Shown here in pieces: positions 1 through 32,177 of a stretch of DNA of 32,177 bases; within the stretch, counting starts at the first letter, position 1, and every line of letters begins with the position of its first letter. The stretch is from a virus. Location of the stretch: positions 1 to 32,177 of IMG/VR virus record IMGVR_UViG_3300036768_000051. The stretch is one strand, 5' to 3'. The translations under genes and the position numbers were made by a program. The notes beneath the pieces were generated by a model. The model ran no database searches and had not been told where the DNA came from. It saw nothing but the letters and a program-made list of their open reading frames with translations.

Positions 1-3000
1 CTCGCCTTTGAAGGCGCTCAAGCCCCCTACCTCCTCGAAGAGGTCGGGGGCTTTTTCTTTGGTGAACGCCGCCCACTCGGCCGCCGTGCGGCTTACATAC
101 GGCTTGCGGAACAGTTCACCCAACCGCTTATAGACGTTGGGCTTGGAGCGGCCACCTGCCGGCAGGTCCTCGCCACGGTAGCCGCGGGCTTCCTGGCGCA
201 CGGGCACAGCGCTGTGCCGGGGGCCCAACAGAACAGCAACACGCTGGTTGTTGCCAAACTCCGCCACATAGCCGTCGAAGCCGGCGTCGATGACTGCCGA
301 CTCAAAATCGCTGGCGTCACGACCCGCATGGATGTCCAGAGGGTCGGCGTCGCCATCGTAGAGGTTGTTAAGCTGGACAGTGTGCGGGTGTCCGCCAACG
401 CCAGCCTCGGGGAATACCCCACGGCCGTCGCTGACGTAAAAGTAGACGCGGTTGCGTAGCCGCGTGTCTTTGGCCGCGAATATCCGCTCGCGTTCCGCAC
501 CGCGAAGTCCGCGGCCGTAGTAGGCGCCGTTTAGACTTGTTCGCGGCTCGGTGCTGTAGTGGACACCTACCGCTTGGACGCTATTGGGATTAGCTTGCCC
601 GTACGTCGGTCTACTCGCATCCCCGGGTTGGCCTTCTCGGTAAGCCGATACAGCGCCTCCTCCATGGCGTTCTGGGCTGGCAGCATCGGATTCTGCTCCA
701 CGGCCTCCGCGTACCTCGGATGATCCGGCGTGTAGGTCTCGTTCGGATCGAGCGGCGTCGTCCCACCCGTATCGCTCTGCGAATTGGCGGTTGACGGCCT
801 CGACACGGGCACGAATGTCATCGGCCCTTGCGAGAAGATCGGGTCGTTGGGCCCGTAGTCTCTCCTGGTAACTTTCGCCATTTGGTGACTCCTTCCAATC
901 GTTGCTGATGTAGTCCCCGTCGGCACGGAAGGCCCGGTGATCTACAAGTCCGCCACCGAAATCGTCCGGTAGCGCTTCAAGAATATCACGGATTCCAGCC
1001 TGAAACTTTTTATTTGATAGCCCATCCTTGTAGTTTAGAACCCTAGCACCGGATGCCGTGTATCCGGGCGCCAGCTCCCAAGTGCCAAACTTGTCGTACA
1101 AGGCTTGGTAGAGCTGCTTGACCTCGGCCTCGGTCAGCGCCCGCTGGGTGACGATGTCGGCGCCGTTCTTGCGGCTCTCGGCTTCGTGGTAGATCGGGTG
1201 GTGCCAGACTACAGCGTCCTGGTGCAGAACGTAGCCCTTCATCGCGCTGTAGAGGTTCAACAGGTCCCGCGCCACCGGCAGTACGCTGCGGGCGGCGTTC
1301 TGTCCGGTCACGGGGGCGGGGAAGAATGATTGTGCGCCAGCACCAACGGCACCTTCCCAGGCGCTGAAGCCGAGCAAGGTGGGCGGGCTGTGAAGTCCCA
1401 CCGCCTGGGCAACCAGGTCCTCGCCGTTGGGTCCGGTAAGGGCCTTCATCACCGCTTTCAAGTACTCGGCCTTGCGCTCTGTGGTATCCGCATGAATGCC
1501 CGGAATGTCTCCAGCGTCTACGCTCGGCGTGGCCTCCCAGGAGAGTTGAACCAGGCGCGCGTTCAGGGCATCCGCGAAGTCGAACGCACGGGCGCTGATC
1601 TCCTCCTTGGTCACCGGGGCCGCCATGGCGATCTTGTGCGCCAAGCGGAAATGCTCGTAGGTCTTATCCTTGAGCACCTCATAAGAGCGTCCGTTCTTGA
1701 CTGCGATACCCTGTTTGATCTCCTCGGCTTCGCGCACTTTGGCGCTCAACTCCGTGCGCGCCTTGATGGCCGTCCAGACGGCCGCCTGGGCTTGGTGTGG
1801 TTTCCAGCCAAGTTCGGCGGCGAGACGCTTGATCTCAGCTTTTGCGAAGCGATATTTCGGCCCTTGGTCTAGCTTGGTAGAGCCGTAATCGAAGGCGATG
1901 GCCATCCACATATCCATGGTGGCGTGGTCGGGATCGACCTTGCTGGGGTCGATCTCCTCCATCAGGTCGGCGTAGAAGTTGTTGGTTTTGATGCCACCCC
2001 AATCCTTGCCGTCCCGCAGCCATGCGTTGGCCTTGGCGCTCATGGATGTGGGGAATAACCCCGTGCGGACCGGACGCCCGGACTTCCACTGGTAGTAGGC
2101 TTCCAGGGCGAAGCCCAAGTTGGTGTTTACGGGCGTAGACGGACTGTAGATGGCCAGCAGCCCGACAAACTTCTCGGCATCCACCTTATCACCGCCAGTC
2201 AGCTCCAGCACCGCTTTGGACGACTTCTCGTACCAGTAGCGCCCGGCCTCACCCTCCAGCGCCAACTGGCGCAGTTTCCTACGCAACTGCGTGAGTTGTG
2301 CCGAGGACTTCACCCAATCGGGGGCGCCCACATAGCTGCCGTCCGTAGCGCGGCGCTTGTGGCCCACGTCGGAGCTTGGCTTGCGGGGCGGGGCTGCTTG
2401 ATCCACCCCGGCCGTTCGGGCGCTTTCACCGCCGGCGCGCTGCTCTGTCAGGTAGTCGGCCATCGCCTTCGCGTAGGCCGCCTTCACGTCATCAATGTTG
2501 CGCAAATACTGCTCAACACGGAACCCGGGGCCGCTGCGCGCCACGAGGTTGCGCAAGTCCTGCAAGAACTTGTTCAGCCAGGTGGTGAGCCGTTCCAGTA
2601 CGGTGGGGGCCTTGCTGCCCTCGATCTCGCGCACACGGTCGAAGACGTCCTTCCAGAAGTTCGGGTCCGCGAAGCGGTTGCCCATCGCGTCGCCCATCAT
2701 CTCCTCGATGATGTCATGGCTCGGGGCCGTGTATTCCTCGTTCTGGTAGGCAGCCACGCGCTCGGCGTCGGTGTTCCGCAGAATCGCATCGCGCATGGCG
2801 CGGTAAACCGCGGGGTGCTTGCGCTCCAAGGTGTGCGCGAACTCATGGCCAAGCACCTGGAGGAAGCCAGTCTTGGCGCGCGTGTTGATGAAGACCGCCT
2901 CATCGTTGCCGCCGGCCCGGAACCCATCCCAGGACCCGGGGGCGGCGTCGTAGAACACCACCCGGCGCCCCAGGCGCTGGCCGAGGCCGATCAGGAAGTC

Positions 3001-6000
3001 CGCATCCTCGCCGGTGATCCTGCCATCTACGCCCCACCCAGGGGACAATCTCGTCTTGATTCGCGCGTCCGTGAGACTCCGTTGCCCATCGGGGCGCCGC
3101 GCATCACGCGCCACAGCATCCGCAAAAGACCGAGCATCCCGGGCGTTGATCCGGTCGCGCGGTTGACTCTCCGCAGGCCCGCTTGAAAGCGCTTCAGCTC
3201 CTTGGGATCGTTGTTGAGAAACGGCATGCTGATCTCCATTGACGTTGTTCAATACGGTGCCGCGCACTGCACGTTCCATTGTGGTGGCTGCGTCGTCGCC
3301 GAAGGCGCGGCTGTACTTGCGCACCAGACCCTCGTACTCCAGGGCCAGGCCCTGGGCGCGCTTCAACATATCACGGCGCACTACCTCCATCTCCTTGCTG
3401 GACAGAGTGCGGCCAGAGGGGGCCGTGTTGCTCTGGTTCAGCTCGGCGATTCTGCGAAGCTCATCCAGAACGTTCTCCATCTGCTGGCGCGTGTCGTTGT
3501 GCAGCTTCCCTGGTTCAGCTACGGAGGCGATGGGCGCGGGCACGGTGTTGGCTGCAGCGCGCTCTTCGGGGGTCAGATTCACGTGCCCACGCAGCAGATT
3601 ATCGAGCACGGACAGGTCCGTAATCGCCCGGGGGGACGGCACAAAGGGCTCTTCGCTGCGTTGTTCGGGCTGCACTACGGTGTCACCACCGTGGATGTGA
3701 GTGACGTTGGTATCGCCACCATGCACCAGCCATGGCTCTACCACGGGCGTGGTGGTTTCGGCTTCGCCATCAAACTCCCTGTTGGGGTGCTGCTCAGTGA
3801 TCGGCGACGGCGCTTCCGACACGGTGGTAGGGGAAGGTGCTTCCGGGGTGACGTCCCGCGTGTCAGGCTCCGGAGTGACGTCCCGCGTGTCAGGCTCCGG
3901 GGTTACGGCGGAGTGGGCCGCGGGCTCCACAGGCGGCACTGCGCCAGGCGGCACCACACCAGGCGGCACCACACCAGGCGGCACCGCGTCATGGGGCACT
4001 GCGCCAGGCGGCACCGCGTCATGGGGCAACACACCAGGCGGCACCGCGTCATGGGGCACTGCGCCAGGCGGCACCGCGTCATGGGGCGGGGTGCTGGTGA
4101 AGTCCGCGGGGCCCGACGGACGCCCGGGCTGCTGAGGCGTAGCCGGCGCGGAGGCGCGCCCGCCAGTGGGTGCATTCGGCGTTGCCGTCTGCGTTGCCGC
4201 GGTCCGTTGCATGGCGTCGCGCAGGGCCGCGCCCAGGGCGGTCTCAGGGTCTACCCGCTGGCCAGCGTCGGGCGGCAGTGTAACGGCGCGCCCCTCCGCC
4301 GGGGCCTGGCGCGCGTAATCCGACAGCGCAGTACCCAAGGCGTCGCGCTGTGCGGCATCAGCCGGCGGGGTGGCGTCAGCCGGTATGGTGATGCCGCGCC
4401 CCTCCACCGGGTGCTGACGCGCGTACTCTGACAGCGCAGCGCCCAAGGCATCGCGCTGCGCAGCGGTGGGTGCGGCGTTGGCGTTGGCGTTGGCGTTGGC
4501 GTTGGCGTTGGCGTTGGCGTTGGCGTTGAGTATCGCGGCGACTCGATTTCGTACCGCGCTCTGCCCGCGCTCGTAGCCGCGACGAATGCCATGGACGATT
4601 GTCGGGACGGCGGCCAGGGCGCCCGCGGAGACCCCCGCGGAAATGGCCGCCTCATTGGCATCCTTCAGCACCGCGTTCCAATCGATGGGCTCGCCGGCCA
4701 GCATGTAGCTAGTGACATCCTGGAGTACGTTCTGGGTCCACTCGGTAGGCATCTCCAAAGCGATCTCTCTTGCTACGTCCGCACCACCCTCACGCAGCAG
4801 CGTAGACATCGCGCCCGCTTTGATGTGGCTACCACCAAGGCGCTCTAGGGCGCGGAACAGCGGTAGCTCGCCCAGCGTATCCAGCACGCCAGCGACCGCG
4901 CCCACGCCCACCGCGGCCCCTGAGTGCAGTTCCCCGGTCTTATCTTGGTACGTGGATGCAGTGTCGCCGATGTTCACGGCCACGTTGGCGGGGGTAGAGC
5001 CGACGATAGCACCCTGCATGGCGCGCCGCTGAAGATGCTTTTGAGCCGCCTCGGCAACCGCAATGCGGGCTTGCTGTACTGCTTCCGCCTTGCTCACCGG
5101 AGAAAGCAGCGCGCCCCCATTGGAGGCAATGATCTCCGCCGCCTTGCGCTCCACGGCGCGGTCGATAGCCCCACGAGTAAAGTTAACCGCCGCCGCGCGG
5201 CCAAGGGCGCCAAGGGCCAGGCTGGGGCCCATCAAAGGGGCATTCTCGCCGGTCACCTCGCCAGCGTAAGTGAGCGCATTGCTAAGTCTAGTAACGAAGC
5301 GATCCCATGAAAATAAACGCTCGTTATATTGGACCCCCTTGTCGATATTATCGAGGCCCACCGCGGCGTGCGTGCGTGCGCTAACCGATTCCGGGGTTTC
5401 ATATTTCACCCCCTGGTCGAGGTTCTTGTAGCTCCCGATCTTCGCTGGGTAGCGGTCCGCTTCCGCTGCATGCGTCTGAGCTTTGTCAATGAAATCCCGG
5501 GAGGCGGCGTCGAAGTCCACCCCGAGAAAATCCTGTGCCCCCTTCGGTACCGCCCGCCCTGCCAGGTCGGAGGCCACCGCGCCAAGGTAGTCCCCCGTCG
5601 CCTGAAGGTTCTGCGAGCCCCGATACAAGGACGTGCCAAACTTCTGATCCTCTGGCGCGACCCTCGGGTCTGGCCCGATCCAAGAGGACGGATGGCCTTG
5701 CTGCAGCTCTCGTATTGCGACGGCCCGCGCCTGCTCCAGGGACAGCTTGGGGGCCTCGTGGTCGATGATGTCCTTCGCGCGCTTGTCCACCCAAGCGCGG
5801 ATTTCGGCTTGCTGCACCGGGCGTTGTGCGCGGGCAAAGCTGAAGTCGGGACGCTGCATCTGCTCGGTGGCCGCCTTGCGGCCGGCGGCGAGCGCCGCGC
5901 TGTCTGGGGTATTGAGGTCAATGGGGGACCGCACCAACGGTTGCGACGGCGGATTGATTATCCCTTCCAAAGCGCCATAACCGCCCAACTTGGAGGGTGC

Positions 6001-6423
6001 GGCATTGGTAGAAGGCGCGGGCGCTGGTGCGACGGACTTTTTCTCCTCCTCCTTGAGTTCGGTGGTGTAGAGCTTGCCGTTCCACTCGAAGGTTTTCTGA
6101 CCAGCCCTGCGGGCGGCGGAGAAAGCATCGCCAAACCCTACGGGCTCCTCGGCGGAAGTAGGTGCGGCGGGCGCGGGCGATACAGTGGCAGGGGGTGGTT
6201 CGGGCGCGTCGGAGAGAGTTGGTGCGGCGAGAGCAGGCGGAGCTGGCGCGACGGCAGGGGACGGCGCTGGCGCGGCGGAATCTTCATCATCCTCCCCCTT
6301 GAGTTCGGTGGTGTAGGGCTTGCCGTTCCACTCGAAGGTTTTCTGACCAGCCCTGCGGGCGGCGGCGAAGGCGTCACTGAACTTGGTAGCCGGAGCGTCT
6401 TCAATTATGCCGAAACCAGCCAT
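1..6423 (-). CDS. Giant polyvalent virion/ejection protein (partial, 3' end beyond window)
   Basis: An uninterrupted minus-strand frame runs from ATG at 6421-6423 to base 1, at least 2141 codons; I checked every codon for stops. The start has AAGGGG 8 nt upstream and follows the stop of the preceding virion gene by 2 nt. Visible layout: two copies of an ARRAGQKTFEWNGK motif (about residues 14-41 and 96-123); Ala/Gly-rich hydrophobic stretches near 502-515 and 594-611; (Asn-Ala)9 at 633-650; Pro-rich repeats at about 780-831; a zincin motif HEFAH at 1193-1197 with candidate third ligand E1240/E1241; a helical region at about 1382-1556 containing LLAIYSPSTPVNTN and MDMWM; and a C-terminal region from HYS (1955-1957) to about 2085 that resembles ADP-ribosyltransferase-like polyvalent domains. 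Proteins of this class are thought to be packaged and injected, and to act on host defences or DNA. Its place after the internal virion genes fits that. The domain calls are inferences from motifs. Confidence 0.9.
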   Translation of the reverse strand, partial: MAGFGIIEDAPATKFSDAFAAARRAGQKTFEWNGKPYTTELKGEDDEDSAAPAPSPAVAPAPPALAAPTLSDAPEPPPATVSPAPAAPTSAEEPVGFGDAFSAARRAGQKTFEWNGKLYTTELKEEEKKSVAPAPAPSTNAAPSKLGGYGALEGIINPPSQPLVRSPIDLNTPDSAALAAGRKAATEQMQRPDFSFARAQRPVQQAEIRAWVDKRAKDIIDHEAPKLSLEQARAVAIRELQQGHPSSWIGPDPRVAPEDQKFGTSLYRGSQNLQATGDYLGAVASDLAGRAVPKGAQDFLGVDFDAASRDFIDKAQTHAAEADRYPAKIGSYKNLDQGVKYETPESVSARTHAAVGLDNIDKGVQYNERLFSWDRFVTRLSNALTYAGEVTGENAPLMGPSLALGALGRAAAVNFTRGAIDRAVERKAAEIIASNGGALLSPVSKAEAVQQARIAVAEAAQKHLQRRAMQGAIVGSTPANVAVNIGDTASTYQDKTGELHSGAAVGVGAVAGVLDTLGELPLFRALERLGGSHIKAGAMSTLLREGGADVAREIALEMPTEWTQNVLQDVTSYMLAGEPIDWNAVLKDANEAAISAGVSAGALAAVPTIVHGIRRGYERGQSAVRNRVAAILNANANANANANANANANAAPTAAQRDALGAALSEYARQHPVEGRGITIPADATPPADAAQRDALGTALSDYARQAPAEGRAVTLPPDAGQRVDPETALGAALRDAMQRTAATQTATPNAPTGGRASAPATPQQPGRPSGPADFTSTPPHDAVPPGAVPHDAVPPGVLPHDAVPPGAVPHDAVPPGVVPPGVVPPGAVPPVEPAAHSAVTPEPDTRDVTPEPDTRDVTPEAPSPTTVSEAPSPITEQHPNREFDGEAETTTPVVEPWLVHGGDTNVTHIHGGDTVVQPEQRSEEPFVPSPRAITDLSVLDNLLRGHVNLTPEERAAANTVPAPIASVAEPGKLHNDTRQQMENVLDELRRIAELNQSNTAPSGRTLSSKEMEVVRRDMLKRAQGLALEYEGLVRKYSRAFGDDAATTMERAVRGTVLNNVNGDQHAVSQQRSQGAEALSSGPAESQPRDRINARDARSFADAVARDARRPDGQRSLTDARIKTRLSPGWGVDGRITGEDADFLIGLGQRLGRRVVFYDAAPGSWDGFRAGGNDEAVFINTRAKTGFLQVLGHEFAHTLERKHPAVYRAMRDAILRNTDAERVAAYQNEEYTAPSHDIIEEMMGDAMGNRFADPNFWKDVFDRVREIEGSKAPTVLERLTTWLNKFLQDLRNLVARSGPGFRVEQYLRNIDDVKAAYAKAMADYLTEQRAGGESARTAGVDQAAPPRKPSSDVGHKRRATDGSYVGAPDWVKSSAQLTQLRRKLRQLALEGEAGRYWYEKSSKAVLELTGGDKVDAEKFVGLLAIYSPSTPVNTNLGFALEAYYQWKSGRPVRTGLFPTSMSAKANAWLRDGKDWGGIKTNNFYADLMEEIDPSKVDPDHATMDMWMAIAFDYGSTKLDQGPKYRFAKAEIKRLAAELGWKPHQAQAAVWTAIKARTELSAKVREAEEIKQGIAVKNGRSYEVLKDKTYEHFRLAHKIAMAAPVTKEEISARAFDFADALNARLVQLSWEATPSVDAGDIPGIHADTTERKAEYLKAVMKALTGPNGEDLVAQAVGLHSPPTLLGFSAWEGAVGAGAQSFFPAPVTGQNAARSVLPVARDLLNLYSAMKGYVLHQDAVVWHHPIYHEAESRKNGADIVTQRALTEAEVKQLYQALYDKFGTWELAPGYTASGARVLNYKDGLSNKKFQAGIRDILEALPDDFGGGLVDHRAFRADGDYISNDWKESPNGESYQERLRAQRPDLLARADDIRARVEAVNRQFAERYGWDDAARSERDLHAGSSEVRGGRGAESDAASPERHGGGAVSAYREGQPGDASRPTYGQANPNSVQAVGVHYSTEPRTSLNGAYYGRGLRGAERERIFAAKDTRLRNRVYFYVSDGRGVFPEAGVGGHPHTVQLNNLYDGDADPLDIHAGRDASDFESAVIDAGFDGYVAEFGNNQRVAVLLGPRHSAVPVRQEARGYRGEDLPAGGRSKPNVYKRLGELFRKPYVSRTAAEWAAFTKEKAPDLFEEVGGLSAFKGE
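22..60 (+). terminator. Terminator-like hairpin on the plus strand inside the giant gene
   Basis: Bases 22-33 (gccccctacctc) pair with 40-51 (gaggtcgggggc), with one G-T-type mismatch and a 6-nt loop, followed on the plus strand by TTTTTCTTT at 52-60. This has the form of a strong intrinsic terminator for rightward transcripts, yet it lies antisense inside an open leftward reading frame. It may stop antisense transcription, mark the end of a convergent gene left of the window, or be chance. Confidence 0.4.
3933..4085 (-). repeat. 15/30-bp tandem repeats encoding a Pro-rich linker
   Basis: The plus strand alternates units such as aggcggcaccgcgtcatggg and aggcggcaccacacc in multiples of 15 bp. 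They encode PPGAVPHDAV-type repeats at residues about 780-831 of the giant protein. Just beyond (3842-3900) a 24-bp unit encoding TPEPDTRD is present twice. The array probably forms an extended flexible linker between the N-terminal region and the protease region, and could vary in length between isolates. Confidence 0.9.
4474..4527 (-). repeat. Hexanucleotide microsatellite (GGCGTT)9
   Basis: Nine perfect copies of the 6-bp unit encode (Asn-Ala)9 at residues 633-650 of the giant protein. Because the unit is a multiple of three, slippage would change linker length without breaking the frame. Confidence 0.95.
6052..6126 (-). repeat. 75-bp direct repeat, copy B (pair of 6298-6372)
   Basis: This stretch is nearly identical at the nucleotide level to 6298-6372; I count only a few differences. 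Both encode the motif GQKTFEWNGK[P/L]YTTEL near the N-terminus of the giant protein. The near-identity suggests a recent in-frame duplication of a short binding or packaging motif. Confidence 0.9.
6298..6372 (-). repeat. 75-bp direct repeat, copy A (pair of 6052-6126)
   Basis: First copy, in translation order, of the motif-encoding direct repeat at the N-terminus of the giant protein (residues about 18-42). The pair is offset by 246 bp, a multiple of three, so the frame is kept. Confidence 0.9.
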
Positions 6424-6425
6424 GC

Positions 6426-8012
6426 TTAGTTCCCCTTGATCTGTGCCAGTGCCCGTCGGATCTCTTCGCGTGTCCAGCCCTTGGCGCGGGCCGATGCTAT
6501 CCGGTCCTCGTCACTGACGTCTGCGGCGAGATAGGACTTCAACGGGCTGATGTCGCGCATCTTGACCTCCCTGGAGGACCAGGCCGTGAAGTCGGGGTCG
6601 TTACCGTAGAGCCGCTGCCTGGAGAGGGCCAAAGCGCTCGCCAGCTCCTTGTCGTTCTTGGCCATCTCACTCACATTCATGCCGGCGGCGGCCATGGCGT
6701 TCACGCGGTTGCGTGCGGCGATCACCTGCTCGTTGGTGCGCTGCTGGGCGAGGGTGAGCTTGTCGCCGGAGCTAGCGCCGCCGGAGCTAGCGCCGCCGGA
6801 GCGAGCGCCGCCGGAGCGAGCGCCGCCGGAGCGAGCGCCGCCGGAGCGCGTAGGCACGGTCGGGACTTTCTCCGCTACGGGGCCCCAATCGATTTGGCCA
6901 TCGGTACGCATGCGCCAATACTGCACCTGTCCCGTAGCGGGATTCTTTCCAATGCCATGCCATGCGGTAGTCCCGCCCGGATTGAGCTCATCCTTGGTCG
7001 GCACTGCGTGGACCAATTGATCGCCCCTGAGAATGTGAGACCCGGGGGTAGCAACGAGGTACTTGCGGGCCTCCTGGGCATCCTCCCGGTTGGCCTTATA
7101 CATCAGCATCGCCTGATTCTCGGGCGACAGCACGCCCAGCCCCATGGTGGCGATGTCGTCGTAGTTGCCCGTGAACTGGCGCACCACATTGCCGGTGTCG
7201 TTGTCACGAACCTGCACGACGTAGGTGTCATCGTTGCCCCCGCTGGGCGCCAACACCACATGGCGGTTGTCCTCCACCTGGTCGTTGTAGAGGTTTTGGA
7301 GCTTCAGGAGAGTACCGGCCTTATCGCCCATGCGGTACGAAGTCATAGCATCAAGCCACCCGGCGCTAAATCGTCTGTTCTTGCTGTCCTGCGCCCACTG
7401 GCGGAACGCCTCCGCGTCCTTCACGCGGCCTTGGCTCTCCAGCTTCGCTATCACGCCGGGCAGGTATTTCTCTTGGAAAATCTGCGTCTGATCGCGGGCG
7501 GGGATCGTGGTCTGCACGCCGTAGCCCGGCAACGCCGTTTTCTCCTCAGCGTAGGCGCCCCCGGGCGTGGCATAGCCGCGCTCGAAAACGCGCGGTTCCT
7601 CGCGCACCTGGGGCGGCTCTGCCAAACTAGTGCGGGCACGGGCATCCGCACCTGACAGCGCGTAAGTGCGCACGCCTTTGTCGCGGCCCGCGGAGTCGAG
7701 CATTGCACGGTCGCGCATGAACTCCTGTCGGGCGCCATTCTGCAGGTCGCGGATGTCGTTCTCCTGGCCTACGATCATGTCCGCCACGCCCTGTCTTCCA
7801 GTCGCGTAGTGGTTGTCAGCGGTGTCCACGCCGTACCCACGGGTGATCTGATCCTCCGGCAGTACGTCCACGGTGCGCCCACTGTTCGCGGCTTCGCGGG
7901 CGGCGGCCGCCTGACCCTCGTCGTAGAGCTTGCGCACCTCCCGCGCATCGAGGGCGTCGCTGATTTCGTTCCCCAGCCCCCAGCCCGCCTGAAGTCCCTC
8001 TAAGAAGCCCAT
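6426..8012 (-). CDS. Putative internal virion (ejection) protein, 528 aa
   Basis: I do not recognise a named domain. The protein starts MGFLEGLQAGWG, a Gly-rich amphipathic N-terminus common in podovirus ejection proteins, and continues with helical, Gln/Ala/Arg-rich sequence. An SGGAR/SGGAS linker (about residues 390-416) separates it from a C-terminal helical region. ATG at 8010-8012 has GGGAG 6 nt upstream. It sits between a gp14-like internal protein gene and the giant gene, the place occupied in T7-like phages by the gp15/gp16 ejection proteins. The role is inferred from position and composition, not from a catalytic motif. Confidence 0.8.
   Translation of the reverse strand: MGFLEGLQAGWGLGNEISDALDAREVRKLYDEGQAAAAREAANSGRTVDVLPEDQITRGYGVDTADNHYATGRQGVADMIVGQENDIRDLQNGARQEFMRDRAMLDSAGRDKGVRTYALSGADARARTSLAEPPQVREEPRVFERGYATPGGAYAEEKTALPGYGVQTTIPARDQTQIFQEKYLPGVIAKLESQGRVKDAEAFRQWAQDSKNRRFSAGWLDAMTSYRMGDKAGTLLKLQNLYNDQVEDNRHVVLAPSGGNDDTYVVQVRDNDTGNVVRQFTGNYDDIATMGLGVLSPENQAMLMYKANREDAQEARKYLVATPGSHILRGDQLVHAVPTKDELNPGGTTAWHGIGKNPATGQVQYWRMRTDGQIDWGPVAEKVPTVPTRSGGARSGGARSGGARSGGASSGGASSGDKLTLAQQRTNEQVIAARNRVNAMAAAGMNVSEMAKNDKELASALALSRQRLYGNDPDFTAWSSREVKMRDISPLKSYLAADVSDEDRIASARAKGWTREEIRRALAQIKGN
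6764..6848 (-). repeat. 15-bp tandem repeats encoding SGGA(R/S)S linker
   Basis: Five to six copies of a gccgccggagcgagc-like 15-bp unit encode three SGGAR and two SGGAS pentapeptides inside the ejection protein. It is likely a flexible hinge. Confidence 0.9.
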
Positions 8013-8055
8013 ATCAGTCTCCCATCCGAAAAAACCAGTTCCCTCTCCAGGGTGG

Positions 8056-8850
8056 TTAAGGCCACTTCCGCAAGCCTATCCCTGCGCCCATGCCCACGAT
8101 GCCGCCGAGCATGTTCATGGTGCCGTTGTGCGCCGCAACCTCATTGGCATAGCCGGCGTTGAGGATGTTGGCAGACTGGCCTATGGCGTTGACACCGCCC
8201 TGGTACCAGTTCTGCGCCGCACCCATGTTGTTACTGACCGAACCCGCGGTGCTGTTCATGTTGCTCACTGCCGAGTTGCCGGCATTGAGTGCGATGCCAT
8301 AATTGGTGGACGCCTGCGCCGGCAAACCGCGCCCCAGACTGGCGGCGTCGACCTGGCGGGCCCAGCCCATGTCCTCCACCTGCTTGCGGGCGGTGTTGGC
8401 TGCGTGGGCCATATCCCTGGCCTGCGCAATATTCATCCTGTAATCGTTGCTGAGGGCGGCCCCGGAGGTCGGGTCGATGCCGAAGGCCCCCTGCTGGCGA
8501 AGCTGCGTGGCGCGCGCCTTGTCGTAGGCCTGAATGACATCCGATTCCGCTTTGCCGGCCTCCAGCTCCTGACGTGCTGGGGTGACATAGTCGCGCGCCT
8601 GGCGGACCATGTCGTCTTCCATGGTGCCGAAGGTGTTCCGATACCGATTGCGATCCTCTACGGCAAGCTGTTGGTTCTCGCGCATGATGTCGAGCTGATC
8701 GCCCAGAACACTCCGCGCCAAGTCCAACTGCTCGGTGCCCAGGGTCTTGGCCCAATCCAACTGCTCACGGCCAAGCGCCACCTGCTCCAGGCCTACCTTC
8801 TCGGAGGCCGCCGCAGAGGAAGAAAGATCAGGGGGTTTCGGTGCGCACAT
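8056..8850 (-). CDS. Putative internal virion protein B-like (gp14-like), 264 aa
   Basis: The first half is a long Gln/Glu/Arg-rich helix, probably coiled coil (about residues 17-120). The second half is Asn/Gly/Ala/Ser-rich and ends in a hydrophobic glycine-rich segment (MLGGIVGMGAGIG). This design is typical of podovirus internal core proteins that insert into the host envelope during DNA ejection. ATG at 8848-8850 follows AGGAG by 6 nt. The start overlaps the 3' end of the upstream GNAT gene by 23 bp, suggesting coupling. A 43-bp gap with no visible signal separates it from the next gene. Sequence identity to T7 gp14 is not claimed; the call rests on composition and gene order. Confidence 0.8.
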   Translation of the reverse strand: MCAPKPPDLSSSAAASEKVGLEQVALGREQLDWAKTLGTEQLDLARSVLGDQLDIMRENQQLAVEDRNRYRNTFGTMEDDMVRQARDYVTPARQELEAGKAESDVIQAYDKARATQLRQQGAFGIDPTSGAALSNDYRMNIAQARDMAHAANTARKQVEDMGWARQVDAASLGRGLPAQASTNYGIALNAGNSAVSNMNSTAGSVSNNMGAAQNWYQGGVNAIGQSANILNAGYANEVAAHNGTMNMLGGIVGMGAGIGLRKWP

Positions 8851-9460
8851 GGTGCTCTCCTATTAGCTTGACGAACTCCGTCCCCACGGAGGTGTAGCCA
8901 GCAAACTCCAGAACCTTGGCCGCGGCCTGATTGGCATGCTTCACGCTCGCGTGAAACTCTCGCGCTCCAATTCGGGCGGCTATGCGCTCCGCGTAGTGGA
9001 GGAAGTGTGTAGCCAAGAGCCCCTTGCGGTGCTCTTTGGCGATGAAGTAGGTATCTTCCTGCGCGCACAGCGCTTGGGTGTGCCGGCTGGTGAAGAGGTA
9101 CCCGCCAAAGTGGCCAACCAACAGCCCGGCCTTGCGTAAGGTGAGCTGGATGTACTGGCCGGCGCGCTCCTGGGCGATGTAGCCCTGGTAGTCTGGGTTC
9201 AGGGGTCCGTAGGTCTCAGGGCCCTTGATCTCCTCCCAGTGGGCGAGGTGTAGGTGCCGCAGCTCGGGGAGGATGTCGGCGATGCTCTCGGCGGCGAACA
9301 CATACCCTTGGTAAGTTTCGCTGGGGCAGTTCCGCCAGTGGGAGGCGTCCGGCGCGGGCTTGGAGACCCTCGATAACCTCAAGCAGATGCCGTCGATCAA
9401 CTCCTGCGTGATTACGTTGCCGCGATTGGCGCGCAGCGCCTCATAGACGAACTCAATCAT
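8828..9460 (-). CDS. GNAT-like acetyltransferase fold protein, internal virion protein A-like
   Basis: The 210-residue protein has the look of the GNAT fold: a central strand-turn region (YFIAKEHRKGLLATHFLHYAE) followed by a C-terminal part (ANQAAAKVLEFAGYTSVGTEFVKL), where an Asn and the AGY turn usually lie in acetyltransferases. T7 gp13 (internal virion protein A) is also GNAT-like and lies just before gp14, which matches the order here. I chose ATG at 9458-9460 because AAGGAG lies 6 nt upstream; a GTG at 9484 is in frame but lacks a good ribosome site. Whether it acetylates anything or is structural cannot be told from sequence. Confidence 0.8.
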   Translation of the reverse strand: MIEFVYEALRANRGNVITQELIDGICLRLSRVSKPAPDASHWRNCPSETYQGYVFAAESIADILPELRHLHLAHWEEIKGPETYGPLNPDYQGYIAQERAGQYIQLTLRKAGLLVGHFGGYLFTSRHTQALCAQEDTYFIAKEHRKGLLATHFLHYAERIAARIGAREFHASVKHANQAAAKVLEFAGYTSVGTEFVKLIGEHHVRTETP

Positions 9461-9492
9461 GCCAAGCTCCTTGATCGACGACACCTATGGTA

Positions 9493-9687
9493 TCAGTCCT
9501 GCAACCGCCGCAGAATCTCGTTGATCTTGGCGATGACCTCAGCGTTGCTGGCGTTCGCCGGAAGCTCCCCGATGCGCCCGCCGCGGCGCCCCGTGACGAT
9601 CTCCAGGTTGCTCTGAATCGCACGCAGGTATTCCGCCATCGGGGTGCTCGGCTGCGGGGGTAAAGCGGGGACGCCGGGCTTCTTCAT
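9493..9687 (-). CDS. Small conserved podovirus structural protein, 64 aa
   Basis: A 64-residue protein with a Pro-rich start (MKKPGVPALPPQP), a central helix ending in ITGRRGG-like TGRRGGRIGELP, and a C-terminal helix AEVIAKINEILRRLQD. Small proteins of this pattern are common between the tail-nozzle gene and the internal virion genes of podoviruses; their role is unknown to me. The start overlaps the stop of the preceding gene as TGATG, so the two are probably translationally coupled. Confidence 0.85.
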   Translation of the reverse strand: MKKPGVPALPPQPSTPMAEYLRAIQSNLEIVTGRRGGRIGELPANASNAEVIAKINEILRRLQD

Positions 9688-11735
9688 CAGGCGGCCTTCA
9701 GCACTGTCGGGTTCTCACCAACCACAACGGAATGCACCCGCACGCTGCCAAGGATGCGTACCGAGAAGTTGTCCGCCTTGTAGCCCGAGGGCATGCGGAA
9801 CGTCCCCGTGCCCGCGTCCACCGTGCGCGAATAGATCAAGCGGTCGTCCGTCCAAAGCTCGAAGGTCAGGCTCTCGACGACAAGGTCAGGAGGCGTTTCG
9901 AGTCCGTCACCGTTGATCTCGTAGCCTGCCCCCAGGGTCTCAGCGTTCAGACTGCCTCCCACGTCCGTCGCCAGCAGCATGTTGTTGGCGGCAATGATTG
10001 CCGCCCGCTGGGCAGTGCGGGCAGCTACCTCGGCTGGGTCCATTGTGAAGTCGGCCTCCACGCGCGCCGCCGTGAGAGTGATCGGGCTCGGCAGGACAAA
10101 GCGCTTCGAGAACCACTCGGACGCAATGCGGGCCGCCTTGTTGGCGTCCCATTGATAAACGTGCGAGCCGTTCACGTAGAACAGCTCACCCGCGTAGAGA
10201 TCGGAGAAGAGTGCCGTGCAGTTCAGGTTCAGCGTGACGAGGATGGCCGCACCCCCAGAGCGGTCCAGGATGAAGCCCAGCGGGTTGCCGAGATCGTCCT
10301 GGCGCACTGCTACGTAGCGGCCATCGTGGACGGCAGCGAACAGCGTCTCGGGTCGTATGGCCTTCCACTCGTCGCGGCTGTATAGGTCGCGGGTCACTAC
10401 CTCGGTGCCATTCACCCCCACCAGGATCAGCCCCACATGGCTGGGGAACATCACTCCGAAGTCCAGCGATACGCAGCCGCGTTTGCTGATGCAGGGATAC
10501 TCCACGCCCGCCATGGTGAGAGAGATCGTCTCCGGGTCGGTACCGTTGGCGATGTAGGGGTGCCCCTCGGTGGCCACCACCGCGGTGTTCGAGAACACCC
10601 CCAAGGCCACGCCTCGGTAGGCCATGGTGCGCCGGTAGGCAACGGGCCACGCATGCGGACGGTAGGGCACCGAGAAGCACAGCTCGTTACCTGATATGCC
10701 CGCGAGGCCCCCACCGGGTAGCACCACGATGCTGTGCAGGTCGGTCGGGGGCATGTCCCACTCTTCAGAGGGCAGGGTCTCCCCCAGGGCGATGTCGGCC
10801 ACCGTGTCGGTGTAGGTGGTGTTGGCGACAGGAATCTCCGCCACAAACTGGTATTCGGTAGCCTCGCTGCCGGTGTTGGTGCGATAGATGCGCTTCACCA
10901 TGCCGCTGGTGTTGAACGGCGCCCGGCGGCTCCAGGTGTCTCCGGTGTCCACGGCGTTGTTGTAGGTACCCGTAGGCGGGCTCGTAACGGTGAAGGTCAT
11001 GGTCTTGGCAGTCTCATCCACTGCTGTGAGCTGCCAAGTGCCGTTGACGCCGGTGACCGTGGTAACACCGGCCACGGTGATTTCGTCGCCCACGCGGTTG
11101 ACGTGGGCCGCGCTAGTGGTAATCGTCACCTGCGTACCGGCGTAGGCCAGGGCGGTGATGTCGCCGCTGTTTGGCGGGGCCACGGACAGTCCCGAGAGGG
11201 CCACACCCTGCCCCGTCTGGATGGTGACGGTGGCCGCATCGGACGGCGCTGACTCTTCGCCCCATTGGGTCACGAAGGTGTAGACGTAGGCGCGGGTGAC
11301 GTTGGGCGCCACACCGCTCCCGGAGGGCGCCAGGGTGGGCGCCGCACGAGGGTGCGGAACTCCCAGGGCGTAGAACTGCTTGGGGTAATCAGAACCGCCG
11401 CCAGCGCCCGCCAGGGCGTAGTTGGTGACGCGCGGTTCACCGTCGCCGGTGTAATAGATGCGCCCGCTGGTGTCCCCGGCGATTGGCCCGGGAACCACGT
11501 TCACGTCGCGGTCCCAAGCCAGCCAGAGGGTGCCCGCGGCGGCTCTCAGGCGGTACAACGTCTTGGGCGCACTCACGCCCGCCAGCGCTGCCACGTCCGA
11601 AGGCGCGAAGACGGGGTTGATGTCCCCGTTGTAGAGCTTCAGGTTGGCCGCCACCCGTGCCGCGTTGTCCGGCAACAAATGTGCAGCAAGGCGGGGAATC
11701 TCGCCGCTGAACCCCTGGATGCGGGCTGCGAACAT
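9687..11735 (-). CDS. Tail nozzle/stabilisation-type protein (putative beta-propeller), 682 aa
   Basis: A large, beta-rich protein with many Gly/Asp turns and repeated aromatic-strand patterns (KTLYRLRAAAGTLWLAW, SIVVLPGGGLAGISGNELCFS, AVHDGRYVAVRQDD). An inserted Thr-rich domain (about residues 175-270) looks Ig-like. Proteins of this size and style in podoviruses form the tail nozzle or DNA-stabilisation propeller (T7 gp12 / P22 gp10 class) that seals the portal channel. It lies downstream of the adaptor-type genes and directly upstream of a small conserved protein and the ejection genes, which fits. ATG at 11733-11735 with GAGG 7 nt upstream. The fold assignment is inference. Confidence 0.85.
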   Translation of the reverse strand: MFAARIQGFSGEIPRLAAHLLPDNAARVAANLKLYNGDINPVFAPSDVAALAGVSAPKTLYRLRAAAGTLWLAWDRDVNVVPGPIAGDTSGRIYYTGDGEPRVTNYALAGAGGGSDYPKQFYALGVPHPRAAPTLAPSGSGVAPNVTRAYVYTFVTQWGEESAPSDAATVTIQTGQGVALSGLSVAPPNSGDITALAYAGTQVTITTSAAHVNRVGDEITVAGVTTVTGVNGTWQLTAVDETAKTMTFTVTSPPTGTYNNAVDTGDTWSRRAPFNTSGMVKRIYRTNTGSEATEYQFVAEIPVANTTYTDTVADIALGETLPSEEWDMPPTDLHSIVVLPGGGLAGISGNELCFSVPYRPHAWPVAYRRTMAYRGVALGVFSNTAVVATEGHPYIANGTDPETISLTMAGVEYPCISKRGCVSLDFGVMFPSHVGLILVGVNGTEVVTRDLYSRDEWKAIRPETLFAAVHDGRYVAVRQDDLGNPLGFILDRSGGAAILVTLNLNCTALFSDLYAGELFYVNGSHVYQWDANKAARIASEWFSKRFVLPSPITLTAARVEADFTMDPAEVAARTAQRAAIIAANNMLLATDVGGSLNAETLGAGYEINGDGLETPPDLVVESLTFELWTDDRLIYSRTVDAGTGTFRMPSGYKADNFSVRILGSVRVHSVVVGENPTVLKAA

Positions 11736-11772
11736 CAGATCGCCTCGATCAGCAAGTTAAGGGCCCGGGAGA

Positions 11773-12219
11773 TCATTCCGGCCACTGCAGCCCAGGAAGT
11801 TCAGCTTCGAGTTCTTCCCACGTCGGCACGGGGCGCTGCCCGCTCTGGACGGCGGCGAGAACCGCGTAGCACGTCGCCCAAGTCGCGTCGCGGGCCTGCA
11901 CGCAGTATTGCCCCTCGGCGGCGAACTCGGGGTTGGTGCTTGTCACGTAGGTGCAGGCCGAGAGGACGCCGTCATAGCCCCGGGTGCGGGCGAAGGCATC
12001 AAGGCGGGCCTGCACCGCTGCCGTGAACTCAGCTACGAGTTCCTCCGGCGTTTTGGGCGGAGGGGGCGGGTTGACGAATGTCGTTCCGTCCCACGTCGCG
12101 CCAAGCTGCACCCACTCAGGCGCTTCGACGAGCGTGTAAAGCGCGCCGTAGCAGTCCAGTGACGGAACTTCCCAAATGTCGGCCACGGTGCCGTTATCAA
12201 TGCGCGCTGCTCTCATCAT
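11773..12219 (-). CDS. Putative tail fibre assembly protein (first), 148 aa
   Basis: The N-terminus RAARIDNGTVADIWEVP followed by GATWDGTTFVNPPPPPK is the pattern of phage tail fibre assembly-type proteins: a small beta domain, then a proline run. The rest is a helix-rich domain (FTAAVQARLDAFARTRGYDG) ending in LEAELPGLQWPE. It begins with ATGATG overlapping the stop of the glycine-rich fibre gene by 4 bp, so it is presumably coupled to the fibre it serves. A second protein with an analogous role is encoded at 17116-17598. Confidence 0.75.
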   Translation of the reverse strand: MMRAARIDNGTVADIWEVPSLDCYGALYTLVEAPEWVQLGATWDGTTFVNPPPPPKTPEELVAEFTAAVQARLDAFARTRGYDGVLSACTYVTSTNPEFAAEGQYCVQARDATWATCYAVLAAVQSGQRPVPTWEELEAELPGLQWPE

Positions 12220-13565
12220 TCAAACTCCCAGATTTCAATGTAGCCAGAGTTGCCAGCGCTGCCAGAGAGCCCCGGGGGACCGCCGCTACCGCCGTATCCT
12301 GGGCTCCAACCAGTGAATATGGGGCCCTGCCCACCAACATAGTTGTTAGCGGAGGCTCCACTCACGTTGAAATTTCCTCCAGTCGCCGTCCCGCCGGCAC
12401 CAGTGTAAAGACCGCCGCCGGCCGACATACCCGCGATGGTCGTCGCCCCACCATTCGAACCGTTGCTATTGGGCGCGCCGCCCGATCCAGGAGCGCCAAC
12501 CGTGTATGCGTAAGACGATGCAGGGGCGGTGATAAACGACTCACTATATGCCCCGCCGCCCCCACCCGTGCCGTAATTGGTGCTATCACCCCCGCGCCCC
12601 CCACCGCCACCCCCAATCGCCCGGATCAACAGTCGGTTGATATTCGAGGGTTTATTGTAGGTGCCACTCCCCGCTGTGGTGTACCGTACGATGTTGTACA
12701 GCCGACCGTACCCCTGCTGGGTGCGGCCCACCGTTTTCCAAGCCGCGCCATCGCACACGCACACGCACGACTCGCCCGCTGCCAGCGCCACGGTAGCCGC
12801 GCCGTCGATCAGCTCCGAGCTGTTGGGGTCAATGGTGATCGTCCCGGTACCGCTGTTGCGCACAGCGAAGGCGAAGCCAGCGCCAAGGGTCGCAGCCGCC
12901 GTCAGCGAGAGCGTCCAGGTGCCGGTGGCGTCGATGAGTTTCCCACGGTCCGAGGCCACCACGGTGTAGGCCCCCGTCTTGGCTGCAACACCATTGACCA
13001 GGGCGCCCAGGGTGGCCAGCGCCGCCCCCTGACTAGCATCGTCCAACACGGTGCCCATGAACGTAGACAGGGCCGCAAGGTCAGTGGCCTGCTGCGCGGA
13101 GACGCCCGACAGGGTAGTCAGGCGCGCGTTCAGCGGTTGATAGGCGGCGTTGCCCTCGGTGGAGGTGAGGTACTGCGGGTGCGGGTCCGACGCCGCCACG
13201 TGAGTGTTGATGGTGTTGGACGCCGTAGTAGCAGTGCTGAAGGCCGCGTCGATGTCAGTCTGGAGCTGCGTCAGGCCACCCGCCGTGAGCCGAAGCGATA
13301 CGATGTCCCCGATCTGCCAAGCGCGCGCCGCGGTGCCCTCCTGGGCTCGCACGATGGTCATGCTGTCAGAGCCGGTGGCGCGCGCAGTTACACGCACGAT
13401 CTCGATGTCGCCCGCGGCGTTCGTCAGCGTGATTGCGCACCAGTCGGAACCGGACACCACGGGGAATCGGTCACCGTGGCCGGTGGACACCGTGAGGGTG
13501 GTGCCGCCGGTCGTAAGAGCCGCAGCCAGCGTCGAGGCGGCGTTGTTCTTGAAAAGTTGAGGCAT
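12216..13565 (-). CDS. Tail fibre protein with glycine-rich tip, 449 aa
   Basis: N-terminal region (1-95) reads as a virion-attachment domain ending in ARAWQIGDIVSLRLTAG, a pattern common in podovirus fibres. The middle (about 95-175) is a helical or trimeric shaft that includes HVAASDPHPQY, a motif frequent in fibre shafts. Residues about 190-270 form a beta domain. The C-terminal 130 residues are strongly Gly/Ser/Asn-rich (GGGGGGRGGD onward), resembling adhesin tips made of packed glycine-rich helices. It probably binds the host surface. ATG with GGGGAG upstream; overlaps its assembly-type partner. Confidence 0.85.
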   Translation of the reverse strand: MPQLFKNNAASTLAAALTTGGTTLTVSTGHGDRFPVVSGSDWCAITLTNAAGDIEIVRVTARATGSDSMTIVRAQEGTAARAWQIGDIVSLRLTAGGLTQLQTDIDAAFSTATTASNTINTHVAASDPHPQYLTSTEGNAAYQPLNARLTTLSGVSAQQATDLAALSTFMGTVLDDASQGAALATLGALVNGVAAKTGAYTVVASDRGKLIDATGTWTLSLTAAATLGAGFAFAVRNSGTGTITIDPNSSELIDGAATVALAAGESCVCVCDGAAWKTVGRTQQGYGRLYNIVRYTTAGSGTYNKPSNINRLLIRAIGGGGGGRGGDSTNYGTGGGGGAYSESFITAPASSYAYTVGAPGSGGAPNSNGSNGGATTIAGMSAGGGLYTGAGGTATGGNFNVSGASANNYVGGQGPIFTGWSPGYGGSGGPPGLSGSAGNSGYIEIWEFE

Positions 13566-13580
13566 GTCTGTGCTCTCCCC

Positions 13581-14225
13581 TTAAAAGCCAAACTCGGGGC
13601 CGTGCATGCGTAGGGGCCCGCGCGTGCCGCTCTTGAGCGCCGTTTGCCGCGCTGCGTACGCCGCCTGCTCGAATAGTGCCGCATTCATATTGGCTTGATC
13701 GACGTTCGACCAAGGGCGATTGGGCATGACCTGCAAGCGCCCGCGGGCACCCGCAAGGATCGCATCGCGGTGCTCCATAAAAAGATCGTCTGGCAGCGCC
13801 GCGGCCACGGAGTCGGGGGCTACGAACACCCGCACGCTGAGGGCGTCAGGCACGTCCGTGGATGGGGTGTAGACTACCTGCAGTATGGCACTGCGCGGCT
13901 GGAAGAACATACTGGGGCTGGCCGCCTGGTTGTCCTCCCAGCCGGGGTGTTCACGGTCGAGTTCCAACTCTGTCGTTGGCGTGAGCGGCAGCCCCGAGAT
14001 CAGGTCCCGGCAACGGGTGACACCTAAGGCAGCCGTGCCCGCGGGCCCTACCAGGTCGTAGGTCGCCTGTCCGGCCACCAAGGACAGGGGTGGCAGATTC
14101 ACACGCCACAGCCGCGAGATGTAGCAGAACTGCCAGGCGGCCCGGTAGACAGCGTCCGCCAGGAGGGGCGGCGGAGCATCAGGGCAGGTCATGAGCACTT
14201 CGTTGTAGAGGTCAGGTAGGTTCAT
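13581..14225 (-). CDS. Putative head-tail adaptor/tail tubular-type protein, 214 aa
   Basis: A 214-residue protein with a helical start (LPDLYNEVLMTCPDAPPPLL), a beta-rich middle (LVAGQATYDLVGPAGTAAL) and a helical end rich in Ala/Gln/Asn. Its start overlaps the stop of the upstream adaptor gene by 4 bp (ATGA). Size, secondary-structure pattern and pairing with the preceding gene suggest a connector or tail-tube component between portal and nozzle, but I do not recognise a specific family. Confidence 0.75.
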   Translation of the reverse strand: MNLPDLYNEVLMTCPDAPPPLLADAVYRAAWQFCYISRLWRVNLPPLSLVAGQATYDLVGPAGTAALGVTRCRDLISGLPLTPTTELELDREHPGWEDNQAASPSMFFQPRSAILQVVYTPSTDVPDALSVRVFVAPDSVAAALPDDLFMEHRDAILAGARGRLQVMPNRPWSNVDQANMNAALFEQAAYAARQTALKSGTRGPLRMHGPEFGF

Positions 14226-14854
14226 TGTGCCCCCTGGGTCTGAGACTGTGCGTCCTGGGTCTGAGACGCCGCGGTTCCGAATCGGGACGCGAACTTGTTG
14301 AGGTGCGCCATGGCTCGGTTGGTGTTGACGTGCTCATCGTCACGCGACTCCGCCATGGCGATGATGTAATCCGCGACAGCGCCGCAATAGGTCTCGGGCA
14401 CGCCGGTCTCTTCCGTCTCGGTGTACTCCGGCGGGATGCGCACGTAGACCAGCTCTAACACCTGGTCCGGGGGCGCTGGCGGGTAGATGAAGAACCGCAT
14501 GGGGTTGTTGGCATCGTCCGGGCACCAGCCAGTGGCAGTGGCTTGAGGCGCGTGGTGCCACCCAGGCGTGAAGGCGTCCATGGTGGATTTATCAAAGCGC
14601 CGCAAGGCGTCGCCGCCCTTTACCCGCAGCACTGACACGAGCGCGTGCGCGTCATCGAAGGACACCACCTGCAGGGTCTCACCCGCCGTGCAGGTCAGCT
14701 CGCCGGTCTCATGGAACAGGTACGGCGCCAGCAGCACCATGGCGTCCAGGGCGTCGTTGCCGTACTTGACCAAGTCCTGGCGACTGTAGGTGACGCCGGC
14801 GTCGTTGAGGACCGTAATGGCTAGATCAACTGCCTCTTGCAACTTCAGAGTCAC
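14222..14854 (-). CDS. Phage adaptor protein (DUF6682-like), 210 aa
   Basis: The sequence starts with a helix (LKLQEAVDLAITVLNDAGV) followed by YSRQDLVKYGNDALDAMV, then a beta region and AVADYIIAMAESRDDEHVNT near the C-terminus. This order matches head-tail adaptor proteins of podoviruses that sit under the portal. GTG start at 14852-14854 with AAAGGAG 6 nt upstream; the start overlaps the stop of the LamG-like gene. The tail of the protein has a short duplicated SQTQDAQ/SQTQGAQ unit. The adaptor role is a family-based inference. Confidence 0.75.
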   Translation of the reverse strand: MTLKLQEAVDLAITVLNDAGVTYSRQDLVKYGNDALDAMVLLAPYLFHETGELTCTAGETLQVVSFDDAHALVSVLRVKGGDALRRFDKSTMDAFTPGWHHAPQATATGWCPDDANNPMRFFIYPPAPPDQVLELVYVRIPPEYTETEETGVPETYCGAVADYIIAMAESRDDEHVNTNRAMAHLNKFASRFGTAASQTQDAQSQTQGAQ

Positions 14855-16134
14855 GGGCTACTCCTTTTGAGTGTCGCGTATCGGGTGGTCCGCGCTTCTG
14901 GCGCGGACCGCAGTGACTGCGCCAGAGACGCGGTCACTGTGGATCGCACAAGGCGGGACGGCAATCCTCGCCAAGCTACGCCGGATAAAGTTGCACCCAC
15001 ACCAGACAGTGCCGAAGTCGTGTTGTGTGCGCCCCCAAGCGCCGCGGAGCCGGTGAGGCTCGCACCAGCGCCATACAACACCGAAGCGGCGCTGTGTACG
15101 TGTGTGAGCGCTGCGGAGCCGGTGAGGCTCGCACCAGCACCAGACAGTGCCGAAGTCGTGTTGTGTGCGCCCCCAAGCGCCGCGGAGCCGGTGAGGCTCG
15201 CACCAGCGCCAGACAGGGCCGAAGCAGCGTAGTGGACGCACGTACGCGCCGCAGAGCCGGTGAGGCTCGCACCAGCGCCAGACAGGGCCGAAGCTGAACT
15301 AGCCGCTGCTATCGCCTGCGAACCTACTGCGAAGGCACCTATAGCCGCGCCAGACAGTGCTGAAGCCGCGTCGTGGACGCCACCACCGCCAACATTGAAA
15401 TACAGCACGCGCCTGGGTGGCTTAAAGATTTGCCACGGGTTGCGAGATAGCGCTTGCGCATACGCATTCGGGTCGCCACGTGGATAGAATAGCGCTGCTA
15501 ATGACAGCTCGGCGGTAAGACCAATCGTATCCCGGGACGACCCAATCTTGACCTGGCCCTGGCCAGGAACGTACGTTGGTGAGCTAGATATCGTCCCTGA
15601 CCGTATTAATACGCCGTCACGGTAGAGCGCTAAATTGCTGGCGAATTGCAGTCCGACGAATGTATGCGGACGGTTATCCAGCAGGTCGTTGACGGTGCCC
15701 AGATTAGTGAAGTCAGCCCCGCTAGTTGCCCCATTCGTGTTATAAACTCGTAGCGTGTCATTGCTTGAATATCGCTGCCAAGCCCACCCTTGCGCCGTAC
15801 CGTTGTCCGATGTGCGGCTGAAGATACCGGCCCATGTAGCCAGCCCAGACAAGCTACCGTGCAGCACCCACATATAGTTGACCGGCGCGCCAGCCGTTGG
15901 GTCCAGAAGGAAATCCGCCCCTGATGTCAGCTTGCGGGTATTTCCTAAACTGCCTCCGCTGGTTGACCGCGTGCCGCCGCCACCAGTAACAGCCAATTTG
16001 CCCGCTATATCTTGCCAGCCTTGCGCCGCTGGGAGCAGGGCCGCGTGCAGACCATTAGCACGCGCCTCGGCGGAGATTTCGAGCAGTCCCGTCGGCTGCC
16101 TCTGAAACCTCCTTGGCAGGATCAGGTTAGCCAC
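14851..16134 (-). CDS. LamG/concanavalin-like virion protein with 23-residue repeats, 427 aa
   Basis: Residues about 85-225 have the pattern of a LamG-type jelly roll (PHTFVGLQFASNLALYRDGV, then VKIGSSRDTIGLTAELSLAA) and close with NPWQIFKPPRRVLYF, an ending often seen in such phage proteins. These domains generally bind carbohydrate. The C-terminal third consists of about five 23-residue repeats with the core ALSGAGASLTGSAAL. GTG start at 16132-16134, with no strong ribosome site but only 3 nt after the preceding stop, so coupling is likely. The final 40 residues are Arg-rich and unlike the rest, possibly a degenerate end. Confidence 0.8.
   Translation of the reverse strand: MANLILPRRFQRQPTGLLEISAEARANGLHAALLPAAQGWQDIAGKLAVTGGGGTRSTSGGSLGNTRKLTSGADFLLDPTAGAPVNYMWVLHGSLSGLATWAGIFSRTSDNGTAQGWAWQRYSSNDTLRVYNTNGATSGADFTNLGTVNDLLDNRPHTFVGLQFASNLALYRDGVLIRSGTISSSPTYVPGQGQVKIGSSRDTIGLTAELSLAALFYPRGDPNAYAQALSRNPWQIFKPPRRVLYFNVGGGGVHDAASALSGAAIGAFAVGSQAIAAASSASALSGAGASLTGSAARTCVHYAASALSGAGASLTGSAALGGAHNTTSALSGAGASLTGSAALTHVHSAASVLYGAGASLTGSAALGGAHNTTSALSGVGATLSGVAWRGLPSRLVRSTVTASLAQSLRSAPEARTTRYATLKRSSP
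14985..15300 (-). repeat. 69-bp tandem repeat array in the LamG-like gene
   Basis: The string ccggtgaggctcgcaccag recurs at intervals of exactly 69 bp (starts about 15050, 15119, 15188, 15257), with a degenerate copy on the left side. Each unit encodes 23 residues around SALSGAGASLTGSAAL. Two units that are not adjacent are nearly identical, suggesting unequal recombination within the array. Confidence 0.9.
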
Positions 16135-16137
16135 GAT

Positions 16138-16587
16138 TTACTTCGGTCCTACCGTTCTCGGGGTGACTTTGAGAGTCCAGCCAGCGTTGACGGTCTGGCC
16201 GGTGCCGTTGTTGTGGAGGTAGTAATAGGCCACTGTCGGAACGTCGCTGGAGCGCAGCTTGAGGTATTGCGTGGTCGTCACGGCGTTGACCACGAAGCTG
16301 CCGATGTAGCGCGGCTTGTAGGTCGTCGTTGGCGCGGCGGCGTCGTTGGTTCCGTCGATGTCCTGCTCTGCGGCGTACAGGTCGAGAGTGGTGTTGACCG
16401 TCGGCGCGGTACCAAACGTGCAGGCCAGCACGAACTCCGCGTCAGGGGCGTCGTTGCCGTCGGCGGAGGTGCTATATGTCGCATCAGTAGCCTGCACGAT
16501 GGTGTTATTGGCGATAGCCGCTCCGCTGGACGAAAGCGTCTTGGTCGTGCCAAGCTTGACGACCATATCATTGGTTGAGATTGTCAT
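16138..16587 (-). CDS. Putative small virion appendage protein, 149 aa
   Basis: A Thr/Ala/Asp-rich, beta-predicted protein with TNDMVVKLGTTKTLSSSGAA at the start and WTLKVTPRTVGPK at the end. I do not recognise a family. Composition (no long helices, many short polar strands) is that of a capsid decoration or tail appendage subunit. It lies in the appendage block, 3 nt before the LamG-like gene, and its ATG has GGGGG 6 nt upstream. Function unknown. Confidence 0.75.
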   Translation of the reverse strand: MTISTNDMVVKLGTTKTLSSSGAAIANNTIVQATDATYSTSADGNDAPDAEFVLACTFGTAPTVNTTLDLYAAEQDIDGTNDAAAPTTTYKPRYIGSFVVNAVTTTQYLKLRSSDVPTVAYYYLHNNGTGQTVNAGWTLKVTPRTVGPK

Positions 16588-16588
16588 A

Positions 16589-17041
16589 TCAGACCCCCGT
16601 ACGGCCCAGAGCGCGGGCCACGTCCAGATTGCTCACAGTACCAAATACCGGCTGCTGCGTAGTGGCCAGCGCCAGAAGCTCGTCCACTTGCACTTGCGTG
16701 AGCGCCCCGGCTTGCACCCAGGCTTGCAGCATGGCTTGGTTGGCTGGGTCAGAGAAGTCAATGGAGTCAGCCACCCCACCGAGCAGGAAGTCCTGCACCG
16801 TCAGCGCCACGGCACGAAGGGGCGAGGCCGGGTTGGCCGCGTGGTCCGCTATGACCGCACGCAAGCCACTCACCCCGCACCACATGCTGAACCGCGAGCG
16901 AGACAAACTGCCTACGACAGGCTGGGTGGTGGCATTGAGTGCATCAGCGATCTGCTGGTCGTTCCCATTTGCAACCCACTCCGCGTAGGTCGGGTTGCTG
17001 GTGATTTCGGCGGCCAGCGCCGCGAGTTGCTCGTTCGTCAT
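16589..17041 (-). CDS. Conserved phage protein of unknown function, 150 aa
   Basis: A mostly helical protein beginning NEQLAALAAEITSNPTYAEW, with Gln/Ala-rich helices throughout (MLQAWVQAGALTQVQVDELL). Proteins of this style are common near tail genes of phages of Gram-negative hosts, and their role is not known to me. ATG at 17039-17041 with GGAG 6 nt upstream. The ribosome site lies inside a 36-bp stretch that resembles the end of the peptidase gene at 19106 (see repeat 17047-17082). Confidence 0.8.
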   Translation of the reverse strand: MTNEQLAALAAEITSNPTYAEWVANGNDQQIADALNATTQPVVGSLSRSRFSMWCGVSGLRAVIADHAANPASPLRAVALTVQDFLLGGVADSIDFSDPANQAMLQAWVQAGALTQVQVDELLALATTQQPVFGTVSNLDVARALGRTGV

Positions 17042-17046
17042 GGTCG

Positions 17047-17082
17047 CTCCAATGGTCGAGATACGAGATATAGATGCTCAGG
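17047..17082 (-). repeat. Relic of a peptidase gene end (36 bp, pair of 19109-19144)
   Basis: Read on the minus strand, these 36 bases match 19109-19144 at 30 positions. In one frame they encode PEHLYLVSRPLE, against the true C-terminus PEHLYLISQPLE of the peptidase at 19106-19564. Both copies are followed by a start codon 9-12 nt later, so the copied block includes a gene end and the ribosome site of the next gene. The relic is not part of a translated gene here. Confidence 0.75.
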
Positions 17083-17115
17083 TATGCACCCTCAGAAGTC
17101 AGGGCCGCCCATTGC

Positions 17116-17598
17116 TTACTCGGGCCAGCCGGACGAAGTATCAATGCTCGCTGGATCGTCGCTGGCGTTCACCGCATCTTTCAAAGCTCTCGCGTGCATG
17201 TGCAGCGACAGGCCATACGCGCCCAACGCTTGCATCATGCCAAGTACGCCGGCGGCGTCCAGCGGCAACAGAGAATTATCTGCGCAGGTCCACTCCAAGC
17301 TGAACGGTACGCCCTGCGCCAAGGCCATCTGCGCCGTAGCAGCAGCGACGCTGATACGCTGCACACTAACAGGGTCGCTATCAATGCGCTTGCCCATGTA
17401 GGGGAAAGACGACTGTTCGCGCCGGTCCCGTTCAGCGTTGATCGCGGCGATTTGTGCCTGACGGATACCAGCAAGGGGGTCAGTCTGCGGTTGCGGGTCA
17501 TCCGCATAGTAAATCGTTGCAACGTCGCCATTCACATCAATGCGGACTGCGCCTTCTCTGTCGGCAGGAGCAATTGCGGAAATGGGGATGGTTTTCAT
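17116..17598 (-). CDS. Putative tail fibre assembly protein with DUF4376-like domain, 160 aa
   Basis: N-terminal 45 residues form a small beta region (AVRIDVNGDVATIYYADDP). The remainder matches the pattern of DUF4376: an Arg/Glu-rich helix (AAINAERDRREQ), then FPYMGKRIDSDPVSVQRIS and a Trp/Asn-containing turn (LEWTCADNSLLPLD). Such domains occur in chaperones or caps of tail fibres. The start overlaps the stop of the fibre gene as ATGA, consistent with co-translation with that fibre. Confidence 0.8.
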   Translation of the reverse strand: MKTIPISAIAPADREGAVRIDVNGDVATIYYADDPQPQTDPLAGIRQAQIAAINAERDRREQSSFPYMGKRIDSDPVSVQRISVAAATAQMALAQGVPFSLEWTCADNSLLPLDAAGVLGMMQALGAYGLSLHMHARALKDAVNASDDPASIDTSSGWPE

Positions 17599-18533
17599 GG
17601 CCAGACCGTGACTTGGTAGGACGTTAGAACAAACTGATCGGCGGTGTTGGCGCCCGATACGGCGAATTTGATGATTTGATTGGAGTTGAAATCAATGTCG
17701 CTATGCGTGATATCCGAGAACGCGTTAGTGTTACCGAGCGTTACCAAACTGCACCAGTTGCTGCGGAGAAAGCCGTTTGATGCAGTTGGGAAGACGTGAA
17801 GGTACGGGCGCCAATCGCTGTTGGCCGTGGCACCCACGGACTGCGATGCTACGAATTGCGATGCCGTTTTCCCCAAAAAGACGTTAAAAATCGCCGAAGC
17901 CGTGGCCGTAAGCCGCCGTATATGCGTTTCAATGAGCAGTTTTGAACGCCCCGGCTGCATCATCCCCGCCGGAATCACTGGGTTTCCAGCGGGCAAAACA
18001 AAGTCCGCGCTCGTCACTCCCGTCAAACTTGCCAGTGGTGAGGCCAGCGACCCGTTCGCTTGTGCAAGCACCACGTTCCCGCCGACTGGAAACCAGCGGG
18101 AGACGCCATCCGAGTACCACATAGAGCCGCCGTTGGCTCCCACGTCAGTCACCCAGCGGCGCGTGAACTTGCCCACAGTGTTTGCGGCGGGCAACGCGGC
18201 CCAGGTGGTGCTGGGAACGTTGACATCATTGATGCGTTGCGCGGTATTGACCACGTAAACCTTAGCCGCGCTGGTCAGATTCAATACCGAGCCGGTCGAA
18301 CTCTCCTCCAGCGTGCCGCGTGTTAGTGTTCCGCTACTGTTGGTGTAGGTGCAGTCTCGGGCAATCTCCCACTCCGCGCCATCTTCGATCAGCACATCAA
18401 CATTGGCGTCCGCACCATAGGCAGCGGCGAACGTGCGATGCCCGGTGATCGCTCCGCCAAGCGTAATCGTGCCGGTGCCAGGCGCGCCGCTGACTAGATT
18501 ACCGACGCGGTTTCTGAGGTCAGGGCATGGCAT
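17595..18533 (-). CDS. Tail fibre/receptor-binding-type protein, 312 aa
   Basis: Residues 1-85 (RNRVGNLVSGAPGTGTITLG, HRTFAAAYGADANVDVLIED, GAEWEIARDCTYTNSSGTL) match a short N-terminal domain often found at the virion-attached end of phage fibres. The rest (about 130-312) is beta-rich with Asn/Ser/Thr-rich turns and ends FVLTSYQVTVWP, probably the receptor-facing head. ATG at 18531-18533 with GAGG 6 nt upstream. It is coupled to the DUF4376-like protein after it. Together with the glycine-rich fibre at 12216 it gives the virion two candidate receptor-binding proteins. Confidence 0.8.
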   Translation of the reverse strand: MPCPDLRNRVGNLVSGAPGTGTITLGGAITGHRTFAAAYGADANVDVLIEDGAEWEIARDCTYTNSSGTLTRGTLEESSTGSVLNLTSAAKVYVVNTAQRINDVNVPSTTWAALPAANTVGKFTRRWVTDVGANGGSMWYSDGVSRWFPVGGNVVLAQANGSLASPLASLTGVTSADFVLPAGNPVIPAGMMQPGRSKLLIETHIRRLTATASAIFNVFLGKTASQFVASQSVGATANSDWRPYLHVFPTASNGFLRSNWCSLVTLGNTNAFSDITHSDIDFNSNQIIKFAVSGANTADQFVLTSYQVTVWP

Positions 18534-18545
18534 ATCTAGCCTCTA

Positions 18546-18938
18546 TTACGCGGGCAGCGCGGTGTACGTCATCGCCGAACAGCTAACCGTGTCCCCGGGG
18601 TTGATAGTCAAACCGTTGGACAGGTTGATGTCGCTACCAGTCGCGGCCACGTCGCAATAGATGTGGATCGTGCCGCCAGACGTCTGCAGGCTGGCCTTGC
18701 TCACGGGGCTGGCATTGCCGACAGCGTTGGTGTCGCTGGCGATTGCGTTGGCCGTAGCCGTGCCATTGGACGAAGCGCCAAACGCTGGAGTAGCGAAAGT
18801 CAGCGTGGCGGCGGCGGTCCCAGGAGCGGCGAGGGTGCCACCCACACGGAACACGAGCTTGGAACCTGCGGTACTCAGCAGGTTGGTAACCGCGTTGGTC
18901 GCGGCGTCTCGGGCCGCGGTGGAATGCGTCAAAGCCAT
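18546..18938 (-). CDS. Putative virion structural protein, 130 aa
   Basis: Starts MALTHSTAARDAATNAVTNL, a helix, followed by a beta-rich domain (KLVFRVGGTLAAPGTAAATL, TIHIYCDVAATGSDINLS). This arrangement is frequent in small proteins beside tail genes of podoviruses and siphoviruses; I know no proven role. ATG preceded by GAGGAG about 8 nt upstream, a strong site that suggests high expression as expected for a structural subunit. Confidence 0.8.
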   Translation of the reverse strand: MALTHSTAARDAATNAVTNLLSTAGSKLVFRVGGTLAAPGTAAATLTFATPAFGASSNGTATANAIASDTNAVGNASPVSKASLQTSGGTIHIYCDVAATGSDINLSNGLTINPGDTVSCSAMTYTALPA

Positions 18939-18941
18939 GAT

Positions 18942-19100
18942 TTACTCCTCAGAAGGTTGTTCAATGGGTGTTTCGTCCGGCTCGCCGCTGGACAGGTAGG
19001 CAAGGCCCTCGATCTCAACCGTCTCAACCTCACCAGTCGCGGCGCGTTTGATTTCGAGGACCATGCTCACTTTGCCAATGGCACCAGAAAGCTCGACCAT
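18942..19100 (-). CDS. Small acidic protein of unknown function, 52 aa
   Basis: With ATG at 19098-19100 (GGAG 8 nt upstream) the protein reads MVELSGAIGKVSMVLEIKRA and ends in an acidic tail SGEPDETPIEQPSEE. An in-frame upstream start at 19154 would overlap the peptidase gene and lacks a ribosome site, so I reject it. It sits 5 nt after the peptidase stop and 3 nt before the next gene. Beta-strand pattern with alternating Val/Glu; function unknown. Confidence 0.7.
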   Translation of the reverse strand: MVELSGAIGKVSMVLEIKRAATGEVETVEIEGLAYLSSGEPDETPIEQPSEE

Positions 19101-19105
19101 GTCTG

Positions 19106-19564
19106 CTACTCCAAAGGTTGGGATATGAGATACAGATGCTCGGGCGTGAGCCATTGCGCGTCATCCATCTCGATGATGGCGTGACCAGCCTGCTCACAAG
19201 CCCAGACGATCAGTTCGTGGCACACCCACTTGCACGAGTCCTGCCAGTTGCGCCGGAACAGCCACCCCCACAGGTAAGCCCAATCGTACCCGTCACCCAG
19301 GCGGGAGGTAGTGATGCGCCACACCAGTTCCGGGTTGGGGTGTGGGATTTTCCGCAGCACATAGCGCGGGTGCTTGGCGGTCCAAACCTCAAAGCTGGCC
19401 ATCCGCACGCCTTCTGGCTTGCCCATCCCGCTGGCCTCGATCACCTCCGTCCCATCGCCGGACACGAGGGCAACGTGGGTGTAGCGGCCATGCGTCAGCC
19501 AGGCCATAACGCGGCTGATCCAGTCTCGCGGATCGTGTGACAGGGCAATGACGATATGGCTCAC
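19106..19564 (-). CDS. Permuted NlpC/P60 (YiiX-like) papain-fold peptidase/amidase, 152 aa
   Basis: The order of motifs is that of the circularly permuted papain-like family: RYTHVALV with His30 and VIEASG with Glu43 first, then KWVCHELIVWACEQAG with the likely nucleophile Cys115. Members cleave amide bonds in peptidoglycan peptides or other substrates. In a virion gene block it may be a tail-borne cell-wall hydrolase that opens the wall during entry, separate from the M15 endolysin. GTG start at 19562-19564; ribosome site weak. The C-terminus PEHLYLISQPLE is echoed in a relic at 17047-17082. Confidence 0.8.
   Translation of the reverse strand: MSHIVIALSHDPRDWISRVMAWLTHGRYTHVALVSGDGTEVIEASGMGKPEGVRMASFEVWTAKHPRYVLRKIPHPNPELVWRITTSRLGDGYDWAYLWGWLFRRNWQDSCKWVCHELIVWACEQAGHAIIEMDDAQWLTPEHLYLISQPLE
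19109..19144 (-). repeat. 36-bp repeat at the peptidase gene end (pair of 17047-17082)
   Basis: This is the intact copy of the gene-end repeat: the last 12 codons of the peptidase, whose stop follows at 19106-19108. See 17047-17082. Confidence 0.75.
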
Positions 19565-19597
19565 GATAACCGGACCCTACGGCTCAGACGCTCAACG

Positions 19598-20047
19598 TTA
19601 CAGAGCCCGCGTGCTGAAGTTGAATCGACGAACGCTACGCTCACGCATACCGCCGTCTTTGTCGGGCTCGAAGTGGGTGATGATCGCGTTGTTCAGCACC
19701 TCGACAACCTCGGGCGGAACAAGAACCTCGACCCCGCGCTTGATTTGATAACCGCGGCCGTTGACACCCACGAACACGTCGTCGCTACCAGCGAGCCCGT
19801 CTTGCTCGTGGATCAGCAGCGCGACTCGGTCGCCCTTGGCCTTCGCCGCCCTGGCGGCAGGTGCCACACCCTTGGCAGCAGGCGCTGCGCTCTTGACGGG
19901 CTCCGGCTCCTGGATGATCTCGTCACCGTTCAGCAGGGCGCGCAAGTCTTTGACGCTCATCTTCTCGGCTTCGACTTGGAACTCAACCAGGCCCTGTTCG
20001 ACGACAGCATTGACGAGTTCGGCTTTGGTCGCGGTGTTGATGTCCAT
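19598..20047 (-). CDS. Putative head protein with SAP/HeH-like N-terminus, 149 aa
   Basis: Begins MDINTATKAELVNAVVEQGL and continues KMSVKDLRALLNGDE, a helix-turn-helix pair resembling small SAP, HeH or Rho-N type domains that bind nucleic acid. An Ala/Lys/Pro linker (about 52-72) leads to a beta-rich C-terminal domain (FVGVNGRGYQIKRGVEVLVP). Genes like this occur between the major capsid and tail genes of podoviruses; role unproven. ATG with AAAGGA 6 nt upstream. It is the first gene after the terminator at 20068-20092. Confidence 0.8.
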   Translation of the reverse strand: MDINTATKAELVNAVVEQGLVEFQVEAEKMSVKDLRALLNGDEIIQEPEPVKSAAPAAKGVAPAARAAKAKGDRVALLIHEQDGLAGSDDVFVGVNGRGYQIKRGVEVLVPPEVVEVLNNAIITHFEPDKDGGMRERSVRRFNFSTRAL

Positions 20048-20067
20048 GCGTTTTCCTTTCGGGGGTG

Positions 20068-20092
20068 AAAAAGGCCCGGATCGCTCCGGGCC
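20068..20092 (-). terminator. Intrinsic terminator (minus strand)
   Basis: A perfect 8-bp stem ggcccgga/tccgggcc (20073-20080 and 20085-20092) with a 4-nt loop is followed on the minus strand by five T. It lies 18 nt after the stop of the small head protein gene and 21 nt before the next start, so it probably lowers transcription into the appendage block. Confidence 0.85.
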
Positions 20093-20109
20093 TCAGAACA
20101 ACGTCCCAA

Positions 20110-20634
20110 TTACTGGAACGGGTTGGCGGGCATGAAGCCCAGGTTGGTGTAGGTGACGGTGAGGCCGGCCGCATCCAGGGCAGTGGTGCCCGGGGTGAAG
20201 GTGGTACTGGCGTTGGTGGTCACCTTGATGAAGCCGATGGCGGCGTTACCGCTATCCGGCTCGGGCAGCGCCGCGCGCTGATCGGAGCCGGCGGGCATCT
20301 GCACACCACCCACTTTGCCGTCAGCGCCGATGCCAGCAACGGCAATGTTGGACTGCTTGGTGGAGACGGCGCCGGAAGCATCGCACTGGACCAGATACAG
20401 CGCCGTGGTGCCGTAGGCAGTACCGTTGATAGTCTTGGGCGCCTGCGGCGTGTGGCCGGTGCTGAAGGCCTGAGCGGACAGCGCGGCCTTGGAGGTCAGA
20501 ATGCCGTCGATAGCCAGGGTGAGGGCGTTAGTGGTGCGGAAGGTCGCGGCACCAGCGCCGTTGATGGCGAGGCCACCAAGCGTCAGGCAGGAGTCGAAGA
20601 CCTTACGGGTGGGGTTCATGATGTCGGCAAGCAT
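20110..20634 (-). CDS. Putative head-associated structural protein, 174 aa
   Basis: Gly/Ala/Thr-rich, beta-predicted protein directly after the major capsid gene. Recognisable stretches are PTRKVFDSCLTLGGLAINGA and AAIGFIKVTTNASTTFTPGT. Position and composition suggest a capsid decoration or head-fibre protein, but no family is recognised. ATG with AAAGGA 7 nt upstream, a good site. Bounded by a strong hairpin upstream (20660-20687) and a terminator downstream. Confidence 0.8.
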   Translation of the reverse strand: MLADIMNPTRKVFDSCLTLGGLAINGAGAATFRTTNALTLAIDGILTSKAALSAQAFSTGHTPQAPKTINGTAYGTTALYLVQCDASGAVSTKQSNIAVAGIGADGKVGGVQMPAGSDQRAALPEPDSGNAAIGFIKVTTNASTTFTPGTTALDAAGLTVTYTNLGFMPANPFQ

Positions 20635-20659
20635 GAGTGTGTCCTTTCGTGTTCAGATT

Positions 20660-20687
20660 GCCCCCGGAGCGGAATGCTCACGGGGGC
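20660..20687 (-). promoter_or_regulatory. Stable GC hairpin between capsid gene and next gene
   Basis: gcccccg (20660-20666) plus gagc pairs with gctc plus cgggggc (20681-20687), an 11-bp stem with one bulged base and a 5-nt loop. On the minus strand it is followed by AATCTG rather than a T-run, so it is not a classical terminator. It could protect the 3' end of the capsid mRNA or act as a weak or factor-dependent attenuator. Confidence 0.6.
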
Positions 20688-20702
20688 CGGCCTTACGGCC
20701 TA

Positions 20703-21680
20703 TCAGGCGGTGACGGCAACCTCACCGCGGACCATCCAGGCGTCGTTGAGAATCACGGCGGTCTGCATGGTCTTCCAACCCGCATGGCCGCGCTGGGCCA
20801 GAGGGTCGGAGTCGGAGGGCTTGGGATTGACGATCATCGGAGTCACCGCGTACTCGCCCTTGAGGGCCACAATGCCGTAAGCATCGCGGCCGAAGTAGAG
20901 CACGGGGTACACGTCCGCCTGAGTGCCACTGCCCAGCATGGAGCCCTTGGTGCCGCCCGCGTTGAGCCACGGCTCAAACACCGTGGAGCTCATATATCGG
21001 CAGGACTCGACCTTGCCCAGCTCATTCTCCCACGGGGTCACAGTGCCGTATTCCTCGGACGGCCGGAAGCCAGTCATGCCGCGGATGTCGTTCTCCACGT
21101 CGGGGTGACACACGGCGATGTACGACGGCGCGATGGCCGCGGAGCCGTAGCTGGGCGTAGAGCGGACTACGCGGGTGATCGGCTTGGCGTTCTGCCGCTT
21201 CAGGGTCCGCGTAATACGGCGCTGCATAGTGAGGCTGATCGGGGTGTTGACGGCGCCACGGGTGGCGCCGTTGGCGTACTCCACCGCAGTGCCGGCCTTG
21301 AGGACGTTGAAACGCACCGCCTCGATCATGATGCCGGCTTGCTCACCGAGTACGTCGGTGGCCTCTTTCAGCACAGGGTCCTCGTGCGTATCCAGCACCA
21401 CGTCGGACAGCTCGATCCGGTCACCGTATTGCACCAGGGTGGCCGAGACGTCAGTCTTGGTGAGCTGCTTCGAGCTGGGCGTCACGCCTTCAGTCAGCGG
21501 GTTGGGGGTGGCGCTCAGGGCGTTGTAGCGCCGGAAAGTGATTACCTTGCTCTTGTTGGAGTCGAGCTTCACGGCCTGGCCAAACTTCTCCAGGACAAGG
21601 AAAGGCAGGGCGCGTTCGAGCATGTCGCGGGCAGCGAATGCAGCGGTACGCGGAGAAATATCACCATAAGCAGTAACCAT
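20703..21680 (-). CDS. Major capsid protein, N4-gp56 family, 325 aa
   Basis: The start YGDISPRTAAFAARDMLERA, then LEKFGQAVKLDSNKSKVITF followed by RRYNAL, is the signature opening of the N4-gp56 group of HK97-fold capsid proteins: an N-arm, then the 'K F G Q ... I x FRR' strand. Later segments (YGDRIELSDVVLDTHEDPVL and YIAVCHPDVENDIRGMTGFR) also fit that group. It assembles the icosahedral head with the scaffold encoded just upstream. ATG with AAGGAAG about 7 nt upstream. Length is somewhat below that of N4 gp56 itself. Confidence 0.92.
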   Translation of the reverse strand: MVTAYGDISPRTAAFAARDMLERALPFLVLEKFGQAVKLDSNKSKVITFRRYNALSATPNPLTEGVTPSSKQLTKTDVSATLVQYGDRIELSDVVLDTHEDPVLKEATDVLGEQAGIMIEAVRFNVLKAGTAVEYANGATRGAVNTPISLTMQRRITRTLKRQNAKPITRVVRSTPSYGSAAIAPSYIAVCHPDVENDIRGMTGFRPSEEYGTVTPWENELGKVESCRYMSSTVFEPWLNAGGTKGSMLGSGTQADVYPVLYFGRDAYGIVALKGEYAVTPMIVNPKPSDSDPLAQRGHAGWKTMQTAVILNDAWMVRGEVAVTA

Positions 21681-21683
21681 GAT

Positions 21684-22661
21684 TTACTTCCTTTGCGAAC
21701 GTGACACGGCCTCGGCGAATGCTGCCTCATAGTCGTTCTTGTCGGGCTCACCGCGGGGCACCACAGGGGCGCTACGGGTTCGCACGACTTCGGCGGCTTC
21801 GGCGGCGCGCTGTCGGGCGCGGTCTTGGTTGGGTTTGGAGGGCGCCGCCTTGCGGATGCCCATGCTTTGCTTGTATCGGTTCAGAAGGTCGATCACGTCC
21901 TCGGTCGTACCGTGGGACAGAACCGCCTCGTAACCTGGACGCAGATATGCAGGTTGCTGATCGACCCAGGATTTCAACCTGTCCTTGACTTGGTCAAAGT
22001 CTTCATGAACGCTTCGGATGGCGTTGAAATGGCGCTCTCGCGCACTGTTCGCAACGGTCTCGGCCACGGGGGCGTATTCGCTGCGAATACGAGTCTCCGC
22101 GCGCTTCACCAGCAGGTCCACCGCCTTCATCAGGTTGGGGAAATCCTGCTTGACCTCGTCCAGTAGGGCTTCGGCGTCGTCCGCCGTCTGGGGGCCGCCG
22201 TCTGCCGAATCCGCGCTAGGCGGGGGCTCGTGCGTGGCGTTCTTGGCCTGAAGTTGCTGTTGCACCTCGCGGGCCACCTCAGCCTTGAACATTCCCTGGA
22301 GGGTCTTATACCGCTGCTTCCAAACGGCGGGGTCATCATCTTCCGAAGGCGCATCGCCAGCGGGAGACGGAGCCTCCGCCGCGTGAGTTGGCTCGCCTTG
22401 CTCGGCGGGCTCGGCGGGCTCGGCTTGCTCTTGCTCACCGGACTCGCCTTGCTCGTGCTCGGCTTGCTCTTGCTCACCGGACTCGCCTTGCTCGTGCTCG
22501 GCTTGCTCGGCTTGCTCGGCTTGCTCGGCTTTCTCGTTGGGGTCCGTCTCCCGGGCTTCTGCCGTAGAGCTATCGCCCTGGGTGGCCTCATTGAAAGCAG
22601 CCGAGAAATCGTCAGCCTCTTGGTTGGGGGTCTTCTGCTCTTGCACGTTCTGCTTGCTCAT
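21684..22661 (-). CDS. Scaffolding protein, 325 aa
   Basis: A very acidic, helical protein. An N-terminal disordered region (about 25-115) rich in Glu/Gln/Ala contains two 13-residue repeats (EHEQGESGEQEQA). A charged helical core follows (VWKQRYKTLQGMFKAEVARE, then AETRIRSEYAPVAETVANSA), and a basic C-terminus ends EAVSRSQRK, suited to capsid binding. It lies directly upstream of the major capsid gene with a 3-nt gap, the usual scaffold position. Strong site AGGAG 7 nt before ATG. No protease motif is seen. Confidence 0.88.
   Translation of the reverse strand: MSKQNVQEQKTPNQEADDFSAAFNEATQGDSSTAEARETDPNEKAEQAEQAEQAEHEQGESGEQEQAEHEQGESGEQEQAEPAEPAEQGEPTHAAEAPSPAGDAPSEDDDPAVWKQRYKTLQGMFKAEVAREVQQQLQAKNATHEPPPSADSADGGPQTADDAEALLDEVKQDFPNLMKAVDLLVKRAETRIRSEYAPVAETVANSARERHFNAIRSVHEDFDQVKDRLKSWVDQQPAYLRPGYEAVLSHGTTEDVIDLLNRYKQSMGIRKAAPSKPNQDRARQRAAEAAEVVRTRSAPVVPRGEPDKNDYEAAFAEAVSRSQRK
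22400..22535 (-). repeat. 39-bp and 9-bp tandem repeats in the scaffold gene
   Basis: Two adjacent 39-bp units (22422-22460 and 22461-22499) encode EHEQGESGEQEQA, flanked by shorter ggcttgctc (EQA) and cgggctcgg (EPA) repeats. They expand a disordered acidic segment in multiples of three codons, so copy number could vary without loss of frame. Confidence 0.9.
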
Positions 22662-22745
22662 ATATCGCTCCTGAGAGGTCCGCGAGGGTGTCCTCGATAA
22701 AGTGGCAATGCCTGTGTGTCCGCTAGGTCACAGATCAAAGCCAAC

Positions 22746-22770
22746 AAAAAAGACCGCATGCGCGGCCTTT
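22746..22770 (-). terminator. Intrinsic terminator after the portal operon (minus strand)
   Basis: A 9-bp stem (aaagaccgc 22749-22757 with gcggccttt 22762-22770, one G-U pair) and a 4-nt loop are followed on the minus strand by six T. It lies between the small gene at 22790 and the scaffold gene, separating packaging from head-assembly genes. With a terminator here, the scaffold and capsid genes would need read-through or antitermination. Confidence 0.85.
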
Positions 22771-22789
22771 GTTGTGGGCTCCTGCAGCT

Positions 22790-23035
22790 TCAATACCCGC
22801 TGGTCTCATCCAGGGATGGAGCGCTCTCCTGCGATGCGCGAGACTTCGGTCGCAATAGCGACTCCAGCCTCCTCAAGGCCCGATACTCGCCCTGCAACTT
22901 GAGTACCTCGTCCGGCGGGGCGGCGGCCAGCGATTGCAGGACGCTGTCCATGTTGTCACGCAGCAGGGCTAGGAAAGCCCGATGGACCTCCGTGCCGAGG
23001 ATTGCATTTAGGGTGGCGCGGTTCTCAGCGTTCAC
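22790..23035 (-). CDS. Small helical protein after the portal gene, 81 aa
   Basis: An 81-residue helical protein (LNAILGTEVHRAFLALLRDN, then LKLQGEYRALRRLESLL) starting with GTG that overlaps the portal stop as GTGA. Translation is probably coupled to the portal. Small helical proteins beside the portal gene occur in many podoviruses; function unknown. The last residues (SLDETSGY) precede a 20-nt spacer and a terminator. Confidence 0.8.
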   Translation of the reverse strand: MNAENRATLNAILGTEVHRAFLALLRDNMDSVLQSLAAAPPDEVLKLQGEYRALRRLESLLRPKSRASQESAPSLDETSGY

Positions 23036-25023
23036 ATCGGCGCCCCTTGCATTGCGCCTTGCGGCATCCCTTGCGGCATCCCTTGCGGCATCCCTTGCGG
23101 CATCCCTTGCGGCACACCTTGCATTGCGCCCTGGGCCGTCTGTTGAACCAGCTGCTCAGGCGTCATGTGCAGCCGCTGGGCGATTGCGCCAACGGTCTGC
23201 TGAAGCGTGGCGATCATCTGGTCCTTGGCGTTTGCTGCGTCGGCCTCCTCCTGGCTCAAGAGCACCTCGTCGGGGTTGAGGTCCAGGGCTTTGGCGCGCT
23301 GGCGCAACAGCTCGATGCGCTTAACCAGGGGCGCATCCAGTGGGTTCAGAGTGCTGGCCGCGAAGTTGGTGAGCGCCTGGTTGCGCACCTCCTTGGCGAT
23401 CAGCGAGCTAGAGCCGCGCGCGATCACCTCGTAATCGCCCTTGATATCTTCACGGTCGTTGAACTGCATGTTCCAGTGGTAGAGATCACGGATGAACGGC
23501 GTGGTGATGCCGTCATCGAAGTTCTTGGCCAGGTCCTTGAGGGTGACGTTGGCCTGGCCCATCAGCATCGAGAGGCCGCCCACGGTGGACGCAGCGCCAT
23601 CCTTGCTGGGGGTGCCATAACTGAAGCGCGGGATCGTGGTGACCTCGTCGCTCATGTCCATGAAAAACTTCACCAGCCCCAGCAGGTCCATGGTGTTGTT
23701 GGGCAGGCTATAGACGCGAATCGCCGGCGCGGAAGGGTCCCCGCCCGACCGGCTGTAGAAGCGGAAGGGGAATACCTCGCTGGGGTCGTCCTCGTCACGG
23801 AGTAGGTCTCTGTTGCCCTCCACCATCGGGCCGGCGGACATAGCCGCATTGTCTACGGCGGCGCGCACAGAGGCGTTCACCAGGCTCTGGGGATCGCGGT
23901 TTACATCTGCGACACCCTCACCCCAAATGCTGGTCTCGTCCTTCTCGAAGTAGTAGAACTTGTAGGGCCGGCTGCCCTGCGCCAGGGTGTTCGGCATGAC
24001 GCGCACGACACGGTCACCGAGCACCCAGATTTGAGCCTCGAACGCGGCGTTCAAAGCCTCATCGGGCACCTCGAAGCCAGCTTCCCGAAGGTACAGGCCG
24101 TCGATCACACCCCAGCGTTCCAGCACCTCATACTTGCCAGAGACAGCCGGCTGGTCATCCGGCGCGGTGTCCCGCAAGTCCGCCTCGTAGGCCATCAGTT
24201 TGTTGAGATCGCCCTTGGGGTTGACGGCCAGGTATCGCATGATGGCCTCGGCGTCGAAACCTTTGCGCTCTGCCAGCTTGCGCACCTCATGCTTGGTCAA
24301 TACGTGGCGCTCGTAGATGAAATCGCATTCTTCCAGGGTGGTGGCGTTGGGGTCGGGGAACACGTTCCAAACAGGCACGAATGCGAACCACGGGCGCCTG
24401 CGCTCAGTCTCCACCAGTTGGTAGGAGCCATCCTCAGCCTGCTGCCAGCGGGGCACCACGGTGGTCTCAACCATGGGGCCTTTGAGCACGCCCGTGCCAA
24501 ACTTGTGACCGGAGTGAATTACCGCCCGGCACACCGCCGGGTAGTTCCCCTCCTCCAGCTGGTCGTCGATCACCTCGGCCATCTTGCCGGCACGCTCGGC
24601 GGCCAGGTCCTGCACGGCCTTCAGAAGGGCTTCATCGTCCAGCGTGCCATCGCGCTGCATGATCGCTGAAATCTCGTTGGCCAGCAGACGCTTGTCCAGC
24701 TCCGGCACGGGTGTCGCTTGGATCGTGTAGTTCTTGTCGCCTGCAGGGAACAGCAAATCCATCATGCGCGCGTCCGCAGCTTTGACCTTGACACGGGTCA
24801 GACGGAAGAAGGCCCTGGAGCGGTTCTTGCGCATCTTCGCCAACACCCCCGGATCGTACTGACCCTTGTACTGGCGTAGAGCAGCCACCCAGCCCTGCTC
24901 ACGCGAACGCCGCATCTTCGCGGCCGTCTCGAACTCCTGACGCAGCTTGAGGCCGAGGCTGCTCAACAGCCCGGATGCACCAGAAGATTCGGAGTTATCA
25001 GGAGCGTTGGGGGTATCGGTCAT
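23032..25023 (-). CDS. Portal protein, 663 aa
   Basis: Length, position right after the large terminase and sequence pattern fit a podovirus portal. The N-terminal helical region (RSREQGWVAALRQYKGQYDP) precedes SRAFFRLTRVKVKAADARMM. A beta-rich wing follows (WFAFVPVWNVFPDPNATTLE), and the clip/stem region includes WGEGVADVNRDPQSLVNASV and GPMVEGNRDLL. The extreme C-terminus is a Met-Pro-Gln-Gly repeat tail, unusual and presumably disordered. The portal forms the dodecameric DNA channel at one head vertex. ATG with GAGGA 6 nt upstream; the gene ends in ATGTGA, overlapping the next start. Confidence 0.9.
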   Translation of the reverse strand: MTDTPNAPDNSESSGASGLLSSLGLKLRQEFETAAKMRRSREQGWVAALRQYKGQYDPGVLAKMRKNRSRAFFRLTRVKVKAADARMMDLLFPAGDKNYTIQATPVPELDKRLLANEISAIMQRDGTLDDEALLKAVQDLAAERAGKMAEVIDDQLEEGNYPAVCRAVIHSGHKFGTGVLKGPMVETTVVPRWQQAEDGSYQLVETERRRPWFAFVPVWNVFPDPNATTLEECDFIYERHVLTKHEVRKLAERKGFDAEAIMRYLAVNPKGDLNKLMAYEADLRDTAPDDQPAVSGKYEVLERWGVIDGLYLREAGFEVPDEALNAAFEAQIWVLGDRVVRVMPNTLAQGSRPYKFYYFEKDETSIWGEGVADVNRDPQSLVNASVRAAVDNAAMSAGPMVEGNRDLLRDEDDPSEVFPFRFYSRSGGDPSAPAIRVYSLPNNTMDLLGLVKFFMDMSDEVTTIPRFSYGTPSKDGAASTVGGLSMLMGQANVTLKDLAKNFDDGITTPFIRDLYHWNMQFNDREDIKGDYEVIARGSSSLIAKEVRNQALTNFAASTLNPLDAPLVKRIELLRQRAKALDLNPDEVLLSQEEADAANAKDQMIATLQQTVGAIAQRLHMTPEQLVQQTAQGAMQGVPQGMPQGMPQGMPQGMPQGAMQGAPM
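23057..23116 (-). repeat. 12-bp tandem repeat encoding the portal QGMP tail
   Basis: Four perfect and one imperfect copies of ccttgcggcatc encode repeated QGMP tetrapeptides at the portal C-terminus. The near-perfect DNA identity indicates recent slippage. Confidence 0.95.
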
Positions 25024-25032
25024 TACGTGTCC

Positions 25033-26463
25033 TCAGTACCCGGCAAGGGCGTCCGGGGCGCTCTCTTGCGCTCGCGCCCGAATGCGGGCGATTACTTTCT
25101 GGGCGGGGCTCGGGGCCCCATCCGCGAATGTCAACAGGAAGGCGTCAGCGCGGTTCGGGCTGGGGATGCCCCGCGCCTTCAGCTCGTCCTTACCTTCCAC
25201 CTTGATCCGGCCGTTCGAGAGCACCCGGAAGCGCGGCGTGGTCAGCTCTCCAATCAGCTCGTCGTCCGCCGGCAAGAGCACGCGGCGCGACTCAAACCAC
25301 TCCCGCCCCCGGAACCAAAGCTCGTCGCGCTGGCGCTCGTATTGGTCCTTGACGCTGGGCGATTCAGCCACGTTTACCGGGACCACCGGGAGACCAAGCT
25401 CCTTGGCGCGGTCATAGACGCCAGCACCGAGCCCGATGGTGTCGATGAAGATCGCATCGGGCTTGGTCTTGGCATGCTCGTAAATGGCCTTGAGGCGCCC
25501 CGTGGTCTGCATGAGATCAACGCCCGACCAAGTGCGCACCGGCTCCACCAGGGTGTTGCCGTAGCGCTTCGCCAGGGCCGTGGCGTCCGCACCAGTCCGA
25601 GCCACGTCCAGGCCCCACACCATGCGCCCCGAGGGCACAACATCCCGGCCAACGGCCGACGAGACGAGGTCCAGGGGGATCACCCCGTCCTCGGCAGCAA
25701 CGAAATCGCCGCGCACTCGCACCGCGTAGATCGGGCTGTCCACGCCGTACTTGAGGCGCATGTCCTCGATGTAGCGGCTCGACACGCCCTCGGTGGTCTC
25801 GCCGTTGACGTGCAGCGCGCCCCACCTAGCCCGCATCTTGTGGTGCGAGTCGTAGAAGTAGCCCGACGTGCGGGTGGGGTTCGCGCACATCACCACGAAA
25901 GCGCCATCGCTCGACAGCGCGCCCTCCGCCACCTGGAAGACCTGTTCGGGGATGCCGGAAGCCTCATCGAGAATGAACATCAGGTTGTCGGAGTGGAAGC
26001 CCTGCAGGGCCTCCGGCTTCTCGGGCCGCGATGTACGCGCTACCGCAAAACTCTCCTTGGGCGCCGCCTTGAGCACGAACTGTTCTGTGCTCCACTCAAA
26101 CTCATTGCCGAGCGCCGGCATCCGATCCCGCAGCACTCGGTGCCACTTGGCCAGCTCGGCCCAGAGCACGTCCGAGAGCTGATGGCCGGTGGGCGCCGTG
26201 CAGGGCACCTTGGCCGGGTAGTAGCAGCACAGGAACCAGAGTATGGTCCAGGCCTCGAAGGCCGTCTTACCCGTGCCGTGGCCGCTGCGCACAGATAGCC
26301 GTCGGGTCTGCACCAGCATCTTGCTGGCCTTCCACTGCCAGCGCTTGACGCCAGACTGCAGCTCCTCGTCCCACTCAGCTGGTAGGCCAAGGGCCTCTAC
26401 GGCGAACACCGCAGGACCGCCCTTGCGCCAGCGCTTGATGGTATCGAGTGCCGCTTCAGACAT
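25033..26463 (-). CDS. terL: Terminase large subunit (TerL), 476 aa
   Basis: ATPase motor and nuclease that cuts and packages DNA into the head. Walker A is RSGHGTGKT (Ser60-Thr67), Walker B is LMFILDEA (161-168), and the coupling region contains VVMCANPTRTSGYF. The RNase-H-like nuclease domain has GLDVARTG with Asp286, FIDTIGLGAG with Asp341, and NRADAFLL with Asp441 as likely metal ligands. I chose ATG at 26461-26463, which overlaps the small-subunit stop by 8 nt; the upstream extension in the same frame is inside that gene and Arg/Pro-rich. All key residues look intact. Confidence 0.95.
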   Translation of the reverse strand: MSEAALDTIKRWRKGGPAVFAVEALGLPAEWDEELQSGVKRWQWKASKMLVQTRRLSVRSGHGTGKTAFEAWTILWFLCCYYPAKVPCTAPTGHQLSDVLWAELAKWHRVLRDRMPALGNEFEWSTEQFVLKAAPKESFAVARTSRPEKPEALQGFHSDNLMFILDEASGIPEQVFQVAEGALSSDGAFVVMCANPTRTSGYFYDSHHKMRARWGALHVNGETTEGVSSRYIEDMRLKYGVDSPIYAVRVRGDFVAAEDGVIPLDLVSSAVGRDVVPSGRMVWGLDVARTGADATALAKRYGNTLVEPVRTWSGVDLMQTTGRLKAIYEHAKTKPDAIFIDTIGLGAGVYDRAKELGLPVVPVNVAESPSVKDQYERQRDELWFRGREWFESRRVLLPADDELIGELTTPRFRVLSNGRIKVEGKDELKARGIPSPNRADAFLLTFADGAPSPAQKVIARIRARAQESAPDALAGY

Positions 26464-26965
26464 CGGCGTCTTCCACGTCCTCCGCGCCCGCCTTGGCCCG
26501 GGCACGGCGCTTGCCCTTGGGCGGGTCGCGCACCAGCTTGGGTTGGTTGAGGGCCGACAACAGCCCGATCAGCCCAGCGCCCGGATCGACTTGATGCTCG
26601 TGGCGGTCCTTCCACACGTCCTTGCGGCGGTTCTTCAACCAGAAGATGCCGGCAATCGTGTCGGGCTGGACATCCTCCTCAGTCTCGACAACCACGGGGT
26701 TGCCCTGGTGTTGGAAGGCCTTCTGCACCTTGCGGCGAAATCCAGTGGCGCGGCGATAGAGACTGTCCGCGACATTGGCGTCAGCCGCCGCGCGCCCCAG
26801 CTCTAGCTGGCGATGGAACTCAGGATAGCGGCGCTCCCACGATTGCAGGGTGGCCAGCGTGATTCCGAAAAAGTCTACGATGTCTGCGTTGGTCGCGCCC
26901 AGCAAAGCCAGCTTGCGCGCCTGCTCCGCATACTCAGGATGGTATGGATAGACTTTGCGGGGCAT
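26456..26965 (-). CDS. terS: Terminase small subunit (TerS), 169 aa
   Basis: A DNA-binding protein that recognises phage DNA for packaging. Residues about 7-45 form a helix-turn-helix: EYAEQARKLALLGATNADIV followed by DFFGITLATLQSWERRYPEF, the usual terminase-small/transposase-like layout. A central oligomerisation region follows (ADSLYRRATGFRRKVQ, IAGIFWLKNRRKDVWKDR), typical of this family, and a basic C-terminus (PPKGKRRARAKAG). ATG at 26963-26965 has GGAGG upstream. The ORF's upstream extension to 27007 lacks a ribosome site. Confidence 0.92.
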   Translation of the reverse strand: MPRKVYPYHPEYAEQARKLALLGATNADIVDFFGITLATLQSWERRYPEFHRQLELGRAAADANVADSLYRRATGFRRKVQKAFQHQGNPVVVETEEDVQPDTIAGIFWLKNRRKDVWKDRHEHQVDPGAGLIGLLSALNQPKLVRDPPKGKRRARAKAGAEDVEDADV

Positions 26966-27260
26966 GGAACACCCCCTCCTCCAGCAAACTTTGCCAGAAG
27001 CGCGCAATGCACTCCGACAGAGCCGCCATGCTGCGCTCGCTGGTCATCACCGTGGCCCCGTACCCTTGCGCGTTGTCGCGGTTGGTGCCGATCTCGATGA
27101 ACAGGCTGTAGGCCCATTCCTTGTCGATCACGTGCTCGTGGCCCAGGTCGGCCAGCATCGCATGCGTCATGGCGGGCGTGGACGCGCCTATCGGCGCCTC
27201 TACAACCGTAACGTGGCGGGCGAACGTCTCCAGATGCTTGGCTTGGCTTGGCGTCAGCAC
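26934..27260 (-). CDS. Hypothetical protein before the terminase, 108 aa
   Basis: With GTG at 27258-27260 (GGGGG 5 nt upstream, 1 nt after the preceding stop) the protein is M-LTPSQAKHLETFARHVTVV and so on, with a mixed alpha/beta composition and ATVMTSERSMAALSECIARF near the end. No family is recognised. It overlaps the small terminase gene by 32 bp. An ATG farther upstream at 27311 is in frame but would overlap the previous gene by 50 nt, so I do not favour it. Confidence 0.65.
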   Translation of the reverse strand: MLTPSQAKHLETFARHVTVVEAPIGASTPAMTHAMLADLGHEHVIDKEWAYSLFIEIGTNRDNAQGYGATVMTSERSMAALSECIARFWQSLLEEGVFHAPQSLSIPS

Positions 27261-27261
27261 C

Positions 27262-27603
27262 TTAGCCCCCGAATACCTTGGTAATGATGGCCCCGCCGAG
27301 AACACCCACAAGGCCGGCCGCCCAGGCCGACACCCATCCTGAGATCAGCTTACTCACGGGCTGGGTTTCCTCCAGGGGTTTGAAGCGCGCGTCGCACGCC
27401 TGTATGTGCTTCTCCAGCAGACCGGCGAGCCGCTCGATCTCGCCGAATGCTCGATCCAGACCCGCGTTATTGGCTTGTGTGCGCTCCTCGATGCGGGCAA
27501 TGGCCACCATGGCTTCGGCTACCTTGCCGAGCGTGGCCTCTACGCCTTGCACTCGCTCGTACAACAGGTCCAACTTGGCACTTACGATCTCAGGGTCACT
27601 CAT
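27262..27603 (-). CDS. Coiled-coil protein with C-terminal membrane helix, putative holin/XhlA-like, 113 aa
   Basis: Residues 1-75 are a heptad-rich coiled coil (VSAKLDLLYERVQGVEATLG, then GLDRAFGEIERLAGLLEKHI). The last 22 residues (WVSAWAAGLVGVLGGAIITK) form a hydrophobic membrane segment. This N-coil/C-anchor layout occurs in XhlA-type haemolysin/holin accessory proteins of lysis cassettes. The ATG at 27601-27603 overlaps the stop of the lipoprotein gene (TGATGA). It lies beside the endolysin genes, which supports a lysis role, though structural alternatives remain. Confidence 0.7.
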   Translation of the reverse strand: MSDPEIVSAKLDLLYERVQGVEATLGKVAEAMVAIARIEERTQANNAGLDRAFGEIERLAGLLEKHIQACDARFKPLEETQPVSKLISGWVSAWAAGLVGVLGGAIITKVFGG

Positions 27604-27980
27604 CAGAACGAGGTCCCCTGCATCGCGGCGCCCGGCCCCGGCTGCCCAGCCGGGGGCTTGACGCCCGGGGCCGGAGGCTCCAACGGGGCCGAAGGCGCCA
27701 GCAACGGCAGCATCCCCGGCTTTTTGCCGCAGAACATCAGCCAACCGACGGAGCGTGTGCTATCGCCACCCAGGTCGCGCTCAAGAGCCCCGATGGTCGT
27801 GGCCTGGCAGACACCCCACTTGCTGGTACGCAAGGCAGCATCAGCCGCCTGCGCGCCGTGGTCAGCGATAGCCACTTGGGCGGCATTGAACTCAGCGCAA
27901 CCGGACAGGGCGGCCACCACGGAGAAGAGCATCAACGTGGCAACCGCTGAGATCACAAACGCCGCCTGACGCAGGGTCAT
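27603..27980 (-). CDS. Putative lysis lipoprotein (o-spanin candidate), 125 aa
   Basis: A hydrophobic signal (FVISAVATLMLFSVVAALSG) ends in the lipobox LSGC at residues about 25-28, so Cys28 should be lipidated after signal peptidase II cleavage. The mature part is helical, then Pro-rich at the end (PLEPPAPGVKPPAGQPGPG). Outer-membrane spanins are short, Pro-rich lipoproteins encoded in lysis cassettes, but this one is longer than usual and its inner-membrane partner is not certain. The start overlaps the stop of the small membrane protein gene. Confidence 0.7.
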   Translation of the reverse strand: MTLRQAAFVISAVATLMLFSVVAALSGCAEFNAAQVAIADHGAQAADAALRTSKWGVCQATTIGALERDLGGDSTRSVGWLMFCGKKPGMLPLLAPSAPLEPPAPGVKPPAGQPGPGAAMQGTSF

Positions 27981-28129
27981 TTGGCAGCCCTCAGTGCGGC
28001 CAGGCCCGCGCCCACGAGAGCGGAGTTGACCGCCTCGGCAAGGGTCATGTCACCGTTGAGAAAAGCCACGACGGCGGCGACTACCGCGCCGAAGGCGACG
28101 ATGTAGGTGCGTTTACCTTGCAGGGTCAT
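27977..28129 (-). CDS. Small membrane protein, holin candidate, 50 aa
   Basis: ATG at 28127-28129 with AGGAG 6 nt upstream opens a 50-residue frame: a basic start (MTLQGKRTY), one hydrophobic helix (IVAFGAVVAAVVAFL, about residues 10-24), a short polar turn (NGDMTLAEAVN), a second Ala/Leu-rich weakly hydrophobic helix and a basic end. The stop overlaps the next start as AAATGACC. Size, topology and position between the endolysin block and the lipoprotein fit a small holin; it could equally be another lysis accessory. Confidence 0.75.
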   Translation of the reverse strand: MTLQGKRTYIVAFGAVVAAVVAFLNGDMTLAEAVNSALVGAGLAALRAAK

Positions 28130-28148
28130 GCTGGTCTCCTTTCGGTCA

Positions 28149-28553
28149 TCAGATCAGTTCAAACCCGTGGCCCTCTGGCCCGGGCGGGTCGTTGCGCTCA
28201 GTGTAGGCGCGCACCGCGTTGTACATGATGCGCACCCGCTCGGGCGGCATCCCCACGCTCTCCATGGCCTGGCGGAAAAGCTCGTCCGCGTAGCTGCGCG
28301 GACAGGGCTTGGTACTGCAGGCCCAATCGTGCAGGGCCGCCGGAGCATGCGCCGTACAGCCGGCCAGGAGGAATGCGATTGGGACGCGCGGCACACTGGC
28401 AAAGTCCGTCCGAAAACCAGCCGGGACGGTCCACACGCGGCCGTCCGCGTCCTCGAACACCAGATCGGCCAGCAGCATCCACTCGCCGCGCCCGCTATGC
28501 GCGTTGTGGTCCACGAGGCGCACATCGAGGGTTGTGCGAAACCCAGCAGCCAT
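28149..28553 (-). CDS. DUF1353 family protein, 134 aa
   Basis: The motif VPAGFRTDFASVPRVP followed by APAALHDWACSTKPCPRSYA is the hallmark of DUF1353, a family found in many phages, frequently near lysis or structural genes. Its activity is not established; the conserved DFASVP and HDW motifs suggest a small enzyme, possibly a wall hydrolase. Two Cys in CSTKPC and an upstream Cys are present. The start overlaps the endolysin stop as TGATG, so the two are coupled, suggesting a joint role. Confidence 0.8.
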   Translation of the reverse strand: MAAGFRTTLDVRLVDHNAHSGRGEWMLLADLVFEDADGRVWTVPAGFRTDFASVPRVPIAFLLAGCTAHAPAALHDWACSTKPCPRSYADELFRQAMESVGMPPERVRIMYNAVRAYTERNDPPGPEGHGFELI

Positions 28554-28927
28554 CAGCGCCCCGGCAGCTCAAAATGCGGCCCATCGCGGAACGTGCGCCA
28601 GTCCCCACCCCAGACCACTGGAACGCCCAGCTCGGCCGCGGCACGCTTCATGGCCTTGGCGATGGTGGGGAACAGGGGCCAGTCCCAGCGCGCCTGACCA
28701 CCGATCTGAGGGGCCAGGTCCACAGCGCGCGCATAGCCGGTCAGGTCCGGGATGTGCTTGCTGTTCATCGTCTTGCTCGCGCCCTTGGCGACAAGCTCAC
28801 GTTGCCGCTCCACGGTCCGCGCGCCCTCGACCACCAGAAGGTCGAAGTCCAGGTAAGTGGCGGCCTTGCGTACCACGTCAGCGAGTTGCGGGGTCACCGT
28901 GGCCAGGCGGTCCTCTCGTATCAACAT
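28553..28927 (-). CDS. M15-type D-Ala/L-Ala-D-Glu peptidase endolysin, 124 aa
   Basis: A compact peptidoglycan peptidase. The zinc ligands are visible: His58 in SKHIPDLTGYARAVD, Asp70 of the same motif, and His118 in DGPHFEL; Asp109 in WGGDW is the likely catalytic acid. The EGARTVERQ segment (35-43) is the usual substrate-cleft motif. Length matches small phage endolysins such as the T5 type. I chose ATG at 28925-28927 with GGAG 6 nt upstream; the frame stays open to 29470, but that part is Pro/Arg-rich, lies partly in another gene and lacks a site. It has no signal peptide, so a holin must release it. Confidence 0.92.
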   Translation of the reverse strand: MLIREDRLATVTPQLADVVRKAATYLDFDLLVVEGARTVERQRELVAKGASKTMNSKHIPDLTGYARAVDLAPQIGGQARWDWPLFPTIAKAMKRAAAELGVPVVWGGDWRTFRDGPHFELPGR

Positions 28928-28945
28928 GGTCGTCTCCGGGCGACA

Positions 28946-28968
28946 GCGGCCCCCTTGGGAGAGGCCGC
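28946..28968 (-). promoter_or_regulatory. GC hairpin in the endolysin leader
   Basis: gcggcc (28946-28951) pairs with ggccgc (28963-28968) around an 11-nt loop, between the candidate late promoter (29033-29061) and the endolysin start at 28927. No T-run follows on the minus strand. It could act as a pause or antitermination site, or limit translation early in infection. A second short inverted repeat, ttggg/cccaa, lies at 29011-29023. Confidence 0.4.
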
Positions 28969-29032
28969 CGGTTGTAGGTGTGCCGCTCGGATGTCTCCCG
29001 GGCGGTGTATTGGGGGGCCCAATCGTGGGCGG

Positions 29033-29061
29033 CTTATAGCACGGTGGAAAAAGCTCTGCAA
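29033..29061 (-). promoter_or_regulatory. Candidate sigma70 late promoter upstream of the lysis block
   Basis: On the minus strand, TTGCAG (29056-29061) and TATAAG (29033-29038) are separated by exactly 17 bp. The -10 matches TATAAT at five of six places and the -35 at three. It lies in the 149-bp gap between the zinc-finger protein gene and the endolysin gene, where lambdoid phages keep the late promoter. Confidence 0.5.
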
Positions 29062-29076
29062 GAGCCCGCGCAAAGA

Positions 29077-29607
29077 TCAGCGCAAGGCGCCACCCATGCG
29101 TCGCAAGAAAGCCGCCTCGATAGCGTCTATCTCGCCGTACAGCCAGCGGGCTGGGTCCACGGCCTTGGGCCCAAGCGCCGCTCGGATTGCCTCTTGCAGG
29201 TCCACCCGGCCCGTCCCGCCACATGCCGGACAGGCACGAGGGGAGAGCGTTGGGGTCCCGGGCACGGGCTGGTACCCGCGGCCCTGGCAGGTGGAGCACG
29301 TCGAAGCCGACGAGCCCCAATAGGTGAGCACGGCATGGGCGATGCGCATGGCCATGTCCACATCCATACCCGGCCAGGTGGCGGGGCGCTTGCGCTTGAC
29401 GTTGAGGAGGGCCTGAGTCATCGCCTGGCGGGCGTCGGCACGGTCCCCAGGCTGGCCTACCGTCCGGCATCGCAGAAGGGCGTGGGCCAGCTTGGCGCGT
29501 CGGCCGCAGAGGCCGGCGGCGGTGAGCACGTCCACGGGCACCCGGCGGGCGTCCGATTGGGCGAGGTTGCTGGCCGTAGTGGCCGAAGCGTAGGTCTCGA
29601 CTCGCAT
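29077..29607 (-). CDS. DnaJ-type zinc-finger protein, candidate late antiterminator (Q-like), 176 aa
   Basis: Two CxxC pairs (CSTCQGRGY at about residues 104-112 and CPACGGTGRV at 126-135) form a DnaJ-like zinc ribbon. A helical N-terminal region (DVDMAMRIAHAVLTYWGSSA just before the ribbon) and a helical C-terminus surround it. Lambdoid Q antiterminators carry a zinc-binding Cys4 insert and sit between replication genes and the late promoter/lysis genes, as here. ATG at 29605-29607 has GGAG 6 nt upstream. A longer in-frame start at 29670 lacks a ribosome site but lies right after an 18-bp inverted repeat, so it remains possible. Confidence 0.7.
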   Translation of the reverse strand: MRVETYASATTASNLAQSDARRVPVDVLTAAGLCGRRAKLAHALLRCRTVGQPGDRADARQAMTQALLNVKRKRPATWPGMDVDMAMRIAHAVLTYWGSSASTCSTCQGRGYQPVPGTPTLSPRACPACGGTGRVDLQEAIRAALGPKAVDPARWLYGEIDAIEAAFLRRMGGALR

Positions 29608-29682
29608 TACGATCTCCGGCAGTGAGGTGGCGGGATCATAGGCATTTTCAATGGTGCAGTCGAGCACCATCGAAAACGTCTA

Positions 29683-29700
29683 TAAGTGAGTGGTCACTTA
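29683..29700. promoter_or_regulatory. 18-bp inverted repeat, copy 1 (operator-like)
   Basis: taagtga-gtgg-tcactta is a perfect 7-bp inverted repeat with a 4-nt centre. The same 18 bp occurs at 30856-30873 and 30954-30971. Here it holds the stop codon of the 60-residue gene and lies just before the long in-frame start of the zinc-finger gene. Minus-strand TATAGA follows the repeat, and TAGACC is 17 bp upstream of that, so it could overlap a promoter core. Confidence 0.75.
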
Positions 29701-29876
29701 CGGTCTAGGCCAGATTCCTGCTGGGTTTCGTCTCGCGCTTCCTGCCGGCGCTCGATCTCCGCCGCGATGGCGGCTCGGATATGGCGCGAGCACAAAATGA
29801 ACCCATCTACGTCGCCGTCGCCGTCCACCCAGACTCGCGCCATTTCGGCTATCAGCCGTTGATCGTTGCTATTCAC
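29694..29876 (-). CDS. Small helical protein of unknown function, 60 aa
   Basis: GTG at 29874-29876 has GAGAGG about 8 nt upstream, 12 nt after the MazG-like stop. The protein, NSNDQRLIAEMARVWVDGDG followed by a helix AAIAAEIERRQEARDETQQE, is charged and probably all-helical with one acidic turn. No family recognised. Its last codons (GLDRK, stop) overlap the 18-bp inverted repeat; the same GLQRK-stop coding end recurs, without a gene, at the two other copies of that repeat. Confidence 0.7.
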   Translation of the reverse strand: MNSNDQRLIAEMARVWVDGDGDVDGFILCSRHIRAAIAAEIERRQEARDETQQESGLDRK

Positions 29877-29888
29877 GGACTTTGCCTC

Positions 29889-30188
29889 TCAGTCGCCGTC
29901 CTTGATGAACACACCGTCCTGCATCCGGCCCTTGCGGTCCTTGATCTCGTTCCACGCCGCCTCGATGCAGTCCTCGACCTGCACGCCTACCTGGGCGGCC
30001 AGGATGGTCAGAACCACGATTGCATCGCCGATGCCGTCGATAACTGCGGGGCGGTTGCCCTTTGCCAGGCCTGACGCAAGCTCACCCACCTCCTCCACCA
30101 GCTTGAGAAACTGGCGGTCCGGTGTGCTCCCGTCGATCAAGTTGCGGTCTCGCGCCCAGGTGCGGATGTCACTGAATCTGTCCGTCAT
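29889..30188 (-). CDS. MazG-like nucleotide pyrophosphohydrolase, 99 aa
   Basis: The central segment LKLVEEVGELASGLAKGNRP, then VIDGIGDAIVVLTILAAQVG, is the all-alpha NTP pyrophosphatase pattern: an ExxE(L) helix and a downstream DxxxV helix that bind magnesium. Phage members hydrolyse (d)NTPs or related nucleotides, and can lower ppGpp-type signals or clean the pool. Length matches the short single-domain MazG-like class. The ATG overlaps the preceding stop as TAAATGAC, so it belongs to one translational unit with the two paralogues upstream. Confidence 0.85.
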   Translation of the reverse strand: MTDRFSDIRTWARDRNLIDGSTPDRQFLKLVEEVGELASGLAKGNRPAVIDGIGDAIVVLTILAAQVGVQVEDCIEAAWNEIKDRKGRMQDGVFIKDGD

Positions 30189-30406
30189 TTACGGTCCTTT
30201 CCCAATGGCGCATAGAACGCCGTGCCGGCTTCTGCCGGGCCGCAGTATCGCTCGACCCAGGCCTTCTCGACCTGGACCATTACGCCGTACTGTGTCGGCC
30301 GCCGGAACAATCGCCAGGCCAAGCGCAACGCCTCAAGCCAGGTTGGATGATTCATCGAAGCCAGGACATACCCCTCAGCGCCTGGCGCCATGATCGTGTA
30401 GTGCAT
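30185..30406 (-). CDS. Protein of unknown function, paralogue B, 73 aa
   Basis: Begins MHYTIMAPGAEGYVLASMNH, then PTWLEALRLAWRLFRRPTQY and a beta-like end (GVMVQVEKAWVERYCGP). It is clearly related to the upstream gene at 30409-30699: both share MHYT, P[ST]WLE.LRLA and a following RP..Y.V...VEK. I chose ATG at 30404-30406 because AGGGAG lies 8 nt upstream; the in-frame TTG six bases earlier is too close to that site. No family recognised; the Leu/Trp-rich helix may contact a membrane or partner. Confidence 0.75.
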   Translation of the reverse strand: MHYTIMAPGAEGYVLASMNHPTWLEALRLAWRLFRRPTQYGVMVQVEKAWVERYCGPAEAGTAFYAPLGKDRK

Positions 30407-30408
30407 CG

Positions 30409-30699
30409 TCAATTCTCCCTAGGTACCTCGTCGCCGCGCAGCCTGTGAGTCACCTCGAACTTGACGCGGCTATCAGGTGCAGCACGTCGAACAACCGTTT
30501 CAAACATGCTCTCTTCCGGCGGTGGCCCAGCGCAAGAGGAGCCAATCCGCTTCTCAACCAGGGCGGTTACTCGGTATGTGCCTGGACGCACCAGCATGCC
30601 CAAAGCCAATCGCAGCACCTCAAGCCAAGATGGCTGCTCCAACCAGGTCGGTTCGTACCGATCCGCGTCAGCGCTCGGCTTCATGCTTGTGTAGTGCAT
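30409..30699 (-). CDS. Protein of unknown function, paralogue A, 96 aa
   Basis: Begins MHYTSMKPSADADRYEPTWL, then PSWLEVLRLALGMLVRPGTY, and ends with a longer, charged C-terminus (PDSRVKFEVTHRLRGDEVP) absent from its neighbour. ATG at 30697-30699 has GGAGG 7 nt upstream, and the same gattgacgatg sequence precedes both paralogues' starts, so leader and gene were duplicated together. It is the first gene downstream of the repeat-rich region. No family recognised. Confidence 0.75.
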   Translation of the reverse strand: MHYTSMKPSADADRYEPTWLEQPSWLEVLRLALGMLVRPGTYRVTALVEKRIGSSCAGPPPEESMFETVVRRAAPDSRVKFEVTHRLRGDEVPREN

Positions 30700-30809
30700 C
30701 GTCAATCCTCCAATACGTTGACGCCCATGGCGGACGTTCAGAGTCCAACCGAGGGCTTACACCATCGTACCACGGCCGCCGGGCTGCCGCTCGGATAGTG
30801 GTGGCGAAC

Positions 30810-30826
30810 CATAGATGCCATCTATG
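30810..30826. promoter_or_regulatory. 17-bp perfect palindrome, operator-like
   Basis: catagatg-c-catctatg has 8-bp arms and a single central base. It lies 110 bp upstream of the paralogue A start and directly beside the 84-bp repeat. Such dyads are typical binding sites of dimeric regulators. Confidence 0.5.
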
Positions 30827-30907
30827 CTTCAGCGGAGTTCCATCGAAAACATCTATAAGTGAGTGGTCACTTACGCTGTAGGCCAGTAACGGCGCGGGTT
30901 GTGCTCG
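30824..30907 (-). repeat. 84-bp direct repeat, copy 2
   Basis: Matches 30922-31005 over 84 bp with only about 10 differences, period 98 bp. It runs from atgcttcagcggagttcca through the 18-bp inverted repeat (30856-30873) to gcgggttgtgctcg. Read on the minus strand it encodes STTRAVTGLQRK-stop, then the inverted repeat, then ATGGAACTCCGC and a stop. Confidence 0.85.
30856..30873. promoter_or_regulatory. 18-bp inverted repeat, copy 2 (operator-like)
   Basis: Identical to 29683-29700 and 30954-30971. On the minus strand it is followed by TATAGATGTTTTCGATGGAA, nearly the same sequence that follows copy 1. Confidence 0.75.
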
Positions 30908-30921
30908 GATTGATATTTTCA

Positions 30922-31005
30922 ATGCTTAAGCGGAGTTCCATTGAAAAAGCCAATAAGTGAGTGGTCACTTACGCTGCAGGCCAGTAACGGCGCGGGTTGT
31001 GCTCG
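30922..31005 (-). repeat. 84-bp direct repeat, copy 3, with micro-ORF
   Basis: Tandem partner of 30824-30907. Between the inverted repeats of copies 3 and 2, the minus strand holds a 24-codon frame that opens ATGGAACTCCGC (30939-30941 as start) and ends in the shared TGLQRK-stop. Its start resembles that of the zinc-finger gene's long form and its end that of the 60-residue gene, as if a gene had been deleted down to its two ends. Confidence 0.8.
30954..30971. promoter_or_regulatory. 18-bp inverted repeat, copy 3 (operator-like)
   Basis: Third identical copy of the taagtga/tcactta dyad. On the minus strand it is followed by TTGGCTTTTTCAATGGAA. Confidence 0.75.
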
Positions 31006-31087
31006 CGGGTGTGCGTTTTTCCTTGGGGCCGCCCAGCGTTAAATCACGACGGCCATTCGACCATGGCCGGCGCCGGTGGTGGTGGTT

Positions 31088-31356
31088 AAAACCTGCAAAA
31101 AATCACAGGTTACCCTAGTTACCAAGTTTCCCTTCTCGCCTATAACCTTTTTCTGGGAGAAGAATATATCCCTCTACCCCCCGCTTCATCCCCGTTTTTA
31201 TGTGTTTTCTCGCCCTTTTTCGACTTCTTTATATATTCCCTATCCTCCCTTTTAGAGAGAAGGGTAACTAGGGTAACTATAAGAAAGCCGGAGATAAAAC
31301 AAGGACTTAGGCGTTACCCTAGGTGGGTAACCGTAAGGTAACGAGAAGGTAACCAT
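31088..31356. other. Candidate replication origin: GTTACC/GGTAAC iterons with AT-rich tract
   Basis: GTTACC or its complement occurs at about 31109-31114, 31118-31123, 31263-31268, 31271-31276, 31313-31318, 31326-31332, 31337-31342 and 31348-31354, some paired as palindromes such as ttaccctaggtgggtaa. Between the two clusters is a tract of about 130 bases with strong pyrimidine bias on the plus strand and several A/T runs (atatatcc, tttatatattcc), a plausible melting element. It lies just downstream of the replication gene, the usual place for a phage origin. Confidence 0.5.
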
Positions 31357-31379
31357 AAAAAACGGCCCGAAGGCCGTTT
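31357..31379 (-). terminator. Intrinsic terminator after the replication gene (minus strand)
   Basis: An 8-bp stem AAACGGCC/GGCCGTTT with a TTCG tetraloop (minus-strand reading) is followed by a T-run from the six A at 31357-31362. It is a textbook terminator, placed about 90 bp after the VapE-like stop, and should end the early/replication transcript. Confidence 0.9.
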
Positions 31380-31409
31380 GTAAATAATTGCAGGTTTTTA
31401 TGTCACCAG

Positions 31410-31469
31410 TTACCCATCTCCGGGTTACCCATCTCCGGGTTACCCATCTCCGTGTTGCTCACCTCCGTG
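31410..31469. repeat. 15-bp tandem repeats abutting the replication gene stop
   Basis: Three near-perfect copies of gttacccatctccgg (31410-31424, 31425-31439, 31440-31454) and one degenerate copy (31455-31469) end exactly at the stop codon of the VapE-like gene. Each unit contains GTTACCC, the same core as the iterons farther left, so they may be bound by the same protein. Confidence 0.9.
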
Positions 31470-32177
31470 TCACTCAAGGTACGGATGCCCTGGTCGGAAC
31501 CATCTTTTGCTTGGCACGCCATGCACTTTTTTTACCCGTTTGTCGTATCCAAGACCGCGGAGAATCTTCGCCAGGCGCAACTGAACCTTGCGATCGACGT
31601 GTCCGTTGGCCACCCCAACAGCCCCGGATGCGAGTTCCAACACCCCGATACCGTCAGGCTCATCGCACCTGCGCACTCCGTTTTCGGGGTCCGAGAAGTC
31701 ATCGGAGCCCTCCAGCCAGTGCGCTACAGCGTCCTCCCAGGGGTCCGAGACCTCGTGGTGGGCGTGCACCGTGGGCGCCAGGCGCGCCGCGTCCTGCCAC
31801 ATCACGCCCTCCAAGGACCACAGAGCGTCCGCCTCCGCCCACAACTGGAGGAGGTCCCTCTTGAGGGCGACAAGGTCTGAGCGCCCCACCATCACGGGCA
31901 GGTGGCGGCGGTTGCCGGTGGCGTCATCGAGGTATTCCATTTCGTTGGCCGTGCCAATGAGCACGATGCGCCTCTGGTAGATGCGGCTCATCTCAGCGTA
32001 TTTCGGGGTCCACTCCTCGGCTCGCCGGGTCAGGAAGGCCTTGAGGTCGCCCAGCTCGCGCTGGCGCATGCCTTTGAGTTCCCCAAGCTCGCCCACCAGC
32101 TTGCCGCGGATGAGGCGGGCCATATCATCGTCTCGCTTGCCAAGGTGGACTTCGACGTACCGTTCGGGGCGGTCCAC
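31470..32177 (-). CDS. VapE-type replication helicase/primase (partial, 5' end beyond window)
   Basis: The visible 235 residues match the C-terminal half of the virulence-associated E (VapE) ATPase domain: LIRGKLVGELGELKGMRQRE, LKAFLTRRAEEWTPKY, RRIVLIGTANEMEYLDDATG, then NRRHLPV and LLQLWAEADALW. These are the Walker-B-side glutamates, the arginine-rich strand and the sensor 'GT.NE..YL.D.TGNRR' of this superfamily-3-like helicase group. Phage members often carry a primase domain at the N-terminus, which would lie outside the window together with Walker A. The tail (DGIGVLELASGAVGVANGHV) looks like a winged-helix DNA-binding domain. Confidence 0.92.
   Translation of the reverse strand: MDRPERYVEVHLGKRDDDMARLIRGKLVGELGELKGMRQRELGDLKAFLTRRAEEWTPKYAEMSRIYQRRIVLIGTANEMEYLDDATGNRRHLPVMVGRSDLVALKRDLLQLWAEADALWSLEGVMWQDAARLAPTVHAHHEVSDPWEDAVAHWLEGSDDFSDPENGVRRCDEPDGIGVLELASGAVGVANGHVDRKVQLRLAKILRGLGYDKRVKKVHGVPSKRWFRPGHPYLE

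What the first reader, a model, noticed from the sequence alone, without database searches (positions are those of the whole stretch)
1..6423. Very large open frame combining protease, glycosylase-like and ADP-ribosyltransferase-like regions
The frame is open for at least 2141 codons and has no stop before the window edge, so the protein is longer still. HEFAH (1193-1197) with a Glu about 45 residues downstream is visible. The region with LLAIYSPSTPVNTN and MDMWM recalls HhH-GPD-type DNA glycosylases, and the C-terminal HYS...YFYV...FDGYV region recalls ADP-ribosyltransferase-like domains. One protein with several candidate activities, encoded last in the ejection block, fits a delivered anti-defence or host-takeover protein.
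Basis: partly seen in the sequence, partly recalled or inferred. Interest (0 to 1): 0.68.

Follow-up and report, generated by a model that had tools for sequence, protein, structure and literature searches.

The report
Giant phage protein with three enzymes
A very long phage protein, encoded in the block of genes for proteins that are injected with the viral DNA, carries a protease-like domain, a domain shaped like a DNA-repair enzyme that cuts bases out of DNA, and a domain shaped like an enzyme that tags host proteins with ADP-ribose; such 'polyvalent' phage proteins are known, but the base-cutting part is not in the standard description of them.

Summary
The frame is real: 2141 codons on the minus strand (6423 to 1), open at the contig edge, with a ribosome-binding site and coding-type base composition. 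(1) Zincin-like protease: H1193, E1194, H1197 and E1241 are invariant in 10 of 10 distinct relatives. (2) Residues 1370-1558 are Pfam DUF7178. An AlphaFold model (pLDDT 95) best matches type-2 8-oxoguanine DNA glycosylases (Z 10-11). K1479 and D1504 align with the catalytic Lys and Asp, W1550 with the base-stacking Trp, and Q1546 falls on the base-contacting position; all four are invariant in 59 of 59 sequences. (3) Residues about 1939-2081 model as an ADP-ribosyltransferase fold (nearest RES toxins, the diphtheria-toxin catalytic domain and AcrIF11) with a conserved H-Y-D set. A two-lobed partner domain of unknown function follows the glycosylase. Relatives shuffle these domains, so this is a polyvalent protein in the sense of Iyer et al. 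2017, in the ejection-protein position of a T7-like podovirus. Injection, activity and substrates are inferred, not shown. The base-excision domain does not occur in that paper's text, but free-standing relatives are already called 'glycosylase' in some phage records. New variant of a known kind.

The parts
1..6423 (-). Giant open frame, at least 2141 aa, 3' end cut by the contig edge
6298..6381 (-). N-terminal short module copy 1 (aa 15-42, FSDAFAAARRAGQKTFEWNGKPYTTELK)
   Evidence: same module in many unrelated phage proteins
6052..6135 (-). N-terminal short module copy 2 (aa 97-124)
4564..5256 (-). Ala/Gly-rich stretch holding the most hydrophobic segments (aa 390-620)
   Evidence: hydropathy and composition
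3709..4530 (-). Low-complexity linker (aa 632-905): (Asn-Ala) repeat, then Pro-rich repeats
   Evidence: tandem repeats 3842-4087 and 4474-4528; composition
2401..3018 (-). Zincin-like metallopeptidase domain (aa 1136-1341)
2833..2847 (-). HEFAH zinc-binding motif (aa 1193-1197)
   Evidence: HExxH invariant 10/10
2701..2703 (-). E1241, predicted third zinc ligand
   Evidence: invariant 10/10
1750..2316 (-). DUF7178 = HhH-GPD (OGG2-like) N-glycosylase domain (aa 1370-1558)
   Evidence: Pfam PF23802 E 3.9e-12; AF2 pLDDT 95.4; Z 10.3-11.0 to type-2 Ogg
1987..1989 (-). K1479, aligned with the catalytic Lys of OGG2
   Evidence: invariant 59/59; hhalign
1912..1914 (-). D1504, aligned with the catalytic Asp of OGG2
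   Evidence: invariant 59/59; hhalign; spacing
1774..1788 (-). Q1546...W1550, positions of the base-contacting Asp and base-stacking Trp of OGG2
   Evidence: invariant 59/59; 4-residue spacing as in OGG2; roles from PMC3397491
769..1593 (-). Partner domain (aa 1611-1885): two ferredoxin-like (beta-alpha-beta-beta-alpha-beta) repeats, function unknown
   Evidence: AF2 secondary structure; conserved residues; next to the glycosylase in most large relatives
181..609 (-). ADP-ribosyltransferase-fold domain (aa 1939-2081) with H1955, Y1969, D2050
   Evidence: AF2 model; Foldseek and VIA-align matches dominated by ART folds; conservation
6426..8012 (-). Upstream gene, virion structural protein family (phrog_9667)
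8056..8850 (-). Virion structural protein family (phrog_8003)
9687..11735 (-). Internal virion protein family (phrog_511)
   Evidence: E 7.6e-145

Best explanation
This is a polyvalent ejection protein of a T7-like podovirus. Shown by sequence or model: (a) the N-terminal half is short modules, Ala/Gly-rich hydrophobic stretches and low-complexity linkers; (b) the C-terminal half holds a zincin-type metallopeptidase, an HhH-GPD nucleobase glycosylase of OGG2-like fold with a full catalytic set, a two-lobed partner domain, and an H-Y-D ADP-ribosyltransferase; (c) relatives carry the same domains in different order and number. Inferred: the protein is packaged and passes into the cell with the first DNA; the peptidase cuts the polyprotein (before or after ejection) to free the enzymes; the glycosylase flips and excises a non-standard base from DNA (its invariant Lys would allow Schiff-base strand cleavage); the ART transfers ADP-ribose from NAD+ to a host protein, plausibly a defence or transcription factor. 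The target base and target protein are unknown.
For: Frame and coding signal. Genome position after internal virion protein and virion-structural families. Zincin: HExxH plus E1241 invariant in 10/10 distinct homologues. Glycosylase: DUF7178 match; AF2 pLDDT 95.4; the top four VIA-align rows are all type-2 Ogg at Z 10.3-11.0, 166-177 of about 207 residues, rmsd 3.5-4.1, ahead of the next row at Z 8.4; profile-profile match to OGG2 with P 0.0007, K on K, D on D, W on W, with like spacing. ART: nearly all VIA-align rows are ART folds (MbcT Z 6.3, ParT 6.1, diphtheria-toxin catalytic domain 5.4, AcrIF11 4.5), and the best Foldseek hit is AcrIF11. H1955 and D2050 are invariant in 21/21 and Y1969 in 20/21, the same H-Y-D set that Iyer et al. 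2017 give for ARTs of polyvalent proteins. AcrIF11 also depends on an H, a Y and a D/E pair (PMC12421852). Domain shuffling: ZIN-GLY-PAR-ART2, ZIN-ART2-GLY-PAR, GLY-PAR-ART2-ARTPV, ARTPV-GLY-ART2 and others.
Against: No experiment shows the protein in virions or any activity. The window protein has no Pfam match to PF00730, PF22175 or PF18760, and Foldseek alone is weak for both models (E at best 0.4 and 0.07). The ART Z-scores (6.3 and below) lie in the range that common arrangements can reach; the case rests on the list being nearly all ARTs. The zincin fold was not modelled. The OGG2 C-terminal lysine that reads 8-oxoG cannot be present in mid-chain, so 8-oxoG is not implied as substrate. 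The protein is truncated by the contig edge.
Confidence: 0.7

Rival explanations
1. The enzyme-like domains are catalytically dead and serve as folded cargo or scaffold in a structural ejection protein, as for the large core proteins of T7-like phages.
For: Position in the ejection block; large hydrophobic and low-complexity N-terminal half; some relatives have lost the HExxH.
Against: All four expected active-site positions of the glycosylase are invariant in 59/59, the zinc ligands in 10/10, H and D of the ART in 21/21. The window copy keeps every one.
Confidence: 0.15
2. The HhH-GPD domain acts on a nucleotide, nucleoside or RNA base rather than on DNA, like the queuine salvage enzyme DUF2419.
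For: The fifth VIA-align row is human DUF2419 at Z 8.4. The fused partner domain could change the substrate.
Against: The four OGG2 rows score higher, and the K...D...Q...W set matches that of OGG DNA glycosylases in order and spacing. Whether DUF2419 shares that set was not tested.
Confidence: 0.2
3. The giant frame is an assembly artefact or a fusion of separate genes.
For: Perfect (GGCGTT)9 and other tandem repeats lie in the frame, places where assemblies go wrong; the contig ends inside the gene.
Against: The repeat units are multiples of three and keep the frame. Independent contigs and cultured phage DC33 hold single frames of 2600-3850 aa with the same domains.
Confidence: 0.03

Closest known systems
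Polyvalent proteins of phages and conjugative elements (Iyer et al. 2017, PMC5512222)
   Same: Very large phage protein joining a zincin-like peptidase, an H-Y-D ART and other enzymes; modular shuffling; predicted injection.
   Different: A DNA glycosylase (HhH-GPD) domain does not occur in the main text ('glycosylase' has 0 occurrences; its online supplements were not readable here). The window's ART is a divergent branch with no PF18760 hit.
DUF7178 (PF23802, phrog_3842): free-standing phage proteins of about 200 aa
   Same: Same domain; K, D, Q, W invariant in all 11 free-standing copies compared. Found in 145 phage records; some are annotated 'glycosylase' or 'N-glycosylase/DNA lyase'.
   Different: Here fused into a giant protein in the virion block, with a partner domain that the free-standing copies lack.
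Type-2 8-oxoguanine DNA glycosylases (OGG2; PF22175; MjOgg, SsOgg, TmOgg)
   Same: Fold (Z 10-11) and catalytic Lys, Asp and stacking Trp in register.
   Different: About 10% identity; Asp194 of MjaOGG2 is replaced by Gln (as in OGG1 Q315); no C-terminal lysine for 8-oxoG reading.
AcrIF11 (phage anti-CRISPR ART) and RES-domain toxins (ParT, MbcT)
   Same: ART fold; AcrIF11 also depends on H, Y and D/E residues.
   Different: Free-standing small proteins with known targets; no sequence match found here to solved structures.
ART-PolyVal (PF18760)
   Same: H...Y...GYDG pattern; hhalign P 0.002 in register at GFDG/GYDG; both ART types sit in one protein in several relatives.
   Different: A separate family: no Pfam hit for the window domain.

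Membership tests
Polyvalent proteins | Several disparate enzymatic domains in one phage- or plasmid-encoded polypeptide | tested here: met
   Zincin, HhH-GPD and ART domains in one frame
Polyvalent proteins | Mosaic domain order across relatives | tested here: met
   More than ten domain orders among relatives
Polyvalent proteins | Injected into the host with DNA | not testable with these tools
   Only gene position supports it
Zincin-like metallopeptidase | HExxH plus downstream Glu | tested here: met
   H1193, E1194, H1197, E1241 invariant 10/10
Zincin-like metallopeptidase | Zincin fold | not tested
HhH-GPD superfamily | HhH-GPD fold | tested here: met
   AF2 model matches OGG2 at Z 10.3-11.0; Foldseek alone weak
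HhH-GPD superfamily | Catalytic Asp, and Lys in bifunctional members | tested here: met
   K1479 and D1504 invariant 59/59 and aligned with OGG2 Lys and Asp
HhH-GPD superfamily | Direct match to the PF00730 or PF22175 profile | tested here: not met
   Only DUF7178 found at E up to 1; this is a sequence-sensitivity test, not the defining fold or catalytic set
OGG2 family proper | Strictly conserved C-terminal lysine that reads 8-oxoG | tested here: not met
   The domain lies in mid-chain and the frame continues
ART superfamily | ART fold | tested here: met
   Nearly all VIA-align rows are ARTs, Z up to 6.3; core pLDDT mostly above 80
Tox-ART-HYD2 / ART-PolyVal clade | His in strand 1, Tyr in strand 2, Asp in strand 5 | tested here: inconclusive
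   H1955 and D2050 invariant 21/21, Y1969 20/21. H1955 lies in the first long strand and D2050 just before a later one, but Y1969 falls in a short helix in the model
ART-PolyVal PF18760 | Match to the Pfam profile | tested here: not met
   No hit for the window protein

The most novel reading that the evidence does not exclude
DUF7178 is a phage-specific clade of base-excision enzymes, used both as a free-standing phage protein and, in giant polyvalent proteins, carried in the virion, so that a DNA glycosylase acts on host or incoming DNA at the moment of infection: a virion-borne counterpart of the glycosylases that bacteria use against phages.
Probability: 0.35. Interest if true: 0.75.

Novelty: new variant of a known kind. 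Interest (0 to 1): 0.52.

Why it matters
It gives a testable activity, with named catalytic residues, to a Pfam domain of unknown function found in at least 202 viral-contig stretches and 145 phage records. It also suggests that some phages inject a base-excision enzyme, while bacterial DNA glycosylases are known anti-phage defences (PMC11078745, found). That would add base excision to the chemistry that phages may deliver before any gene is expressed.

Tried and rejected
NCBIfam, PDB-sequence and plasmid searches found nothing. Extending the contig was impossible: the record is the window. A relative search with the short ART query found none, and the ART alignment had no stretch conserved enough to search with; the DC33 copy as query worked. 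The narrow DUF7178 profile against OGG2 was weak (Prob 2, score 21.4, with 20 column-shuffled controls at or below 17.9); adding free-standing members raised it to Prob 27, P 0.0007. The partner domain's matches to RND-pump porter domains (Z 8.2) and phage SAM lyase (Z 7.6) were judged a common ferredoxin-like arrangement and not used. No queried paper links DUF7178 or a glycosylase to polyvalent proteins. The idea that the third region is the true C-terminus was rejected.

Full report
What is there. The minus-strand frame 6423..1 is open for 2141 codons and runs off the contig. It is coding: GC by codon position is 0.69/0.50/0.74, the other sense frames hold 53 and 63 stops, chance of no stop is about 10^-25, and an AGGGG site lies upstream of the ATG. 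The record is a 32,177-base viral fragment equal to the window, so nothing further left can be read.

Surroundings. Upstream on the same strand lie, in order away from the giant gene, a virion structural protein family (phrog_9667), another (phrog_8003), a GNAT acetyltransferase, and a 682-aa internal virion protein family (phrog_511), then tail-fibre-type genes, two structural proteins, and further off the major head protein, portal/adaptor and large terminase. This is a T7-like podovirus order; the giant gene sits where T7-like phages encode their ejected core proteins (established knowledge; ejection itself is inferred).

N-terminal half. Two copies of a short module (aa 15-42 and 97-124), then Ala/Gly-rich stretches holding the most hydrophobic segments (about aa 390-620), then low-complexity linkers made by tandem repeats (aa about 632-905).

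Zincin. Iterative search of fetched relatives gave 10 distinct sequences in which H1193, E1194, H1197 and E1241 never vary. The motif alone could be chance in so long a protein; the joint invariance with a third ligand is not. Some more distant relatives have lost the HExxH.

Glycosylase. Residues 1392-1556 match Pfam DUF7178 (E 3.9e-12). An alignment of 48 relatives gave an AlphaFold model of aa 1353-1890 at pLDDT 95.4, pTM 0.91. VIA-align puts four type-2 8-oxoguanine glycosylases first (3n0u Z 11.0, 3knt 10.7, 3fhf 10.4, 3fhg 10.3); the next row, DUF2419 queuine salvage, has Z 8.4. Foldseek alone is weak (AGOG 7ou3, probability 0.90, E 0.42). OGG2 sequences were then drawn from bacterial genomes by the PF22175 profile, and a profile of 59 DUF7178 sequences, 11 of them free-standing phage proteins, was compared with 12 of them. 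The match (P 0.00068, probability 27) puts K1479 on the catalytic Lys, D1504 on the catalytic Asp and W1550 on the Trp. Spacing agrees: Lys-Asp 19 in OGG2 and 17-21 in free-standing DUF7178; Asp-Trp 51 versus 46-57; base-contact residue to Trp 4 in both. In MjaOGG2 these last two are Asp194 and Trp198, and Asp194 is equivalent to Gln315 of human OGG1 (PMC3397491); DUF7178 has an invariant Gln there. The OGG2 C-terminal lysine that recognises 8-oxoG cannot be present in mid-chain, so the substrate is open.

Partner domain. Residues 1611-1885 form two beta-alpha-beta-beta-alpha-beta lobes with many conserved polar residues, and follow the glycosylase in most large relatives, not in the free-standing proteins. 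No function is assigned.

ART. An alignment of 21 sequences gave a model of aa 1892-2141 with a confident core. Nearly all VIA-align rows are ARTs: MbcT, ParT, Xre-RES toxins, diphtheria-toxin catalytic domain, AcrIF11, PARPs, Tpt1; best Foldseek hit AcrIF11. H1955 and D2050 are invariant in 21/21, Y1969 in 20/21. Iyer et al. describe the ARTs of polyvalent proteins as H-Y-D. AcrIF11 depends on H20/Y46 and D146/E147, and ADP-ribosylates a CRISPR protein.

Relatives. At least 202 stretches in IMG/VR encode DUF7178 relatives and 8 loci in bacterial genome contigs. Frames of 2600-3850 aa carry the same domains in many orders. Phage zth2-2 and Limnohabitans phage DC33 hold divergent DUF7178 plus the ART-like domain. 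Free-standing DUF7178 occurs in 145 phage records, in several close to a genome end (Anabaena phage A-4L, Lentibacter phage ICBM1, Rhodococcus phage Francesca), and a few are named glycosylase.

How it most likely works. Packaged and ejected; self- or cross-processed by the zincin (suggested by Iyer et al. for such peptidases); the glycosylase removes a non-standard base from DNA; the ART modifies a host protein. Steps shown: domains, folds and active-site residues. Steps inferred: delivery, processing, activity, targets.

Verdict. The class is known; the base-excision member of it is new in the literature searched here, with the caveat that free-standing relatives already bear the name glycosylase in some records.

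Noticed in passing
window 6298-6381 and 6052-6135 (-); L176-L182; L183-L262: A module of about 28 residues (FxxAFxxARxxGxxxFxWxGKxYxT) occurs twice at the N-terminus here and at the N-terminus, middle or exact C-terminus of unrelated phage proteins: microviruses, a crAss-like phage, autographiviruses, a tail lysozyme. At least 273 of the first 600 pattern matches in IMG/VR were confirmed. No Pfam hit in the window protein, no PHROG profile covers the copies scanned, and no paper holds the string. It could be a mobile packaging or processing tag; no function was tested.
   Followed up: partly
window 8828-9484 (-): A GNAT acetyltransferase gene sits inside the virion-protein block, overlapping the next structural gene; GNATs are also known parts of polyvalent proteins.
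   Followed up: no
window 4474-4528: Perfect (GGCGTT)9 hexamer repeat encoding (Asn-Ala)n in the linker; it would change linker length without shifting frame.
   Followed up: no
window 14993-15294: 69-base unit repeated about 4 times inside a 427-aa frame that matches no PHROG or Pfam family.
   Followed up: no
window 30824-31005: 98-base direct repeat, nearly two copies, in the last, lower-GC part of the window with no clear gene; possible regulatory repeat.
   Followed up: no
L011 (PQ492659, Limnohabitans phage DC33): The record's taxonomy line says Inoviridae, yet the 39-kb genome encodes a 3125-aa polyvalent protein like those of tailed phages; the label looks wrong.
   Followed up: no
L143 (CALMKG010000075.1): A contig filed under a Propionibacterium MAG encodes the DUF7178 copy closest to the window's (75% identity); probably a phage contig placed in the wrong bin.
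   Followed up: no
L012 and L263 (OL791268, phage zth2-2): The giant gene appears to run across the start of the circular record: its DUF7178 part is at the end of the record and its ART part at the beginning.
   Followed up: partly
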